Counted from the first letter of the stretch, positions 1 to 64,000 are shown. The stretch is DNA of 64,000 nucleotides from Bdellovibrio sp. KM01 (GCF_013752535.1 NZ_CP058348.1:2604001-2668000), one strand, 5' to 3'. A program made the numbers and translations. The notes: generated by a model from the letters alone, not told the origin.

Positions 1-409
1 TTTCAGTTCCAAAGAACTCAATACGCAACGCCTTTAATTGGTGAGATTTAAAATGAGGCACCAAGGAACCGAATTGATCACGGGCCCAAGTATAAGTCGC
101 CTCATCCAAAAGACCATCGTGACCAACCGAGTTTTTGCCCTTAGGACGCACGATCCAAACCGGTCCTTGCAGCCCTACGAAATGGTTAAGCTCTTTGTCA
201 TTCTTTTTGATGGATTCCATTTGCCAGGCCAGCGCATGTTCTTCCACTAAACCTTGAAGCTTATTAGAGTCATCGGCAGCCAAGAAATAGACGAAGCCCG
301 TCATTTCATTTTTGGCTTTAAGTTCCTTGCCAATATCAAATGTTTCAATCCACGAACGGATTTGCAGCTTTGCGGATGCTTTTGACGCCGCTACCTTCTT
401 TTTTGCCAC
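1..409 (-). CDS. Hypothetical protein, N-terminal part only (cut by window edge)
   Basis: Reading the minus strand from a GTG at 409 gives an uninterrupted frame of 136 codons that leaves the window at base 1. A GAGG motif lies about 6 bases upstream of the GTG. The first residues are Lys/Ala-rich (VAKKKVAASKASAK). The following globular stretch has a VYFLAADDS segment and a WIVRPKGKN segment. The end, with VPHFKSHQLKALRIEFFG, faintly recalls the N-terminal domain of M17 leucyl aminopeptidases. That assignment is only a guess because the catalytic domain lies outside the window. It is divergent from the gene starting at 464, so the 54 bases between them should hold both promoters. Confidence 0.6.
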   Translation of the reverse strand, partial: MAKKKVAASKASAKLQIRSWIETFDIGKELKAKNEMTGFVYFLAADDSNKLQGLVEEHALAWQMESIKKNDKELNHFVGLQGPVWIVRPKGKNSVGHDGLLDEATYTWARDQFGSLVPHFKSHQLKALRIEFFGTE

Positions 410-463
410 GGTTGCCTCACTTTTTCTTTGTGATTAAGACAGAAAAATCCATAAAATAGTAAT

Positions 464-1495
464 ATGACGTGGACCGAGACCACAAACCTTAAATTTTGCT
501 TACTCAATGCAGAGAATCTGTTTCTGCTTTTTGACGAGCCGCCAACTGCTGAGGTCCTCAAGTACAATGAGCGTCAATGGCAAGGTCAGTCCATTTCCAT
601 TTATGAGAACAAGTCCTTAAAGAAGTGCGAGGACATCGCAAAAAGCCTGATCGAGATCAACGCCGATATCATTATGCTGTGCGAAGTTGGCGGTTTTGAA
701 TCCCTTAAAAACTTCAACCATCTCTTTATGAACGACGCCTACTCGCCATGTTTGATTGAGGGAAACTCCGATCGCAATATCGATGTGGGCTTTTTGATCC
801 GCAAAGGGCTGCCTTTCTATTTTGATCTTTTGTCGAACAAGGCGCGCCTGATCAATTACCTTTACCCCCACGAACGCCAAAGCTTGAACAGCGGTTATCA
901 GGTCAAAGGCGGCAAAGTGACGACCAGTCATAAATTCTCCCGGGACGTGGTGGAATTACGCCTATTTAAACAAGACAAAGACAAACCTTTTATGATCTTG
1001 CTTTTAACTCATTTAAAATCGCGTTTGGATCCGGAACGCATAGATCCCAATGGCTTTGAACGTCGTCAGGCAGAGCTTCGCACGCTTTTGGAAATCTATC
1101 GCGAGCTCGAAGAAAAGCATCCGCAAACCCCCATTATGGTGGCGGGTGATTTCAATGGAAATGCCGGTATCTTAAATACCGACGAGGAATTTAAGGACAT
1201 TTATACCTCCACGGGACTTAAAGATGTTTTTGAAGTTGCGAACTTAAGCGCTGAACAGCGCGCGACTTTTTATCAGGTTAAAAGCAGTGCTCGTACCGAG
1301 GGGCGCCAAATCGACTTTGCGTTTTTGTCACCACTGATGCAGACATTATTAAAGCCGAACTCCGCCAAAGCATTTCGTTACCGAGACGAGTTCGGTAGCG
1401 AACGCGGAATTCCACAAAATATGGAAGCCAAAATGCGCATCCCATCAGATCATTATCCCATCGTGTTCGAAATCGAGAATATCGTTTTGCGCTAA
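464..1495 (+). CDS. Endonuclease/exonuclease/phosphatase (EEP) family protein
   Basis: This 343-residue protein has the EEP fold hallmarks in order: the N-terminal LLNAENLFLL strand with the metal-site Asn, IIMLCEVGG with the metal-binding Glu, LLLTHLKSR, the catalytic VAGDFNGN motif, and a C-terminal SDHYPIVFEI with the conserved Asp-His. The family uses Mg2+ to cleave phosphodiesters in nucleic acids or phosphoinositides; the substrate here cannot be told. There is no signal peptide, so it is probably cytoplasmic. The start lacks a clear Shine-Dalgarno sequence, but the frame begins just before the first conserved strand, so little could be missing. It stands alone between divergent and co-directional genes. 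Confidence 0.85.
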   Translation: MTWTETTNLKFCLLNAENLFLLFDEPPTAEVLKYNERQWQGQSISIYENKSLKKCEDIAKSLIEINADIIMLCEVGGFESLKNFNHLFMNDAYSPCLIEGNSDRNIDVGFLIRKGLPFYFDLLSNKARLINYLYPHERQSLNSGYQVKGGKVTTSHKFSRDVVELRLFKQDKDKPFMILLLTHLKSRLDPERIDPNGFERRQAELRTLLEIYRELEEKHPQTPIMVAGDFNGNAGILNTDEEFKDIYTSTGLKDVFEVANLSAEQRATFYQVKSSARTEGRQIDFAFLSPLMQTLLKPNSAKAFRYRDEFGSERGIPQNMEAKMRIPSDHYPIVFEIENIVLR

Positions 1496-1550
1496 TTGCT
1501 CACTCACAGTTTTCGTTGCCCCTAATCCCGGAATTCGCTATTCTTGAATT

Positions 1551-1940
1551 ATGGGTATGCAGAAAACAGTTGTTCCAGATTTCAAAATTTCAGCCAAAGT
1601 CGTTTACGTCCCTTCCGAGTCAAATACGGAAAAGGGCTATCACTTCTTTGCCTATAAAATTGCGATCACGAACCAAGGTTCTGCCCCTGCTCAATTGATG
1701 AGCCGTCACTGGGTCATCACTGACGCTTTGGGTAAAAAAGAAGAAGTTCGCGGTCCCGGGGTTATTGGCATGCAGCCGAAAATCCAACCCGGTCAAACAT
1801 TTGAATATGACAGCGCGTGCCCTTTGAATACGACAACGGGAAGCATGCAAGGTCGCTATCACTTTGTTACCGAAGACGGCCAAAGCTTCACCGTGGACAT
1901 CCCAGAATTTTATCTGGTAGCGCCTACGTCTTTGCACTAG
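1551..1940 (+). CDS. apaG: ApaG family protein (DUF525)
   Basis: The 129-residue protein matches ApaG along its length: TNQGSAPAQLMSRHWVITDA, then GPGVIGMQPKIQPGQTFEY and the terminal GRYHFVTEDGQ strand. ApaG is an immunoglobulin-like, fibronectin III-type beta sandwich. It is linked genetically to Co2+/Mg2+ tolerance and Ap4A metabolism in enterics, but its biochemical role is poorly defined. Usual length is about 125 residues, so this copy is complete. Here it is not next to ksgA/apaH. A second in-frame ATG two codons downstream (1557) is an alternative start. It lies 55 bases after the EEP gene and may be read through from it. Confidence 0.92.
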   Translation: MGMQKTVVPDFKISAKVVYVPSESNTEKGYHFFAYKIAITNQGSAPAQLMSRHWVITDALGKKEEVRGPGVIGMQPKIQPGQTFEYDSACPLNTTTGSMQGRYHFVTEDGQSFTVDIPEFYLVAPTSLH

Positions 1941-1947
1941 TTCGTTT

Positions 1948-2487
1948 TTATTGGCGCATTTCTTCCGGCGCTATTCTTTCACAAATTTTGTCGCTGAGAT
2001 TTTTAAGGTCTGCAAGTTCATCTTTGCGTGGAAAATATTCTCTTAAAATAATCGTCCCTTGATCATGGGGCAGCCATGGCAGTCTAAGCTCCACGAACCC
2101 TCCACGGGCCACACGATAAGTTTTCTTTACTTCAAGTTCTAACTTTGTCCCCCAAGGGACACAGGTGTTGCCCTCATATTCAAAGCCACTGAAATCTTCA
2201 CCGCGGTATGCGATAAAATCAATGTCCACCGCCCCCGAGTCTTCAGTGCCGGCCATCATGGAACAAAAGGCGCGATTCAAGCCCTGATCTTTCATGCTGC
2301 TCCAATAGGAGTTCACGATGCGGGCCTCACCAGGATTCAAGGCAAATGAGTTCATGTAGTGGTAATTCCAGGTATTCACTTTGCCTTCGGTCTTCAGATA
2401 CATACAGCTCACATGATTAACGTCATCGATGGCATACGAAACATGTGCTGATAACATCAATAGCGAACTCAAAATCATCGCGCGCAT
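1948..2487 (-). CDS. Hypothetical exported protein
   Basis: This 179-residue protein starts with a typical Sec signal peptide (MRAMILSSLLMLSAHVSYA) likely cut after Ala19. A GGGGAG Shine-Dalgarno sits just upstream of the ATG. The mature part contains four cysteines and mixed beta-type sequence, with no domain I recognise. It converges on apaG with a 7-base gap. Periplasmic or outer-surface location is inferred from the signal sequence only. No function can be assigned. Confidence 0.75.
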   Translation of the reverse strand: MRAMILSSLLMLSAHVSYAIDDVNHVSCMYLKTEGKVNTWNYHYMNSFALNPGEARIVNSYWSSMKDQGLNRAFCSMMAGTEDSGAVDIDFIAYRGEDFSGFEYEGNTCVPWGTKLELEVKKTYRVARGGFVELRLPWLPHDQGTIILREYFPRKDELADLKNLSDKICERIAPEEMRQ

Positions 2488-2686
2488 ACACTCCCCTGTT
2501 CCTTAAGAACTTAAATTCATTATTATTTTCTATCCCTGTCAACGCCTGCCACGATTTACCAAGGGCAGCGAATGGTTGCGGACTTTCTCCGTGAGTGATG
2601 ACAAAAAGGTCTAGTTTTCAAAAGCCGCTCTGGTAAATGCAAAGCGGCCTGTGTTAGACCCTAGCCACCCAAACGAGGAGGCCCCG

Positions 2687-2995
2687 ATGGCGGTATTCAA
2701 AACTCTTAGAGATCTGCTGAAAGCTCCCAAAAAAGAACTTTGCCTATGTATGATCGTATCTGAACAAGAGGGCGCCGAAATTTGGGTCAACGGCGAACAG
2801 ACAGCCTTTGTCACTCCCCGCATGGTGGCTATTCCCCAAAATGAAGATGTGGAAATTGAAGTTCGCCTAACAGGTCACGAAACCCGCCGCGCAACTGTGC
2901 GCTCCCCGCAAAAGCTGAGTTATTACTATTGCAACCTGGATCGCGTTCCTCTTAGACTGGTACGCGATGAAATCGACAACCGTGCCACTTTATAA
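2687..2995 (+). CDS. Small PEGA-like domain protein
   Basis: The start was set at the ATG at 2687 because a strong GAGGAGG lies 5 bases upstream; the frame stays open further 5-prime to 2651 without a ribosome site. The 102-residue product contains GAEIWVNGEQTAFVTPRMVAI followed by VEIEVRLTGHETR, broken here between Gln and Thr, which resembles the PEGA beta-sandwich pattern (short G-x-x-I-x-V-N-G, a T-P turn, then a hydrophobic strand and G-H/Y). PEGA units are usually surface or partner-binding modules. There is no signal peptide. The last 29 bases overlap the acetyltransferase gene, so the two are probably translated together. Confidence 0.7.
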   Translation: MAVFKTLRDLLKAPKKELCLCMIVSEQEGAEIWVNGEQTAFVTPRMVAIPQNEDVEIEVRLTGHETRRATVRSPQKLSYYYCNLDRVPLRLVRDEIDNRATL

Positions 2996-3560
2996 AGAAA
3001 CCAAACGCCTGATCCTGCGTCACCTTGAACCCTACGACTATGAAAATTGGTCGCAAGCTTTCAGCAGCATGCGCCCACCACAAAGCGAGTGGGATGAAAC
3101 CAGCTGGACACTTTCCGAACTGACGAAAGCCAAATTCAAAGAGAAATTGAGAAAAGAACTAAAGCGCCGCGCTGCTGATTCAGCTTATGAGCTCAGCGTT
3201 TTTCGCAAAGACGATGGCATGCTGATTGGTCATGTGGCCATCGATGGCATCATCCGCGGAAACTTTCAAAATGGCGTTTTAGGATATCGCATCTTCAATA
3301 ATTTTTGGGGAGAAGGATATGCCACGGAAGCTTGCGCAGCCGCGATGCAATTGGCATTTAAAGAATTAAAACTTCACCGCGTTGAAGCCTTTATCGAGCC
3401 CGACAACAAGCCCTCATTGAAGGTCGCAAAGAAAATTAAACTTCGCAAAGAAGGTCTTAGTATTCGTCGCGTGTTCTTTAAGAAAAAATGGATCGATCTT
3501 TCCGTCTTTGCAGCAACCAGCGAAGACTACGGAATTAAGTATAAATTTCCACTAAAATAG
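2967..3560 (+). CDS. GNAT family N-acetyltransferase (RimJ/RimL type)
   Basis: A 197-residue GCN5-related acetyltransferase. The N-terminal TKRLILRHLEPYDYENW pattern is typical of the RimJ/RimL branch, followed by ELSVFRKDDGMLIGHV, the acetyl-CoA loop region GVLGYRIFNNFWGEGYATEA, and the helix LHRVEAFIEPDNKPSLKVAKK. That branch acetylates N-termini of proteins, small molecules or antibiotics; no substrate is evident. The start overlaps the preceding small gene by 29 bases, which suggests translational coupling. The protein is cytoplasmic and appears complete. Confidence 0.88.
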   Translation: MKSTTVPLYKETKRLILRHLEPYDYENWSQAFSSMRPPQSEWDETSWTLSELTKAKFKEKLRKELKRRAADSAYELSVFRKDDGMLIGHVAIDGIIRGNFQNGVLGYRIFNNFWGEGYATEACAAAMQLAFKELKLHRVEAFIEPDNKPSLKVAKKIKLRKEGLSIRRVFFKKKWIDLSVFAATSEDYGIKYKFPLK

Positions 3561-3702
3561 AAATAAATAGCACCCTTCGTCTATGTCATAGATCAAACCA
3601 AAGATTGCGAACTGACACTTTACCTAAAGTTCACTGGCAGACACTCCTTCGCGGGGTCAGAATCATATACAGGATCTGATCCTCATAACAAAGGAGTTAG
3701 TT

Positions 3703-3915
3703 ATGGCCCAACCAGCAACATACTCTCAGGCGAAATCGACTGCTTCAAATGCAGCTTCAAAACTGCAAAGCGGTTACAAAGAAATTCAAGGAAGAGCTCG
3801 GGAAGCACTCGATACTTCTTCCGATTTCGTATCTGATCATCCTGTCAGCTCAGTTCTCGGCGCCTGCGCCGTAGGCTTTGTAGCGGGCATGTTGATCCGT
3901 TCACGCCGCTGGTAA
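3703..3915 (+). CDS. YqjD/ElaB-like (DUF883) membrane-anchored small protein
   Basis: This 70-residue protein has an amphipathic helical N-terminal half (SNAASKLQSGYKEIQGRARE), then a C-terminal transmembrane stretch (SSVLGACAVGFVAGMLI) ending in a basic RSRRW tail. This architecture matches the DUF883/YqjD/ElaB group, which in E. coli sit in the inner membrane through a C-terminal helix and bind ribosomes in stationary phase. A strong AAAGGAGTTAGTT ribosome site precedes the ATG. A hairpin terminator follows at 3926-3959. The next gene encodes another small membrane protein, a neighbourhood reminiscent of enteric yqjD-yqjE, which is inference. Confidence 0.75.
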   Translation: MAQPATYSQAKSTASNAASKLQSGYKEIQGRAREALDTSSDFVSDHPVSSVLGACAVGFVAGMLIRSRRW

Positions 3916-3925
3916 AACAGCAACG

Positions 3926-3965
3926 AGGGCTTTTCCAAGGCACCCCATGGGAAAGCCCTGCGTTC
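3926..3965 (+). terminator. Hairpin terminator after the YqjD-like gene
   Basis: AGGGCTTTTCC at 3926-3936 pairs with GGGAAAGCCCT at 3949-3959 with one bulged base, giving a GC-rich stem. The following bases are only moderately T-rich. It lies 11 bases past the stop codon. Confidence 0.65.
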
Positions 3966-4032
3966 ATTTTCACTTCATCCAGATTTTTTTGAAAACTTAC
4001 AATCTCAATTCACAGCTTTGGAGGCGTTTTTC

Positions 4033-4638
4033 ATGTTCAAAATTATTTCCAGCTTAATCGGACTTTTCATGGGCTCAGGATCTCCTTTTGGTAAAAGTAT
4101 GGGTATCGACTTTAAAGGCATTCAAGCCAGTGTCTTCGATGAACTCGCCGTCAGAGCCCGCAAACCCGTACTCCTTCTGTTGCTGGGAATAGGTTCGATC
4201 GTATTCTTTTGCTTTGGTTCTTTTATGGCGATCCTGGATGCCACTCGTCAATATGATCGCAGCGGTCACATCTATGCGACATCAACTCTTTGGACCGGCA
4301 TCATTCTGGCTGCCGTAACGGCTGGTGGATATGCCTGGATCTTTATGCGTGAGTGGCCTGGACTTAAAAAAGTTCATGCTCAAAAAAGAGCGGAAGAAGA
4401 AGCCCTGGAGCGCGAACGCGAGCAGCAAGCCAACTCCCATCCGTCCGATATCGAGGGCGCGATTGCTGCGATCCTTATGGATTTTGTGGAAAGTCGTCGA
4501 AGCAAACGTGAAACTCGCTATGCCGAGCGCGAACAACGTCGCGCGGAACGCCAAGCGCGCCGAGAGGCCCGCTTTGAGCAACGCGAAGCCTGGAGAAACG
4601 AACAAAGTTCATCCTCTCAAGAACCGCCACGTCATTAA
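4033..4638 (+). CDS. Membrane protein with two TM segments and a basic coiled-coil tail
   Basis: The start chosen is the ATG at 4033, with a GGAGGCG ribosome site about 8 bases upstream; a TTG at 4018 is the only alternative. The 201-residue product has an N-terminal hydrophobic patch, two transmembrane helices (around residues 43-65 and 85-105) and then a highly charged Arg/Glu-rich helical tail that should lie in the cytoplasm. The layout resembles YqjE/holin-III type partners of YqjD proteins, but I see no diagnostic motif. The stop codon overlaps the stop of the convergent lipoprotein gene within a shared TTAA. Confidence 0.75.
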   Translation: MFKIISSLIGLFMGSGSPFGKSMGIDFKGIQASVFDELAVRARKPVLLLLLGIGSIVFFCFGSFMAILDATRQYDRSGHIYATSTLWTGIILAAVTAGGYAWIFMREWPGLKKVHAQKRAEEEALEREREQQANSHPSDIEGAIAAILMDFVESRRSKRETRYAEREQRRAERQARREARFEQREAWRNEQSSSSQEPPRH

Positions 4639-5591
4639 TAGTTTTTATATAAGCGCCAGCCCTTCACCACAGCTGTGAAGCTGGCGCCACTGGATGAGTT
4701 CAACAAAGAACCCGAAAAGACGTAATTAACAGGATCCACAGTCGTCACATTGGACGTCTCAACAGGCACATCGAACTGAAATTGTTGACGCTGCTTCTGC
4801 GAAATACCGATCAATGGATAGTACGTGAAAATATCAAAGCCGTTTCTGTGAGTTCTGAAACTTAAAGAACTTCCCGGTGGCAAATCTGAATCCGCAAAGA
4901 AAACAATTTCTAAAGTCGCTTTCGAAGCCTTGGTTGGAACCAACGGATCCATTTGCAAATAAGTGGAGCTGCGATCGTTCTTATTAAAGCGGTAATCTTT
5001 TTCCGTCAGTGGCGCGTTCAAATAAATGCATTCGCCATTACCGACGTCACGAAAGCGCATGATCTCACCGCTAAAAACTGCGATAAACCACAACATCTCA
5101 CTTTTTTGCGTATAGCCTGCCGGTAAAACCGGAGTGCCGCCCGAAGGTGTTCCTAATAGCGCCATCCCCGTGCCGTCGGCTTTCGCGATGACATAAATAT
5201 CAAGGCCTTTGGTAAAACTACGCCCCAGATTTCTGTCAATGCCACCAGCACCAACAGTTCCTAATTGCAAACGTAATGACCCTGTAATGGGGAGTGTGTT
5301 GAGACTTTGCGGACCTTGCATAATTACTGAAGGCGCAAGACCAAAGCCTTTTAAACGTAAAGTCGATTTGTCATAACGATCGAACGTCAAACCCCACTGA
5401 CTGTAGGCATTAGAGTTGATGACGGTGATTTGATCACCACCTTGGGCAGACTTGCCAGCAGTGGAGGGGCCCAAGCTATCGACGAGGGCCTTTTTTTCTT
5501 GAGGTGTAAGACTAACAGGTGCGGGAGCTTCCTTTTTTGTACACGCAGCGAAGCACAACACAGTTGCCAATACTAAGATTATTCGATTCAT
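4635..5591 (-). CDS. Lipoprotein, companion of prepilin (cassette copy 1)
   Basis: The ATG at 5591 is preceded by GGGGAG 5-6 bases upstream; a GTG at 5603 is in frame but contains that ribosome site. The 318-residue product has a signal peptide ending in a lipobox (CFAAC), so it should be lipid-anchored. The mature protein shares a pattern with the gene at 6466-7287: a D/E-x-YVI strand, a G-x-P-V-L-P turn, then RFRDVGNGECIYLN against PFKDMGDGEFMYLF. This points to paralogy. It lies 31 bases downstream of a prepilin gene and ends the operon. The function is unknown; a role with the pilin-like protein is inferred from position only. Confidence 0.78.
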   Translation of the reverse strand: MNRIILVLATVLCFAACTKKEAPAPVSLTPQEKKALVDSLGPSTAGKSAQGGDQITVINSNAYSQWGLTFDRYDKSTLRLKGFGLAPSVIMQGPQSLNTLPITGSLRLQLGTVGAGGIDRNLGRSFTKGLDIYVIAKADGTGMALLGTPSGGTPVLPAGYTQKSEMLWFIAVFSGEIMRFRDVGNGECIYLNAPLTEKDYRFNKNDRSSTYLQMDPLVPTKASKATLEIVFFADSDLPPGSSLSFRTHRNGFDIFTYYPLIGISQKQRQQFQFDVPVETSNVTTVDPVNYVFSGSLLNSSSGASFTAVVKGWRLYKNY

Positions 5592-5622
5592 TGAACTCCC
5601 CACCTACGCTCAAGTATAATTC

Positions 5623-6462
5623 TTATTTACTGCAAGAGCCACCGGCTCCGCCGCCATCGCCACCGCCGTCTTTACCTTGACCGCCGCCGCCACCATCTCC
5701 GTCACGACCGTTACCATCGGAACCGCCGCCCGTACCGCCGTTGCTTGCGACCTTCATACAGATCACTTTTCCGGCAGTGTCGACGCCCGTCATATAAGAA
5801 CCCGTTTCGCAGATAAGATCTGCCGAGGCCTCAGTGACCGTGCCAGTGACAATCGTTGAGTTATTATTCTGATTTATAACGTTGTTCGTTACTTGGGTGT
5901 TGTAGTAACTTGCCAACGCAACCGTCACAGTGTCTGTGATCGGACGAAGCTCAACACCTCTCGCTTTGGATAAATCCGTGTGATAGTCGATTTGCACGAA
6001 GACATTCATCGCCTGCGCTTTTGGACAAGATGCCACAGCGGTAGCACCACCACAGATCAACTGCATTTGCGAAGAGATTTTGAGTGGGCAGGATACATTC
6101 CACTCTTTACAAGGTTTCCCCTGGAGATCGTAATAAACATTCTTACCTGAAAGAGGCACACCCAAGGCATCGACTAATTTAAAGTCTGACTTGGTCGTCG
6201 AGCAGTTGTTCGTGTTTAAGCAAGTGCTTAGGACCGGATTTTCCGTCAGCATCGCGCTTTTCAGAATTGCCGCACCATTGATGGCGTTCATGCGCACTTG
6301 ATTACGCATGGACTCAACACCACTTTTGGCTGAATACACAGAAACATCTTTCTGCATTTTCACCATCAGCGTTGTCATGACGATGGAAAGGAGTGCTACC
6401 AATCCCGTCGCAACCAAAACCTCTACCAATGTAAAACCCTTACTTGATAACTGGTTTCTCAT
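5623..6462 (-). CDS. Type IV prepilin-like protein with Gly/Asp-rich tail (cassette copy 1)
   Basis: The N-terminus MRNQLSSKGFTLVEVLVATG is a class III signal: basic leader, Gly before the cleavage site, Phe1 and Glu5 of the mature protein, then a hydrophobic helix. It should be processed by prepilin peptidase PilD and assembled in a type IV pilus or pseudopilus. The body has several Cys pairs. A C-terminal block with a C-x6-M-x-GVD-x4-K-x-IC pattern is shared with the prepilin at 7297-7968. The final 40 residues are almost only Gly, Asp, Ser and Asn. Start supported by GAGGTGAG. The upstream gene stops 3 bases earlier. Confidence 0.88.
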   Translation of the reverse strand: MRNQLSSKGFTLVEVLVATGLVALLSIVMTTLMVKMQKDVSVYSAKSGVESMRNQVRMNAINGAAILKSAMLTENPVLSTCLNTNNCSTTKSDFKLVDALGVPLSGKNVYYDLQGKPCKEWNVSCPLKISSQMQLICGGATAVASCPKAQAMNVFVQIDYHTDLSKARGVELRPITDTVTVALASYYNTQVTNNVINQNNNSTIVTGTVTEASADLICETGSYMTGVDTAGKVICMKVASNGGTGGGSDGNGRDGDGGGGGQGKDGGGDGGGAGGSCSK

Positions 6463-6465
6463 AAC

Positions 6466-7287
6466 TCACCTCGCGGAATAATTTCGCGTTGTTTTAAGTT
6501 CTAAAATTCTAAATTTAAAATCAGTCATAGGAACATCGGCATTCACGACATTCAGGGTATTTTCATCCACCGCCAGATTCGGAACATCTTTCACCACGGA
6601 AATCACCTGTCCCGATTTCGCAGCCATCGGGACATAAAAGCGAACCACTTCTTGTCCGTCTGCGGAATTAAGGGCAATCCAGCCTGGTTTGCTTAAGCTT
6701 GATGTCAGCATCAAACGGAATTCCACTTTGATCGAGCCCATATTCTGCGGAACTCTGTCTTTTATTGAAAACTGCTTGGAGATTGCTTTGAAGCCATCAT
6801 AGCCCTGTTGGAACAGGTACATGAACTCGCCATCACCCATGTCTTTAAAGGGTTGAATGGCGCCGTTTTTAACTTCGAAAGCACCCAGAGATTCACTTCT
6901 TAAAACGTAGAATTCCGGCAATATAACCTGCGACCCCATCGGCGCCATGATCAACTTGGCATTCTTGCCGAACTCTTGAGAAATCACGTACAACTCAACT
7001 CCACCCGAATAGTTAGAAGGAGCAGAACGCAATACACCTGAAGTTAAGAAATGATCTGAAAGCTGGGCACGCAGTGGGCGCTGAAGCAAAATCGAAAGAA
7101 TTTGCTTTTTGCCTAAGACAGCCACTTCAGATAATTTACCCGTTGGCAGCAAATCCACGGTATTGCCCGTTTGCTGAAAGCGGAAGCCTCGCTGTTGAAA
7201 GCCTTTGCCATTAACAATTAATGCGTGGCTCACGGACGTGAACATCGCAAAAACAGTCAGAATGGATAAAACTTTAAAACACTTCAT
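6466..7287 (-). CDS. Exported companion of prepilin (cassette copy 2)
   Basis: This 273-residue protein has a clear Sec signal peptide (MKCFKVLSILTVFAMFTSVS) and no lipobox. Its central region parallels the lipoprotein at 4635-5591: VELYVIS, PMGSQVILPEFYVL, and IQPFKDMGDGEFMYLF. The two therefore look like diverged copies, one soluble or surface-associated and one lipidated. It sits between two prepilin genes, with gaps of 3 and 9 bases, so it is surely co-transcribed with them. No recognised domain. A function in assembling or capping a pilus-like fibre is inferred from context. Confidence 0.78.
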   Translation of the reverse strand: MKCFKVLSILTVFAMFTSVSHALIVNGKGFQQRGFRFQQTGNTVDLLPTGKLSEVAVLGKKQILSILLQRPLRAQLSDHFLTSGVLRSAPSNYSGGVELYVISQEFGKNAKLIMAPMGSQVILPEFYVLRSESLGAFEVKNGAIQPFKDMGDGEFMYLFQQGYDGFKAISKQFSIKDRVPQNMGSIKVEFRLMLTSSLSKPGWIALNSADGQEVVRFYVPMAAKSGQVISVVKDVPNLAVDENTLNVVNADVPMTDFKFRILELKTTRNYSAR

Positions 7288-7296
7288 AAGCTTTCT

Positions 7297-7968
7297 CTAA
7301 GCGCAAATCGCTTTGTTATTCACTAGATCCACACCACGCATCAATTGGCCACCAGGACAAGTCAGGTTTTTAATACTTTTATTTCCTTCTTGGGATCCAG
7401 ACAAAGGCAACAAAGAGGTTTCAATCACTTCACGAAGTCCATAGGCTGCTACCTTGTTCGCGATGCCTGGGAAAATTTCGATCTTGGTCACCAAGTAGAC
7501 CCCACCCGCATAAATGCATTGAGGGGCGCCACGGTTGCATACAGCTTTTGCAACCGCAGAAACTTTGAATGGACATTGCGCACTCCAGGGAGCACAGGCA
7601 GTTCCTTTATAAGTATAAAAAGAATTTGGCGAAGCGACAGGCTTGCTGTTCGGTAGCGCCAGAGAAAAATCCACCGTCGTGCCGTTCACACATTTTGCAG
7701 TTCCTAAAATACAATCTTTGATTCCGGCATTTTCAGGAAGAGTGGCGCTGTAGTTCACCGCCACACGGTTCAGGGCCAGCATTCGCACATTGCCTTTAAG
7801 CTCTTCCAGCTCGGCGCGGTTTTTTACCACTTCTAATTGCTGAGTCATTTGGTACATCTGAGTCGCAAACAAATAGCCGCCAACGCTTACGAGGCCGATC
7901 ACCACCATAAGCTCAACAAGAGTCATCCCCTTGTTATTCAACTTTTTAGTTTGCACGTTCTTGAACAC
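7297..7968 (-). CDS. Type IV prepilin-like protein (cassette copy 2)
   Basis: The start is a GTG at 7968 preceded by a GGGGGG tract. The leader is longer (about 14 residues) and ends KLNNKG before MTLVELMVVIGLVSVGG, with Glu5 conserved. Met rather than Phe is the first mature residue, as is common in minor pilins. The 223-residue protein has several Cys pairs and ends with a CPGGQLMRGVDLVNNKAIC block that also closes the structured part of the prepilin at 5623-6462. It lies 23 bases downstream of the propeller gene and 9 bases upstream of its companion. Confidence 0.87.
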   Translation of the reverse strand: MFKNVQTKKLNNKGMTLVELMVVIGLVSVGGYLFATQMYQMTQQLEVVKNRAELEELKGNVRMLALNRVAVNYSATLPENAGIKDCILGTAKCVNGTTVDFSLALPNSKPVASPNSFYTYKGTACAPWSAQCPFKVSAVAKAVCNRGAPQCIYAGGVYLVTKIEIFPGIANKVAAYGLREVIETSLLPLSGSQEGNKSIKNLTCPGGQLMRGVDLVNNKAICA

Positions 7969-7991
7969 AATCCCCCCGGATTGATTTCCAA

Positions 7992-9305
7992 TTAATTCGC
8001 TGACAGACGGATCACGCTTCCGTACTCCATGTTTATAAAAATATTATTTTTATAAACCGTCGGAGCGCCCGTCATAAAACCTTTAACTGTCCATGTTTTT
8101 ATAACTTTGCCGTCCTGGGCACGCATCAAACACAACTGATTCATTTCGCACATTTGCAAAAATGCCCATTCGTTTTCGGAAACACGAACAGCCGTTGCGC
8201 TCTGAAGATTGAGAGCTTTGGAGTCGAAAATCTCGTGTGACCACAAGACTTTACCCGTGCCCATATTGTAAACAACAAAGCCCGATTTTTCACCATGATA
8301 GTTAATCCCAATGAGAGAACTACCAGGAACGATTGCAGGCGAAGACTGACTCACTCCGGGAATTTTCACCTGCCAAACAGGCTTTAATGTTGTCAAGTCC
8401 ACCGCCTCAAATCGAGAACCCCACGAAGAGAAGAATAATTTCCCGTCGGCAATAGTCGCAGTTCCCTTCATCGCGCCACCCGCATCACCCGTCCATAGCA
8501 AGGCACCGGTATCCATGTGAAAAGCAAACATCCGACCGTTGTTGGCTCCAACAAAAACACGACGATGTTCGGGATCCAAAGTCACGCTCGAATGAATTTG
8601 CTCCCCCACCCACGGACTTTGCCATTTGATTTCACCCGTCGTTCCGTTAAGGCGCGCGATATATCCATTCACATCAGAAGTTTCGATAGAAACGAAGAAA
8701 TCGTTTTCAAAAAATGTCGGTGAAGATCCCATGGCCTCGGCCAAACGAATAATCCAAATCGGCTCACCGCTTGATTTCTTCAGACAATAAAAGAAACCGT
8801 TGTAAGAACCAAAGCACACGCGGTCCTTGATCAGGATCGCAGATCCGTGAATTCCGTTGTCAGTTCGTGAAGTGAAGAACTTCCAGCGCACTCTTCCGTC
8901 CAGCTCAAACGCATAAAACCAACCGTCATCACCACCAACATAAATACCGGAATCATCCACCGCTGGCGTTGCTTTGCTGGCACGATGGACGGAATAGTTA
9001 ATTTCCTCGGAGGACCATTGAACTTTCATGTTTTGAAAGTTTTTTAAAATCTCGTTCGAATATCCCTGGCGATAGACATTACCCCGATACATCCAGGTCA
9101 CGTCTTGATCGGTCAGAATCTCACTGCTGATTCCCGATGTTAATTGCGGAACCATGCGATAAGTGCGTGACGGGCTGCCATCGTGATAGATCGAAGAACT
9201 TTGTTTGGCCAGAGTCGGCAGATTCAATAGCACGAAGCCGCCAAAGCAGATCGTGAAAGCCGCGAATAGAGTCCACTGCATAAGGGCGCGTCGTGATTTT
9301 ACCAT
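7992..9305 (-). CDS. PQQ-type beta-propeller protein, membrane anchored
   Basis: The 437-residue protein begins with a single transmembrane helix (LFAAFTICFGGFVLLNLPTL) and continues with repeating blades of the PQQ-enzyme/BamB type: PAVDDSGIYVGGDDGWFYAF, IKDRVCFGSYNGFFYCL, VFVGANNGRMFAFHMDTG and similar W-containing strands. No dehydrogenase active site is visible, so it is more likely a scaffold than an enzyme. The ATG at 9305 overlaps the stop of the upstream gene by 7 bases; a GTG at 9314 is an alternative. Its place before two pilin cassettes invites comparison with propeller adhesins such as PilY1, but that is speculative because there is no PilY1 sequence signature. Confidence 0.82.
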   Translation of the reverse strand: MVKSRRALMQWTLFAAFTICFGGFVLLNLPTLAKQSSSIYHDGSPSRTYRMVPQLTSGISSEILTDQDVTWMYRGNVYRQGYSNEILKNFQNMKVQWSSEEINYSVHRASKATPAVDDSGIYVGGDDGWFYAFELDGRVRWKFFTSRTDNGIHGSAILIKDRVCFGSYNGFFYCLKKSSGEPIWIIRLAEAMGSSPTFFENDFFVSIETSDVNGYIARLNGTTGEIKWQSPWVGEQIHSSVTLDPEHRRVFVGANNGRMFAFHMDTGALLWTGDAGGAMKGTATIADGKLFFSSWGSRFEAVDLTTLKPVWQVKIPGVSQSSPAIVPGSSLIGINYHGEKSGFVVYNMGTGKVLWSHEIFDSKALNLQSATAVRVSENEWAFLQMCEMNQLCLMRAQDGKVIKTWTVKGFMTGAPTVYKNNIFINMEYGSVIRLSAN

Positions 9306-10504
9306 TGGATCCACTCGTTTCGCCCGAAAGAATTGAACTGATAATTTCCGGTGCAGAAATCTTTGATATTTACAATTTCTTTAAACTCCGCATCGGTCTG
9401 ACGTCGCACCATCAAACTTAGACGGACATTTTTAAAATCCGGCTGGTCTTTTAAGGACTCGCAGGCCGCTTTCGCTCTAGAGAAATATAAATACGGTTCG
9501 CAGCGAATGCGCATGGCTGAAGGCTGAAGGCCCGAGGCAAATTCCTCATAGCGATCTTTGTATTCGGCGATCATGATGTGATCACACTCCACACGAGCGT
9601 CGTACATGTTCAAAGAAAGTACACGCCCCTCGCCAGTGACGGCAGCGTCTTTACTTAAAAGCAGCGGATAAAACTGGGCCGCCCAGAAAAGCAGAACCAC
9701 AGTGACCAGGGCCCAGTGCGTGTCTTGATTTTTAACTTCAGCCTTACTGGAAGCTTCTCCCCAAATCCAGCTCAAAGGAAAGATCGGAAGCAAGCATGAC
9801 ATTGTCGTCGGATAATAATATCCGACCCAATACCAGGACGAGGCATGGAATAAAATAAAAAAACCAAAAACTGTCCAGGCCATCCAGGAGCGACGCCCCA
9901 GCAAGAACCAGCTTAAGCCAACTTCCAGATAAATTACCGCCGAGCAGGCAATGACCACCAACCATGAAGGCCAAGTACCAACATCATAAATTGCTCCACC
10001 GGTCATCCATTCCAAATTGCGCAGCTTCAGCAAACCGGCCGCGCAATAGAAGGTCACTATCAGAACTTTGATGAAAATTTCTTTTCGAGGAAAAAATAGA
10101 TAAACGATGCCGATGATGAACGGCATGTAGTGATAGTTCCCCATCAATCGATAGTCGATCAGCAAGAATCCATACTTCACCAGGAACAGTGCGATCAGTC
10201 CAAAATAAGCGAGCCGCACTCGTCCCTTCAACATCAGGATGAAAATAGCAATGGCCAAACCCAAGTAAGCCCACAAAGACACCATCGCAGCGGTTCTATT
10301 AGGAAATCTCCAGAAGGAGCAATCCTCCATAAAAGACCAGCACAACGGTGACGGCGCATTGTTCATGTAAAAATCAAATGCAACGTTGTGGTTCCAAAAA
10401 TAGAAAGTTAGGAAATGAACGACCACCAGGAAAAATCCATAGATGCGCAACACACGGCTGTGCTGAATTTCTTCGATTTGGCGGTTTAGGTAGTTCAAAA
10501 TCAT
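9299..10504 (-). CDS. Polytopic membrane protein, HTTM-like
   Basis: A 401-residue protein with about eight to ten hydrophobic helices over the first 290 residues and a soluble C-terminal domain of about 110 residues with four cysteines. The segment FYCAAGLLKLRNLEWMTGGA with nearby conserved His and Trp resembles the HTTM domain, which relates to vitamin K-dependent carboxylases. I cannot confirm the Lys/His residues needed for that chemistry. The start codon overlaps the preceding stop as ATGA, and its end overlaps the propeller gene, so all three are tightly coupled. The soluble tail should lie on the opposite side of the membrane from the N-terminus or on the periplasmic face, which is inference. 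Confidence 0.7.
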   Translation of the reverse strand: MILNYLNRQIEEIQHSRVLRIYGFFLVVVHFLTFYFWNHNVAFDFYMNNAPSPLCWSFMEDCSFWRFPNRTAAMVSLWAYLGLAIAIFILMLKGRVRLAYFGLIALFLVKYGFLLIDYRLMGNYHYMPFIIGIVYLFFPRKEIFIKVLIVTFYCAAGLLKLRNLEWMTGGAIYDVGTWPSWLVVIACSAVIYLEVGLSWFLLGRRSWMAWTVFGFFILFHASSWYWVGYYYPTTMSCLLPIFPLSWIWGEASSKAEVKNQDTHWALVTVVLLFWAAQFYPLLLSKDAAVTGEGRVLSLNMYDARVECDHIMIAEYKDRYEEFASGLQPSAMRIRCEPYLYFSRAKAACESLKDQPDFKNVRLSLMVRRQTDAEFKEIVNIKDFCTGNYQFNSFGRNEWIQW

Positions 10505-11094
10505 TTACTTGCCTGATAGGTCCCAGAGTGTTGTTTCACTGGTGCGCCGGTGCAGTTTTCGAAGGTAGTGCCAACCAGAACAACTTTGTTCCAATCGATA
10601 TTTTCAAACTTACAATTTTTAAACTTGGAGAAAATAATGCTCGCACCTTTCAGCTTCACCCCGTCCCAATGCACATTTTCTAAGGAGACGCTATCCATTT
10701 GCATGGCGCGGGCATCGACATCGGTAAAGCGCACGTCTTTTAAAACGGATTGCCTGAAGTGCGCCCCGCGCAAGTCGACGTGGGAAAGTTTCACGTCACT
10801 AAAGCGATAGTCCGTGAAATAGGCGCGGGTGAATTCACTGTGCTTGATATTCAAACGATCCCAACTGCCATGCAGGAAATTTACATTCCCCGTTTTTAAA
10901 GTTTCGATATTTTGATCTTTGAAGTTTTCTTCGAACAAAGTGACTCGGCCGAATTCGCCGCCACTGCGAAATTTCGCAACGATTTCATGAGGTGCTTTCA
11001 GGCGATCTTCGGGAGCACAAAAGGCGTCGGCCAACACCACTTGCGATGTGAAATTCAAAACACAGACGGCTAGCAATGAAAGCGACCGGATCAT
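10501..11094 (-). CDS. Exported pentapeptide-repeat protein
   Basis: The start is the ATG at 11094, placed because it begins a signal peptide (MIRSLSLLAVCVLNFTSQV) and has a GGGGGA ribosome site. The 197-residue product carries repeated A/S-x-F-x-x and V-x-L-x-x units (SEFTRAYFTDYRFSDVKLSH, VDLRGAHFRQSVLKDVRFTD), which fold as a right-handed quadrilateral beta helix. Most pentapeptide-repeat proteins are cytoplasmic; an exported one is likely structural. It is the first gene of the tightly spaced operon that ends with the pilin cassettes. Confidence 0.82.
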   Translation of the reverse strand: MIRSLSLLAVCVLNFTSQVVLADAFCAPEDRLKAPHEIVAKFRSGGEFGRVTLFEENFKDQNIETLKTGNVNFLHGSWDRLNIKHSEFTRAYFTDYRFSDVKLSHVDLRGAHFRQSVLKDVRFTDVDARAMQMDSVSLENVHWDGVKLKGASIIFSKFKNCKFENIDWNKVVLVGTTFENCTGAPVKQHSGTYQASK

Positions 11095-11234
11095 GTATTC
11101 CCCCGCAGATATTTTATGCCATTTCACAGAGCGAAAGAATGACTTTTCCAAATATCGGGGGTGGAGTCCAGTTGGGATCTCGAACTGAGACACTGAGATA
11201 AACAAAGGTTAATCGGGAGTAATAATTTGTGCAG

Positions 11235-11543
11235 CTAAACCACGACTTTAATCGCGATAAATACAGCCACCCCTGCCAGGATCAGAAGTCCTGCCATAAA
11301 GGCAAGGTCTGCGATTTTTTCCAGTGCGCGATATTTTCCTGATCGCAGACTCGCATAGGAACAAACACTCGAAATCAAGAAAATCACAATCGTCACGGCC
11401 GTGCACTCATCCAGGATCGTTGCTTCTGTTTTATCCATAAAATGCGCCATGGAAAAAATAAGAAAACAGATCCCCAGCAGATTCGCCGAGGTGGGTAAGA
11501 TGTGATTGGCTACGGATTCTTTGGTATTATTTAAGTCACTCAT
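11235..11543 (-). CDS. Small membrane protein with three TM helices
   Basis: The ATG at 11543 overlaps the pdxH stop as ATGA, so translation is coupled. The 102-residue protein contains three hydrophobic segments (ANLLGICFLIFSMAHF, TAVTIVIFLISSVCSY, AFMAGLLILAGVAVFIAI) separated by short charged loops. I recognise no family. It should be an inner-membrane protein. A link to pyridoxal metabolism is suggested by gene order only. Confidence 0.72.
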   Translation of the reverse strand: MSDLNNTKESVANHILPTSANLLGICFLIFSMAHFMDKTEATILDECTAVTIVIFLISSVCSYASLRSGKYRALEKIADLAFMAGLLILAGVAVFIAIKVVV

Positions 11544-12130
11544 GGAGAGCGCATGAAGGTCTTCCACGTGCCTTCTTCAGTTCGTTGATATACAAATCGT
11601 TCATGCAGACGTCCATTGTGGCCGAACCAGAATTCGATTTCAGTTGGAACCACCAACCACCCGCCCCAATGAGGTGGACGAGGCACCGGTTGACCCTCAA
11701 ACTGTTTTTCATACTCTTGCACGCGACGGGCAAGATGATTGTAATCTGGGATTTCTTCGCTTTGATTGGACGCCCAAGCACCGATTTGACTTAAGCGAGC
11801 GCGGGTTTTCCAGTACGCATCGCTTTCTTCGGGATTCACTTTTACAGCCATTCCCGTCACGCGCACTTGTTGCCAGATTGCTGGCCAATAGAAATTCAAG
11901 CACACATTCGGGTTGTCCTCGATATCGAGGCCCTTGTGGCTATGGTAGTTCCCAAAAAAAACAAAACCCTCTGGAGTTCTGTCTTTCATATAGACAATTC
12001 TCACAGAGGGAATGCCCCTATCATCCACAGTCGCAACTGACATTGCATTTGCCTCTGGGATTTGTTTTTCGATCGCCTCTTTAAGAAGGCGATCGAAATG
12101 AAGATAAGGGTCAATAGTTAGATCAAACAT
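11540..12130 (-). CDS. pdxH: Pyridoxamine 5'-phosphate oxidase
   Basis: PdxH oxidises pyridoxine or pyridoxamine 5'-phosphate to pyridoxal 5'-phosphate with FMN and O2. The 196-residue protein shows the family motifs in order: AMSVATVDDRGIPSVRIVYM (FMN site), FVFFGNYHSHKGLDI, NVCLNFYWP, QVRVTGMAVKV, the RLSQIGAWASNQSE substrate loop, and the terminal PPHWGGWLVVPTEIEFW with HNGRLHERFVYQR. The length is slightly short at the N-terminus compared with E. coli, as in many bacteria. The final residue pattern is intact. It is cytoplasmic and overlaps a small membrane-protein gene. Confidence 0.96.
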   Translation of the reverse strand: MFDLTIDPYLHFDRLLKEAIEKQIPEANAMSVATVDDRGIPSVRIVYMKDRTPEGFVFFGNYHSHKGLDIEDNPNVCLNFYWPAIWQQVRVTGMAVKVNPEESDAYWKTRARLSQIGAWASNQSEEIPDYNHLARRVQEYEKQFEGQPVPRPPHWGGWLVVPTEIEFWFGHNGRLHERFVYQRTEEGTWKTFMRSP

Positions 12131-12135
12131 CGTTA

Positions 12136-12837
12136 CTATTTTTTAGCTTTTGCAGCTGGTTTTTCAGCTTTAACGATATCCATCAATTCAACTTCGAAAA
12201 CTAGAACTGAATTTGGTGGGATACCTGGGCGGCCTGAAGGACCGTAAGCAAGTTCTGGTGGGATGAAAAGTTTAGCTTTAGAGCCAACTTTCATCAATTG
12301 AAGAGCTTCTGTCCAACCTGGGATAACGCCACCAACTGGGAATTCAGCTGGTTGACCACGGTCGTATGAAGAGTCGAATTGCTCACCGTTCGTCAAAGTA
12401 CCTTTGTAGTGTACTTTTACTACGTCTTCTTTTTTAGGTTGAGCGCCAGTGCCTTCTTTTTCGATGATGTATTGAAGACCAGAAGCCGTTGTTTTTACAC
12501 CAGCTGCAGATTTGTTTTTCTCAAGGTAGTCTTTACCAGCTTTAGCGTTTGTTTCAGCAGCTTCCTGCTGTTTTTTCATCGCCATTTCTTGAAGTTTCAT
12601 CATCGCTGCTTGCATGTCTTCTTTAGTCATTTCGTTTTTGCCAGCAGAAGCATCTTTCAAAGCCTGCGCCAAAGCGTCAGAATCGAAATCGATGTTTTGT
12701 TGTTTCAAGTTGCCACCGATTTGTTGACCAATAGCGTATGACGCTTTTTTGATATCAGTGTCCAACTTTACTTTTCTAGTGCAGGCAGTAGATGCAGCAA
12801 GTGCAACAACAAGGCCTCCAAGTACTAACTTATTCAT
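12136..12837 (-). CDS. FKBP-type peptidyl-prolyl isomerase, lipoprotein (FkpA/Mip-like)
   Basis: The start is the ATG at 12837 with GGGGAGATA upstream. The 233-residue protein has a signal peptide ending in STACTRK, a weak lipobox (Ser rather than Leu at -3), so lipidation is likely but not certain. An N-terminal dimerisation domain with YAIGQQIGGNL and a Lys/Gln-rich helix precedes a classic FKBP domain: VKVHYKGTLTNGEQFDSSYD, FPVGGVIPGWTEAL, and PPELAYGPSGRPGIPPNS. This is the Mip/FkpA architecture. Such proteins isomerise proline bonds and act as chaperones for envelope proteins. It lies 5 bases upstream of pdxH. Confidence 0.93.
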   Translation of the reverse strand: MNKLVLGGLVVALAASTACTRKVKLDTDIKKASYAIGQQIGGNLKQQNIDFDSDALAQALKDASAGKNEMTKEDMQAAMMKLQEMAMKKQQEAAETNAKAGKDYLEKNKSAAGVKTTASGLQYIIEKEGTGAQPKKEDVVKVHYKGTLTNGEQFDSSYDRGQPAEFPVGGVIPGWTEALQLMKVGSKAKLFIPPELAYGPSGRPGIPPNSVLVFEVELMDIVKAEKPAAKAKK

Positions 12838-12975
12838 TCTATCTCCCCATTCAAGGTTGTTAATTTTCACAGACCACATATCTTGCGCTGATTTATGGGA
12901 ATTTCAAACAGATGATGCGTGCTGACACGCGCGTTCTTTCAACGATGTAAGTTTGGCAGCACACCAAGCGCGCTA

Positions 12976-13362
12976 TTAGAGGGGATTTAGGAAGTCTTCA
13001 GATATTGCGCCGTACAGGGTTTTGAAATTTACGGGCTTAGCGATGAAACGCAGTGATCCCTGATCTTCGTTCCCTTTGCGGGAATACGGTGCACTCATCT
13101 CGGTACAGATATAGATTTTTACGCGGGGAAACTTTTTTTGAACGACTTTGAGTAATGCAAGCTCGTCCATGTCGGGAGCTGTGACTTTAGAGATCACCAA
13201 CAGCACCGGCGAGTTGCCGAAACCTTGTAGCTGCTTGATACATTCTTGGGCATTTGCTGCGAGATGAAAATTGAAGTTCAGCGCAGAGTTATTCTGCGAC
13301 ATCTCCTGTTTAAACAAATCCAGGAGTGCTGGTTCGTCATCTACGAACAACACATGAACCAT
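12976..13362 (-). CDS. Stand-alone receiver-like protein lacking the phospho-acceptor Asp
   Basis: This 128-residue protein is a single REC domain without an output domain. The acidic pair Asp8-Asp9 follows strand 1 (HVLFVDDEPALLDLF), the Thr of strand 4 is in YICTEMSA, and the conserved Lys is in RFIAKPV. The strand-3 position that normally carries the phosphorylated Asp reads LLVISKVTAPDMD, which puts Ser58 there. It may be an atypical receiver that signals without phosphorylation, or Asp64/Asp66 may take part; both are inference. It is monocistronic. Confidence 0.85.
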   Translation of the reverse strand: MVHVLFVDDEPALLDLFKQEMSQNNSALNFNFHLAANAQECIKQLQGFGNSPVLLVISKVTAPDMDELALLKVVQKKFPRVKIYICTEMSAPYSRKGNEDQGSLRFIAKPVNFKTLYGAISEDFLNPL

Positions 13363-13629
13363 CTAATCTACACTCCGACTTTCCAATGAAATTATGGCCT
13401 TACGCGACCCACTACAAAAGTGTGCTCTGCGTTGCATAAATCAGCAAGCGTTTCTTACTATTTATGATTCTTAACTTCGAAAAAACTCGGGAAAATACAG
13501 ATATTTGACTCCCCTGAGCAGATTTCAAAGAGGGTCTGTCAAGCACCCGTCCCAACCTGAGATATTCATCGTGTCTGATTGCCTCAAAAGGACAAATTCC
13601 TGCACAATAAGACTAAAGGAACTCATATT

Positions 13630-14028
13630 ATGCTCAGCCTGCTTTTACTGTTCAGTTTAGTGAATCCATCGTATGCGCAGTCCAAAATCAAGAAACCCAA
13701 CACCAATATCTATGAAGCGGAACCCTCTGAGGAAAAGCCCAAATCCTTCTCGGCGAAAGTGCGTGTGGTGCGGGATATTTCAGACGAAGTGGAAGTATTC
13801 TTTGATTCCGATGAAGCACGCGGAGCTTACACTTTACCACGCAAAATTTCGGGTTACGCAACGGTGTTAAAGACCTTGCAGGATTCTGAAAAACCAGGTG
13901 GCCCCCCAGTGGCGGTAACAGCGGACTCAGAGAAAAGAATTCTGAGTGTGGAAAAAGGCGCTTCCAGTTCCGGTTCCGGCTATAAAAAGAAGAGCCCGTA
14001 CGATCCCGGCGAGATTCCTGACATCTAG
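13630..14028 (+). CDS. Hypothetical exported protein
   Basis: The start is the ATG at 13630, preceded by AAAGGAAC, which places a compact signal peptide (MLSLLLLFSLVNPSYAQS) at the N-terminus. The 132-residue product then has a charged mature region with an IYEAEPSEEKPKSF stretch, an acidic EVEVFFDSDEARG segment and a Ser/Gly-rich KGASSSGSGYKKK linker near the end. No domain recognised. It ends 48 bases before an OmpR-type regulator and may be transcribed with the two-component genes, so a periplasmic sensing role is possible but unproven. Confidence 0.72.
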   Translation: MLSLLLLFSLVNPSYAQSKIKKPNTNIYEAEPSEEKPKSFSAKVRVVRDISDEVEVFFDSDEARGAYTLPRKISGYATVLKTLQDSEKPGGPPVAVTADSEKRILSVEKGASSSGSGYKKKSPYDPGEIPDI

Positions 14029-14076
14029 CATTACCCATACTTGCCATCCCAGAGGACAAGTGAGACTTTTTCTGTC

Positions 14077-14766
14077 ATGCGAATTCTTGTCGTTGAAGAT
14101 CAAGTTAAAATGGCTAACTTCCTGAAAAAGGGATTGAACGAAGTTGGATATGCTGTCGACATCGCGGAAAGCGGAACGTCGGCGGAGTCCTACATGGCTC
14201 AAGGCGATTATGACTTGGTGATTTTGGATGTCATGCTGCCCGATCAAAACGGTATCGATACTGCCAGACATCTTCGTCGCGACGGATACGCGGGTCCCAT
14301 TCTGATGGTCACCGCTCTTTCGACAACAAAAGACAAAGTAAACGGCCTGGATGCTGGCGCCGATGACTATCTGACCAAACCCTACTCCTTTGATGAACTT
14401 CATGCCCGCGTTCGCGCCTTGCTTCGTCGCAAAGGCTCCGCGAATGGTGGAACTGCCATCACTAATATTTTAAAATATGCCGACCTGGAGTTGGATCTTT
14501 TGCAACGTAAAGTGCGCAGATCCGGCCAGGAAATTTCCCTGACCACGAAAGAGTTTGCGCTGCTGGAATACTTCATGCGCAATCCCGAACGTCCTTTGGG
14601 CCGTGTCTCGATAGCGGAGCATGTCTGGGATATTCACTTTGATTCCGAATCCAACGTAATCGACGTGTATATCAATCTTTTGCGTAAAAAAGTCGATGCT
14701 CCCTTCAACAAAAGACTCATTCACACCGTGGTAGGGACTGGCTATGTTCTTAAAGAGTCTCCGTAA
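14077..14766 (+). CDS. OmpR/PhoB-family response regulator
   Basis: A 229-residue regulator: receiver domain (residues 1-120) with the acidic pair in ILVVEDQ, phospho-acceptor Asp51 in LVILDVMLPDQNG, Thr in MVTALST and Lys in YLTKPYSFDEL; then a winged-helix DNA-binding domain with LTTKEFALLEYFMRNP and SNVIDVYINLLRKKVD. The start at 14077 is the ATG directly before the first strand; upstream codons lack a ribosome site. It overlaps the histidine kinase gene by 23 bases. It is closest in style to the CusR/QseB-like group, by impression only. Confidence 0.93.
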   Translation: MRILVVEDQVKMANFLKKGLNEVGYAVDIAESGTSAESYMAQGDYDLVILDVMLPDQNGIDTARHLRRDGYAGPILMVTALSTTKDKVNGLDAGADDYLTKPYSFDELHARVRALLRRKGSANGGTAITNILKYADLELDLLQRKVRRSGQEISLTTKEFALLEYFMRNPERPLGRVSIAEHVWDIHFDSESNVIDVYINLLRKKVDAPFNKRLIHTVVGTGYVLKESP

Positions 14767-16201
14767 GTTTTTTGCAAATTTAAGTCTGCGGGTGCGCCTT
14801 TCATTGATTTTCGTGGTGTTCTTTGGAGCCACGACAATCCTTTTCAATATGTTTATCTTTAAAATGTCGATCGATAATCTGCAGCAGGATTTCGACGATG
14901 CTCTTTTCAACTATTCCGTCGACGTTTCAGAAGGTGTGGAAATTGGGGTTAAGGGTGACTTGAACTTTCCTCCTTTGCGCTTGGATCACGGTAAAATCCT
15001 GCCCTTCCCCTTGGGCACGGCGTTGATTCAAGTTCGTCACAGCTCGGGAGCAGTTCTTGCCCGCGTGGGAAATTTCGGCGAGTTTAATCCTCCTTATAAA
15101 AAAGATTTTGAACGCATTTGGGCTGGTGAAGAGGCAACCTATCGTACGATTGAACACATTCACAACATCCCTTCCGCCGAAGCCGATTCTTATCGTCTTA
15201 TTTCTTTTCCGTTGGATAACGTCGCAAAACCGCAACTGTTACTGCAAATCGCCGTTCCGATGACCTTGCTTGAAACGCAGATCAGCAAACGGCTGACTCT
15301 TTTAGAAGTTGGTATTCCCATCGTCCTGTTGTTTGCGACTTTGGGTGGTTTGTTCTTGTCGGCCCGCGCGTTGGCGCCAGTGAATCACATGATCGACATC
15401 GCTAAAAAAATCAAAGCCAGCGAACTTTCCAGTCGTGTTCCGATTCCGGCTGCGAATGATGAAATTAAAAAGCTCGCTTTAACATTAAATGAAATGCTTG
15501 ATCGCATCGAGCAGGCATTTCAATCCCAGGAACGGTTCGTTGCCGACGCATCCCATCAGCTTCTGACACCTCTAACGATCATGCGCCAGGAAATTGAACT
15601 TTTAAAGTCGGAAAAGCAAATTGACGTGGATCAATACACCCGCAGCGCTTTGCAGGAGGTCGATAACCTTGCCAACATCGTTCAAGAAATGTTGCTTTTG
15701 GCTCGTGCGGATGCGGGTTTGGGTGCGCTGAGTCTGCAAGAAATTTCACTGGAAGAATTGGTCTTTGAAGCCCTCACTCGCTGCGAAAAACTGGCAAACT
15801 CCAAAGGCATCAAACTTAAATTCAACATCAACAATGAATCAAAAGCCGATCGCAAATCCGTGCGTGGCGATAAAGATCTGCTGGAAAATTTAGTTTTTAA
15901 TATCATTGAAAATGCGATCAAATACTCTCCGAACAACGAAGTGGTTACTATCACGCTAGTTTGGAAAGATGATGTCAGCCAACTCTTTGTCCAAGATAAT
16001 GGTCCAGGAATTCCTGATGACAAATTACCTTTCATCTTCGAACGCTTTTCTCGGGGAGCGGCCGTTGAAAATCGCGTCAAAGGATTCGGCTTAGGTCTAG
16101 CTATTGCACAAAAGATCGCGAATCTTCACGAAGCTAAGCTCAGTGCTGGCAATAACGAGAGAAACGGCGCGATATTTTCTTTCGAAATTAAAAACATTTA
16201 A
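14744..16201 (+). CDS. Sensor histidine kinase, partner of the upstream regulator
   Basis: The 485-residue inner-membrane kinase has a first TM helix near residues 16-39, a periplasmic sensor of about 150 residues, a second TM helix near residues 185-208, a HAMP linker, a HisKA domain with the phosphorylated His271 in ADASHQLLTPL, and an HATPase_c domain (NIIENAIKYS, VQDNGPGIPDD, GFGLGLAIAQKIA). The usual HQLRTPL motif has Leu instead of Arg. The ligand is unknown. The gene overlaps the regulator gene by 23 bases, which argues strongly for a cognate pair. Confidence 0.93.
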   Translation: MFLKSLRKFFANLSLRVRLSLIFVVFFGATTILFNMFIFKMSIDNLQQDFDDALFNYSVDVSEGVEIGVKGDLNFPPLRLDHGKILPFPLGTALIQVRHSSGAVLARVGNFGEFNPPYKKDFERIWAGEEATYRTIEHIHNIPSAEADSYRLISFPLDNVAKPQLLLQIAVPMTLLETQISKRLTLLEVGIPIVLLFATLGGLFLSARALAPVNHMIDIAKKIKASELSSRVPIPAANDEIKKLALTLNEMLDRIEQAFQSQERFVADASHQLLTPLTIMRQEIELLKSEKQIDVDQYTRSALQEVDNLANIVQEMLLLARADAGLGALSLQEISLEELVFEALTRCEKLANSKGIKLKFNINNESKADRKSVRGDKDLLENLVFNIIENAIKYSPNNEVVTITLVWKDDVSQLFVQDNGPGIPDDKLPFIFERFSRGAAVENRVKGFGLGLAIAQKIANLHEAKLSAGNNERNGAIFSFEIKNI

Positions 16202-16288
16202 TCTGTTTTTAATCATGGTTTTAACTCCCTTTGCTACGCTGATCATGTTTCCGATTAAGGAAAACATTAAGAACCACTTGGAGGTTTT

Positions 16289-16510
16289 ATGAAATTGGTA
16301 TCTCTAGTATTGTCTGTTGTATTCGCTGGTGTTGTTGCTCAAGCTAACGAAGCTGCTCCAGCTGCTGCTACTACAGCTCCTGCTGCTGCAACTACAACTG
16401 AAGCTGCTCCAGCTGCTAAAACTGAAGCTAAAGCTGACAAAAAAGCTGCTAAAAAACACGGCAAAAAAGCTGCTAAAGAAGAAGTAAAAAAAGAAGAAGC
16501 TGCTCACTAG
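16289..16510 (+). CDS. Small exported Ala/Lys-rich protein
   Basis: A 73-residue protein with a signal peptide (MKLVSLVLSVVFAGVVAQA) and a mature part made almost only of Ala, Thr, Lys and Glu: first an AAPAAATT-type stretch, then KKAAKKHGKKAAKEEVKK. Low complexity prevents assignment. A strong TTGGAGG ribosome site and a perfect terminator at 16543-16571 support it as a real, probably well expressed gene. Similar Ala/Lys-rich secreted peptides bind acidic polymers, which is only an analogy. Confidence 0.75.
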   Translation: MKLVSLVLSVVFAGVVAQANEAAPAAATTAPAAATTTEAAPAAKTEAKADKKAAKKHGKKAAKEEVKKEEAAH

Positions 16511-16542
16511 TTTGAGTACTTCGAGCTTTTTTGCTCTTAGTT

Positions 16543-16571
16543 AAAAGGGAACCCTCGGGTTCCCTTTTTTT
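16543..16571 (+). terminator. Rho-independent terminator after the Ala/Lys-rich gene
   Basis: AAAAGGGAACCC at 16543-16554 pairs perfectly with GGGTTCCCTTTT at 16557-16568 around a two-base loop (functionally a 4-base loop), and the stem ends in a T run to 16571. Confidence 0.93.
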
Positions 16572-16578
16572 ATGCCAA

Positions 16579-16668
16579 AAAAAGGTACGGACTTACTTTC
16601 TCCCAAAGACACAGGTTTACTTGATGTAGTTCCTGATTTTTCGGGAGAAAGTAAGTCCGTACCTTTTT
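16579..16668. repeat. 26-bp perfect inverted repeat with 38-base loop
   Basis: Bases 16579-16604 (A5 then GGTACGGACTTACTTTCTCC plus one C) are an exact inverted copy of 16643-16668, separated by 38 bases. It lies between two convergent genes, after the terminator at 16543-16571. In both directions the structure ends in a T run, so it could terminate the minus-strand transporter gene, but stem and loop are longer than usual for a terminator. Confidence 0.9.
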
Positions 16669-16690
16669 CCTTCGGGTTCCCCCTTTTTTT

Positions 16691-17977
16691 TTACAGAACC
16701 CATAGGCAAAAAATTGCCACGGCTGTTGGCGCAAGTGCTGCAACCAACAAATTCAACGGCTTAATTCCGCCCGGAAATTTATGACTTAACACCGAATAGC
16801 CTGCAGCATTCGGAGCGTTCGCGATAATTGTTAATCCCCCGCCCGCCAAAGCTCCTGCCACCAAGGCATATTTACTGGAATCAGAAAGATCGACTTGAGA
16901 CCCCAAGTACGTCAAAGCTGCGTTGTCAGTAATCGCTGTTAACAGTGCCGCTCCTTTAAATAAAACAGCATCATTCATTTTACTCAACAAAGGTGCGAGC
17001 CACCATTTTTGGAAGGAACCAAACTGTATGATCCCACCCAGAAATAAAGAGACCAACAGACTTTCTTTTAATCGTAAAGAATCTTGATAACGAATCGTCA
17101 CAGAGGCTACCCCAAGGAATAACAGGAAAATTCCCAGGAAGGCATTGCGATGATGTCCGGTGATGACGATTCCAGCAAGAAACAAAAGATGAATCACGAT
17201 CACTTGCCAAGGAATAGTTGCATGAGAATGCGCCAGACGTGTCTCAACCTCTTTCAAAGTGATGCATCCTTCTTTGAATTCTTTGCGGAAAATCAAAACC
17301 AGACCGATCGAATTGATGATGACGGCGATGGCCGACTTCCAACCGAAATGTGTGGCGACGAAAGAAAAATCCCATCCCCATTTGGATGCAACCATCAAAA
17401 TAGGTGGAGCTGCGAAAGGTGTGAGTGCTCCCCCAATAGAAACATTGACGAATAAAACCGCAATCAAGGCATAGATCAATTTATTCGATTCTTTTTGCAG
17501 CATTGCATTTAGCATGAATGCTGTCACAGTCATCGCTGCTGGCTCCGTAATAAAGCTTCCAGTCAACGGACCTAAAATCAAAACAACGGCAAGATCCGTT
17601 GATACAGCTGGAGTTTTAAAAACACGCTGAACTCCCGAACTGATGGCCAAAATCGTCTGGCGAGCCACAGTCAATACCGGGCGAGTTGAACACACCACCA
17701 TGATCGCAAAGATAAAGAACGGCTCCGTAAAATCCAAAGAGTTCTGATATGTGATAGCGGGAGTCCAACCTTCCAGGGCAATGTAAACCGCCATGAAAAG
17801 ACTGGCCCAGATCGCAAATACGACTTCGATTTCACCCAAAAGATGCAATACTCCACGCATAAGGGAGTCTTTCGGAAAATGATGAGACCAGTGCAGAATT
17901 TTCCCGACAAGGAATGTGTGAATAACTGCAAGGGCAAAAAATGCGGTACCAATAAGCTCAAGTGTTGTGTACGTCAT
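16691..17977 (-). CDS. Putative Na+/H+ antiporter family membrane protein (ion transporter superfamily)
   Basis: The 428-residue protein has about eleven to twelve transmembrane helices. Two re-entrant-type motifs stand out: VLILGPLTGSFITEPAAMTV near residue 140 and GGALTPFAAPPILMVASKWG near residue 190, with a related LLTAITDNAALTYLGSQ and GGLTIIANAPNAAGYSV in the second half. This two-fold pattern fits the ion-transporter superfamily and the Pfam putative Na+/H+ antiporter family (PF07399). Transported ion is not known. The ribosome site is weak. It ends convergently with the Ala/Lys-rich gene. Confidence 0.82.
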   Translation of the reverse strand: MTYTTLELIGTAFFALAVIHTFLVGKILHWSHHFPKDSLMRGVLHLLGEIEVVFAIWASLFMAVYIALEGWTPAITYQNSLDFTEPFFIFAIMVVCSTRPVLTVARQTILAISSGVQRVFKTPAVSTDLAVVLILGPLTGSFITEPAAMTVTAFMLNAMLQKESNKLIYALIAVLFVNVSIGGALTPFAAPPILMVASKWGWDFSFVATHFGWKSAIAVIINSIGLVLIFRKEFKEGCITLKEVETRLAHSHATIPWQVIVIHLLFLAGIVITGHHRNAFLGIFLLFLGVASVTIRYQDSLRLKESLLVSLFLGGIIQFGSFQKWWLAPLLSKMNDAVLFKGAALLTAITDNAALTYLGSQVDLSDSSKYALVAGALAGGGLTIIANAPNAAGYSVLSHKFPGGIKPLNLLVAALAPTAVAIFCLWVL

Positions 17978-18000
17978 GAGTAGATTCTACTCACAGAATG

Positions 18001-18909
18001 CTATACGTGTCTAAAAAAACTGCTCACGAGTTGCTGGATTTCATTTTTGAATTCCAACTTTTCCAACCAACGAGCAGGAATGGCTTGCGAACCATAGAAG
18101 GCTCCACACAAAACACCCGCCACAGCTCCGCAGGAATCAGAATCATCCCCGCGATTTACCACAGACACCAAAGCATCTTCCAAATTGTCGTACTTCATGA
18201 ATGCCCACAGCCCCGCACAAAGTGTGTCGACGCAGAAACCAGATGTGGCAAGATTTTCCCAAGAAATATCAGGAATCGCTTTTAACTTTTGATAAACAAA
18301 TGGACTGATTTTTTCCGCTTCCGTTAAGGCGATGGCGAATACTTCTTGCTTGGATATTCCCGCCAGAGCCGCCTTCACAGTGGGAATGAAAATCAAATCC
18401 GTATCCACACAGTGTTGATGACCATGAGTCATTTTAGTTTGCGTGATCATGATTTCATGAAGGCCGTGAGTTTTTTCACTGCCGTAAACCCCCACCGCAT
18501 TTTCAGCAAGCAATGCCAGAGGCGCCACGCGCATGATCGAACCATTGCCTTGAAATTCGTTATTCACAAATCCACATTCACGCAAAGCTTTGCCGGCTTT
18601 CAGATTCTGCAAACCTTTGATCGTCGTTGTGCCAATGTCAGGTGGATTGCTGGCAAACCAAGTCAGCATTTCTGATTTTAAAATGTCGAAGGAAATTTCT
18701 TGGCTGTTTTGAAGTGCGCGCAAAACCCCCAACATCAAGTCGGTGTCATCGGTTGCTTCACCAGGAGCCCAGTTAAACTTGCCGCCTCCAACAATTTCCG
18801 TTTTGGTATTCCAGGCTGGCTGTGGCGGCAAAAATTCCCAAGGAGCCCCAAGAGAGTCTCCCGCATGAAGGCCCCACAACATCCCTAAAACTCTATCTTG
18901 ATAAAACAT
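18001..18909 (-). CDS. ADP-ribosylglycohydrolase family protein (DraG-like)
   Basis: The 302-residue protein carries the metal-binding motifs of the ADP-ribosyl-glycohydrolase family: GLHAGDSLGAPWEF, GEATDDTDLMLG, GNGSIMRVAPLALL, and RGDDSDSCGAVAGVLCGAFYG. These enzymes remove ADP-ribose from proteins or small molecules using two Mg2+ or Mn2+ ions. Target unknown. The start is the ATG at 18909 with an AGGGG ribosome site; a TTG one codon earlier is possible. The ribosome site lies right next to one arm of the palindromic element at 18918-19022, so that element may affect translation. Confidence 0.92.
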   Translation of the reverse strand: MFYQDRVLGMLWGLHAGDSLGAPWEFLPPQPAWNTKTEIVGGGKFNWAPGEATDDTDLMLGVLRALQNSQEISFDILKSEMLTWFASNPPDIGTTTIKGLQNLKAGKALRECGFVNNEFQGNGSIMRVAPLALLAENAVGVYGSEKTHGLHEIMITQTKMTHGHQHCVDTDLIFIPTVKAALAGISKQEVFAIALTEAEKISPFVYQKLKAIPDISWENLATSGFCVDTLCAGLWAFMKYDNLEDALVSVVNRGDDSDSCGAVAGVLCGAFYGSQAIPARWLEKLEFKNEIQQLVSSFFRHV

Positions 18910-18917
18910 CAAAACCC

Positions 18918-19022
18918 CTAGTGTGCCGATAAATAAGTTTTATCAAGGCGCAAGAAGGAAGCTGTACAAGCGTACAGCGACGACGCAGCAACGCAGAGAA
19001 AACTTATTTAGCGGAACACTAG
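18918..19022. repeat. Palindromic element, copy 1
   Basis: Outer arms at 18918-18941 and 18999-19022 are inverted copies over 24 bases with two mismatches. The 57-base core (18942-18998) begins ATCAAGGCGCAAGA and ends GACGACGCAGCAACGCAGAG, with an inner hairpin GCTGTAC-AAGC-GTACAGC. Core ends are the same in the copy at 50111-50190, while the stem sequences differ but still pair. The right arm contains the stop codon of the minus-strand nuclease gene. Confidence 0.88.
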
Positions 19023-19882
19023 TGGCAAAGATTTGCGTTGTCAGCCATAAACTGGCGCTGTGCCTGCAACTCTCCAACAGAGTATTGAAACATATTCAGA
19101 TCACAGCCATTTTGTTGGATTAATGATTCCACGGCCAATTTTTCTGGCGGAGTCAGTCCCAAATCCCAGATCAATTTTACTTTCAACCATTGTTGCAAGT
19201 ACTGACAGCGGTAAGCTTGGTTTGGCGGCATGTACCCCTGAGGAGTGCTATCACTCTTAGACATGTTTTCATGACCGTCTGTGGAAACCAGATGGAAATT
19301 GTTTCCTAAGAAGTTCGCGTAAAGACAACGTTTGGAATAGTTCCACTTGTGCGCACCGCTGACATAGGCATTTTTCAAAGGAACAAAATGGTCGATTTGA
19401 ATATCCGCGGCATCGTGAACAGTCGCACCTGTATACGGTTCGTCCCATTCTCCGCTGCGAACAGTGCAACCTGCTGTATTGTAAGTGACGGGAACTTTGG
19501 AATCGCGAACTAAAACCAGGCCACGAGTGTTCAAGCAGGTGTGATCTTCACTAGGACGTATCCACGTTCCAAAATGCTGCTTGCGGTTATAAGCCTGTCC
19601 CACATTTCCGAAGTCTTCGTTGTGATGATCGAAATGCAAAAGTGAAATAACGGCGGCCTTAATCTCAACCGATGGAGCAGCAGCGTCAAATATTTCCTGG
19701 ATGGTTTGCAGAGGGTCAACAGAGGTATTTGTGGGAGTAGCCGAGAAAGAAGGCAACGTCGTGACAGTATAATACTCACTGAATTGCTGGTTGTTTCCAC
19801 TCACATCAGAGAGCAGATCTTCCCTAGCATGCACACTCACCGCACAGATCGATACAAGCGCTCCGACTAGAAGCTTCTTCAT
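19019..19882 (-). CDS. Secreted HNH-type nuclease (DUF1524-like)
   Basis: The 287-residue protein has a signal peptide (MKKLLVGALVSICAVSVHA) and a C-terminal HNH domain: IQIDHFVPLKNAYVSGAHKW with the catalytic His, an N-x3-HLVS-x-DGHENMSKSD stretch with the Asn and following residues, and a PNQAYRCQYLQQWLKVK helix. This is the pattern of exported HNH nucleases of the DUF1524/GmrSD-like group. An exported nuclease in a predator could digest prey DNA; that role is inference. The stop codon lies inside the right arm of the palindromic element. Confidence 0.88.
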   Translation of the reverse strand: MKKLLVGALVSICAVSVHAREDLLSDVSGNNQQFSEYYTVTTLPSFSATPTNTSVDPLQTIQEIFDAAAPSVEIKAAVISLLHFDHHNEDFGNVGQAYNRKQHFGTWIRPSEDHTCLNTRGLVLVRDSKVPVTYNTAGCTVRSGEWDEPYTGATVHDAADIQIDHFVPLKNAYVSGAHKWNYSKRCLYANFLGNNFHLVSTDGHENMSKSDSTPQGYMPPNQAYRCQYLQQWLKVKLIWDLGLTPPEKLAVESLIQQNGCDLNMFQYSVGELQAQRQFMADNANLCH

Positions 19883-20022
19883 CTCATGCCCCTCTTATTC
19901 ACAAGACGTCCTTGTCTTGTATTATTTGGCGTATATAACCATTAAAGAAGGACCAAAGTACTAAAGCAACATTATTATTGTTAGAGTTCTGTCAGATCCC
20001 TTGCAGCCTAGAAAGAGGCATT

Positions 20023-21042
20023 ATGTTACGCGCTGGACGCTTCCGCCATCGTTTGCTTGACGAAACATTTTTGGAAAATCACTCTGCTCAAGCGGTGCGC
20101 TCCTTAACGCCTTTCGTGCAAATGTGGACGTCGCAAAAAATCAGCGACGAGGAAATGGTAGGCGCCTATTTATTGACCTTCACTTTTCTGCGCAGACCCA
20201 CGGATTTCCTGGGAGGCTTGCACAATCTTCCCCTCCCTCGGAATCATTCTCGTGGAGTAAGTGGAAACCTGATTGTTTCAACGCTGCGCCAAACTTTACC
20301 GGAAGAATTAAACGCAGCAAAAAGCTTACGCCCCCTGGAAACCGACGGCGACTTTGTGATGACCTTTACGGGCCACAGCTGGCGTTCGATTCCATTTTCA
20401 GTTCAAAAAAGCTTGAGTGCCTGGAAAGCAGGACTCTACCCCCTGAATCTTTTGACTCACCTGCCGACCGCCGACGATGTGTTACTGATGCAAGCTCAAG
20501 GACAACGTTGTGTGAGCATGCTGCTAAAGCCCGACGAGATTCATTCCTTTGTCGAAGAGGGCCGCGATGTTTTGGGCTTTATCGTGCATGACTTAATCCA
20601 TGCCGATCACTTCTTTAACGATCCGTTACGCGCTCAGGCTCAGGTTCATTTTTGCCAGAAGTTACTTGAAGTATTGAAGCTACCTGCGATTCAACACATG
20701 CTTTTTGTCGACGAGGTCTTTCGCAAGGAATTCCACTATCTGATGTCGGATATGAACTCCGTTCCGCTGCATTTACTTAAGACCTTGAAGGCTGTTTTGT
20801 TAGGATACTTCAAACGCCAGCACAATACTGATATGAAGCAGGCTCTGCCGGTCACTTCAGAAAAACACTTTGCCGAATGTTACCGTCAGGTTTTAGCGGC
20901 CTGGAATTTTTCCGCGCTGGAATTTGCTGCCGCCCAACGCCTGAACACCCCCCACTTTCAATATCCAACCGACAGTGTGCTTTTGGATCAGGCCCTTGGT
21001 AAAAATCATTCGCCAACTGAAAACTATTTGGTAATCTCTTAA
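20023..21042 (+). CDS. Conserved-looking hypothetical cytoplasmic protein
   Basis: The start is the ATG at 20023, with AAAGAGG upstream; a TTG at 19978 is in frame without a ribosome site. The 339-residue product has no signal peptide or TM helix. It is rich in Leu, His and Phe. A segment VLGFIVHDLIHADHFFNDP has a His/Asp cluster that could bind metal, but I know no family with this pattern. It ends two bases before the Crp/Fnr-type gene, so the two form an operon. Confidence 0.78.
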   Translation: MLRAGRFRHRLLDETFLENHSAQAVRSLTPFVQMWTSQKISDEEMVGAYLLTFTFLRRPTDFLGGLHNLPLPRNHSRGVSGNLIVSTLRQTLPEELNAAKSLRPLETDGDFVMTFTGHSWRSIPFSVQKSLSAWKAGLYPLNLLTHLPTADDVLLMQAQGQRCVSMLLKPDEIHSFVEEGRDVLGFIVHDLIHADHFFNDPLRAQAQVHFCQKLLEVLKLPAIQHMLFVDEVFRKEFHYLMSDMNSVPLHLLKTLKAVLLGYFKRQHNTDMKQALPVTSEKHFAECYRQVLAAWNFSALEFAAAQRLNTPHFQYPTDSVLLDQALGKNHSPTENYLVIS

Positions 21043-21044
21043 GT

Positions 21045-21656
21045 ATGCAACTTAAGGAACTTCTCGATAAAGCCCAGACCCTACGACGCTTCAAAGCAGG
21101 CCAAGTCATATTCGAAGCCGGCGGCGAACCTCAGGGACTCTACAAAGTTCACGAAGGTTTGATCAAACTCGATTCAACCTCAGCCAGTGGTGCCGCTCAC
21201 ACATTAAGACTGATCGGCCCCGAAGGCTTGGTCGGCTACCGCGCTTTATTCGCGGGAGAAAACTATTACGCCACCGCGATTGCCGTCGAAGAATCCGTCC
21301 TTTCTTTCGTCTCAAAAAACGAAATCTTAGTCCTTTTCCGCGATCACCCCGAAGCCGCCATGCAATTCTTGGAATTCCTATCGCGCGACCTGCGTTTAGC
21401 AGAATCCAAATGGACCGGCCAAATGGACAAAGACGCCGCTGCCAGAATCGCGGACGCCTTGTTGTTCCTCCAACAAAACTTCCCTCAACAAAACTGGACA
21501 CGAAAAGAAATTGCCCAATGGGCCGGAACAACGCCAGAGACAGTCATTAGAACCCTAGCCACTTTCGAAAAAGAAGGCATCATTGACCAATCCTCTGGCA
21601 GAACAATCCAAATAAAAAACCGCGAACTTCTTCTCTCCAAGTCCGCCGAAGAATAA
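21045..21656 (+). CDS. Crp/Fnr-family transcriptional regulator
   Basis: A 203-residue regulator with an N-terminal cyclic-nucleotide-binding fold (FKAGQVIFEAGGEPQGLYKV, EGLVGYRALFAGENYYATAI) and a C-terminal winged helix with WTRKEIAQWAGTTPETVIRT as the recognition helix. The residues that bind cAMP in Crp (Arg-Ser-Ala pattern) are replaced by AGENYYATAIAVEE, so cAMP is unlikely to be the ligand. No Fnr-type Cys cluster is present either. The effector is unknown. It is co-transcribed with the preceding hypothetical gene. Confidence 0.9.
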   Translation: MQLKELLDKAQTLRRFKAGQVIFEAGGEPQGLYKVHEGLIKLDSTSASGAAHTLRLIGPEGLVGYRALFAGENYYATAIAVEESVLSFVSKNEILVLFRDHPEAAMQFLEFLSRDLRLAESKWTGQMDKDAAARIADALLFLQQNFPQQNWTRKEIAQWAGTTPETVIRTLATFEKEGIIDQSSGRTIQIKNRELLLSKSAEE

Positions 21657-21851
21657 AACTAAATCTCGATCCGTTCGCACGGCACCGTGAGCTAAATTTC
21701 TAATACGCAAGGAATGTGATCTGACTTAGTGTTGGGTCCATTGTGTATCGTCAGCACTTAAAAAAAGAATTCTCGTTTTCCTTGTTCCACCTGAAAACTA
21801 GGGTTTAGCCTAAGATCAGTTTTCAAAAGGCTCAAACTGACAGGAGGATTT

Positions 21852-23189
21852 ATGCTGTCCCGATTTAACAAGGTGATTCTGGCATCGACTTTTGCTGCAG
21901 GCTTTATTGGCTGCGCAAGCACTCCGCCCAATGTGGTTTCAATTCCTACAACTGCGAATCCGACGACGGAAATTGCCCGTACGGAAGAAATGTTGAACGA
22001 CGCTCGAGCAAAACAAATGAATGTTCTTTCTCCTGATAACTTCAAAGACGCGGAAAAAACATTAAACAAGGCCAAAGAATATCAGGCCAAGAAAAAACCG
22101 ACTGAAAAAATTCTGGAACAAGTCGCCTACTCTCGTGCATGGTTGCAACAAGGCGAAAACAAATCTGATATCTCTAAAAAATCTTTAGGCGAAATCACCG
22201 ACGCCCGTACCGGCGCACTTAAAGCCAATGCCCCTCAGATGTATCCTAAAGAATGGAAGAAACTGGAAAGCAAACTGCAAAACATCACCAAAGATGTGGA
22301 AAACGGCAGTTTGACGGCGGCGGATAAAAAAGGAGCAGACCTGGTGGCTTCTTACCGTACGATCGAACGTGATTCTGTGGCCAAGCAATACTTGGGTCGC
22401 GCTAAAATGACTATTGATGAGGCTGAAAAAGATAAAGCCGCTGAAAAAGCGCCGAAGTCTTTGGCTTTAGCTCAGGCGAAATACAACCAGTCCCTGAACT
22501 TCATTGGCCAAGATCCACGCAACACGGCTGCTATTTCGAAAATCGCCGAAGATGCAAATCGCGAAGCTGAACATTTAGCCGAAGTGATGAGCAAAGTAAA
22601 TGCGGGTAACTCGGAAGCTTTGGTTTTGCAAAACGAACGACAACAAAAAATGATCACCAGCCTGAATAAAGAAACCAAAGCCCAAGCCCGCGAATTGACA
22701 GCGGCTGAAAAACAATTGGAAGCAGCGAAACAACAGGAAGCTGAACTCGCTCGACAGCAAGCTTTGGCGGACACAGCAGATAAACTTCGTAAAGAACTTC
22801 GCCCCAACGAAGCTGAAGTCTTCACCCAAGATGGTAAAGTCATGGTACGCCTTAAAGGCCTGAATTTTGCCAGCGGCAAAGCCAACCTGACTCCGAAAAA
22901 CAAAGCATTGCTGCAAAAAGTGGAAACAGCTTTGAATGACGTGCCGACGGCAAAAATCGAAGTACAAGGTCATACAGACTCTACGGGTGCGACAGAAGCG
23001 AACATGAGAATCTCTGAAGCCCGTGCAAAAACAGTGCAAAAACAACTGATCGCGAATGGTGCGTCTTCCAGTCAAGTAGACGCCGTTGGCTTGGGTGAAG
23101 AGCGCCCTATCAGCAACAACAACACGGCTGCGGGACGCGCACAAAACAGACGTATTGACCTTGTGATTGAGCCTAAAATCCAGGAGTAG
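21852..23189 (+). CDS. OmpA-domain outer-membrane lipoprotein with coiled-coil stalk
   Basis: The 445-residue protein has a signal peptide with lipobox FIGC, a long Ala/Lys/Glu-rich helical region (about residues 40-300, DUF4398-like at its start), and a C-terminal OmpA/Pal domain: VRLKGLNFASGKANLTPKNK, KIEVQGHTDSTGATEANMRI, ISEARAKTVQKQLI and GRAQNRRIDLVI. The OmpA domain binds peptidoglycan, so the protein should tie the outer membrane to the wall with a helical spacer. The start has an AGGAGG ribosome site. A CsbD-like gene follows after 3 bases. Confidence 0.93.
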   Translation: MLSRFNKVILASTFAAGFIGCASTPPNVVSIPTTANPTTEIARTEEMLNDARAKQMNVLSPDNFKDAEKTLNKAKEYQAKKKPTEKILEQVAYSRAWLQQGENKSDISKKSLGEITDARTGALKANAPQMYPKEWKKLESKLQNITKDVENGSLTAADKKGADLVASYRTIERDSVAKQYLGRAKMTIDEAEKDKAAEKAPKSLALAQAKYNQSLNFIGQDPRNTAAISKIAEDANREAEHLAEVMSKVNAGNSEALVLQNERQQKMITSLNKETKAQARELTAAEKQLEAAKQQEAELARQQALADTADKLRKELRPNEAEVFTQDGKVMVRLKGLNFASGKANLTPKNKALLQKVETALNDVPTAKIEVQGHTDSTGATEANMRISEARAKTVQKQLIANGASSSQVDAVGLGEERPISNNNTAAGRAQNRRIDLVIEPKIQE

Positions 23190-23192
23190 TTT

Positions 23193-23504
23193 ATGACACA
23201 TCTACCGGGCCATGCTTGGCAGGACTTGAAAAAAGAGCTTATGGAAAAATGGCATGAGCTGACGGAGAACGATCTAGACAGTACTCGGGGAAACACTCAC
23301 TCCATCGTGGATTTATTGGAAAGAAAGGTGGGTATGAGAATCGAAGAAGCCAGCGAACGATTTGCGGAAATCGCCTCACACTATCATCTTTATGATGAAC
23401 CAGAGGAGGAAGAACAAACTCCGAAGGCAGCCACGGAAGAACGTACGATGGAACTTTCGCCTAAAAAGCCAAGTCCCCGTCCCGATGTACTGCCAAAACC
23501 ATAA
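23193..23504 (+). CDS. CsbD-like stress protein
   Basis: This 103-residue protein follows the CsbD/YjbJ pattern: a Trp near residue 9, then LKKELMEKWHELTENDLDST, RGN, and IVDLLERKVGMRIEEASERF. In enterics YjbJ is abundant in general stress. The C-terminal third is a Pro/Glu/Lys-rich tail not found in short CsbD proteins. The ribosome site AGGAG overlaps the stop of the OmpA-type gene, so they are co-transcribed. A paralogue is encoded at 53053-53391. Its molecular function is not known. Confidence 0.75.
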   Translation: MTHLPGHAWQDLKKELMEKWHELTENDLDSTRGNTHSIVDLLERKVGMRIEEASERFAEIASHYHLYDEPEEEEQTPKAATEERTMELSPKKPSPRPDVLPKP

Positions 23505-23505
23505 C

Positions 23506-24168
23506 TTAAGGGGTCCCGTCTTGCAGGCGGGACTCTGACTCGCGATTTACGGTCACAAAGGAACAAGGAATTGAATTTAGAATCTGCTGCTCTCCATGGG
23601 ACTTTTTTATCAGCTGAAGCAGGTCGGCTTTCTTGTCCTGTTTTTTCACGAACACCATCAAGCCGTCTTCTTTTAATTGCGCAAAGATCTTGTGAGGCAT
23701 TTCAGAAGAACCGGCCGTAAAAATGATACGATCATAAGGAGCTTCCGGCTCATAGCCCTCAAAACCATCGCCCGTGAATATTTTGGCATTGGTAATACGC
23801 ATTTGATCCAGAATCCCACGCGCGCGATCCGCGACTTCCGGGATGATTTCAGAGCTCACGACTTTTCCCTGAGGACCCACGATATATGACATCAAAGCTG
23901 TGTTCCAACCTGAGCCGGCGCCCAGTTCAAAAACTTTGTGTCCAGGTGCGAGCTGCAACATATCCAAAATTCGCATAACGAAACTTGGTTGCGAAATGGT
24001 CGAAACAAAGGCGCCCTTTTTGTAGAGCAACAGAGGTGCATCTTCGTAGGCTTCCTGAAGGGTGTATTCCGGCACAAACAAGTGACGTGGATAACGGTAG
24101 TAAGCCTCCACAACTTGTTCTGACAGCGGGAGAGATTTTTTCAGAAGTAAATCCTGATATTGTTCCAT
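23506..24168 (-). CDS. pcm: Protein-L-isoaspartate O-methyltransferase
   Basis: The 220-residue enzyme repairs isoaspartyl residues in damaged proteins using S-adenosylmethionine. It shows PRHLFVPEYTLQEAYEDAPL, TISQPSFVMRILDML, the SAM-binding VFELGAGSGWNTALMSYIV, the acidic VVSSEIIPEVADRA, and YDRIIFTAGSSEMPHKIFAQL. These match the PCMT family in order and spacing; the length is typical of bacterial Pcm. It converges with the CsbD-like gene with a one-base gap and is divergent from the oxyR remnant. Confidence 0.93.
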   Translation of the reverse strand: MEQYQDLLLKKSLPLSEQVVEAYYRYPRHLFVPEYTLQEAYEDAPLLLYKKGAFVSTISQPSFVMRILDMLQLAPGHKVFELGAGSGWNTALMSYIVGPQGKVVSSEIIPEVADRARGILDQMRITNAKIFTGDGFEGYEPEAPYDRIIFTAGSSEMPHKIFAQLKEDGLMVFVKKQDKKADLLQLIKKSHGEQQILNSIPCSFVTVNRESESRLQDGTP

Positions 24169-24221
24169 CTTGAAATCCTTATTTCCCTTGCGCCAAAAAT
24201 CCCCAGAGGCACGATGAATTC

Positions 24222-24492
24222 ATGACACTCACTCAACTGGAATACATTCTGGCGGTTGGAGACACGGGAAGTTTTAGCCAAGCTGCTTCTCAGTGTCACG
24301 TTACACAACCTACACCTAACATGCAGATTCTTCCGATCCTCCGTCGCTGACTTTTCGCCTGAACATTCTTTGTTACAGAAAAAACATGTCGATGAATCAG
24401 ATCTGTCATTAAATGAAATGTTATTCCTCAGCGAAGGCCACTGTTTCCGGGAGCAAAGTTCAGGTCCGTACAAGAACAAAAAACTTAAATAG
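24222..24492 (+). pseudogene. oxyR: Degenerate oxyR (LysR family) remnant
   Basis: From ATG 24222 the frame encodes MTLTQLEYILAVGDTGSFSQ followed by AASQCHVTQPTPNMQ, an almost perfect LysR-type helix-turn-helix of the OxyR branch, then diverges and stops at 24348-24350. In a different frame the next bases encode LSPEHSLLQKKHVDESDLSL and NEMLFLSEGHCFREQ, which matches the OxyR regulatory domain with its LL-E/D-GHC-x-R-x-Q block containing the redox-active Cys. About 130 residues between the two parts are missing, and everything after the GHC block is lost. I read this as an internal deletion plus frameshift and 3-prime truncation, just upstream of dps. Confidence 0.85.
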
Positions 24493-24519
24493 CAGAAGTT
24501 AATCCGTGCTTTATAACAT

Positions 24520-24556
24520 ATAGATATAGCCTATACATTTCATAACAAAAGAAGAT
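24520..24556 (+). promoter_or_regulatory. OxyR-box-like motif upstream of dps
   Basis: ATAG at 24520-24523, seven bases, then CTAT at 24531-24534 is an exact match to one half of the OxyR consensus (ATAG-N7-CTAT). Seven bases later comes ATAA, and seven bases after that AGAT, a weak second half. It lies about 88 bases before the dps start. Confidence 0.45.
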
Positions 24557-24621
24557 TATTCATTTCCTTCAAGTGGGCCTATCCTGTGTTTGTGATTGAT
24601 TACTTGCCCTAGGAGGACACT

Positions 24622-25149
24622 ATGAAATACGCAGCTCAAAAAGAATCAACAGCCAACTCAACCGTGCATACTTTCAATAAAGCTTCTGCGAAAAGCACTC
24701 AGACTGCAGCTCAGTCTGGCACTATTGAAGAAATGAAAAAAACCTTGGCTGATGAATACTTCTTGCAACTTAAAACCCAAAACTTCCACTGGAATGTGGA
24801 AGGACCGCTGTTCTTCTCTTTGCATAAATTGTTTGAAGAACAATACGAAGACATCTCGGAGTTTGTGGATCGCTCCGCAGAAATTCTGCGCGCGTTAAAA
24901 TCCCCTGCTCCCGGAAGCTTTCAGGCCTTTAAAAAATTAGCAGATGTGGAAGAGTGCACTGATGAAAAACTCAGTTCGACAAAAATGATCGATATTTTAA
25001 CAGCCGACCACACCACTCTTGCAGAACTCTACAAAGCCCGTCTGGAAACAGCGGAGCAAGAAGAGGAGACGAGTGCTGTGACACTGTATGAGGACTTGAT
25101 CACCTTCCACGAAAAAGCAGCCTGGATGATTCGCAGTCATCTCTCCTAG
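24622..25149 (+). CDS. dps: DNA-protecting ferritin-like protein Dps
   Basis: A 175-residue Dps: after an extended Ser/Thr/Lys-rich N-terminal tail of about 35 residues comes LADEYFLQLKTQNFHWNVEG with the first ferroxidase His, then FFSLHKLFEEQYEDISEFVD with the second His, and RSAEILRALKSPAPGSF. The Dps dodecamer stores iron using H2O2 and binds DNA; the basic tail could be the DNA-binding part. A strong AGGAGG ribosome site precedes the ATG. Upstream lie an OxyR-box-like motif and an oxyR remnant, which point to past or present peroxide control. A terminator follows at 25172-25206. Confidence 0.95.
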   Translation: MKYAAQKESTANSTVHTFNKASAKSTQTAAQSGTIEEMKKTLADEYFLQLKTQNFHWNVEGPLFFSLHKLFEEQYEDISEFVDRSAEILRALKSPAPGSFQAFKKLADVEECTDEKLSSTKMIDILTADHTTLAELYKARLETAEQEEETSAVTLYEDLITFHEKAAWMIRSHLS

Positions 25150-25171
25150 TGGCGCTGCTTTTTAAAAAAGC

Positions 25172-25206
25172 AAAAGGCACCAAGCGATGGTGCCTTTTGT
25201 CTTTTT
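25172..25206 (+). terminator. Terminator after dps
   Basis: AAAAGGCACC at 25172-25181 pairs perfectly with GGTGCCTTTT at 25189-25198 over a 7-base loop, followed by a T-rich tail. Confidence 0.92.
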
Positions 25207-25229
25207 CAATCTAATTTGGTTGGTGGAAT

Positions 25230-25499
25230 TTAAACAACAAGTTCGATGATCGCACGGAATCCGTGATTTCCTGCCATGGCACCCAGAATGTTTCTAAGGG
25301 ATGAGATATTCTTACCTTGCGCGCCGATCAGTTTACCTCTGTATTCCTGAGGGAGATCAACTTTATAAATCGTGGTTTTTTCTCCGCAGGAAAAAGTGAC
25401 TTCCACTTTATCCGTACACGAAGTCATTTCTTTCACCACCGTCGCCATAATTGATCCGATTCGTTGACGTGCTTCATTCAATTGTTGTTCGACTGTCAC
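25230..25499 (-). CDS. KH-domain RNA-binding protein (KhpA/YlqC-like)
   Basis: The 89-residue protein consists of a short N-terminal helix and one KH domain: VDLPQEYRGKLIGAQGKNIS, with the GxxG loop Gly-Ala-Gln-Gly that grips the RNA backbone, then SLRNILGAMAGNHGFRAIIE. The start is a GTG at 25499 with AGGAG six bases upstream. KhpA-type proteins bind RNA and often work with KhpB/Jag in cell-envelope control, but those partners are not nearby. It is convergent with dps. Confidence 0.85.
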   Translation of the reverse strand: MTVEQQLNEARQRIGSIMATVVKEMTSCTDKVEVTFSCGEKTTIYKVDLPQEYRGKLIGAQGKNISSLRNILGAMAGNHGFRAIIELVV

Positions 25500-25749
25500 A
25501 AAAACTCCTACATACTACACAAGAAATTGTTGCTTCAAAATCGTTTGTCCGCAACAACAGAATATTTTCTGGTCCTACTGTTCCCCACCGCAAATGTGAA
25601 AAGTATTCGGTGATACTCCACGAAATGTTCATATACATGATAACTCGGTTGGCTATTATTCAATTCGACAAAGTGAACGAGTTCAACTTTTCTTTTTCCA
25701 CGAACTTTATTTGAATCGAGACTCCAACAACCATAGGAGGATTCAAATT

Positions 25750-26181
25750 ATGAAAAGATTTACTCAACTAGCTGTTATCGCGGCCTTCGTGACTCCAGTC
25801 ATTGCTCAAGCAGATCAGGCAGAATTAACAGTGGCGATGGCTGACTCCATCGTATATGCGAAAGCCGATGCACCTGATTCTTGTAAACAAGTTGATCTAA
25901 CGGCGGAACAACAAACTGCTTTGAAAAATGCTTTCCTTGATTTCACGACTGCGAAAAGACCGCTACGTCGCGACGTTAAAATGGCATTCCGTGATATGAA
26001 ACGAGTGTTCTCAAGCTCGACTTCAACTCGTGAAGACGCCATTGCTTCACAAGCAAATGTAGGCGCTAAGGTAACGGCTATGGGAAAACTGATGGGTGAT
26101 TTCCACCTGAAAGTATTCTTCGATATCCTAACTCCAGAACAACGTGATCCAGCGATGCGTTGTATGGAAGACTTGAAATAA
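25750..26181 (+). CDS. Periplasmic Spy/CpxP-like protein
   Basis: The start is the ATG at 25750 with AGGAGG upstream. The 143-residue protein has a signal peptide (MKRFTQLAVIAAFVTPVIAQA) and a small all-helical mature region with two LTxxQ-type motifs, LTAEQQTALKNAFLDF and ILTPEQRDPAMRCM. These motifs mark Spy/CpxP-like chaperone or sensor proteins. Two Cys (one near each end) might form a disulfide. A response regulator and histidine kinase follow on the same strand, an arrangement like cpxP beside cpxRA. The functional link is inference. Confidence 0.72.
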   Translation: MKRFTQLAVIAAFVTPVIAQADQAELTVAMADSIVYAKADAPDSCKQVDLTAEQQTALKNAFLDFTTAKRPLRRDVKMAFRDMKRVFSSSTSTREDAIASQANVGAKVTAMGKLMGDFHLKVFFDILTPEQRDPAMRCMEDLK

Positions 26182-26208
26182 GTCGGCATCAATTACATGA
26201 ATTGAACG

Positions 26209-26245
26209 AGGGCTCTCCTATCGGAAAGCCCTTTGCTTTACGGCT
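26209..26245 (+). terminator. Terminator after the Spy/CpxP-like gene
   Basis: AGGGCTCTCC at 26209-26218 pairs with GGAAAGCCCT at 26223-26232 with one mismatch over a 4-base loop; a modest T-rich stretch follows. It separates this gene from the two-component operon. Confidence 0.72.
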
Positions 26246-26350
26246 TTGTCCGTCCCATCCTGAGACTTTCGTCCAGCTCCATATTCCCTCCACATTTATG
26301 TTTGAAAATGAAACTTAAGGATAAGGATCTATTTTGATACCTTAAGGGTT

Positions 26351-27031
26351 ATGGCGACACAAATATTCCTCCTCGAAGACGATCCGATTTTAGGCAAAGC
26401 AATCCAGATGCAACTGGAGTTGGAACAATTCCAAGTTCATTGGGCTAAAACTTTGGCCGCCGGGCGGGAAATATTTAAAACACAAACCGGGATCGATTTA
26501 TTTTTGCTGGACGTGAATCTTCCTGACGGAAATGGTTACGAATTCTGCGAATGGCTGCGCAACGAGGGCATCAACACTCCCATCATGTTTCTGACGGCCC
26601 GTACGGACGAGGAAAGTGTGGTGCGAGGATTCGAACATGGCGCCAACGATTACATTCGTAAACCCTTTGGACAAAAAGAAATTTTGGCCCGTATCAAAAA
26701 CCAATTGAATGATCGTAAACCGACCTTAGATCTTTTGCGTTTTGCCGGTTTGACGTTGATTAAAAATCAACAGGTTCTGAAAACCGAAACGTCCATGGTC
26801 ACTTTGAACCGTCGTGAATTTGAAATCTTAAGAGTGTTTTTTGAAAATCCGGAAACGATCATTTCCCGTGAAAAACTCATTTCAAGTCTTTCTTCCGGGG
26901 AAGAGCTGTTTGATAGAACAGTCGATTCGCATATCAGTCACGTCCGTTCAAAACTTACTAAAAATGGTGTTACCACAGTCAAAATTAACTCCGTCTATGG
27001 TCAGGGTTACCGACTGGAGAAATCGTCATGA
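26351..27031 (+). CDS. OmpR/PhoB-family response regulator
   Basis: A 226-residue regulator. Receiver: acidic pair in IFLLEDDPIL, phospho-acceptor Asp54 in LFLLDVNLPDGNGYEF, Thr in MFLTARTDEE and Lys in YIRKPFGQKEI. Output: winged helix with TLNRREFEILRVFFENPETI and a recognition helix near TVDSHISHVRSKL. The start codon overlaps nothing upstream; the stop overlaps the kinase start as ATGA. It should be phosphorylated by the kinase encoded next, in the cytoplasm. Confidence 0.93.
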   Translation: MATQIFLLEDDPILGKAIQMQLELEQFQVHWAKTLAAGREIFKTQTGIDLFLLDVNLPDGNGYEFCEWLRNEGINTPIMFLTARTDEESVVRGFEHGANDYIRKPFGQKEILARIKNQLNDRKPTLDLLRFAGLTLIKNQQVLKTETSMVTLNRREFEILRVFFENPETIISREKLISSLSSGEELFDRTVDSHISHVRSKLTKNGVTTVKINSVYGQGYRLEKSS

Positions 27032-28596
27032 TCGTACGTTCTTTATTTCGTCGAAACTATTTTATCTTTGTTTCGATCATCATCGTTTTTATCTTCATGG
27101 CGTTTGGCTCGGCCTGGTTGGTTTCCTATTTGGACCGTCCGGCCCAGGTTCGCTATGTGAAACCACCGAACTATCTGTTTAGAAATTTGTATGAACAACT
27201 CGATAGCGATCCGATTGTGGCTTTCCAAAAATTCCAGGCCAGCAACACGTCTGATAACTTTCTTCGCTTTGAATTGATCGACTCTGCCGGCAAAAGCTTG
27301 ATTGACGGAGAACCTGTTTTACCGCGCGCATTGAGTGACGCGGAAGTAAGCTCTTTGGCCCAAGACAAGGCCGTTCGCTTTGGCGAAATGGAATTTGGCC
27401 CACCAAAAATTGAAGTTTCAAAAACCAAATTTGCTGGAGTGTATTTCGTCCACAGATTCAATCCCCCACAATTTGGTGGTGGACCTGGTATGCCTCCTCC
27501 GCCGGGCGGAGCCATGTGTGGACCGCGCCCTTGTGGCGGCCCCGGAGGTCCTCCGGGTCAAATGGGTCCTCCCCCTGGAGGCCCTGGAGGCCCTGGTGGT
27601 CCTGGTGGTCCCGGCCGTTCATTCGTTGATCGTCGCAATCCACTTTTTATCACAGTTGGCTTTTTGATTATCTTTACATTGGTGTCCGTGGGTATCGCCT
27701 TGGTTTATCAATTTTCGCGCTATCGTGAACGTGCGCAAGAAGCCTTCAATGTTTTAGGTGAACTTCGTCATGGTAATTTAGCAGCGCGTTTGCCTGCGAA
27801 AAAATTCGAAGAGCTGGCGCCATTGGTCAATGCCTTTAATCAGATGGCGGGCGATATTGAGAGCATGGTTGAAAGTTTGCGTAAAGCCGACCAAGCTCGT
27901 CGTCAGCTCTTGCAGGACCTTGCACATGACCTACGCACTCCCCTGGCTTCTTTGCAAACCTTCTTAGAGACCTTGCAGGTTGGGGAAACTCGTTTGTCGC
28001 CGGAAAAGCGCCAAGAAATCGTATCACTTTGTTTTTCTGAAGTGGAATACTTTGGGAAATTAGTTGAGGACCTTTTGTTCTTGGCACAGATCACCGAGCC
28101 CAAATATTCAGCTGGCACTGAGGAGATCAATCTGTTAGAGCGCGTGCAGGATCAGGTCACGGTGTTTAAGAACCGCTATCCTAATTTGACGTTTAATATC
28201 GACTGCACGATTGATGCTTCCAAGGCGCAGTTCATGGGTTCCTCGAAATTGATTGATCGCTTGCTTAGAAATGCCTTTGAAAACTCATCGTCCTTTGCAA
28301 AGTCCAAGATTCAAGTCAGTATTTCTAACGGTGGACCGAAGTTACAACTTTCCATCAGTGATGACGGCCCGGGTTTTAGCGATACTTCGTTAAAAGAATT
28401 CGGTCATAAAAAAGCGAGTCGCAGCCTGACAGATGGTTCGTCTGGCAAACGTATCTCCGTTGGGATCGGCTCTGTGATTATGAGAGAAATCCTCCAGCTT
28501 CATGGAGGCGAACTTAAAGCCGAGAACATTATCACTGACAGTTCTAACCACTCGGTTCTTGGTGGACGTGTCTCATTTTGGTTCCCCAAAGCCTAG
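27028..28596 (+). CDS. Sensor histidine kinase with Gly/Pro-rich periplasmic loop
   Basis: The 522-residue kinase has TM1 (YFIFVSIIIVFIFMAFGSAW), a periplasmic domain to about residue 205, TM2 (FITVGFLIIFTLVSVGIAL), a HAMP linker, HisKA with His300 in LLQDLAHDLRTPLASLQ, and HATPase_c (LLRNAFENSS, SISDDGPGFSD). The last 50 or so periplasmic residues are a run of Gly-Gly-Pro/Pro-Gly units with a CGPRPCGG pair of cysteines just before TM2. Such a flexible or metal-binding tether is unusual in sensor kinases. Coupled by ATGA to the regulator gene. Confidence 0.92.
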   Translation: MIVRSLFRRNYFIFVSIIIVFIFMAFGSAWLVSYLDRPAQVRYVKPPNYLFRNLYEQLDSDPIVAFQKFQASNTSDNFLRFELIDSAGKSLIDGEPVLPRALSDAEVSSLAQDKAVRFGEMEFGPPKIEVSKTKFAGVYFVHRFNPPQFGGGPGMPPPPGGAMCGPRPCGGPGGPPGQMGPPPGGPGGPGGPGGPGRSFVDRRNPLFITVGFLIIFTLVSVGIALVYQFSRYRERAQEAFNVLGELRHGNLAARLPAKKFEELAPLVNAFNQMAGDIESMVESLRKADQARRQLLQDLAHDLRTPLASLQTFLETLQVGETRLSPEKRQEIVSLCFSEVEYFGKLVEDLLFLAQITEPKYSAGTEEINLLERVQDQVTVFKNRYPNLTFNIDCTIDASKAQFMGSSKLIDRLLRNAFENSSSFAKSKIQVSISNGGPKLQLSISDDGPGFSDTSLKEFGHKKASRSLTDGSSGKRISVGIGSVIMREILQLHGGELKAENIITDSSNHSVLGGRVSFWFPKA

Positions 28597-28615
28597 TCCA
28601 CAATCATTAAACACT

Positions 28616-28650
28616 TGCCCGTTACCTTTTATATATAGAAAAGGCGGGCA
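28616..28650 (+). promoter_or_regulatory. Hairpin covering the ribosome site of the Met/Gly-rich gene
   Basis: TGCCCG at 28616-28621 pairs with CGGGCA at 28645-28650, and CCTTTT at 28625-28630 with AAAAGG at 28639-28644, with a three-base bulge. The purine-rich ribosome site lies in the 3-prime strand, two bases before the ATG at 28653. It could limit translation; alternatively it is the terminator stem of the kinase operon, though no T run follows. Confidence 0.5.
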
Positions 28651-28652
28651 TT

Positions 28653-30545
28653 ATGTTTTCAAGGTTAATAATCGCAGCAGCAATAACTCTTATAGCTCTA
28701 CCATCATGGGCGCAGATGATGAATACTTCCCTGATGGGCACAGGCTATTGGGGCGGCAATCAAAACTGCGCCTACCAACAACGTCCCGCTCAGGCAGCTG
28801 TTGAATCCGATGAGGTTCAAGAAGCCAAAGAACAAATCAGCGAGCTCAAACAAGAAATCTCCGAAAAGAAAAGCGAAAAGAAAAAATACGATCGCGAAGC
28901 CGAGCGATCTAAGTCAGATATTAAAAAGAATATCTCTGAGGACTATGCCGACTTTATGATTGCGCATATGGAAAGTGCCCGTCGCTGTTCTGAATATGTG
29001 AATTTTAATTCCTCTGATGACGGGTCTGAAATATCGGACGAAGACAGTTCTGTGCGCGCTCCGCAAAGTACTGCATCTTCCCGTAAACGCCCGGCTCCAC
29101 CAGATGGTGCTGATTTCCCGAGTGGTCCTCCACCGGAGGGTTTTGAGGGTTCCGAACCATCGGGCGATATGAAAAGCACTGGCGAATTTACGGGGGGATC
29201 ACGCAAATCTGCATCATCCCACGGTGGAAATTCGAACATGATTGAGGTGCAAGCATTCTCTTTACAAGAATGGCAGAGTTATTGCGATGCTCGCTCGAAT
29301 GGTGCGGTCTTCACAGCGGTTTGCGATAATTCAAAATTCCGCGCAGACAGCTCACGTGGTGCTGCCTCTTCGTGTAAATCTGCGATCAGCTCCCTTCGTA
29401 CGAATGCGCAAAAGTCTGCGCGACTTCAGGGTGACATTGAAAGCTTGACCCGCAAATTGGAAATGGCTCAGGAAGATTTGAAAGAGGCCCGCCAAAATTC
29501 CAACGCAGAGGGTTCGGTTTGTATTGAGTGTATGGCTAAGAGCAACTCTTACAACTATCAGGACACGTCTTCTAATACAGCGAACTTGGTATCCAATGTG
29601 GTTTTGGGTGCTGGTGCGATGTATGCCGGTTACAAAACCAATCAAATGGTGACTGAAAATAATGCGAACTTGGGCTATCCGACTCAAACGCCTTCGGTGA
29701 TGAGTTATGGTTATCCGTACATTGCCCAAGGTGTGTACGGTTTGATGAATAATACTTCTTCGGGCCAAGGTGGCTTTGGTTGCGGCGGCCAAATGACTGG
29801 CGGCATGACGGGTATGAACGGCATGTACGGCATGATGGGTTCTTCCGGCAGCAATGTATTTGGTTATCCATCGAGCATGAATGGAATGACCGGCATGAGC
29901 GGCGGAATTTACATGGGCATGGGTTCACCATTTGGGAATTCTGGATATGGTAACTCCATGTATGGCATGGGTATGAACGGAATGATGGGCATGAATGGAA
30001 TGAACTCCATGTACGGGATGAACGGCATGGGCATGAATGGAATGTACGGTGCAGGAAATTCGATGTACGGGAACAGCATGAATCCCTACTCGATGTATGG
30101 AATGTCTGGTTACGGAGCGAATGGATTAAACACAATGTACGGAGCCAACGCTTACGGTATGAACTCGCAGTACGCATCAATGTACGCTTTGCAACAGCAA
30201 ATCGCGCAGATGAACTATAACTTAAGCGCCATGCAATCCGCGTCTGGTGTTTACAGCGGTTATGGTTATGGAACTGGCTCAACCAGCTTCATCTCGCCAA
30301 CAGGTTTGACTAACACGACAACCTTGCCTGGCGGAGTGATCATGGGCTCTAACTACGGCACGACGTACGGAACAAGCTATTCATTGCCAAGCAGCTACCT
30401 GAACACTTCACTTTCTGGTTATAACTACGGAAACGTGTACACATCTCCTTACGCAACCACAAGTACAACAATTCCAGGCGTCGTACCAATCCTAGGATCA
30501 ACTACAACCTCCACAGGTTCAGTGATCTCAGGTACTGGCCGCTAA
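28653..30545 (+). CDS. Large exported low-complexity Met/Gly/Asn/Tyr-rich protein
   Basis: The 630-residue protein has a signal peptide (MFSRLIIAAAITLIALPSWA) and then, in order, a charged coiled-coil segment (about residues 50-100), a Ser/Pro-rich acidic linker, a second helical part with several Cys including CIECMAK, and a region from about residue 370 to 560 built from short G-M-N-G-M-Y-G and M-Y-G-M-type repeats. The C-terminal part is Ser/Thr/Tyr/Gly-rich. It is probably an extracellular or periplasmic structural protein; no enzyme motif is seen. The Met density suggests metal binding or flexible packing, which is speculation. It follows the two-component operon by 56 bases. Confidence 0.8.
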   Translation: MFSRLIIAAAITLIALPSWAQMMNTSLMGTGYWGGNQNCAYQQRPAQAAVESDEVQEAKEQISELKQEISEKKSEKKKYDREAERSKSDIKKNISEDYADFMIAHMESARRCSEYVNFNSSDDGSEISDEDSSVRAPQSTASSRKRPAPPDGADFPSGPPPEGFEGSEPSGDMKSTGEFTGGSRKSASSHGGNSNMIEVQAFSLQEWQSYCDARSNGAVFTAVCDNSKFRADSSRGAASSCKSAISSLRTNAQKSARLQGDIESLTRKLEMAQEDLKEARQNSNAEGSVCIECMAKSNSYNYQDTSSNTANLVSNVVLGAGAMYAGYKTNQMVTENNANLGYPTQTPSVMSYGYPYIAQGVYGLMNNTSSGQGGFGCGGQMTGGMTGMNGMYGMMGSSGSNVFGYPSSMNGMTGMSGGIYMGMGSPFGNSGYGNSMYGMGMNGMMGMNGMNSMYGMNGMGMNGMYGAGNSMYGNSMNPYSMYGMSGYGANGLNTMYGANAYGMNSQYASMYALQQQIAQMNYNLSAMQSASGVYSGYGYGTGSTSFISPTGLTNTTTLPGGVIMGSNYGTTYGTSYSLPSSYLNTSLSGYNYGNVYTSPYATTSTTIPGVVPILGSTTTSTGSVISGTGR

Positions 30546-30672
30546 ACCGCTAATCTATTCCGCCAATTAGAAATTAATCCCACTTCCTCAGTCGAAGTGG
30601 GAAACTTCTCCCAGCCGCAGCCCCAACACCCGCGCTCCCCAGAAATCCCGCATCAATTTGTCACATCACTTG

Positions 30673-30731
30673 CTCTCAGTTCTCTCAGTTCTCTCAGTTC
30701 TCTCAGTTCGCACGGTTCGCACGGTTCGCAC
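30673..30731. repeat. 9-bp tandem repeats
   Basis: Four exact copies of CTCTCAGTT (30673-30708) are followed by two copies of CGCACGGTT (30709-30726) and a partial third, CGCAC. The two units share length and the final GTT, so one may derive from the other. They lie in the 206-base space between convergent genes. Nothing else is recognised in that space. Confidence 0.9.
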
Positions 30732-30751
30732 AAAAAATATAATTCATAAAA

Positions 30752-31789
30752 TCAATGGCTAGAAATTCCCATTCGACGAGCTTCCGAAAGATTGTGCGTG
30801 CGACATAAAACTCGAAAGTTCTCCATGTCATTGCTACCTCCCAAAGCAAGAGGAACTTTGTGATCTACTTGCAGTTGATACCTGCTTTGACAGCGCTCAC
30901 CGTTTTTATGGACAAATTCGCAACAGTGGTTAGCTTTTACCAAGAGCACTCTCCGCGATGTCACATTCAGATATTTACGCTGGCTCATTCGATTCTCAGT
31001 CCCTCTATCGGCACCTACCATTTCATTATCTGCAAATTTACCGATTTCATTGAGGCACTTACCGTTGTTCAAGCTCACTTTTTCGTTACGCACCGGAACG
31101 ACCTTTTCACTTACTGGAACGGCTTTCTCATCTTGGTTCTTTTCAGAACTATTCAAAAATTCTGCCTTATCCTTTCCCAGGCGCTTCTTGATTTCAGCTT
31201 TCGCGAGGTACGAAATCAAATCTGCCCATGATGGATTTGGAAGAACATGTGACAGTAGATCTTTCGCGTGCTGAAGGTCCTTCATCTGATCTTCCGTCAT
31301 TATAATCTGCATTCGTGTTGAATCATCACGTTGCGCCTTTAAAGATTCATGTATTTGAATCGGCTGATCGAATTCCACGGCTAAAATCTTTTGTGTCTCA
31401 ACACTAGATTTATTCTGAATTTGCTCTAGTAAGTTTGCAGTCTGCTGAGCAGAAATCTTCCTGCCACTTTCGAATTCGACATTTAAACATTTCTGCACAT
31501 TTTGGAGCTGAGTCAGATTCAATGAACCGCTTTCGATCGCCTTATCGACTTGCGGGACTTTTTTTAGCAATCTTGCAGCTTGAATGCGGCGGTAAGCTGC
31601 ATCTTCTGAATAATGTAAATGAGCAGTCATGTATTTAAATAAAGATGTATATCCCAAATCCAAGAACAGACGACGAGATTCAATTTCCACAATATGCCAC
31701 AAAATCAAATGAGTAATTTTTCGCTCCGTGCGCGCTAGCTTTTCAACACGGTTCAATAATTCAGTACTTGGCAATAAAGTTAAGTCCAT
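30752..31789 (-). CDS. HNH endonuclease domain protein
   Basis: The start is the ATG at 31789 with a strong GGAGG ribosome site. The 345-residue protein has an N-terminal helical domain of about 200 residues (SLFKYMTAHLHYSEDAAYRR, QAARLLKKVPQVDKAIESG) that recalls DUF222-like modules, and a C-terminal HNH domain: CCEFVHKNGERCQSRYQLQV with two zinc Cys, DHKVPLALGGSNDMENFRVL, then CRTHN. The latter fits Cys-containing HNH nucleases. There is no signal peptide. Such DUF222-HNH proteins are often multi-copy and of unknown role. Confidence 0.88.
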   Translation of the reverse strand: MDLTLLPSTELLNRVEKLARTERKITHLILWHIVEIESRRLFLDLGYTSLFKYMTAHLHYSEDAAYRRIQAARLLKKVPQVDKAIESGSLNLTQLQNVQKCLNVEFESGRKISAQQTANLLEQIQNKSSVETQKILAVEFDQPIQIHESLKAQRDDSTRMQIIMTEDQMKDLQHAKDLLSHVLPNPSWADLISYLAKAEIKKRLGKDKAEFLNSSEKNQDEKAVPVSEKVVPVRNEKVSLNNGKCLNEIGKFADNEMVGADRGTENRMSQRKYLNVTSRRVLLVKANHCCEFVHKNGERCQSRYQLQVDHKVPLALGGSNDMENFRVLCRTHNLSEARRMGISSH

Positions 31790-32240
31790 GGTTTCCTCCG
31801 AAAAAAAATTCATGTCACATCTAAGTGGGAAACTTTATAGCATGGGTTTTTAAAAGACCATTTTTGCGGGATTTCAGTATTTCGAATGTGCTCGCCGATT
31901 GCATTCAATGGGCCTATAGAACATCTCAGGATCAGATATAGGAAGAGAAATGCAAACACATACGATGGCTCTCGATTTACAATCTTAAAATCCCCTAAGG
32001 GCAATCTGAAAACACAAAAACCACGTCAAACAGTTTTTAATTACATCCACAATATGACACAGCTTTTCCGGGCAGCGCGGGTAAAATGAAGTGGTGTGAA
32101 GGGAAAGACGGAAGAAGGATCGCCACCATGAAGTGGAAATAATATTATAATCATGAGACTGCTAGTTGCGAATAACTTGAATTCATTGGCGCACCAAGAA
32201 AACCGAGCGCTAGATCGATTTCATAAATCCACAAAAACAA
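31790..32240. other. Gene-poor interval
   Basis: About 450 bases upstream of the HNH gene with no coding frame that I can support on either strand: the short open frames lack ribosome sites and have no recognisable sequence. The region should contain the promoter of the minus-strand HNH gene. I see no repeat or strong hairpin except the terminator at its far end. Confidence 0.6.
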
Positions 32241-32241
32241 A

Positions 32242-32269
32242 AAACCCACACTCGCAAGAGTATGGGTTT
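32242..32269 (-). terminator. Terminator of the minus-strand lipoprotein gene
   Basis: AAACCCACACTC at 32242-32253 pairs with GAGTATGGGTTT at 32258-32269 with one mismatch; read on the minus strand it is followed by a T run. Confidence 0.85.
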
Positions 32270-32297
32270 CGATAAATCCAATCGATAAAAAATCAAA

Positions 32298-33008
32298 CTA
32301 GAAACTTTGGGAACGAGCCACACCGCAACGGTTGTAAGCTGTCACAGAGAACGTCGCTGACGCCCAGTTACTTGGCCATGCAGATGCATTCAAGCAGCTG
32401 TAAGCTACGCCACCGATTGTACAAGTCAGGTTACCAATACCCGCACCATTATCGAAGATATACAAAGCGCTGGAAGAAGCCGAAGCTTTATTCAAAGTAA
32501 ACGTCGGAGCGGAGTTCTGCTTCAAGTTACAAACTTCAGTCACGTAGTCATTAGAATACGGATTGCTGACTGCAGGACGCAGACTGATCTTCACACCGTT
32601 ACCATCAAGGTATGTGGAAGTTTGATGATTAAATAAATAGATACGCAAATCTTTTTGCGTCGTCAAATCACCACGAACTTGCAAAGATACATAGAAATAA
32701 GAACCACTTTGCGTGATGTAACCAATATAAGAAGCCGTCGCCGTACGGTCATACAAAACCCAATAGTAGTTCGATAGGTCACTGACATTGGCTGGCTTTG
32801 CAATTTTCAGAGTGATGTTTTGTCCCGCAGATAAAACAACTGGGCTGCCATTGGATGGGTAGTAAATATCGCCAGTATAACCATCAGCTGCTACTGTGCT
32901 GGAACCATCTTCAGTATTTCCTTGCGAGCAGTTTTGAAAGCTCACTGTGACCAGCGCCAAAGCTGCTACTGTGCCGCCTGCAACCAATACCTTTTTAATA
33001 GTCTTCAT
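32298..33008 (-). CDS. Hypothetical lipoprotein
   Basis: The 236-residue protein has a signal peptide leading to SFQNCSQGN, an FQNC-type lipobox seen in other exported proteins of this kind of genome. The mature part is beta-rich, with GQNITLKIAKPANVSDLSNY, strands containing many Tyr and Ser, and a C-terminal C-x6-C pattern (CTIGGVAYSC) near a NWASATFSVTAYNRCGVARS end, which may be an Ig-like sandwich. No known family. It ends at a good terminator and is monocistronic. Confidence 0.75.
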   Translation of the reverse strand: MKTIKKVLVAGGTVAALALVTVSFQNCSQGNTEDGSSTVAADGYTGDIYYPSNGSPVVLSAGQNITLKIAKPANVSDLSNYYWVLYDRTATASYIGYITQSGSYFYVSLQVRGDLTTQKDLRIYLFNHQTSTYLDGNGVKISLRPAVSNPYSNDYVTEVCNLKQNSAPTFTLNKASASSSALYIFDNGAGIGNLTCTIGGVAYSCLNASAWPSNWASATFSVTAYNRCGVARSQSF

Positions 33009-33287
33009 AATTCACTCCCCCGTACCGCATTTACTGCATCGGCTAAAATTGGGAAAATCCTTACTAAAAAGAGTCAATTCCCGAGACATTTCAGCAACTA
33101 ACTTAGCTGTTTCCGGAAACTCCCTCGGAGAAACTGTCTCACAATGAGACTCTTCGCTAGACCAAACATAAAAACTCTTCATCTCCATGGTCCTTCAACA
33201 TTCCCCGCCTAGGATTAACTCATGGGGCCCGAGTTGAGGGACTCGATCAGCCCCCTACTTTTCAAAATATAAAAAAGGGAGTTCCAA

Positions 33288-33596
33288 ATGAAAATTACTA
33301 AACGATTTCTGATGACAGCCGTTTCGATTGTTTCCTTGCACACAGCTTCCATCGCCTTCGCTCAAAGCGGTGGCCCCAGCCAAGAACAGCGCGAAGCTTT
33401 CAAAGCCTGTGCTGACTCTGTGGGGATGGAAAGACCAGAGCCAGGTAAAAGACCTACAGCTCCAACGGAAGAACAAAAAACTGCACTGGATGCATGTATG
33501 AAAGCAAAAGGATTTGAGGCCCCAACCCACTTCGGTCGCCCAGGCGGTGGTCCTCGTGGAGAAAGACCTCCAGAAGAGGTCGGAGGTGTTCAGTAA
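33288..33596 (+). CDS. Small exported Pro/Gly-rich protein with two Cys
   Basis: A 102-residue protein with a signal peptide (MKITKRFLMTAVSIVSLHTA, ending in a plausible AFAQS site). Two related helical units, SQEQREAFKACADSVGM and TEEQKTALDACMKAKGF, each with one Cys, suggest an internal duplication. They are separated by a Pro-rich link and followed by a Gly/Arg/Pro tail. A GGGAG ribosome site precedes the ATG and a terminator follows. Function unknown. Confidence 0.75.
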   Translation: MKITKRFLMTAVSIVSLHTASIAFAQSGGPSQEQREAFKACADSVGMERPEPGKRPTAPTEEQKTALDACMKAKGFEAPTHFGRPGGGPRGERPPEEVGGVQ

Positions 33597-33635
33597 CTAG
33601 AATCGCTTCAAAAATTAAGTATCTTCCTAGCTTCC

Positions 33636-33670
33636 AAAGATCCAGCCTTCACGGGTTGGATCTTTTTTTT
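33636..33670 (+). terminator. Terminator after the small exported protein gene
   Basis: AAAGATCCAGCC at 33636-33647 pairs with GGGTTGGATCTTT at 33653-33665 (one G-T pair), followed by eight T in a row. Confidence 0.93.
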
Positions 33671-33704
33671 GCTCCATTCTTAATTCCAGAAGAAACTAGA
33701 AACA

Positions 33705-33896
33705 AAAATTGAATCGGCCGAGTGGCTGAATTGGGCTTAGCTGGCGGCTGATTGAAATGCAAGCGACCTCCGTGGGCGCCTGGATGGCGCGCACTCGCCA
33801 CAGGCGAGCCACGGTTGAGTCATGGATGGCGTGTCGCGGAATTGCAAGCAGACGACTGGCGAGACCAAGGCAGAGACGCTTGGCCGCTTCAATTTT
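33705..33896. repeat. Multi-branched palindromic intergenic region
   Basis: Ends at 33705-33719 (AAAATTGAATCGGCC) and 33882-33896 pair with one mismatch. Inside, TGCAA/TTGCA, GCGAC (33763-33767) with GTCGC (33833-33837) and CCGTGG (33770-33775) with CCACGG (33809-33814) nest, and two local hairpins occupy the centre: GCGCC-TGGAT-GGCGC and CTCGCC-ACA-GGCGAG. It lies between two convergent genes. It may be a structured RNA or a non-autonomous palindromic element. Confidence 0.6.
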
Positions 33897-33902
33897 CGTC
33901 TT

Positions 33903-35654
33903 TTAAGGCGCACCCGTGAAGTCTATAGACCACGAAGTAAGAGTCCCGCTGACAGCGTCGGTGCGGCCGTCTATTACTTTAAGTGTCCAGATACCTTCGC
34001 TGCGTTCTTGATAGAAGGCGTTGGTTAAGAACACGTCATCGGCGTAATCGTGGACGTTTGTCAGAGAGTTATGCATGTTGACCAGGATGCTTCGCATACC
34101 GGATGGAGATGTTAATTCCAGGGCTAATTGCGAAATATCATTATGGGTGATGCTGACTTTGACTCTGACGCTTTCGATTTTCAAACCAGAACCATTGGCA
34201 ATACTGATTTGTGAATAGGCGGCACCGGCTAAGCTGCCGTCACCGATGGGAATGCTGATGGTTCCTGTCGAAGTATACCCTGGCTCAGTATAAGTTCCAA
34301 AAGTACTCGTATAACTTTTCGCCATTGCAACGGCGGCATCAACGTCGACTTTTCCGAAGCCGTACCAGTTGTGGAACTTAAATCCGGCACTATTCGTTTT
34401 CCATGGAAGCTCCCAAGAATATCCCGTCGGTACGGATGTCCCTAAAGGATGTGGGATCGTTCCCGTCGTCACGTAGTCCATCGGGACCGCTGTTTTGGCC
34501 AGGATGTATTTCACATCCCTCCATGTCAGATTTGAATTTGCAGAAAGCATCAATGCCACGGCACCAGAAATAGTGGGAGCGGCAGACGAGGTTCCATTAA
34601 ATGTCGCAGTATAATTACATTGAGAGTTTGGCGAACTGCCTTTTTCAAAGGGCACATAAGTGGAAATACTCGACTGAGACCACCCCGCAGAACAACCAGA
34701 GCGATCTGTCGTCAGCATCGCTGGGGCCGCATATCCAAATTCCCCGCCAAATCCGGAAATCCAGATGTCAGCACCTGGTGATGAATAACTTGAAGAAACA
34801 CCTTTGGCATTTAACGCCGCAACGACAATTTGATACGGATTGGTGTTATCACCGTCAAAATTAGAATTCCCGATACATGTGCTGCTAGTGCTTTGGCCGT
34901 TGCAATAAGTTTCAAACTCGTTCCCGGCAGCTTTAACCAAGATGGCACCTTTACCACTGCGATAAGATGTAACCGCCGTTTTTAATTGCGCTTCGTAAGC
35001 AGGAGTCGGATCCGTAATCTTGTACTGATCATATCCCCAACTCATATTCAAAATATCAAAGTCAGCTCCTGTGGCTTGATTCAAAACTTTTGCCGTGTCT
35101 TGAGTGACCATAGCAGAAAGCAAGTTCGCGACACTTAAAGCCGCCTTAGGAGCCACTCCACGAGAACCCACACCATTTCCACCCACAGCCGCGATAATCC
35201 CGGCAACAGAAGTCCCGTGGTTATCATAGGAAGTTGGAGCCGTGGTTTTATCATGAGGAGGAGCGGTCGTCGTCACATAGGACGCCCCCATAGAACCCAA
35301 ATAATAATCGCGAGATCTTGCGACAGAGGTTTGGAAGTTCCCGGTTAAATCTTCATGAGTGTTTTCCAAGCCATCGTCAGATACCCGGACCTTCACACCC
35401 TCGCCCAAAATTCCCGCACTCCAAGTAGCGCGCAGATTCAGATCAACACCGGCGGTACCACCGGATTTAGAAACTCCCGCCTGACCACAATTGGCCAGGA
35501 ACCAAGCATAGCCAAACAAAGGATCGCCGCCGTCATTAAAGCAAGAATCGGCAATCTCAAAGCCACTGCCATTGCAGTTCGCGAGCATCATCGTCAGCGA
35601 CGTACCACCGAAAGCGAGCAACAAGACTGATAAAAACTTTTTAGTTTTTAACAT
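33903..35654 (-). CDS. Subtilisin-like (S8) serine protease with P domain, lipoprotein
   Basis: The 583-residue protein has a signal peptide with an LANC lipobox (Cys27). The catalytic domain begins at once with a DPLFGYAWFLANCGQ start typical of kexin/proprotein convertases, then Asp93 in VRVSDDGLE, the His motif YDNHGTSVAGII, the Asn region and the Ser motif FNGTSSAAPTISGAVAL. The C-terminal 120 residues form a P domain (proprotein convertase P/Homo B) with SVRVKVSITHNDISQLALEL and IWTLKVIDGR. No propeptide lies between the signal and catalytic domain; see the overlapping upstream gene. It is likely a lipid-anchored surface protease. Confidence 0.92.
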   Translation of the reverse strand: MLKTKKFLSVLLLAFGGTSLTMMLANCNGSGFEIADSCFNDGGDPLFGYAWFLANCGQAGVSKSGGTAGVDLNLRATWSAGILGEGVKVRVSDDGLENTHEDLTGNFQTSVARSRDYYLGSMGASYVTTTAPPHDKTTAPTSYDNHGTSVAGIIAAVGGNGVGSRGVAPKAALSVANLLSAMVTQDTAKVLNQATGADFDILNMSWGYDQYKITDPTPAYEAQLKTAVTSYRSGKGAILVKAAGNEFETYCNGQSTSSTCIGNSNFDGDNTNPYQIVVAALNAKGVSSSYSSPGADIWISGFGGEFGYAAPAMLTTDRSGCSAGWSQSSISTYVPFEKGSSPNSQCNYTATFNGTSSAAPTISGAVALMLSANSNLTWRDVKYILAKTAVPMDYVTTGTIPHPLGTSVPTGYSWELPWKTNSAGFKFHNWYGFGKVDVDAAVAMAKSYTSTFGTYTEPGYTSTGTISIPIGDGSLAGAAYSQISIANGSGLKIESVRVKVSITHNDISQLALELTSPSGMRSILVNMHNSLTNVHDYADDVFLTNAFYQERSEGIWTLKVIDGRTDAVSGTLTSWSIDFTGAP

Positions 35655-36408
35655 AGTTGCGACTCACAATTTCCAGTTCCGCTTTAGCGACACGCGGATC
35701 TCTTTTAAGAACGTTAACGAATTTTCCCAGGTCAAAATTGGAAGTAGCAGGTGTTACGAAATACAAATGCAAATGATCAAAACGGTCCATCACTTTGAGA
35801 CCGTATTCTTTTTGAATTTTAGATAAAGTCGCATTGTCCTTTAACGTCAGCATCACGCGACCAGGGACAATCCCGACATTTCCCATGCGCTCATCAAAAA
35901 GCACCAAGGGATTTTTCTTTTCAAAATTAGCGTCGTCCCCGTCCATGCGCCCGTCTTTCACGATGACATAGCCACCGTAGCGACCCACCACATCTCCCTC
36001 ATATCCCGCATAATCAGCGGTAGGAACAGCACGGACTCCCGTCCATACTTTCCAATCTGTGGAATTGGATCGGAACAAAAGATTCTCTTTCAAGACTCCC
36101 ACATCAGGGCGCAAAGGGGCTGGACGAGAGTTCGTGTGCTCGTCTCGAGCGACTCTTTCGCGTGCTTGCATTTGAGGTGGAGGCGGATTGGCGACTATCG
36201 TTGTTGGAGCGGGTTGCGCAGATTCCGTTTTTGCCGCTGTACCAGTGGCCGTATTGATGTTGTGATCCATCTCCGCCATGCGCTCAGCTTGGGCGTCATT
36301 GGCCTTCACCGTGGATTTCCCCAAAGTGCTGATGCCTTCGCGCTGACCCTCCCGAAACAGGAAGGCCGCTAATACTGCAATACCAATGATGATAAGGCCC
36401 TTTTTCAT
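35641..36408 (-). CDS. Exported protein with subtilase-propeptide-like C-terminus
   Basis: The 255-residue protein has an N-terminal membrane anchor or signal (MKKGLIIIGIAVLAAFLF), a Pro/Ala-rich linker, and a C-terminal segment of about 75 residues: GRVMLTLKDNATLSKIQKEY, HLHLYFVTPA, and NVLKRDPRVAKAELEIVSRN. This last pattern is that of the fervidolysin-type S8 prodomain (chain of beta-alpha-beta, closing with a V-x-x-A-E strand). The stop overlaps the start of the S8 protease gene by 14 bases. I infer that it acts in trans as chaperone or inhibitor of that protease. Confidence 0.72.
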   Translation of the reverse strand: MKKGLIIIGIAVLAAFLFREGQREGISTLGKSTVKANDAQAERMAEMDHNINTATGTAAKTESAQPAPTTIVANPPPPQMQARERVARDEHTNSRPAPLRPDVGVLKENLLFRSNSTDWKVWTGVRAVPTADYAGYEGDVVGRYGGYVIVKDGRMDGDDANFEKKNPLVLFDERMGNVGIVPGRVMLTLKDNATLSKIQKEYGLKVMDRFDHLHLYFVTPATSNFDLGKFVNVLKRDPRVAKAELEIVSRNYVKN

Positions 36409-36443
36409 AGAGGACTTATCGGCATTTTTCTCAGATTACATCA

Positions 36444-36884
36444 CTATATATTCTTGCTCATGACCCCGACCAGCTGGCTCATACGAGTCATTAGGTTCCC
36501 TAAATTGCGTTTCTCATCGCTATTAAACTGGGACCACAGGTTACTGATGTTTTCATTGTATACGGGCAGGACTTTCTTCATAAGCTCGAGTCCAGTTTCC
36601 GTTAAAACGATGCGATAGGAACGACTGTCACCCGCGTTTTGTTGGGGTTGGATCCAGCCGGCTTGCTTGAGATTTGAAATGATCGCCGAAATCGTCGCAT
36701 TCGTTACTCCCACGGCTTTCGCTGTCTCTGTTGGAGTCATCCCTTCCGGACTATTATAAAGAAGGTTCAAAATCACGAAGCGTGTCGTCGTCAGTTTGTA
36801 TTCCTGGAAGAACTCTTCCAAAGCTGTCTCAAAATCGATCGTTAACTTACTGAATAATATATGGAGCTGCATTTCTTCAGACAT
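36444..36884 (-). CDS. MarR-family transcriptional regulator
   Basis: The start is the ATG at 36884, with GGGGAGAAG upstream; a longer frame to 36956 has no ribosome site. The 146-residue regulator shows a winged helix with FVILNLLYNSPEGMTPTETA, KAVGVTNATISAIISNLKQA and the wing GDSRSYRIVLTETGLELM. MarR dimers usually repress nearby genes and release DNA on binding phenols or other ligands. Target here unknown; the protease genes just downstream on the same strand are candidates. Confidence 0.92.
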   Translation of the reverse strand: MSEEMQLHILFSKLTIDFETALEEFFQEYKLTTTRFVILNLLYNSPEGMTPTETAKAVGVTNATISAIISNLKQAGWIQPQQNAGDSRSYRIVLTETGLELMKKVLPVYNENISNLWSQFNSDEKRNLGNLMTRMSQLVGVMSKNI

Positions 36885-37110
36885 ACTCTTCTCCCCGAGC
36901 AGGTTTGTTATAAAAACTTTATCCCCCAAATGTTGCAGAATTGTGGAATTGGACACACTGACGACTGTCTAACGTTTTACGTCCTTTTAATTCGATGCCC
37001 CATGTTGATACGTTTTAAACGATTATAAGCGAGGCGGCGCATGGCACGGGATGGCATGGACCTTGAGTAGTACCTAGGTGAGACGTTTTTTTTAACGAAA
37101 GAGGGATTAT

Positions 37111-37551
37111 ATGAAAACGAAATATTTGCTTACGATTCTGCTTACAGGAATGACCTTATTTCTCGCGAACTGCTCTAAGAGCAATAGCAATGGTGCTTCC
37201 ACTTCAAATGGCACTTACAACTCTTGTGCTGCTGGTTCTGTTTGGGTTACTCAAACGAACTCATGCTTGCCAACAGCTGTATGTACTCAAAATGGTTTGA
37301 GCGCAGACTATGGTTACAACCAAGCGACGAACCAATGTATCCAAGGTACTTACTCCAATGGAACTACGACTTCTGGCTCACCAACATGTAACGGTATGTC
37401 AGGTTATGTATCTGTCAACGGGACTTGCTTGCCTGAACAAGGTTGCACTCAGTACCGAGGCCAAAACAATGTTCCTTACTATGGTTACCGCTCAAACGGC
37501 GGTCAATGGGCATGTTATCCACAAGGCTACAACGGTCAGTGGTATAACTAA
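37111..37551 (+). CDS. Cys-rich small lipoprotein
   Basis: The 146-residue protein has a signal peptide with a FLANC lipobox. The mature part has ten or so cysteines in units like CAAGSVWVTQTNSCLPTAVC and CNGMSGYVSVNGTCLPEQGC, which suggest disulfide-rich repeats on the outer surface. The rest is Asn/Ser/Gly/Tyr-rich. A GAGGG ribosome site precedes the ATG. No family recognised. Confidence 0.8.
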   Translation: MKTKYLLTILLTGMTLFLANCSKSNSNGASTSNGTYNSCAAGSVWVTQTNSCLPTAVCTQNGLSADYGYNQATNQCIQGTYSNGTTTSGSPTCNGMSGYVSVNGTCLPEQGCTQYRGQNNVPYYGYRSNGGQWACYPQGYNGQWYN

Positions 37552-37604
37552 AACCTCAGCTGGCACGAACAAAGTCAGCGGGTTTCCCTCACCTTAAAAA
37601 CTTT

Positions 37605-37628
37605 GGCTGACCCTTTACCGGGTCGGCC
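37605..37628 (+). terminator. Possible hairpin after the Cys-rich lipoprotein gene
   Basis: GGCTGACCC at 37605-37613 pairs with GGGTCGGCC at 37620-37628 (one T-G pair) over a 6-base loop. No T run follows, so it may be a stabilising hairpin or weak terminator. Confidence 0.5.
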
Positions 37629-37747
37629 GTGTCTGCTCCTGCACTTTCAAATGACAACCTTTCCTATCTGAAATTTGCGCTGAACCTTACAACGTCCCTA
37701 TACTCCGATCTCTATCCAAACTTTCTTATGAGAATCCGGAGCACATC

Positions 37748-38158
37748 ATGAAATCATGTTTTAAAATTTTCTTCGCAGTTCTATTCTTTTCTCCCCTTTC
37801 ACAAGCCATCGAACTTAATATTTTACAACCCAACTACCGCTGCCAATCAAAAGAGTTCGTCACCGACAATACTTTGGCTCTTATCGTTTTGCAGGACAAA
37901 GTTTCCGGCTTGAACCATATCGAAATCGAACAAGCCTGGTTCGGGGGTCTTCGCAGAGCTTACTTTGAAGTTTCTGAACGAGTTGAAAAAAATGGCGATC
38001 GCCAGCCCGTAATCTTTGAGGGCTTCGGTATTAAACTAGCCATCGAGCACGCCGCCTCCACCGCCTCCGAGCAACACCCTCTGCAAGCGGTCTTGCAAAT
38101 TCCCTTAGGCAACGGCGAAGTCAAAAGTGAAGCGCTGATTTGTGAGTCACTGCTTTAA
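37748..38158 (+). CDS. Hypothetical exported protein
   Basis: A 136-residue protein with a signal peptide (MKSCFKIFFAVLFFSPLSQA). The mature region has two Cys far apart (RCQSKEF and LICESLL), likely one disulfide, and alternating polar/hydrophobic strands. No domain recognised. Its last 38 bases overlap the end of the convergent membrane-protein gene, so both 3-prime ends are constrained. Confidence 0.72.
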   Translation: MKSCFKIFFAVLFFSPLSQAIELNILQPNYRCQSKEFVTDNTLALIVLQDKVSGLNHIEIEQAWFGGLRRAYFEVSERVEKNGDRQPVIFEGFGIKLAIEHAASTASEQHPLQAVLQIPLGNGEVKSEALICESLL

Positions 38159-38570
38159 TCGTATTTTTTCGCAGTTTTACAGAAATCAAATAGCCGACGA
38201 TAATGATATTAAAAGCCGTGATGACAACCTTCCACCACGCATACCCTTCGGCTATTTTGATTATTTCAAAGGGCAGATAAATTCCCCCAGAAAAGATCGC
38301 CAACCACTCGGCCCAGGATCTTTCCTTCCACAATCCATAGGCTTCTGTAAAACGAATCACAGAGTAAACCGCAGCAAGAATTGCAAGTTCCCAAAGCTCT
38401 CTGTCATTCAGGTTTTTAAAAATTTCAATAAAGACAGACTTATAGTAAGAACTGTTTTCGAGTCCTAAGTGATGCGCTATATGATGGACGTTTGCGACAC
38501 CAATCCCCAGGAGGACAACGACTCCTCCTTTGGCAGCTTCAAATACGGCAACTAACTTCAATCCACTCAT
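38121..38570 (-). CDS. DUF2127 family membrane protein
   Basis: The 149-residue protein has four hydrophobic helices. The DUF2127 pattern is visible: LKLVAVFEAAKGGVVVLLGI at the start and AYGLWKERSWAEWLAIFSGG followed by IYLPFEIIKIAE in the centre. The family is widespread and uncharacterised. The start codon is at 38570. It is convergent with the exported protein gene, overlapping by 38 bases. Confidence 0.85.
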   Translation of the reverse strand: MSGLKLVAVFEAAKGGVVVLLGIGVANVHHIAHHLGLENSSYYKSVFIEIFKNLNDRELWELAILAAVYSVIRFTEAYGLWKERSWAEWLAIFSGGIYLPFEIIKIAEGYAWWKVVITAFNIIIVGYLISVKLRKNTIKAVTHKSALHF

Positions 38571-38661
38571 CTTTTCAAACTGCCCGTTTCAGATTCAACA
38601 GACACTATGTATTCATGCAAGAACTATTGACGACTTTCGAGCTTTTCCATGAACTCACTAT

Positions 38662-39666
38662 GTGAAACATCTTAAACACTTTCTTATTTTTGTTCTTCTT
38701 TCATGTTTCTTTGGTTCCTTCGCCAACTCTGCTGAAGAACAAATTTTAAGTCCCCGGGCTCACCTTGAAGGAAAGCCTTATCCGAACTTTACGCATAAAG
38801 AAAATGAATCCGAAGCGCCCCATCGCGAATGGGAGTGGAGCCTACCCATTTTTGCTCAGCGGGTGATCGACAAAGGTTTCAATCTTCCACGTCCCTATGG
38901 ATTGAGTTTAATTTATGGTCAACTGTCTCAAGGGTTTAATATCGAAAACCTCAAAGTGGCTTTTGACGGCTCATCTGATTTAACACCAGTCGATTTTATC
39001 AATTTTAGTAACACGCAAATCAACAATACCACGTGGCAGTTGAAACTCGATGCATGGCTTTTTCCATTTTTAAATCTATTTGGGATCCTGGGATACATTC
39101 ATGGAGATGGAAGTGTGCCTTTGAATATTGCATATAAGGACATTTATAATATGGTACTGCCGGGGAATCCCTGTAACGTCGGCAGTCCTCCGGCATTTTG
39201 TCAGGGATATATCAATGCCGTAGCACCTATTAACTTTCACGGTTACAGTTTGGGTATCGGCATCATTCTGGCCGGAGGTTACAAAGACTGGTTCTTTGCG
39301 ATGCCAGCCACTTATGTTGAAAGCGACGTGAACGTTTCAGATACCAACCCTCGCGCGATCAACATCACTCCCCGTATTGGTTACAACATTAAAACGGAAT
39401 CTCACGGCAAGTTCGGTGTTTATCTCGGTCTGAACTACTTTAATTCCGACGTCACTTTAAGCGGCACTTACACTTTACCATTGTCAGGAACTTCTATCGG
39501 CAGAGACGTGCCTGTGCGCTATTCTTTAAAAGAAACACCTCTTGATAATTGGAATGCTGTTGGCGGAGTAAATTGGGAGCTGAGCGAATTTTGGTCCATC
39601 GTCATGGAAATCGGGCACAGTCAAAACCGTGACACCACCACATTTAATTTTGCTTATCGATTTTAG
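38662..39666 (+). CDS. Outer-membrane beta-barrel protein
   Basis: The start is a GTG at 38662; an overlapping ATG at 38660 is out of frame and stops at once. The 334-residue product has a signal peptide (KHLKHFLIFVLLSCFFGSFA) and many amphipathic strands with alternating aromatic residues, and ends FNFAYRF, the terminal Phe typical of proteins inserted by BAM. Family not certain. The next barrel gene follows after 8 bases, so they form a pair. Confidence 0.8.
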   Translation: MKHLKHFLIFVLLSCFFGSFANSAEEQILSPRAHLEGKPYPNFTHKENESEAPHREWEWSLPIFAQRVIDKGFNLPRPYGLSLIYGQLSQGFNIENLKVAFDGSSDLTPVDFINFSNTQINNTTWQLKLDAWLFPFLNLFGILGYIHGDGSVPLNIAYKDIYNMVLPGNPCNVGSPPAFCQGYINAVAPINFHGYSLGIGIILAGGYKDWFFAMPATYVESDVNVSDTNPRAINITPRIGYNIKTESHGKFGVYLGLNYFNSDVTLSGTYTLPLSGTSIGRDVPVRYSLKETPLDNWNAVGGVNWELSEFWSIVMEIGHSQNRDTTTFNFAYRF

Positions 39667-39674
39667 GGGGAGCT

Positions 39675-40388
39675 ATGGTTTTGCTGCTCATTGCCCTCGC
39701 CTCACTGATCGGAATGCACAACGCAACTCCGAACCCTCCCCCCCTTCCGTTACATATCGAACTGGATGCCGGGGTTTTGGCAGTCACGGGCAAGAACGAC
39801 ACTCAAAGCATCAACTCCAATTTAGACGTTCAGTATGATTTTGATCGAAACACCTTGAAAGTTGCAGGTGACTACTTAAATTCCTCAACAGAAGGCGTTG
39901 ACTCTGCTCTGCATTGGACTGCGGGGGCTAGATATGAAAATGAATTCATCACCGCTTCTCGCATCTATTTGGACTATTATTCTGAAGCCGATCCTTTTAT
40001 TGGTTACGTTCAGCGCAATAACGAAGGCCTGGGTTATCAGTATGCGATTCACAAAGATTCCACTGTTTTTTGGTGGGCAGAAATTGGTTACTTACACAGT
40101 GACACCAATATCGTGAATCGAACTGAAGTATTTGAAAGCAAAGCGCGCTTTGCTTCGGGAGTCGCATGGCGATTTGATACGACTTGGTCTCTTGAAGGCG
40201 AACTAGAATATCTATTCAACTTAACTTATGCGAATGAAGATCTGATGAGTTATGAGTTCGCATTGACCAGTTTGATCAATTCAAAATTTGCGATTCGTAC
40301 GGCCTATATCATGCGCCATATGGAAAATCCCTATCAGGGATCCCGCGATCAAGGTACGACCATGTTAAGTCTGGTTGCAACATTTTGA
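39675..40388 (+). CDS. DUF481-like outer-membrane protein (YdiY type)
   Basis: The 237-residue protein has a short hydrophobic N-terminus acting as signal peptide and then repeated strands of the DUF481 barrel: LDVQYDFDRNTLKVAGDYLN, FITASRIYLDYYSEADPF, GLGYQYAI and a C-terminal TTMLSLVATF ending in Phe. YdiY-like proteins are found in the outer membrane and often respond to salt. A GGGGGAG ribosome site supports the start. Co-transcribed with the upstream barrel gene. Confidence 0.8.
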   Translation: MVLLLIALASLIGMHNATPNPPPLPLHIELDAGVLAVTGKNDTQSINSNLDVQYDFDRNTLKVAGDYLNSSTEGVDSALHWTAGARYENEFITASRIYLDYYSEADPFIGYVQRNNEGLGYQYAIHKDSTVFWWAEIGYLHSDTNIVNRTEVFESKARFASGVAWRFDTTWSLEGELEYLFNLTYANEDLMSYEFALTSLINSKFAIRTAYIMRHMENPYQGSRDQGTTMLSLVATF

Positions 40389-40441
40389 TGAGAATTGACA
40401 TGACAGGTGTCAATTTTAACCATGTTTTGTATATTTAAGTC

Positions 40442-40987
40442 ATGGACACAACAGCTTTAGAAATTTTGAAATTTTGGTTTGAAGAAACAGAACCCCGCCT
40501 GTGGTTTGCAAAGGATCAAGATTTTGACAGTCTGATCCGTCAGCGTTTTTCCGACGTTTATGCCAAGGCCGAAAAGTGTGAGTTGTACTTGTGGAGAAAA
40601 AATCCTCGCGGACGTCTTGCAGAAATCATTATCCTCGATCAATTTTCCCGCAATATGTTCCGCGATACTCCGCGAGCTTTTAAGAACGATACGTTGGCTC
40701 TAACCCTCGCTCAAGAGGCTGTGGCCTCCGGGGATGATCAAAAACTAAAACCTCAGGAACGTGCCTTTATCTATTTACCTTATATGCATAGTGAATCCGA
40801 AGTGATTCACCACGAAGCCATGCGCCTTTTCTCGCAGCAGGGCTTAGAAAATAATTTAGAGTTCGAATTGGCTCATAAGAGCATCATTGATCGCTTTGGC
40901 CGATACCCTTACCGCAACGAGATCTTGGGAAGGGAATCGACCCGCGAGGAACTGGAATTCTTGAAAATGCCCGGATCTAGCTTTTAA
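40442..40987 (+). CDS. DUF924 family protein
   Basis: A 181-residue protein of the DUF924 family: ALEILKFWFEETEPRLWFAK at the start, IILDQFSRNMFRDTPRAFKN with the signature LDQFSRN, then ERAFIYLPYMHSESEVIHHE and FGRYPYRNEILGRESTREEL at the end. DUF924 proteins adopt a TPR-like all-helical fold and have no known activity. Cytoplasmic. Its stop codon overlaps that of the convergent chemoreceptor gene within TTAA. Confidence 0.93.
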   Translation: MDTTALEILKFWFEETEPRLWFAKDQDFDSLIRQRFSDVYAKAEKCELYLWRKNPRGRLAEIIILDQFSRNMFRDTPRAFKNDTLALTLAQEAVASGDDQKLKPQERAFIYLPYMHSESEVIHHEAMRLFSQQGLENNLEFELAHKSIIDRFGRYPYRNEILGRESTREELEFLKMPGSSF

Positions 40988-42441
40988 GCGGCCTTTTTTC
41001 CGACAACCTCAACCGCAATATTATTAACCATCAGCTCAAGATTACTTGCCTGGGCTGACATCTCTTCAGATGTCGCAGCGGTTTCCTCAGCCGCAGCCGA
41101 GAATGCCTGCGTTTGGCGCTCTAACACTTCCATGGACTTATAAATGGACTGAATGCCATCGGTTTGATCGCGGGTTGTTGCCGCGATCTCCTGATTGAGC
41201 ACACTCACCTTCTTAACCGAAGAAACAATCTGGCTAAGCACTTCATCGCTTTTCACCGCAAGGTCCAACGAGATCTTGGTTTGATTTACATTGTTAGTCA
41301 CAACCAATTTCACTTCCTTGGCAGCTTCCGCTGATTTCAGGGAAAGACTGCGAACGGCATCGGCCACCACCGCAAATCCACGCCCCTGCTCGCCAGCACG
41401 GGCCGCTTCAACGGCTGCATTTAATGCCAGTAAGTTCGTTTGAAAAGCGATGTCATCAATAATATCCATGGCAGAAGCGATTTCGTTTGAGATCTTAGAC
41501 ATGGCATTGATGGATTCCATCAATCGACGAATTTCATCGGCACCTGTAGCTGCGCCTTCCTCTGATTTCTGAGCCAGGCCCGCGGCCTGGTTGGCACGTT
41601 CCTGATTCGCACCGACGACTTCATTAAGGTTTCTTACGGCACCCAGTGTGTCTTCGATTTTCGCAGCCGACTCCACCGAACCTTGGGCCACATTTTGACC
41701 CGCACTGGAAAGCATGTTCGAGGCTTCTTTCACCTGCTTAGAGGCATCGCTGGTGTCAAGTACCGTGCGCGACAGGAATTTCATCAATTGATTTGAAAAC
41801 GTTGCAAACAGAGCAAAGGCTAAAAGCGACGCGATCCCAAAACCAATCATCACTTTCGTGCGAAACGTGTTCACCAAAGTTTCCACGTCATCGACATACA
41901 CACCCGTACCAACAACCCACTTCCAGGGTTTGAACTGACGAACGAAGCTGATTTTAGGCTCTGGTTTTGGCGCCCCTGGCTTAGGCCACATATAACTGAC
42001 AAACCCTTCGGCCGCCGGAGTCTGTGCCATCAATGCGAACTCCCGAAACAAATGCACACCATTCGGGTCCGCCATTTCACCCACGTCTTTACCGTTGAGT
42101 TCCGGTTTAATCGGATGCATCAGAACGTTGGGTTGAAAGTCATTCACCCAAAAGTACTCTTTGCCGGAATAACGGAATTTAGAAATGGCCGCCAAAGCCT
42201 GAGCTTTGGCTTCATCTTCGGTCAGCTTTTTTTCTTCAAAAAGTTTGTAGTACTGTTCGATAGTATTCGACGCAAGATCCACGGTATTGCGCAACATCAC
42301 GCGGCGATCTTCATACATATTGTCGCGAACCAACGGCATTAAATAAAACAGAACAATCGCCCACAAAGGAATAATGGCAGCGACAAGCAAAGCCAACGTC
42401 TTAAACCTATAGCTGCGACCTTTCCAGATACGTACATTCAT
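40984..42441 (-). CDS. Methyl-accepting chemotaxis protein with single Cache domain
   Basis: The start is the ATG at 42441 with GGAGG upstream. The 485-residue receptor has TM1 (LALLVAAIIPLWAIVLFYLM), a periplasmic sCache_2 domain (FRYSGKEYFWVNDFQPNVLM, GVHLFREFALMA, FKPWKWVVGTGVYVDD), TM2, and a long cytoplasmic helical bundle. The signalling tip is DDIAFQTNLLALNAAVEAAR followed by AGEQGRGFAVVADAVRSLS. I see no clear HAMP domain between TM2 and the bundle. It would detect small carboxylates or similar ligands, an inference from the Cache type. No WxWF-type CheR pentapeptide at the C-terminus. Confidence 0.93.
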   Translation of the reverse strand: MNVRIWKGRSYRFKTLALLVAAIIPLWAIVLFYLMPLVRDNMYEDRRVMLRNTVDLASNTIEQYYKLFEEKKLTEDEAKAQALAAISKFRYSGKEYFWVNDFQPNVLMHPIKPELNGKDVGEMADPNGVHLFREFALMAQTPAAEGFVSYMWPKPGAPKPEPKISFVRQFKPWKWVVGTGVYVDDVETLVNTFRTKVMIGFGIASLLAFALFATFSNQLMKFLSRTVLDTSDASKQVKEASNMLSSAGQNVAQGSVESAAKIEDTLGAVRNLNEVVGANQERANQAAGLAQKSEEGAATGADEIRRLMESINAMSKISNEIASAMDIIDDIAFQTNLLALNAAVEAARAGEQGRGFAVVADAVRSLSLKSAEAAKEVKLVVTNNVNQTKISLDLAVKSDEVLSQIVSSVKKVSVLNQEIAATTRDQTDGIQSIYKSMEVLERQTQAFSAAAEETAATSEEMSAQASNLELMVNNIAVEVVGKKAA

Positions 42442-42592
42442 GAGAATCCTCCAAAAGTTTTGTAACCCGAACATATTCGGGTGATTCCACCCGGGGCTGA
42501 AGATATCTCTGACTATCTCGAGGGATTCTAATTTTATTGTCCCACTTTGATAGATCCTCGATTAGAATAACGGCGATAAGGAACACACAACC

Positions 42593-42922
42593 ATGCCTCA
42601 CTTACGATTTCGCGGAATGAAAGAAGAACACGTCTCGGAACTCAGCCAATCCCTGGTTAAAGACCTGGCCCAATCAATCGAAACTTCTGAAGATAATTTT
42701 TCTTTTGAACTCATTCAGACTCAGTACTTTTCTAAAGGCAACCGCGGCGGAGCTTACCCCTTCGTCGAAGTTTTATGGTTCCAACGTTCACAAGAAATCC
42801 AAGATAAGAGTGCTAAGATCATCACAGAAAAAATTAAAAAGCTGTGTCCACAAGATGACATTGCAGTTGTCTTCGTACCACTAGCCAAAAACAGCTACTA
42901 TGAAAACGGCGAGCATTTCTAG
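42593..42922 (+). CDS. DUF1904 family protein
   Basis: A 109-residue protein that fits DUF1904 along its length: PHLRFRGMKEEHVSELSQSL at the start, the central GAYPFVEVLWFQRSQEIQDK, and the C-terminal KNSYYENGEHF. The fold resembles tautomerases but the catalytic Pro1 is displaced to position 2 after Met, so after Met removal Pro would be N-terminal; activity is unproven. It lies 94 bases ahead of the uracil-degradation operon. Confidence 0.85.
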   Translation: MPHLRFRGMKEEHVSELSQSLVKDLAQSIETSEDNFSFELIQTQYFSKGNRGGAYPFVEVLWFQRSQEIQDKSAKIITEKIKKLCPQDDIAVVFVPLAKNSYYENGEHF

Positions 42923-43015
42923 TTGCTCATGAAATTTTCTTAATTTGATCAATCTTACCGTTTATCAATACATTCTGGTTTTTAAAAGTTAAGTAATAAA
43001 AGCCAAGAGAGTATT

Positions 43016-44491
43016 ATGAGCGTTAAGATTCCCCTTCAGCCGATTCCGGTTTTGAACTTCATTTCTGGTCAGTTCAAAGCTGGTAACGGTTTCAAACAAA
43101 GCATTCACTCCCCTCACAATGGAGCATTGATCGGCGAAGTCCATCACTCGACAAAAGAGGATGTTCAGCACGCCGTACAGGCCGCAATCGCCGCGCAAAA
43201 AAAGTGGGCCGCGACGCCAATCAAGGAACGTAGCAAAATTCTTTTTAACTTAAGACAAATTTTAATGCGCGACTTAGATGAAATCGCACATCTGAAAAGC
43301 TCTGAATCCGGTAAGACTTTTCTTGAGGGCAAAGCGGGTCTTTTAAAAGGCATTGAAGTTTTAGAATTTGCGACATCCATTCAAAACTTGGATAACGGCG
43401 GGAAACTTGAAGTTTCCCGTGGAGTGACTTGTGAATACCGCAGACAAGCTTTAGGCGTCGTGGCTAGCATCACTCCCTTTAATTTTCCTGCGATGGTTCC
43501 GTTCTGGACAATTCCAACGGCGCTGGCTTTAGGAAATGCCTATATTTGGAAACCTTCTGAAAAAACTCCACTGACATCTTTAAAGATTGCGGAAGCCATG
43601 TCTGAAGCCGGACTTCCTGAAGGAGTTTTTCAAGTTCTGCAAGGTGGAACTGAAACTTCACAAGCCTTGATCGATCACCCAGAAATACAAGCTATCGCAT
43701 TTGTGGGTTCTACTCCCGTGGCACGTCAGGTTTATCAGCGCGGCACTCAGCTTGGAAAACGTGTTCTTGCGCTGGGTGGAGCGAAAAATCACATCGTTCT
43801 TTTACCCGATGCTCAACCTGATATTGCCGGCCCTGGAATTTCTGATTCCTTTACGGGTTGTGCGGGTCAACGCTGTATGGCTGCCGCAGTCCTATTGGCG
43901 GTCGGCGACGTGGAAATACATATTCAAAAAATCCTGGAACGCGCCCGCTCTTTAGAGCTTGGAAAAGATATGGGAGCTTTGATTAACAAGTCGCAGATTG
44001 AATTTTTGAATCAGCAAATTCAAAAAGCCGTCAATGAGGGCGCTAAAATTTTATTGGACGGCAGAAAAGCGATACCACCCCCGGGCCAGGAAAATGGCAA
44101 TTGGATGGGACCGACGATTCTAGATCATGTTTCACCCGATCAAGACATCGCAAAATTAGAACTTTTTGGACCGGTCCTTTGTATCATTCGCTGCAAAGAC
44201 ATTTCTGAAGCGATGATGATCGAAAACTCTTCAAGAATGGGCAATGCCTGTGCGGTATTCACCTCCTCTGGAACGCTGGCAGAGAAAGTCATTTCTTTGG
44301 CGTCAACGGGAATGGTGGGTGTGAATGTCGGGGTTCCCGTTCCGCGCGAGCCATTTTCATTCGGAGGAATTCATGAATCCAAGTTCGGTCACGGCGATAT
44401 CACGGGCGTTTCGTCATTGGATTTCTGGTCAAACTTAAAAAAAGTCACCGTCAAATGGGACCAACAACACGACAATAATTGGATGTCATAA
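43016..44491 (+). CDS. CoA-acylating (methyl)malonate-semialdehyde dehydrogenase-like enzyme
   Basis: A 491-residue aldehyde dehydrogenase: VVASITPFNFPAMVPFWTIP, IWKPSEKTPLTSLKIAEAM, IAFVGSTPVARQVYQRGTQL, then LGGAKNHIVLLPDAQ, where MMSDH-type enzymes lack the general-base Glu of other ALDHs, and FTGCAGQRCMAAAVL with catalytic Cys287. The family turns (methyl)malonate semialdehyde plus CoA and NAD+ into acetyl- or propionyl-CoA. Being first of the URC operon, its likely substrate is malonate semialdehyde from uracil, feeding acetyl-CoA into metabolism. This is inference from gene context and family knowledge. Confidence 0.9.
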   Translation: MSVKIPLQPIPVLNFISGQFKAGNGFKQSIHSPHNGALIGEVHHSTKEDVQHAVQAAIAAQKKWAATPIKERSKILFNLRQILMRDLDEIAHLKSSESGKTFLEGKAGLLKGIEVLEFATSIQNLDNGGKLEVSRGVTCEYRRQALGVVASITPFNFPAMVPFWTIPTALALGNAYIWKPSEKTPLTSLKIAEAMSEAGLPEGVFQVLQGGTETSQALIDHPEIQAIAFVGSTPVARQVYQRGTQLGKRVLALGGAKNHIVLLPDAQPDIAGPGISDSFTGCAGQRCMAAAVLLAVGDVEIHIQKILERARSLELGKDMGALINKSQIEFLNQQIQKAVNEGAKILLDGRKAIPPPGQENGNWMGPTILDHVSPDQDIAKLELFGPVLCIIRCKDISEAMMIENSSRMGNACAVFTSSGTLAEKVISLASTGMVGVNVGVPVPREPFSFGGIHESKFGHGDITGVSSLDFWSNLKKVTVKWDQQHDNNWMS

Positions 44492-44492
44492 T

Positions 44493-45755
44493 ATGTACGA
44501 ACCTAAAAGATCACCTCACGTCGTTCTTACCTCTCACTCAAGTCACGTTTTCAAAGAAAGCTTACCGATCCATTGGGGGGCCACCACTCCCATGGAGCGT
44601 GGACCAATTATCGGTTCTTTGACGGATACGAAAAAACGAAATGCTATTGGAACTCATAGCGGGAGTTATACGGTTTACCGTGCACTTTCGATTGCGCAAA
44701 AACGTTATTCCACTTCTCACCGCCCGGATTTGAACAACACGCAAAGCCCGGTAAAAATCGGTCCTTTTCCGTCGTGGCAGGATCCTGACAAAATCGTGTC
44801 CCTGGATCCCTGGGGTTTTGACGTTCCGATGCATTTCAAAGAAGCCTATGCCTGTGGCTATGATGTGCGCCCCACAATTGCGGTGACTCAGGCTCGTTTG
44901 CAAATTCCTGAAATTAACGAAGCGATCGATAAAGGCCGTCTAAAAATTGACGGTAAAATTATCACTGAAGCTCGCGACATCAAGGTCACAAAAGTCGCGA
45001 TTGAACCCGTGTGGTACTTACCAGGGATCGCCAAAAGATTAGGCGTTGAGGAAGGTGACCTTAGAAAAATTCTTTTTCAAGAAACTGGCGGCATGTTCCC
45101 GGAACTAGTCACTCGCCCAGATTTAAAAGTGATGTTGCCACCGATAGGTTCCACCACAGTTTATATTTTTGGTGAAACCGCAGATCTGGCGAATCCTGAA
45201 ATCGAGCTCACTTGTCGTGTACATGACGAATGTAACGGATCAGATGTGTTTGGTTCAGACATTTGTACCTGCCGCCCTTATTTGATTTATGGAATCGAGG
45301 ATGCCGTTCGCACGGCGCAGCGCGGAGGCGTGGGACTTATTGCTTACTACCGTAAAGAAGGCCGCGCCCTTGGCGAAGTGACGAAATTCCTGGTTTACAA
45401 TGCTCGTAAACGCCAAGCCGGAGGAGACTCCGCTGCGACCTACTTCCATCGCACCGAATGTGTTGCCGGGGTTGAGGACGCGCGATTCCAAGAATTGATG
45501 CCAGACATTTTAAATTTCTTTGGAATCACGAAAATCCACAATCTGCACTCGATGAGCAATATGAAATATGATGCCATCGTGAAAAGCGGCATCACCGTGG
45601 TGAACCGTATTTCTATTCCTGACAATTTGATTCCTGCCGATGCGCAGGTCGAAATGGAAGCGAAAAAGGCTGCCGGATACTTTAATCCCGGCGCACAGAA
45701 AACAGCCCAAGAACTGGCTATGGTTCAAGGAAGAGGAATCGATGAACAATACTAG
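44493..45755 (+). CDS. URC1-type GTP cyclohydrolase II-like protein (uracil degradation)
   Basis: The 420-residue protein has a RibA-like domain from about residue 200: IFGETADLANPEIELTCRVH, zinc ligands Cys247, Cys258 and Cys260 (the C-x10-C-x-C of GTP cyclohydrolase II), then GVGLIAYYRKEGRALGEVTK. A 200-residue N-terminal extension distinguishes it from RibA. Together with URC4 and UPRT next to it, it fits URC1, required for the URC pathway of uracil catabolism known from Lachancea kluyveri. URC1 is thought to act on a uracil nucleotide rather than GTP. The start follows the dehydrogenase stop by one base. Confidence 0.92.
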   Translation: MYEPKRSPHVVLTSHSSHVFKESLPIHWGATTPMERGPIIGSLTDTKKRNAIGTHSGSYTVYRALSIAQKRYSTSHRPDLNNTQSPVKIGPFPSWQDPDKIVSLDPWGFDVPMHFKEAYACGYDVRPTIAVTQARLQIPEINEAIDKGRLKIDGKIITEARDIKVTKVAIEPVWYLPGIAKRLGVEEGDLRKILFQETGGMFPELVTRPDLKVMLPPIGSTTVYIFGETADLANPEIELTCRVHDECNGSDVFGSDICTCRPYLIYGIEDAVRTAQRGGVGLIAYYRKEGRALGEVTKFLVYNARKRQAGGDSAATYFHRTECVAGVEDARFQELMPDILNFFGITKIHNLHSMSNMKYDAIVKSGITVVNRISIPDNLIPADAQVEMEAKKAAGYFNPGAQKTAQELAMVQGRGIDEQY

Positions 45756-46956
45756 TGATCAAGTTATCGACGTGAATTTCTTGCTGTCCCCGCAAGCAGT
45801 TCGCCATAGTGCTGAAAAAATCTTGGACTTAACAATCAAAGATCAAACTCACTTTCGCTATCATCCTGAAAAGATGCCGGCGGTTGTGGATTACGTTCTG
45901 CAAGTGATTCGTGAAAACTATCCTGAACTCAACATTCCGTTTCACTCTCGCTGGGGGCACTTCCGGGCGGGTAACGTGGATCGCACTTTGTGGCTGAAAA
46001 AGCGCATTCAACATCTGGATCCTTTGGAACAAGCGCGTATCAAACTTGATCTCGTCATTCCTTCTGTATTGTTGGATGCTGGAGCCGGCAATATCTGGTC
46101 CTTTAAAGAGGAAAGTACGGGGAAGATCTTCCAACGCTCTGAGGGACTGGGGATTGCCAGTTTCTATCTGTTCATCATTGGTTATCTTTCTGATGATTTG
46201 GATGAACCATTGCAAGCCACTGATTTGGGCTTACAAACTTTAAGCCGTGAAGCTTTAAGCAAAATCTTTCAGGTCACCGAAAGAAATCCACTCGTGGGCA
46301 TCGAGGGACGCCTGCAACTGATTCAAAACCTGGGGCGCACCGTTGCCGAGAAAAAGAATATTTTCCCGCTGGGTCGTCCGGGCAGCATGGTTGATTATCT
46401 CAGAGCGAAATACGGCATGAAGCTCACTGGGCCTCAGTTACTTCGCGCAGTTCTTGATGGTTTGGGTGATATTTGGCCCGGCCGCTTGCAAGTCGACGGA
46501 GTGAATCTGGGAGACACTTGGCACTATGACAAAATCCCGGGGGGCCTTGCCTGCTTCCATAAGCTTTCTCAGTGGATGACTTATTCATTGATGGAACCCT
46601 TGATGGAAGCTGGATTTGAACTGACAGAGGTCGATCAATTGACGGGCCTGGCGGAGTATCGCAACGGGGGCCTGCTGTTAGATCGCGGTTTGATTTCTTT
46701 GAAAGATCCTAAACTGGCTGACGTCTCCCACTCCCCCGATTCTGAAATCATCGTGGAATGGCGTGGATTAACGGTTAGCCTCCTAGACCGCATCGGTCAG
46801 GCCGTTCAAAAAGAACTACACAAGGATCCAGCTGATTTCCCCTTGGCAAAAGTTCTTGAGGGAGGCACTTGGTGGGCGGGTCGCAAGGCTGCAAAAGTGC
46901 TTCGTCCCGATGGCTCCCCTCCTTTGAAAATTCAAAGTGACGGGACTGTTTTTTAA
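45742..46956 (+). CDS. URC4/URG3 family protein (DUF1688)
   Basis: The start is the ATG at 45742 with AAGGAAGAGG upstream, overlapping URC1 by 14 bases. The 404-residue protein matches DUF1688: LLSPQAVRHSAEKILDL, IPFHSRWGHFRAGNVDR, SVLLDAGAGNIWSFKEESTG, RSEGLGIASFYLF, LGRPGSMVDYLRAKYG, and the C-terminal LEGGTWWAGRKAAKVLRPDG. DUF1688/URC4 is essential for URC uracil degradation in yeast, but its reaction is not established. It appears full length and sits between URC1 and the UPRT gene. Confidence 0.95.
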   Translation: MNNTSDQVIDVNFLLSPQAVRHSAEKILDLTIKDQTHFRYHPEKMPAVVDYVLQVIRENYPELNIPFHSRWGHFRAGNVDRTLWLKKRIQHLDPLEQARIKLDLVIPSVLLDAGAGNIWSFKEESTGKIFQRSEGLGIASFYLFIIGYLSDDLDEPLQATDLGLQTLSREALSKIFQVTERNPLVGIEGRLQLIQNLGRTVAEKKNIFPLGRPGSMVDYLRAKYGMKLTGPQLLRAVLDGLGDIWPGRLQVDGVNLGDTWHYDKIPGGLACFHKLSQWMTYSLMEPLMEAGFELTEVDQLTGLAEYRNGGLLLDRGLISLKDPKLADVSHSPDSEIIVEWRGLTVSLLDRIGQAVQKELHKDPADFPLAKVLEGGTWWAGRKAAKVLRPDGSPPLKIQSDGTVF

Positions 46957-46979
46957 TTTTTTCAATAGAGGTTTTTCAA

Positions 46980-47612
46980 ATGCACGCACGCACGAAAGTT
47001 ATCAATCACCCCCTTCTTCGCCATAAGCTTGGGTATTTGCGCGATCGCAACACCTACTCTCACGAATTCCGTGAAATGGTCAAAGAGGTCACTAAGATTT
47101 TGGTTTATGAAGCCATGAAAGACTGGATTCATATGGAAAAGATCAATATCGATACGCCCATGGCCAGGGCGACGGCTTATCGAATCAGCAACCCTCCCAT
47201 TGTGGTATCGGTGATGCGAGCCGGGAACGGAATGTTGGATGCCGCTTTAAGCATGATCCCCTTTGCCAGCACCGGTTTTATTGGCATTTACCGAGATAAA
47301 TTCATCAATAATACCGTGGAGTACTATTTCAAAATGCCTCAGGAAGTTCTGGGCAAAGAAGTGCTTCTTTGCGACCCTTTGATTGCGACAGCAGATACCA
47401 TTATCGCGGCCATTGACCGCCTTAAAAACTATGGAGTCGGTCGAATCAAAGTTTTATCGATTCTAGCGAGTGAACAAGGCCTTGAAAAGATCCATCATTT
47501 TCACCCTGACGTAGAAGTGTTGACTCTAGATATAGAAACAGAGATGAATGAAGCCGGCTATCTGGTCCCAGGCTTAGGCGACGCTGGAGACAGGCTTTTT
47601 CAAACCAAGTAG
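46980..47612 (+). CDS. upp: Uracil phosphoribosyltransferase
   Basis: The 210-residue enzyme makes UMP from uracil and PRPP. Motifs: HPLLRHKLGYLRDRNT, VVSVMRAGNGMLDAALSMIP, LLCDPLIATADTIIAAIDRL (PRPP loop) and the uracil-binding end GYLVPGLGDAGDRLFQT. The PRPP loop reads ATADT instead of the usual ATGGS/ATGNT. In the URC pathway UMP formation by UPRT (URC6) is the entry step, which fits its place after URC1 and URC4. It can also serve simple salvage of uracil from prey RNA. Confidence 0.94.
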   Translation: MHARTKVINHPLLRHKLGYLRDRNTYSHEFREMVKEVTKILVYEAMKDWIHMEKINIDTPMARATAYRISNPPIVVSVMRAGNGMLDAALSMIPFASTGFIGIYRDKFINNTVEYYFKMPQEVLGKEVLLCDPLIATADTIIAAIDRLKNYGVGRIKVLSILASEQGLEKIHHFHPDVEVLTLDIETEMNEAGYLVPGLGDAGDRLFQTK

Positions 47613-47618
47613 GTACTC

Positions 47619-48251
47619 ATGAATACACAGTGGCAACGACCTCATATTATCGGAGTGGCTGGTGGCAGTGGCTCGGGGAAAACCTATTTTGCCCGTGAAC
47701 TTCAAAACCTCTTGGGAAAAGATCATTGTTCGATTCTGTATCAGGATAACTATTATCATGACCAATCCGCGCGTTTTGATGGTGATGGGGGCTCTGTGAA
47801 TTTCGATCATCCAGAAAGTTTGGATTTTGCTCTTTTGGCAGAGGGTCTTCGTACACTCAAGCAGGGTAAAACTCTTTCTGTGCCTCTTTATGACTTTGTC
47901 ACTCACACCCGCAAAGTCGAAACTGAGTCCAAAGAACCAACAAGAATCGTTTTAGTTGATGGCATCTTAATTCTCCACTCACCAGAAGTGCGTGCCGAGT
48001 TAGACGAAGCGATCTACTTTGATACTCCTGAGTTCATTCGCTTTGAACGTCGCTTGCAACGCGATGTTGAAGAGCGTGGCCGCACTCCAGAAGGCGTGCG
48101 CAAACAGTTTGATCTTCAAGTCCGTCCTATGCACAATATGTTTGTCGAGCCTTCGAAAGAACACGCTCACCGAGTTATCAAGGATCACGAAGATTATCAT
48201 CGTGCCTTGGCGCAAGTTCGCTTGCATCTCGCAACTAAATTCAACATTTGA
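47619..48251 (+). CDS. udk: Uridine kinase
   Basis: A 210-residue kinase that phosphorylates uridine (and cytidine) to the monophosphate. It has a P-loop GVAGGSGSGKTYFARE, the substrate motif YQDNYYHD, the FDHPESLDFALLAEGL region, PLYDFVTHTRKVE, and EGIL-type VLVDGILILHS. It begins 6 bases after upp, so both entry routes into UMP, from uracil and from uridine, are produced from the same transcript as URC1 and URC4. Confidence 0.95.
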   Translation: MNTQWQRPHIIGVAGGSGSGKTYFARELQNLLGKDHCSILYQDNYYHDQSARFDGDGGSVNFDHPESLDFALLAEGLRTLKQGKTLSVPLYDFVTHTRKVETESKEPTRIVLVDGILILHSPEVRAELDEAIYFDTPEFIRFERRLQRDVEERGRTPEGVRKQFDLQVRPMHNMFVEPSKEHAHRVIKDHEDYHRALAQVRLHLATKFNI

Positions 48252-48262
48252 GAGGCAACCTG

Positions 48263-49627
48263 ATGAACCAAAATTCCGAAATGACCCGAACACTTGGCTT
48301 TATTCCCGTGTTATCTCTGGTCATCGGAACGATATTGGGAACAGGGGTTTTTCTTAAAGCTGCAATCATGTCCCAATATCTGGGAAATTCCATGTGGGTT
48401 CTGATCGCTTATGTTGTGGCCGGCTTGCTATCTTTGGCGGGTGCTTTGACGTACGCCGAGATTGGAATTCTTTTTCCACGCGCAGGCGGCGAATACGTGT
48501 ATTTGAAAGAAGCCTTTGGCGAAATGCCCGCTTACCTTTATGGCTGGCAAAGATTCTGGGTGAGTGCTCCGGGCACGATCGCGGCCTATGCCGTGGGAAC
48601 TGCGACCTTTGCAGCACCGATCTTGAACCTTGATTGGATGGGTGGACAAAAGGGCTTTGCCATCATCTTAATCGTTCTTTTCTCCTGCCTGAACTGTTTA
48701 AACGTGCAACTGAATGGCCGCCTGGCTTCGGTTATGACATTCTTAAAAGTCGCGATGCTGGTTTTCATTATCGGTGGCGTGATGTTCCTTTCTAAATCAG
48801 GCACTCATGAAAACTTGATGGCGTCGGGCACCACCTTCCCTGGATTCAGTGCTTTTGGTGCAGCCTTGTTAGCGGCCCTATGGGCTTACGACGGCTGGAA
48901 CAATATGCCGATGGTAGCGGGTGAAATTAAAAATCCATCTCGCAACATCCCTTGGGGGTTAGGCTTGGGAGTTTTAGTGATCCTGGGACTGTATGCTTTG
49001 ATTCACTACTGCTATTTTTATGCTTTGCCTTTTAATGAAGTACTGACGGCAAACTCCAAAGTGAATCCGCAAGCTCTTCCCGTGGCTGCCAAAGTGGCCC
49101 AAAGCTTTATGGGTCCCGCTGGAGTGCTGTTCTTAGGTATCGCAATGATGTTCTCGGCGATTGGAGCCATGAATGCTTCGATCTTAACGAACGCCCGTGT
49201 GCCTTATGCGATGGCGAAAGATGGTTTGTTTGCGACCTCGATGGCGAAGCTTCACCCTAAAACAGAATCACCTTACGTGGCGATCCTGGTGCAAGCGGTG
49301 TTCTCTGTGATTCTGGCTATGTCAGGATCCTTTGATCAGCTGACAGACTATGTGGTTTTTGCTTCGTGGATTTTCTATGCCTTGGTAACGGCTTCTGTCT
49401 TTAAATTCAGAAAAACAATGCCCGATGCTCCCCGTTCTTACAAAACCTGGGGATATCCAGTGGTGCCAGTGGTGTTCTTAATCTTAGCAGTGCTGTTATT
49501 GATTAACACGCTTTGGACAAGCCCGCAGGAAAGCATGTGGGGCTTGGTCATCATTATGGCGGGAGCTCCAGTTTACTATATCCAAAAAAAGTACTTCGCC
49601 GTCGTTCCGCAAAGAGCGACTGAGTAA
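48263..49627 (+). CDS. APC-superfamily permease
   Basis: The start is the ATG at 48263 with GAGAGG upstream. The 454-residue protein has twelve predicted TM helices with the APC pattern: LSLVIGTILGTGVFLKAAI with the GTGVF substrate loop in TM1, YVVAGLLSLAGALTYAEIGI, FPRAGGEYVYLKEAFGEMPA, and ALWAYDGWNNMPMVAGEIKN in TM6. By sequence it resembles amino-acid exchangers of the LAT family. Its position 11 bases after udk suggests uptake of a nucleobase, nucleoside or an amino acid connected with pyrimidine use; the substrate is open. Confidence 0.92.
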   Translation: MNQNSEMTRTLGFIPVLSLVIGTILGTGVFLKAAIMSQYLGNSMWVLIAYVVAGLLSLAGALTYAEIGILFPRAGGEYVYLKEAFGEMPAYLYGWQRFWVSAPGTIAAYAVGTATFAAPILNLDWMGGQKGFAIILIVLFSCLNCLNVQLNGRLASVMTFLKVAMLVFIIGGVMFLSKSGTHENLMASGTTFPGFSAFGAALLAALWAYDGWNNMPMVAGEIKNPSRNIPWGLGLGVLVILGLYALIHYCYFYALPFNEVLTANSKVNPQALPVAAKVAQSFMGPAGVLFLGIAMMFSAIGAMNASILTNARVPYAMAKDGLFATSMAKLHPKTESPYVAILVQAVFSVILAMSGSFDQLTDYVVFASWIFYALVTASVFKFRKTMPDAPRSYKTWGYPVVPVVFLILAVLLLINTLWTSPQESMWGLVIIMAGAPVYYIQKKYFAVVPQRATE

Positions 49628-49630
49628 AGT

Positions 49631-50038
49631 CTATTCCTCTTTGGCACCCGGTTCTGGCTGATTTCTCATATGATCAGCCAGATTCAAAAGGGAATGCAAA
49701 AGCTCACTTCTCATCGGCTCTTGAATACCCACATCTTCAAATGCATGAACCATGCAAAGCATCCATTGATCACGTTCAGATTTTCCGATGGCAAAAGGAA
49801 AGTGGCGCATGCGCAGACGAGGGTGACCAAAACGTTCCTGGAACAAATTCGGTCCTCCCAACCAGCCCGATAAAAACATAAAAAGTTTTTCTTCAGAGCC
49901 GCGAAGATTTTCAGGATGCATATCACGAATCACCTTCACTTCCGCCATCGTGTCCATGATCTCGTAAAAGCGCTGGCAAATCTTCCTTACCACCGGCTCC
50001 CCGCCTATCAATTCATACATCATTTTTTCCTGAGACAT
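49631..50038 (-). CDS. Group II truncated haemoglobin
   Basis: The 135-residue protein matches trHbO/YjbI: MYELIGGEPVVRKICQRFYE, KVIRDMHP, KLFMFLSGWLGGPNLFQERF, GHPRLRMRHFPFAIGKSERD with the proximal His and QWMLCMVHAFED with the G8 Trp. It should bind O2 or NO with haem; roles in O2 delivery and detoxification are known for the family. It converges with the permease gene. The palindromic element copy 2 lies 72 bases upstream. Confidence 0.93.
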   Translation of the reverse strand: MSQEKMMYELIGGEPVVRKICQRFYEIMDTMAEVKVIRDMHPENLRGSEEKLFMFLSGWLGGPNLFQERFGHPRLRMRHFPFAIGKSERDQWMLCMVHAFEDVGIQEPMRSELLHSLLNLADHMRNQPEPGAKEE

Positions 50039-50110
50039 AGTTCACCACGCTTTAAGATAATTTCCGCAGTGAACCTACTATTTTCCAATATTGTACGCAA
50101 CAAACTTGAA

Positions 50111-50190
50111 AATATTGACGTAATCAAGGCGCCAGGAGGAAGGCGTACACCCTACGCCGACGACGCAGCAACGCAGAGTACGCCAATATT
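50111..50190. repeat. Palindromic element, copy 2
   Basis: Core 50123-50178 begins ATCAAGGCGCCAGGAGGAAG and ends GACGACGCAGCAACGCAGAG, closely matching copy 1 (18918-19022). The inner stem GGCGTA/TACGCC and the outer arms AATATTGACGTA (50111-50122) and TACGCCAATATT (50179-50190, one mismatch) differ in sequence from copy 1 but keep pairing. Like copy 1 it abuts the stop codon of an upstream minus-strand gene, here the one starting at 50653. Confidence 0.88.
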
Positions 50191-50191
50191 T

Positions 50192-50653
50192 TTAGTTCAT
50201 TACTTGGATTTCGGCTGTGGCGCTTACCACCTGGCCATCACTCGTGTGACCATAAACCGTCAGGTATCCGTCTTTAGCCATTTGCCCAAACGGAACGGCG
50301 CCACATTTCATATTGCAGAATGTCTGAGCTCTCTGCCCCGGGAGGATATTTTCATCCAAACCCAAATCGCGCAGAACTTGGCCTGTGTATGTGCAAGTAT
50401 ATCCCGTATCTCCTGTTCTAAAAGTCAGGCGAGTCGGATAAAAATTTTGCTCGGTATTATTGGTTACGTACAACTCAGAAATACTCACATGAGGAGCGGA
50501 CAGATCGTGTTCACGACCGGCATTCATAGCTGTGCAGCTGGTCCCGCGAGCTGGAATGGGATACAAGTGGTTGTTCGTTTCCAAAACGATGGAACCTGCT
50601 TGAACGTTAAGGGATGCTCCTAAAGTCGCCAGTAAAACCAGAATAGATTTCAT
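50192..50653 (-). CDS. Hypothetical exported protein
   Basis: The 153-residue protein has a signal peptide (MKSILVLLATLGASLNVQA) and a mature part with five cysteines, including CTAMNAG, TGYTCTY and AQTFCNMKCG. It is predicted beta-rich and periplasmic or secreted. No family recognised. The stop codon touches the palindromic element. Confidence 0.75.
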   Translation of the reverse strand: MKSILVLLATLGASLNVQAGSIVLETNNHLYPIPARGTSCTAMNAGREHDLSAPHVSISELYVTNNTEQNFYPTRLTFRTGDTGYTCTYTGQVLRDLGLDENILPGQRAQTFCNMKCGAVPFGQMAKDGYLTVYGHTSDGQVVSATAEIQVMN

Positions 50654-50784
50654 GCTAAATCTCCTTTGTTTACGAAGCTAACGACGTGAATGTGAAATCG
50701 CAAGAACCGATCGACGCGCCAAATTTACAATGCTGAAAGAATTAAGTGTTGAATATCAAGGCATTATGTTTCACATTGTTTTTC

Positions 50785-51147
50785 ATGAGCAGCGAAAACA
50801 AATGTCCTCAATGTGGTTCGGAAAATATTTATGAAGATGGCAACCTTTGGGTTTGCCCAGAGTGCGCACACGAGTGGAGCGCTCATGCGGCATCCGCAGA
50901 TGCAGCTGACTCTGAGGAATCTGGCGTTAAGGTCTACAAAGACGCCAACGGAAACATCCTTCAGGATGGCGACACCGTTGTCGTGGTTAAAGATCTTAAA
51001 ATCAAAGGGTCTTCGTCCGTCGTTAAAGTGGGAACGAAAGTTAAGAACATCCGTTTACAAGACGGTGGTGACGGTCACGACATCGCTTGCAAAATCGATG
51101 GCTTTGGTGCGATGAATTTGAAATCTGAATTCGTCAAAAAAGCCTAA
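50785..51147 (+). CDS. PhnA/YjdM family zinc-ribbon protein
   Basis: The start is the ATG at 50785, directly before the zinc ribbon; no strong ribosome site is visible. The 120-residue protein has an N-terminal zinc ribbon [14 protein letters not shown] and [11 protein letters not shown], then the PhnA beta domain [20 protein letters not shown] followed by [19 protein letters not shown] and [15 protein letters not shown]. The family was once linked to phosphonate use, which is now doubted; its role is open. The next gene converges with 2 bases between. Confidence 0.93.
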
Positions 51148-51149
51148 AG

Positions 51150-51872
51150 CTACGGCCAAGGAATATACGGAACATCCTGACAAAGAATTGGCAACGCGTT
51201 CGCCTGCAAAGGCGCCGCGAGCTCATCGATCTCCGCAAAATCATTTAAAAGCATAATGTGTGTTCTTAAAATAGTGCGCGAAAGCATCTCTGTCGAGAGC
51301 ATGTTCTTCGCGAGAGCGTTTCGTTCGTGGATGGGTGTTAGTGCAGCCATGCGACGAATAGATTCCAGAATATGTCTGACCATACAGTTATAACGGGGTT
51401 TCTGATCCAGATCTTTTATTTCGCTATCGGCATACTCGGCCAATGGCAAATACGCTTTCGCCCTAAAGAGTTCTAATAAACGGGATTGAATGGCCGTGAT
51501 ATTGGGGCGGCGATAGCCGTGCAAAGAATCAACGCCTTCGGGATTTCTGTTTTGAAACTTTGGAGTTTCCGACATCTCGATCAGATCCTGACACAGGATC
51601 TGAATGCCCGCGGCCTGATACGGAGCTGCCCAGGCATCCGCAAAGGGAACAGCCAGCAGCAATTTACGCTCAAGCCAAATCAATTTATCGGAAACGGTTT
51701 TCGACTGGCCGTGAGAGAGCTGCATGTACAGAGGCTTACGCTGTTTATTCAGCATCATGGCTTCGCGAATATGTTCAGTCATACAAGGACGTATGTTTTT
51801 TACCCCCGCCCAAGTCAGGACAGGAGCCAAAAGTACGGATATGCTGAGCAAAAGCACAGAAAAAGCCATCAT
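51150..51872 (-). CDS. Hypothetical exported protein
   Basis: A 240-residue protein with a signal peptide (MMAFSVLLLSISVLLAPVLT, cut likely after TWA). The mature region is helical and has four cysteines: one near the start (IRPCMTEHIREAMML), two in the middle (ILCQDLIEM, NCMVRHILES) and one near the end (ILCQDVPYI). The two ILCQD units, each after an ADAWAAPYQAAG or IDELAAPLQANA run, indicate an internal duplication of about 100 residues. No family recognised. Confidence 0.75.
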   Translation of the reverse strand: MMAFSVLLLSISVLLAPVLTWAGVKNIRPCMTEHIREAMMLNKQRKPLYMQLSHGQSKTVSDKLIWLERKLLLAVPFADAWAAPYQAAGIQILCQDLIEMSETPKFQNRNPEGVDSLHGYRRPNITAIQSRLLELFRAKAYLPLAEYADSEIKDLDQKPRYNCMVRHILESIRRMAALTPIHERNALAKNMLSTEMLSRTILRTHIMLLNDFAEIDELAAPLQANALPILCQDVPYIPWP

Positions 51873-51975
51873 TGCCTTTCTATATCATTTCTCAAAGCCC
51901 CGCTCACTTTACACTCAGTACACCTTGTAATTAAACCTTAGGTGTCTAGAGTTTGATCAGTCTTTTGCTGGGAAT

Positions 51976-52422
51976 CTACTTCTTAAGGCCGTTCATATTG
52001 AATTGGCCTTTTTCATTAAAGGGAATGGTGAAGCCCGAGACTTTCGCGCTTCCATCGATTTGATATCCCACGTCCTCGCCACCTAAAACTTTGGCGATAC
52101 CGCCAATGGCTTTTAAAAAGTTCACAGGCAAAGGGACCTCGACCTTAGCAGTTTCACCAGCAGGAATTTTGGTTTTCTTCTCCGTGCGCGCTTTCGCAAA
52201 TTCTTTTCCGTCGAGTTGAATTTCGTAAGCCATCTCCTCGACATTTAGATCAATTTTATTGGGGTTTTTAACGCTCAAAACGAAAACCATCGTTGTCGAA
52301 AGAGCCGTCGTATCCTGAAAGTAAATTTGCGCGAGATCGATCTCGGGTTTTTGCGCATAACGCTTCTGCAGATAACTGCAACCGCTTAAAAATACCATGA
52401 GAATAACTGCAATATATTTCAT
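51976..52422 (-). CDS. LEA14-like (LEA type 2) lipoprotein
   Basis: The 148-residue protein has a signal peptide with lipobox LSGC and a WHy/LEA-2 domain: TMVFVLSVKNPNKIDLNVEE, MAYEIQLDGKEFAKAR, IPAGETAKVEVPLPV and the terminal KVSGFTIPFNEKGQFNM. LEA-2 domains are fibronectin-like sandwiches linked to desiccation and stress tolerance. The N-terminal anchor places it at a membrane. It is a separate unit from its neighbours. Confidence 0.9.
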   Translation of the reverse strand: MKYIAVILMVFLSGCSYLQKRYAQKPEIDLAQIYFQDTTALSTTMVFVLSVKNPNKIDLNVEEMAYEIQLDGKEFAKARTEKKTKIPAGETAKVEVPLPVNFLKAIGGIAKVLGGEDVGYQIDGSAKVSGFTIPFNEKGQFNMNGLKK

Positions 52423-52525
52423 TCACATCTCCGTGCCCGGGTTTATCATGGCAATGATCACCGGCACTGTCAGCTGTAAAACGACAAGGCTTTTCTAAGA
52501 TAAAAAATCAGCCTATTAAAATGCT

Positions 52526-52568
52526 CCGAGAGGGCTCAAGTCCTGAAATTCTGGAATAGCCCTCTCGG
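52526..52568 (-). terminator. Strong hairpin between two minus-strand genes
   Basis: CCGAGAGGGCT at 52526-52536 is an exact inverted copy of AGCCCTCTCGG at 52558-52568, loop 21 bases. On the minus strand it follows the Ser-rich gene and is followed by a short T-rich stretch. Confidence 0.75.
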
Positions 52569-52650
52569 CGAAACTGCTTTTGTCTTCTATTCAGAAGCGA
52601 ACGGCGCAGCTTCGAAACCTATTATTATTTAAACGAGTCCGAGTATCACA

Positions 52651-52863
52651 TTACTCTTCGTCGTCTTCCATCATACTGCTCCCAGATTTTCTGGAAGAGT
52701 TTAGATTGGAAGTGCCTTTGCGTGAACCCGAGCCAGAACTAATATCTCGGCTGCTTGTTCCTGCTTTTTTATCAACGTTAAAGGAGTTATCGCGTGTGCT
52801 GCCCACACTGCGGTTACTACTCGAACTTGATTGTTGTTTTGAGTTGGTGTCACGGGTTGCCAT
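52651..52863 (-). CDS. Small disordered Ser-rich protein
   Basis: A 70-residue protein with about one third Ser, plus Arg, Lys, Asn and Gly, and an acidic end (MMEDDEE). It has no signal peptide or hydrophobic segment and looks intrinsically disordered. A very good GGAGG ribosome site five to six bases from the ATG and a strong hairpin downstream support it as a real gene. No function is evident; a hydrophilin-type stress role would be consistent but is unproven. Confidence 0.65.
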   Translation of the reverse strand: MATRDTNSKQQSSSSSNRSVGSTRDNSFNVDKKAGTSSRDISSGSGSRKGTSNLNSSRKSGSSMMEDDEE

Positions 52864-53052
52864 AAATGCCTCCGTTCCTATGTGAGTTCATCATAGGCCT
52901 ATTTTTACTCGATGGAGCATTTTTCAAGACGAAGGTGCGAGTAGTTCTCTGTCTTCGCCCAGATGAATAGGAATATTTTCTAATTAAATTATGAGTAAAA
53001 ACAAAACGTGTCTGCGATCAATTGGAGTAAAATTGGAAACAGGGGGTCACCT

Positions 53053-53391
53053 ATGCAAACCACACCTTTTGCAAACGAGAATTGGGAAGTTGTTAAAGCC
53101 ATGGTCCACCGTCGTTGGGATGAAATTTCCGACGAGGAGTTAGAAGCCACTCAAGGCGACGAACATGCGGTGATTGATTTACTCGCCGACAAATATCATC
53201 TAGAGCATGAGGACGCTGAATCCCGCTTCGAAGCCGCCCTGGCCGAAGAAGACAACCAATTCCACGCGGTCGACGAAATCCGCCGTGCCGAAATCCGCTT
53301 TGAATCCGACGGCGGCCGCGTGGTTCCACAATTTGAAGATGTTTATGGGGATCTGAAGGAGATGAAATCTCCTTCAGAGGAGAAGCATTGA
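53053..53391 (+). CDS. CsbD-like stress protein, paralogue
   Basis: The start is the ATG at 53053 with AGGGGG upstream; the frame is open earlier without a ribosome site. The 112-residue protein follows the CsbD pattern: NWEVVKAMVHRRWDEISDEE, LEATQGDEHAVIDLLADKYH, then a helical acidic part and a charged C-terminal extension. It shares the LxxxxGxxHxxxDLL core with the gene at 23193-23504, though order of flanking genes differs. It is convergent with dnaJ. Confidence 0.75.
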   Translation: MQTTPFANENWEVVKAMVHRRWDEISDEELEATQGDEHAVIDLLADKYHLEHEDAESRFEAALAEEDNQFHAVDEIRRAEIRFESDGGRVVPQFEDVYGDLKEMKSPSEEKH

Positions 53392-53431
53392 TTCTTGCGG
53401 AGAACTATTTCCGCAAGCACCGTTTTAAGTT

Positions 53432-54538
53432 TTATCCGAAAAGTTTTTTTCCAGCTGCGCTGACTTTTAGGCCATTTTCTTTAGCTATCTCTCGCAGGTG
53501 TTTTTCTTCTTCTTTAGTTAGCTTATCCGGGAACTCGACACTCACATGATAGTAGATATCGCCACGACGATTTCCTCTGAGTGATGGTAACCCCTCACCC
53601 GCAAGCTTCACGTTGTCGCCATTTTCACACCCACGAGGAATTTCCACAGTCGCTTTGCCCGTGACTGTGGGAACTTCGACTTCACCACCCAACAACATTT
53701 GCACGTACGGTACAGAAAGATCACCAATCAGGTCATCTCCACGCCGTTCAAACTTGTTATGGGGTTTCACGCGAATTTCAACGTAAAGGTCACCAGGCTG
53801 TCCGCCCATGTAACCACCCTCACCCTCCGTTGCGACACGCAGACGTGTGCCAGTGTCGACACCAGGAGGAATGTTTAGGCGAATTTTCTTATGAACAGAG
53901 GTACGACCTTTACCTTTACATGGCTTACATGGATTTTTCACCACTGTCCCCTGCCCATGGCAAGTTGGACAAGTGGAAGCCATAGCAAAGAAACCTTGGG
54001 AACGCACAACCTGACCTGAACCACCACAAGTGTGGCAAGTTTCTGAATGGGAACCTTTTTCAGCTCCAGAGCCGTTACACGTTTTGCAATTTTCGTCGGT
54101 GTCGAATTCGATTTCCTTTTCAAGGCCCGAGATCACGTCTTTCAGTTGAATCTCGGTGACATAGCGAAGGTCAGAACCACGACGTGGCTCATTGCGATTG
54201 CGACGCTGCTGACGAGGCCCGCCCCCGCCACCAAACAAGTCTCCAAAGATGTCACCAAAGTGCGAGAAGATATCTTCTGCATCCTGGAAGCCACCGCCCC
54301 CACCGCCACGGCTGGTAAAAGCATCATGACCGAAACGATCGTACTGAGCGCGTTTCTGTGTATCGCTCAGAACTTCGTAAGCACCGGCTGCTTCTTTAAA
54401 CTTTTCCTCAGCTTCTTTATTGCCGGGATTTTTATCAGGATGGTACTGCATCGCCATCTTGCGATAAGCTTTTTTGATTGTGTCTTGATCAGCGCCTTTT
54501 TCAACGCCTAGAATTTCGTAAAAGTCTCTTCGAGCCAT
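53432..54538 (-). CDS. dnaJ: Chaperone protein DnaJ
   Basis: The 368-residue Hsp40 has a J domain with the HPD motif in [20 protein letters not shown], a Gly/Phe-rich region including [15 protein letters not shown], four zinc-binding CxxCxGxG repeats ([32 protein letters not shown]) and two C-terminal substrate domains ending in [10 protein letters not shown]. It stimulates DnaK ATPase and delivers unfolded proteins. dnaK is not adjacent in this window. Confidence 0.97.
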
Positions 54539-54827
54539 GCGGGTTCCACCATTAACATTACGCGCAATTTTTAATGATTAAAAATATGGTGCTATCTGCG
54601 CCGCCGTCAAGCTCAGAGACAGCGCTGTATCGGACTTTTTTCGATGTTTAACAATAAAGTCAGGGCTTTCTACTGCAACATACCGGTCTCATAAGGGATT
54701 TTACCCAAATATTTGCTCCCCGGAGTAACAACCCCCAAACCGTGACATTAGGAATCCAATGACTCTGGAAAAAATTTAAGCAGGAAGTCGTGCAAATTCT
54801 GGAAATTGAGTCATTTACTTTGACCCA

Positions 54828-55523
54828 CTACTTCTGTTTTTTTGTTTGCAGTTTTTCCTTAAGGGACGAGATTTTATCTTTGAGTCTCTGGACGATGACA
54901 CTATCGTGATTTTCGTTGATCATTTCTTCAAGAAGTTTTTCCGCCAACTCAATCTGACCATTATCAGAATACATACGCCCGGCTAAGGAGTATACCCAAG
55001 GTGGCGCACCATTTTTTCCCGCTTGGATGAGTAGTTCTGCAGCCCGCTCTTTATTGTGCACTTCATAAATATAGTGATATGCTGCTCGATAAATGATCGG
55101 CCAATCCTTAGGAAAGTTTTTAACACCTTTCTCAAAAATTTTTGTAGCCCCGTCAACATCGGTAATAATTATAGTTAGTGCTAATCCCCCTGCCGCATAG
55201 GCAATTCTAAAATGAGGGGAAAGGTTCGTAATTGTATCCAGCATGTGATAAAGCCAGGAATTATTCACACAGATATTTTTCCCAGTCTGGCTCTCGCAGT
55301 AATCGAAGTCTTGAATTGTTCTGATCCAGAGCGAATCAGCAATAGCTTCGTTAAAACCAAAGCTAAATTTATCCATGTATTCGGGCGGACGAATCAGGGC
55401 ACGTTTTGAGGTTTGTGATATGGGTTGGTTTGTCGCCGAAATCCATAACAGAAAAAAAGCAAGAATTCCCAGAATAAATTCTGGGATTCTTGCTTTGAAA
55501 TTCATAAATTTGAACGAATTCAC
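54828..55523 (-). CDS. Membrane-anchored TPR-like protein downstream of pilin
   Basis: The 231-residue protein has one N-terminal TM helix (IPEFILGILAFFLLWISA) and a soluble, helical body with TPR-like units: GATKIFEKGVKNFPKDWPII, RAAELLIQAGKNGAPPWVYS, GQIELAEKLLEEMIN. It starts 11 bases after the pilin stop, so it is expressed with it. Several delta-proteobacterial pilins are followed by such proteins, but I cannot name the function. Start is a GTG at 55523; an ATG at 55505 is possible, neither with a strong ribosome site. Confidence 0.8.
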   Translation of the reverse strand: MNSFKFMNFKARIPEFILGILAFFLLWISATNQPISQTSKRALIRPPEYMDKFSFGFNEAIADSLWIRTIQDFDYCESQTGKNICVNNSWLYHMLDTITNLSPHFRIAYAAGGLALTIIITDVDGATKIFEKGVKNFPKDWPIIYRAAYHYIYEVHNKERAAELLIQAGKNGAPPWVYSLAGRMYSDNGQIELAEKLLEEMINENHDSVIVQRLKDKISSLKEKLQTKKQK

Positions 55524-55534
55524 GACCTGATTTC

Positions 55535-56110
55535 TTAGTTGATACCAGGAGTTGGATTCGTCAAAGATTTATTATGGTCAATTGACCATACATCGGCTGC
55601 GGATTTGTAAATGATCGCACGAGCACCAATCAGGAATTGATTGTTTGTGATTTGGAAAGCACCACCGGAAAGCGGTGCAGGAACAGTGTTATCCGCACCG
55701 TTCAAAATCATGCAACCATTTGCAGACAATGAAGCTGCAGTAGTTCCGCAATATGCAAGTGTCGTAATAGCAGTACCCGGAGCTGCCGTCGGTTGATTTG
55801 TATAACCATTCGCAGCCCCGGCAATACCTGCGCCCGCAGCGGTAAAGCCCACGTTATAGCGAAGTTTACCTTCAGGAGAGTATCCAACCGCACCAAACAT
55901 AGAGTGATACGCACTGTACTCAGCATAAAATGCTTTTTCAGACGTATACAGTGAAGCCAAGTTTGTCTTCGCTTCTGATTGACGCGCTTTTGCGATGTAC
56001 TTATTTACTGATGGGATGGCGATCGCAGCCAACACACCGATGATCGCCACAACGACCATCAACTCTACGAGCGAGAAGCCCGCTTGGGACGTTCTAGTAG
56101 TTCTTTTCAC
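55535..56110 (-). CDS. pilA: Type IV major pilin PilA-like
   Basis: The start is a GTG at 56110 with GGAGGT five bases upstream. The 191-residue prepilin has a basic leader ending in QAG, then FSLVELMVVVAIIGVLAAIA with Phe1 and Glu5, the kinked N-terminal helix KYIAKARQSEAKTNLASLYT, and a globular domain with a Cys pair (YCGTTAASLSANGCM). Processing by PilD and assembly by PilB are known for the family. In predatory Bdellovibrio, type IV pili are needed for prey entry. It is unlike the prepilins at 5.6-8 kb in its globular region. Confidence 0.93.
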   Translation of the reverse strand: MKRTTRTSQAGFSLVELMVVVAIIGVLAAIAIPSVNKYIAKARQSEAKTNLASLYTSEKAFYAEYSAYHSMFGAVGYSPEGKLRYNVGFTAAGAGIAGAANGYTNQPTAAPGTAITTLAYCGTTAASLSANGCMILNGADNTVPAPLSGGAFQITNNQFLIGARAIIYKSAADVWSIDHNKSLTNPTPGIN

Positions 56111-56371
56111 TTAAGACCTCCATTAGTCTTTTTATTTTTATGAAACGTTTTAACTGACCTATTGCTTATCGACATAAGTGTGTCAAAGCTGAACCTTGAA
56201 ATCAAGTCCTCTTAACCAAAGTGACTTCATGGAAACGGAATTTTGTTTTCTGATACACCATGAGTTGTGAGCGAAAATGAGACGAGACTTTGCTCTAGCT
56301 TTTTATTCTCCCCTGGACTTGCCATCATCAAAATCGTGCCCATTCTGAGACAAGAGGTAGAATAGATCCAT

Positions 56372-56716
56372 ATGGCAAATGATAACGGAAATAAAAACGG
56401 GAACTATCCATATTCATCTCCGGAGGGAGAAGCTGGGGTCCAGCTCGTCCCAAAACTAGACACTCCGAAGATGTATAAAGTGATTCTACTGAACGACGAC
56501 TACACTCCTATGGACTTTGTCGTTCTTGTATTGCGTCGGTTCTTTGCGAAATCAGAGGAAGAAGCGACCAAAATCATGTTAGATGTACATAAGAAAGGCG
56601 CTGGTGTCGCAGGAGTCTATAGTCTAGAAATAGCTGAGATGAAAGTGATGCAAGTAAATCAATTCGCCCAACTTAATCAGAATCCCCTTAAGAGCACACT
56701 GGAGGAGGAACCATGA
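56372..56716 (+). CDS. clpS: ATP-dependent Clp protease adaptor ClpS
   Basis: The 114-residue adaptor feeds N-degron substrates to ClpA. It has the family core: MYKVILLNDDYTPMDFVVLV with the NDDYTPM substrate pocket, LRRFFAKSEEEATKIMLDVH, and GAGVAGVYSLEIAEMKVMQV. The N-terminal extension is Asn/Gly-rich and flexible. The stop overlaps the clpA start as ATGA, which confirms the pair. Confidence 0.96.
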   Translation: MANDNGNKNGNYPYSSPEGEAGVQLVPKLDTPKMYKVILLNDDYTPMDFVVLVLRRFFAKSEEEATKIMLDVHKKGAGVAGVYSLEIAEMKVMQVNQFAQLNQNPLKSTLEEEP

Positions 56717-59043
56717 TGAGCCGCGAGCTTGAACGCAAGTTAGCTGAAGCCACAGAACTCGCAAAACGCAATCGCCACGAGTTCGTAACCCTTGAGCACA
56801 TCCTGTTGGTTCTTTCAGAGTCCCCTGTCATGGTGGAAATTCTGGAAGCTTGTGCGGTGAACGTACAACGCCTTCGTCAGGATCTACGCGAACATTTGAA
56901 AGTGGGAATCCCACAAATCACGGATGAACAACTGGGTTCATACGGTGGATTTGATTCCTGGAATCCAGAGTTTACTTTGGCCTGCCACCGTTTGATTCAA
57001 CGAGCTGCTATTCAAATGAAAAGTGCTGGTCGAAATCAAATCAGTGAAGGCAGTCTTTTGATATCTTTGTTCTACGAACAAGACAGTCATGCGACCTTTG
57101 CCCTCGCTCGCCAAGGGCTTACCCAGTTTGATATTATTAATTATGTTTCTCACGGCATAACAAAAGATGGAAAAGATCACGATGTTCCTCCATCGGCCGC
57201 CCCCCGTTCTTCAGAATACAACCAAGAATCATTCGAAGAGGGCCGCGGCTCTCCCCTTGAAAGTTTCTGCGTAAATCTGAATGAAAAAGCGAAAGCGGGA
57301 AAACTAGATCCACTGATTGGTCGTGAAGATGTGATTGAACGCGCGGTACAAGTTCTTTGCCGTCGTACTAAGAACAATCCTCTACTGATTGGTGAACCCG
57401 GAGTGGGTAAAACTGCCGTTGCCGAAGGTCTGGCGCAAAAGATCGTGGCCGGAGAAGTTCCAGAAAAATTGAAATCTGCAGTGATCTATTCCTTGGATCT
57501 TGGAGGATTGCTGGCTGGTACAAAGTTTAGAGGTGATTTTGAAGGTCGCTTAAAAGCGGTTGTAAAAGAAATCGCTAAACGTCCTCATACGATTCTTTTT
57601 ATTGATGAAATTCATACGATTGTTGGGGCTGGCGCTACCAGCGGCGGCTCGATGGATGCGTCGAATTTATTAAAACCCGCACTTGCGAATGGCGAGATCA
57701 GCTGTATTGGTTCGACCACTCATCAGGAGTACCGTCAGTATTTTGAAAAAGATCGTGCCCTGAACCGTCGTTTCCAGAAAATCGACATCAACGAGCCTAC
57801 CAATGAAGATTGCATTCGCATCCTGACGGGTCTTCGTAAATCTTACGAAGACTTCCATCATGTGAAGTATTCAGATGCAGCCTTACGCGCGGCAGTTGAA
57901 TTATCCCAAAAACATATTCACGGAAAACTCCTGCCCGACAAAGCGATCGACGTTTTGGATGAAGCCGGAGCCCACTTTCGCTTAAAAGATAGCACCACTC
58001 AAGAGATCAGCATTGACACGAGTGAGATCGAAGAAACAATCGCTAAAATGACGGGACTTCCGATTGCGACGATTTCTTCCACCGAAAAAACTCAATTACG
58101 TGATCTGGATAAAAAAATCAAAGCTCTTATCTTTGGTCAAGACGACGCCATCGATCGCCTCGTGGCTAGTATCAAGTTTGCTCGCAGCGGCTTGGGTCGC
58201 CCGAACAAACCTATCGGCAGCTTCCTTTTCACTGGCCCGACAGGCGTTGGTAAAACCGAAGTCTGTCGTCAGCTAGCGCAAATCATGGGTGTTCATTTTG
58301 AACGCTTTGATATGAGTGAATACATGGAAAAACATGCGGTCTCTCGCCTGGTCGGTGCGCCTCCGGGATACGTGGGATATGAAGAAGGTGGTTTACTGAC
58401 CGAAGCCGTTAGTAAACACCCCTACTGCGTGCTCTTACTGGATGAGATCGAAAAAGCTCATCCTGATATCAACAATATCTTGTTGCAAGTAATGGATGCA
58501 GGTCGCTTGACGGATAGCAATGGCCGCGTTGCAGACTTTAAGAACGCCATCATCGTAATGACATCCAATGCGGGCGCAGCAGAAACTGCACGCGGAACAA
58601 TAGGTTTCGTGGAAGAAAATCGCAGCCTTCTTTCGATGGATGCGATTAAAAAGACTTTTGCTCCAGAATTCATCAATCGCCTGGATGCAGTCGTTTCATT
58701 CCGTGATCTTTCTGACGAAATGGTTCTAAAAATCACTCAGAAATTTGTGGATGAATTAAAAATGGTTCTTCTACAGAAAAAAGTAGAAATGAATGTCTCT
58801 CAAGATGTGATCAAATGGTTGATGAAAAAGGGTTTCGACAAAGTTTACGGCGCCCGTCCTTTGGCAAGAACAGTCGACGAACATCTGAAAAAAGCTTTGG
58901 TTGATGAACTTCTTTTTGGACGCTTGATGGATGGTGGACGTGTCAATGTGGAGCTCGACAAGGACATTTTGCGGTTCCAATTTAGCACCACTCCCAACGG
59001 TGGACAGGGTCAAAAAAATCAAAAACAGCCAGTTACAACGTAG
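56713..59043 (+). CDS. clpA: ATP-dependent Clp protease ATP-binding subunit ClpA
   Basis: The 776-residue AAA+ unfoldase has an N-terminal domain with repeated Clp_N helices ([19 protein letters not shown]), a first AAA module with Walker A GEPGVGKT near residue 227 and Walker [13 protein letters not shown], and a second module with GPTGVGKT near residue 508 and [12 protein letters not shown]. It works with ClpP, which is not in the window, and with ClpS encoded just upstream. Length is as expected for ClpA. Confidence 0.97.
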
Positions 59044-59142
59044 TCGCTTTAGCACCTCTTCTTAACAGATTTGAAGAGGTGCGCATATTGACAATTCCTG
59101 GAGAGATATCAAAATTAAGGTGTCTCTTAAAGGAGTTAAAAA

Positions 59143-60042
59143 ATGTCTTTTTTTAAACGCATCGGTTTATTCATTCTGACCAACTTGATGGTGATGGTAA
59201 CCATCGGTATCGTCTGGTCTATTATCAGCAGCGTATTCGGGCTGAACAAACTGAACAACTACATCCCGTACATGATGGTATTCTGTGCTGTCTGGGGTAT
59301 GGGTGGCGCCTTTATATCTTTGATGATGTCCAAATGGATGGCAAAGATGTTTCATGGCGTTCAAATCATTGAACCCAACAATCAAAATCCACAACTTCGT
59401 CATTTGGTGAATACGGTGCATGACATCGCTCGTCGCGCACAGCTTCCGAAAATGCCTGAAGTTGGTATCTATGAATCAGCAGATATCAACGCCTTTGCAA
59501 CAGGCCCTTCTAAATCCAACTCTTTGGTAGCGGTTTCTACAGGTCTTTTGCAAAGAATGAACGAGAAAGAACTAGAAGGCGTGCTTGCCCACGAAGTGGC
59601 GCATATCGCAAACGGCGACATGGTTACTATGACCTTGATCCAAGGTATCGTGAATGCGTTTGCGATGTTCTTCTCTCGTATTTTGGCGAATATCATAGCT
59701 TCGAACGTCGATGAAAAACTTCGTGGCATTGTTCACTTTGCCGTTGTTATCATTGGTGACATCGCCTTTACGTTGCTGGGATCATTCGTTGTAAACTACT
59801 TCTCTCGCAAAAGAGAATTTCGTGCAGATGCTGGCGGGGCGAAATTTTCGTCACGTGAGAACATGATTGCAGCCCTTGAAAAGCTGCGCACAGTTTATGA
59901 TCTGCCAATTCCACCAGAAGAAGGTCAAACAGCGACGCTAATGATTTCCAACCGCGACAAAGGCGGCTTGGCTGGACTTATGATGACTCACCCACCGCTT
60001 GAGGTTCGCATCGAAGTGCTTCAACGCGGCGGTCGTCTGTAA
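59143..60042 (+). CDS. htpX: Membrane zinc metalloprotease HtpX
   Basis: The 299-residue M48 protease has two N-terminal TM helices, the zinc site HEVAH at residues 150-154, a second hydrophobic pair, and the third ligand Glu near residue 225 in SRKREFRADAGGAKF. It degrades damaged inner-membrane proteins and is a stress protein in other bacteria. The C-terminal THPPLEVRIEVLQ is typical. A strong AAAGGAG ribosome site precedes the ATG. Confidence 0.96.
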   Translation: MSFFKRIGLFILTNLMVMVTIGIVWSIISSVFGLNKLNNYIPYMMVFCAVWGMGGAFISLMMSKWMAKMFHGVQIIEPNNQNPQLRHLVNTVHDIARRAQLPKMPEVGIYESADINAFATGPSKSNSLVAVSTGLLQRMNEKELEGVLAHEVAHIANGDMVTMTLIQGIVNAFAMFFSRILANIIASNVDEKLRGIVHFAVVIIGDIAFTLLGSFVVNYFSRKREFRADAGGAKFSSRENMIAALEKLRTVYDLPIPPEEGQTATLMISNRDKGGLAGLMMTHPPLEVRIEVLQRGGRL

Positions 60043-60090
60043 TTTTCAATTTCTTTGCTTACGAGGCATGAACAGGCTTAAGCTTATTTC

Positions 60091-62178
60091 ATGCCTCGTT
60101 TATTTATTGCCCTCTCATTTCTTTCAGTTCTTATGGGTTGCGCGACCACCTCGCGCCAAGACACTCGCTTTGAAAAAAGATTGATACCGCAAGACAACCC
60201 GGAATGGGTTCGTCTGTATCTTGAGGCTGCAGAAAAGAAAACATCTGCGCCGAAGCTTGCCTGCGCAAATTATAAAGAGCTTTCAAATCACCAGGATTTT
60301 CCGATCAAAGATTTGGCTTTGCTTCGTGCCTATGAATCCTGCCCGGCTGATGAAAAACTAAATACGCTTCCGGAGAGTATCAATCCTTGGTATGCGGATT
60401 TATTTGCCGACATCAGACTTAAAGAATCTTTAGAGACATCGGATTTGAAAGATGATCTGCATGCCTACCTGGCAAAGGCTGGCGTTGAAAACAACAAAAA
60501 GAAAAAAGAAGATTACCTTCAAAAGGCTTTGGCCGCCGCCAAAAAAATCGATTCACAAGAATACGTGGTAGAGGTTCAAGCCCAGCTATACAAAATTTCT
60601 CCTCGTCTAAATCCCACGCCGCCCTTCAAAGAACTCAGTGCCGTGGCCATGGATTTCCGATTCAATCGCGATTTCGACGAAGCTCTTGGAGTCTATAAAA
60701 AGATTCTGTCTTCCAAAGAAGCATCAACTGACGACAAATTCCAGGCGACCAAAAACGTCCGCATGACTTACAAGGTTGCGCAACGTCGCCAGGATTACAT
60801 CAACGCGACGTCTGAGCTTGTGAACACGACGAAAAAACAATATCGCGAGAATAAAAAAGATCGCAAAGCTTTGGCCCGCTATCACGATGCCCTGGTCCTG
60901 CTTGCCCGAACACTATGGACTGAAGATCAAACATCAATGGCGGTAAAAACCCTGACCGAAGCCAACCGTCAGCTTCGCGGCATTTATCCAATGGATGAAG
61001 TGTACTTTATCCAAGGACGCATCGAGGAAGAAAAAGGCCATTTCGAAAAGGCTTTGGAATTCTATGAAGAAAGTTATAAGCAGCCGATCAGCCAAGCCGG
61101 ACTTCGTGACAAATTGGCGTGGTTGAAATCCTGGAACTACTACAAACTGCAACGCTTTGATGAAGCAGCAGCAAGCCTGCAACAAATGCGCGACACCATT
61201 AAAGATCCTTCCGATAAAATGCGCGCGAAGTTTTGGCTGGGCCGTGCTTTAAAAAATTCGAATAAAACCGCTGAATCCACGACCGAACTTGAAAGCCTTA
61301 TTAAAGAAGATCCATTGGGTTATTACGGAATGATGGCTTACCGCGAACTCAACCGCGAATATCCAGCCATCAAAGGCAATGCACAAGACTCTGCCAGTGC
61401 AAGTATTTTGGGATTGGATGAACTGCAAGGGCGCCTTCGCCTGCAAATTGAATGGTTGATTGCTGTTAACGAAAAGCCCTTTGCCGAAAAAGCGTTGAAC
61501 CAAGCTTCTGACGATCTCAAGAAAGCTGGTATTACTTCCGAAAAAACGTGGCTGACGATGTTTTCAGCTTATGCTCGCGCAGGGCTTTACATGCCGTTGT
61601 TCTCTACCCTTGGAACACTGCAACCGGAAGTAAAGGATCGCTTGCTAAATGACCATCCCGATCTTTTATTCCCTCAACCCTATCGCGACATCGTTGCTGG
61701 TGCTTCTGAAAAGAGTGGAATTCCACAGGAGTTCATCTATGCGATCATTCGACAGGAATCTGCATTTAACCCTGAGGCGCGCAGCCCTGTTGACGCCTTT
61801 GGATTGATGCAGCTGCTACCGAGTGTGTCGAAGAACCTCGCCGCAACTTACAAATTGGAATATAAAGAAGCTTTGGACCTTTATAAGCCTGAGATCAATA
61901 TTCCACTCGGCGCATTTGAACTTAAGACTTTGATGAAGAAGTACAACAATCAATATATCCTTGCGGTTTCCGGCTATAACGCCAATGACTCCGCCATACG
62001 CGGTTGGTTAAAAACTCGATATCGTGATGATGCTGTCGAGTTTATTGAAGAGGTTCCTTATGAAGAAACTCGAGCATACATCAAGCTAACCATGAGAAAC
62101 TATGTGTTCTATGATCGCTTGCTTCACAGTCAATCTGCAGTGAAGTTTCCTGAAGATCTTTTAAGGCTAAAAAAGTAA
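60091..62178 (+). CDS. Soluble lytic murein transglycosylase (Slt-like), lipoprotein
   Basis: The 695-residue protein has a signal peptide with lipobox LMGC, a long alpha-superhelical U-domain (SLAARKL-like TPR-type units across residues 50-500), and a C-terminal SLT domain with IPQEFIYAIIRQESAFNPEA, catalytic Glu556, then DAFGLMQLLPSVSKNLA and YILAVSGYNANDSA. It cleaves the MurNAc-GlcNAc bond to give 1,6-anhydro-MurNAc. In a predator it might act on its own or prey wall. It is probably transcribed after htpX (48-base gap). Confidence 0.92.
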   Translation: MPRLFIALSFLSVLMGCATTSRQDTRFEKRLIPQDNPEWVRLYLEAAEKKTSAPKLACANYKELSNHQDFPIKDLALLRAYESCPADEKLNTLPESINPWYADLFADIRLKESLETSDLKDDLHAYLAKAGVENNKKKKEDYLQKALAAAKKIDSQEYVVEVQAQLYKISPRLNPTPPFKELSAVAMDFRFNRDFDEALGVYKKILSSKEASTDDKFQATKNVRMTYKVAQRRQDYINATSELVNTTKKQYRENKKDRKALARYHDALVLLARTLWTEDQTSMAVKTLTEANRQLRGIYPMDEVYFIQGRIEEEKGHFEKALEFYEESYKQPISQAGLRDKLAWLKSWNYYKLQRFDEAAASLQQMRDTIKDPSDKMRAKFWLGRALKNSNKTAESTTELESLIKEDPLGYYGMMAYRELNREYPAIKGNAQDSASASILGLDELQGRLRLQIEWLIAVNEKPFAEKALNQASDDLKKAGITSEKTWLTMFSAYARAGLYMPLFSTLGTLQPEVKDRLLNDHPDLLFPQPYRDIVAGASEKSGIPQEFIYAIIRQESAFNPEARSPVDAFGLMQLLPSVSKNLAATYKLEYKEALDLYKPEINIPLGAFELKTLMKKYNNQYILAVSGYNANDSAIRGWLKTRYRDDAVEFIEEVPYEETRAYIKLTMRNYVFYDRLLHSQSAVKFPEDLLRLKK

Positions 62179-62189
62179 TCTTTGAGAGC

Positions 62190-62699
62190 CTAAGGCCAAT
62201 CACAATCCGTCGAGGTTCCTGCGGAACTTACATCAGGGACTTCGATCGGTGCTATATCTTGATTCGTTAAATCGGTCACCGTTGAATCCCCGGAAGTTAA
62301 CTGCAAACGCAAGGTCGTAGCGTCCATTTGACGCAATGGGAAGCGAATGGTTTTTGGAGAAACCGTTCCACCCGTTACTGTTGCGACAAGTTCATTTTCT
62401 AGTGAGGAAGTTTCATTGCCACCTTCCGCATCCCACGTCCCCGTCATTTCACAAAGGGTTGGAACGCCGTTTACGATCTGCACGGATTGATATGTGAACT
62501 GACTGCCATCAGCTTTCAGAAATATTTTGCTATAAATAGACAAAGATTCACCGTTCACGGTGGCTAGACCGTCCTGGCGGTCGTGGTAAGTCACGTCACT
62601 GCTTAAGCTGCCAAAATCGGCTGATCCACTGCCACCACCCGGCTGGTAAGAGCAGGCACCCATAAAACCACAAAGCATCAACAATAATGAGTATTTCAT
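62190..62699 (-). CDS. Hypothetical lipoprotein
   Basis: The start is the ATG at 62699 with GAGG upstream; a GTG two codons earlier is weaker. The 169-residue protein has a signal peptide with lipobox MGAC, then a Gly/Ser-rich segment and a beta-rich body (VNGESLSIYSKIFLKADGSQ, FTYQSVQIVNGVPTLCEMTG), reminiscent of lipocalin-type or calycin folds in beta pattern, not by signature. Two cysteines (CEMTG and the terminal CDWP) may pair. It is convergent with the transglycosylase gene. Confidence 0.75.
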   Translation of the reverse strand: MKYSLLLMLCGFMGACSYQPGGGSGSADFGSLSSDVTYHDRQDGLATVNGESLSIYSKIFLKADGSQFTYQSVQIVNGVPTLCEMTGTWDAEGGNETSSLENELVATVTGGTVSPKTIRFPLRQMDATTLRLQLTSGDSTVTDLTNQDIAPIEVPDVSSAGTSTDCDWP

Positions 62700-62815
62700 A
62701 TTCACCTCATCGGTCGAGCTGGACTCACCTTTAATTGTCTCACTTTGAGGCGACGCTTTCTACTACACCTCGACTGGATTCTGCCGATAAGCCCATTGGA
62801 GAAAGGGGAATCTTC

Positions 62816-64000
62816 ATGTTTTCTCGCAAGTGGTTGTTAGCATCAGGTGCTGTCGGCGTGATCTTCTTTGGCGGTCTGGGTGCATACTTATATTTTTCAG
62901 ATGCCTCCTCCCCTTCACGCTCCCAAAGCTCCAGCAAATTCAATAAAGAGGGTCGCCTTTTTGAGACCTCTAAAATCACTTCGCAGACAGATAGAGTCGA
63001 AGATGAACCAAGTGCCTTATTCAATGATCCCGCCATCAGCCAAGCATGGGGTTTGAAAAAATCTGATGCTGCTCGCGCCTGGTCTGTGACCCGTGGAAGT
63101 AAAGACATTGTTGTCGCCGTTATCGATACCGGTATCGACGAACACCACGAAGACTTGGATAAAAATCTTTGGTTAAATCCAGGCGAAACTGGGAAAGACG
63201 CTCAAGGCCGCAACAAAGCCACCAATGGAATCGATGACGACGGCAATGGCTTTGTCGATGACGTTCATGGTTGGAATTTTGTCTCTAATAACAATAAACT
63301 CGACGACAATCACGGTCACGGAACTCACATCGCAGGGATCATTGGTGCTGAAGCTGGCAATGGTAAAGGCATCACTGGAATCGCTCCCGAAGTGAGCATC
63401 ATGGTATTAAAGTACTACGATCCAAAAGTACCTAACACCGATAATTTAAAAAACACAGTGGCAGCAATCAAGTACGCCGTAAAAATGGGCGCTAAGATCA
63501 TCAACTATTCTGGGGGTGGTACTGAATTTTCCCAAGAAGAACATGATGCCGTTCAAGAAGCGGAAAAAGCCGGCATACTCTTTGTTGCAGCGGCTGGCAA
63601 TGAGCGCTCCAACTCTGACCAGCATCACTACTATCCTGCAGATTATAAACTTAGCAATATCATCTCGGTAACGGCTTACGATCCATCCGTTCAAGTTTTG
63701 AACTCTTCGAACTATGGTGTTGAAACTGTAGATATCGCAGCCCCAGGGCAAAACATCTTGTCTTGCTTACCAGGGAACTCTTACGGTTACATGACCGGTA
63801 CCTCTCAGGCCACAGCTTTCGTAACGGGCGCTGCCGTCTTGGTAATGGCGAATAAACAAGGTGCTTCAACTGCCGTGGAGGTTAAAAAGTACATCCTGGC
63901 GACTGGCGATGCTCAAACTCAGCTGGCATCGAAAACTCGCACATCACGCCAATTGAATCTCTACAAAGCTCTAACGATCTTAGATCAAGGCGTTTCGGCT
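62816..64000 (+). CDS. Subtilisin-like (S8) serine protease, partial at 3' end
   Basis: The frame opens at ATG 62816 after GAAAGGGGAA and stays open to the window end (395 codons), so the C-terminus is missing. It has a membrane anchor or signal (WLLASGAVGVIFFGGLGAYL), a short linker, and the S8 domain: Asp in VAVIDTGIDEHHEDL, His in DDNHGHGTHIAGIIG, the oxyanion Asn in FVAAAGNERS and Ser in GYMTGTSQATAFVTGAAVLV. No propeptide of normal size is present, as in the other S8 gene of the window. It is a likely exported protease. Confidence 0.93.
   Translation, partial: MFSRKWLLASGAVGVIFFGGLGAYLYFSDASSPSRSQSSSKFNKEGRLFETSKITSQTDRVEDEPSALFNDPAISQAWGLKKSDAARAWSVTRGSKDIVVAVIDTGIDEHHEDLDKNLWLNPGETGKDAQGRNKATNGIDDDGNGFVDDVHGWNFVSNNNKLDDNHGHGTHIAGIIGAEAGNGKGITGIAPEVSIMVLKYYDPKVPNTDNLKNTVAAIKYAVKMGAKIINYSGGGTEFSQEEHDAVQEAEKAGILFVAAAGNERSNSDQHHYYPADYKLSNIISVTAYDPSVQVLNSSNYGVETVDIAAPGQNILSCLPGNSYGYMTGTSQATAFVTGAAVLVMANKQGASTAVEVKKYILATGDAQTQLASKTRTSRQLNLYKALTILDQGVSA

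Follow-up and report, generated by a model that had tools for sequence, protein, structure and literature searches.

A duplicated prepilin cassette with phage-fibre-like companion proteins in Bdellovibrio, a candidate source of pilus-tip adhesins

Prepilins and exported companions at the locus

The window analysed here is a stretch of 64,000 nucleotides, positions 2604001-2668000 of the 3.96-Mb single-contig genome of Bdellovibrio sp. KM01. Its minus strand carries four tightly packed ORFs, transcribed in the order prepilin A, companion A, prepilin B, companion B and separated by 3-31 bp. A first-pass annotation had read two prepilins here, each followed by an exported companion, and all four ORFs were found where it had placed them.

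Prepilin A (7297..7968, minus strand, 223 aa) has the leader NNKG/MTLVE and a Cys-rich globular domain, while prepilin B (5623..6462, minus strand, 279 aa) has the leader SSKG/FTLVE, a Cys-rich domain and a Gly-rich C-terminal tail. Both contain the class III signal, i.e. Gly(-1), a hydrophobic stretch and Glu(+5), and both match Pfam N_methyl above its cut-off (24.1 bits in A and 21.9 bits in B). The two proteins are similar over their whole length (E 2e-24, 27% identity across 236 aa). The end block that had been noted as common to them, C-x2-G-x2-M-x-GVD-x2,3-(G/N)K-x-IC, is indeed present in A and B. However, similar motifs are found in other prepilins of the phylum, so the block alone is no marker of duplication, whereas the whole-length match is.

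In the AF2 model of prepilin A (pLDDT 70) a long N-terminal helix (residues 17-66) is followed by antiparallel strands, and the protein is, as modelled, a pilin. Its top structural match, the minor pseudopilin XcpW/GspJ, has a Z of 4.7, which is weak and within the range of noise. Prepilin A shares invariant cysteines with more distant prepilins of the genus, several of which have collagen-like or Gly-rich tails and lipoproteins of other families downstream.

Companion A (6466..7287, minus strand, 273 aa) starts with an ordinary Sec signal peptide ending in SHA, and a two-domain tip module comes straight after it. In companion B (4635..5591, minus strand, 318 aa) the lipobox FAAC, with a Thr after the Cys, is followed by a linker of ~40 residues and then by the two-domain module; its start is ATG, with a GTG at 5603 as a possible alternative. 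These signals agree with the earlier suggestion that one companion is soluble and the other a lipoprotein. Compared directly, the companions are homologous (E 1e-14, 29% over 136 aa; 5e-12 in the genome search), most clearly in the first, better conserved domain. Neither has a match in Pfam, NCBIfam or PHROGs.

Three more genes of the same array lie upstream on the same strand. The first gene of the array encodes an exported pentapeptide-repeat protein (10501..11205; PF13599, 63 bits). It is followed by a multi-pass membrane protein (9299..10504), which matches no Pfam model and overlaps the next gene by 16 bp, and by a PQQ/BamB-like beta-propeller protein (7992..9314; PF13360, 100 bits), whose gene ends 23 bp before prepilin A. 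Across all seven genes the gaps range from -16 to +31 bp, which looks as in one operon; promoter and terminator scans gave results at chance level. No Tad genes were recognised when the neighbouring ORFs were read.

We also considered the membrane protein as a part of the cassette and rejected it, as its family is widespread without the cassette and is missing from one of the cassette-bearing species, G022. Members of this family often occur in two copies ~5-6 kb apart within one genome. No PQQ/BamB-like ORF lies beside the G022 cassette either.

Fold and carriers of the companion module

The AF2 model of companion B, built on 12 sequences, shows two beta-sandwich domains with pLDDT about 91 for the first and 80 for the second (overall pLDDT 77, pTM 0.75). 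The first domain, phage-fibre-like and the best conserved part, is encoded at 5016..5438 (minus strand; model residues ~46-165). The C-terminal domain (4635..5057, minus strand) is the one that resembles the tip of the MAT fibre Bd2133, which is its best PDB match with VIA-align: model residues 164-294 align with 909-1031 of 8ond_B (Z 10.8, rmsd 3.4 A, 118 residues). The other Bd2133 tip structure, 8ok3, has Z 10.7, and the next rows, a lambda-type tail-tip protein (8.7) and BcsB, lie about two units below Bd2133. Bd2133 was seen only with VIA-align; Foldseek of companion B against the PDB returned generic beta-sandwich matches only, with E near 1e-3. For the Bd2133 tip fold itself, no PDB homologue was found by DALI (PMC10769870; structures 8ond, 8ok3). 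Among viral models the best matches to the whole companion B module are tail-collar and tail-fibre proteins, spanning both domains (E 7e-13 to 6e-10, TM up to 0.61).

When the PDB was searched with profiles of the whole module, the first domain or the second domain, no credible relative came up by sequence, and neither Bd2133 nor Mtd was reached; the link to Bd2133 is therefore a link of fold. In phmmer the tip module also matched designed armadillo repeats; these matches were rejected, as they are made up of many tiny per-repeat ones. Among phages the module has a single weak match (E 0.03). According to the AF2 model, on which the fold match rests, the fold is recognisable as that of a MAT-fibre or phage-fibre tip. 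That both companions are two-domain beta-sandwich tip modules of this type is well supported, the fold of companion A being assigned through its homology to companion B.

A six-member profile found a third fibre-type relative, and a seven-member profile was searched against 369 genomes of Bdellovibrionota. Eight species carry the module, in three architectures. In the window species, G012 and G022 it is a separate protein after a prepilin. These are three of the 24 species of the genus, the adjacency of prepilin and companion is kept in all three, and the orthologous cassettes are 96-99% identical in G012 and 57-67% in G022.

In three other species (G040, G057 and G118) the module forms the C-terminal tip of lipoproteins of 406, 493 and 644 aa, which have a tail-fibre-like shaft in the middle (PHROG matches at about 1e-12 to 1e-7, among them several called tail fibre). 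For one of these proteins, L012, the PHROG tail-fibre match is to the shaft and the tip alone has no match, while the tip of L011 alone matches a phage family of unknown function, phrog_17105 (E 1e-7). In the 6-19 kb of sequence read around the fibre lipoproteins, no prepilin-like ORF came to light.

Finally, in G342 and G343, which belong to another family, proteins that open with a prepilin signal (GMSLPQ..., GFTLVE..., GFSLIE...) have the module as their C-terminal part (profile E 8e-27). One of these fusions matches N_methyl with 27.1 bits, above the Pfam cut-off, and another falls below it. The fusions stand in tandem, three in G342, of which the middle one is frameshifted, and two in the shorter contig of G343, where the middle one is open. 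Scans of bacterial and viral contigs, of limited sensitivity, found no relatives outside Bdellovibrionota.

This distribution changes how the companions should be seen. They had been proposed as a possible new pilin-associated family, but they do not form one that is exclusive to pilins, as three of the eight carrier species have the module on a fibre lipoprotein with no prepilin seen nearby. By the first-pass annotation's own criterion, homologues regularly found without a neighbouring prepilin, this counts in part against its proposal. A search of other genomes for a constant prepilin link had also been suggested; the link is there in part, by adjacency in three species and by fusion in two, and only the fibre-borne modules of the remaining three are homologues without a prepilin in their flanks. 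Judged from sequence, the connection to pilins is at the same time stronger than could be seen at first pass, because two species from another family have prepilins with the domain fused to them.

Mtd is the receptor-binding protein of a Bordetella phage and the source of the Pfam family mtd_2nd (PF21916). The module's likeness to it lies in matches of mtd_2nd in the first domain of two fibre homologues (L011, 21.5 bits, and L012, 16.9 bits; E 2e-4 to 8e-3), both below the gathering cut-off of 24.6 bits. It differs from Mtd in that it contains no C-type lectin variable domain, and mtd_2nd has no match in the window proteins or anywhere in their own genome.

MATs are defined by a beta-rich domain of ~130 aa after the signal peptide, common to all 21 of them; their tips are displayed on the surface, one binds a prey glycan, and they work without pili (PMC10769870). 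The genome studied here encodes MAT-type S74 fibres of its own, in keeping with a Bdellovibrio-like predator. Companions and MAT fibres are alike in the fold of the C-terminal domain, in export and in predator lineage, and short shaft repeats are common to MATs and the fibre-lipoprotein homologues. However, the companions have no N-terminal ~130-aa domain (no match to that of the genome's own S74 MATs), occur as neighbours of prepilins or fused to them, and contain an extra, phage-fibre-like first domain. A repetitive shaft, present in the fibre-lipoprotein homologues L011, L012 and L032, is also lacking. Without the N-terminal domain and the shaft they fall outside the definition of the MAT superfamily, despite their adhesive-type C-terminal tip.

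Duplication history and genomic surroundings

Tandem duplication of a two-gene unit, as the first-pass annotation had suggested, is borne out by the similarity of both gene pairs and by the trees. In the companion tree as well as in the prepilin tree, both midpoint-rooted and with few relatives included, A and B cluster together, apart from all other relatives (support 99/97 and 95/92), and each copy groups with its own orthologues. This grouping indicates that the two-gene unit was duplicated before the window species, G012 and G022 split, in one duplication and not two recruitments. The stems of copy A are longer than those of copy B in both trees (2.64 vs 0.65 for the companions, 1.56 vs 0.40 for the prepilins). 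The prepilin and the companion of copy A thus changed fast together, as expected of partners.

In four genomes (G011, G020, G005 and G004) the homologues of 4018-4638 and of the pdxH-like 11540-12130 adjoin, about -16 to +16 bp apart, which indicates that the ~6.9 kb at 4639-11539 are extra DNA at this site in the window and in G012. In G022 the cassette lies beside the 4018-4638 homologue, with a different gene on the upstream side. Other members of the genus have tail-fibre-like or MAT genes near this same chromosomal neighbourhood (L107:2-1189, L100:1892-5053), as though surface-adhesin genes had a slot in the region. In G022 no start codon is found between an in-frame stop and the prepilin A signal GLTLVEL (L010:6950-7000), while the remaining frame and companion A are intact. 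This is either a rearrangement that damaged the gene or an assembly fault.

Other prepilin clusters in the genome of the window have unrelated exported proteins after them, and one of these clusters is present in two tandem copies; a prepilin with an exported partner therefore looks like a recurring design in which the partners differ. In L115 (C1:1702000-1721000) a four-gene set is found in tandem copies at 5186-11150 and 11360-17192, and a third set is found in L114. The L115 set encodes a protein of 1066/1023 aa with a pilin-like hydrophobic start, a small pilin-like protein, a prepilin of 332/338 aa and an exported protein of 434/423 aa with a weak EF-hand match. The L115 and L114 sets could be the predicted Kil-like Tip complexes of Bdellovibrio.

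Elsewhere in the phylum, Cys-rich prepilins stand in tandem pairs at L093:5974-9351 (G007) and L084:6192-11250 (G019); they have collagen-like tails, and lipoproteins from other families come after each of them. The collagen repeats would imply trimers at the minor pilin end. Very large modular pilins also recur in Bdellovibrionota, with prepilins of 600-1020 aa, some in tandem, at L089:4841-11110 (G104) and L092:7002-10073 (G084). Membrane proteins near other prepilin clusters gave no HTTM-like match in Pfam.

Possible roles of the companions

Type IV pili are required for prey invasion by Bdellovibrio (PMC3818213), and what the pilus binds is not named in the literature that we searched. It had been stated that no pilus system with such companions is known. 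This has to be corrected, as in CofB-CofJ of the ETEC CFA/III pilus and TcpB-TcpF of the V. cholerae TCP pilus a minor pilin holds a secreted partner, and the TCP pilus exports TcpF (PMC9565799). Our cassette likewise combines a minor pilin and an exported non-pilin partner in the same operon. It differs in being a duplicated pair with a lipoprotein as one of the partners, in that the tip is of phage/MAT fold and is fused to a pilin elsewhere, and in that the docking is putative. A flexible N-terminus of the CofJ/TcpF type docks on a trimeric minor pilin; the mature chain of companion A is nearly all tip module, and the tether of companion B is lipid-anchored.

Besides these pairs, two other systems are the nearest in function, while the head itself comes nearest to MAT tips. 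PilB and PilC of S. sanguinis are modular type IV pilins (PMC8179133), and the fusions of G342 and G343 resemble them, with an adhesin-like module grafted onto a prepilin in one polypeptide; in the window, however, the module is a separate protein, and it is a phage/MAT-type tip, not a vWA or lectin domain. Kil Tip complexes belong to the Tad pili of Myxococcus, and B. bacteriovorus is predicted to have a Tip complex too (PMC12075869). They are alike in being predator minor pilins with variable exposed domains, in several interchangeable sets, but KilL/M/N are minor pilins of a Tad pilus, while here class III prepilins occur with a separate phage-like head. Of MAT-type tips joined to pilins we found nothing in the open-licence literature.

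In our judgement the cassette is probably, though far from certainly, a duplicated unit of minor pilin and tip adhesin, with heads docked on the minor pilins and displayed at the tip of a type IV pilus. Companion A would be exported by Sec as a free protein, and companion B as a lipoprotein on a 40-residue tether. Each head would dock on its partner minor pilin and be delivered to the pilus tip or retained there, in the manner of CofB-CofJ or TcpB-TcpF, and at the tip it would recognise a surface, presumably that of the prey. The copies would have diverged to give two different heads. Companion B may stay at the outer membrane until the pilus picks up the head, or may work at that membrane as an adhesin of its own. 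We infer pilus display from fusion, adjacency and parallel evolution, and likewise infer that the heads dock physically, stand at the tip, are trimeric, bind a ligand and play a role in predation.

What most favours a physical link, as opposed to mere co-transcription, is the fusion of prepilin and head in G342 and G343; the parallel rate change of the copy A genes is a second, weaker argument. Against display on a pilus stands, as its main difficulty, the lipid anchor of companion B; in this the protein is unlike TcpF and CofJ, and it may sit in the outer membrane rather than on a pilus. The domain presumably also works away from pili, in the fibre lipoproteins. Further, the cassette is rare within the genus, and in G022 prepilin A is without a start codon while companion A is intact.

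Alternatively, the companions could be surface adhesins that are short and act independently, related to fibre tips but shaftless, merely co-operonic with minor pilins and not carried by a pilus. The lipid anchor and linker of companion B would suit such a role, as would the fibre-lipoprotein homologues without a prepilin within the sequenced flanks and the MAT tips that function without pili (PMC10769870). However, prepilin-domain fusions, duplication two by two and a matched rate change are not expected of mere neighbours, and companion A has neither anchor nor shaft, so we regard independent adhesins as fairly unlikely, but worth keeping in mind.

The companions could instead be cargo, pushed out by a short pseudopilus of the minor pilins and released to the medium in the manner of TcpF or type II secretion. 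The weak GspJ likeness of the prepilin A model (Z 4.7) and the export of TcpF by the TCP pilus (PMC9565799) point that way. We find this improbable, since companion B carries a lipid anchor, release is impossible for the fused versions, the fold is not enzyme-like and a gsp-type set is encoded separately in the genome (L113). It is very improbable that the companions are assembly factors of the filament, either priming proteins like PilY1 or pilotin-like lipoproteins, with no receptor role. A lipid anchor on companion B and exported partners after prepilins in other clusters of the genome (L114, L115) are compatible with assembly factors, but the fold is that of an adhesive tip, and the companions are missing from most relatives that have prepilins.

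Returning to the reading of heads displayed at the pilus tip, a wider proposal can be made tentatively, and we would not yet bet on it: one phage-fibre/MAT-type head moved among three carriers, namely a fibre lipoprotein, a prepilin fusion and a pilin-docked free protein, and the pili of Bdellovibrionota bear exchangeable phage-like heads that choose the prey. A head of MAT/phage type that is co-encoded and co-duplicated with minor pilins, and elsewhere fused to them, links the MAT and pilus systems. It provides a concrete candidate for the pilus adhesin, with two heads per cassette, and suggests that parts of phage tail fibres have been reused on a bacterial pilus. The pili of this predator, it would seem, can carry interchangeable heads for gripping prey.
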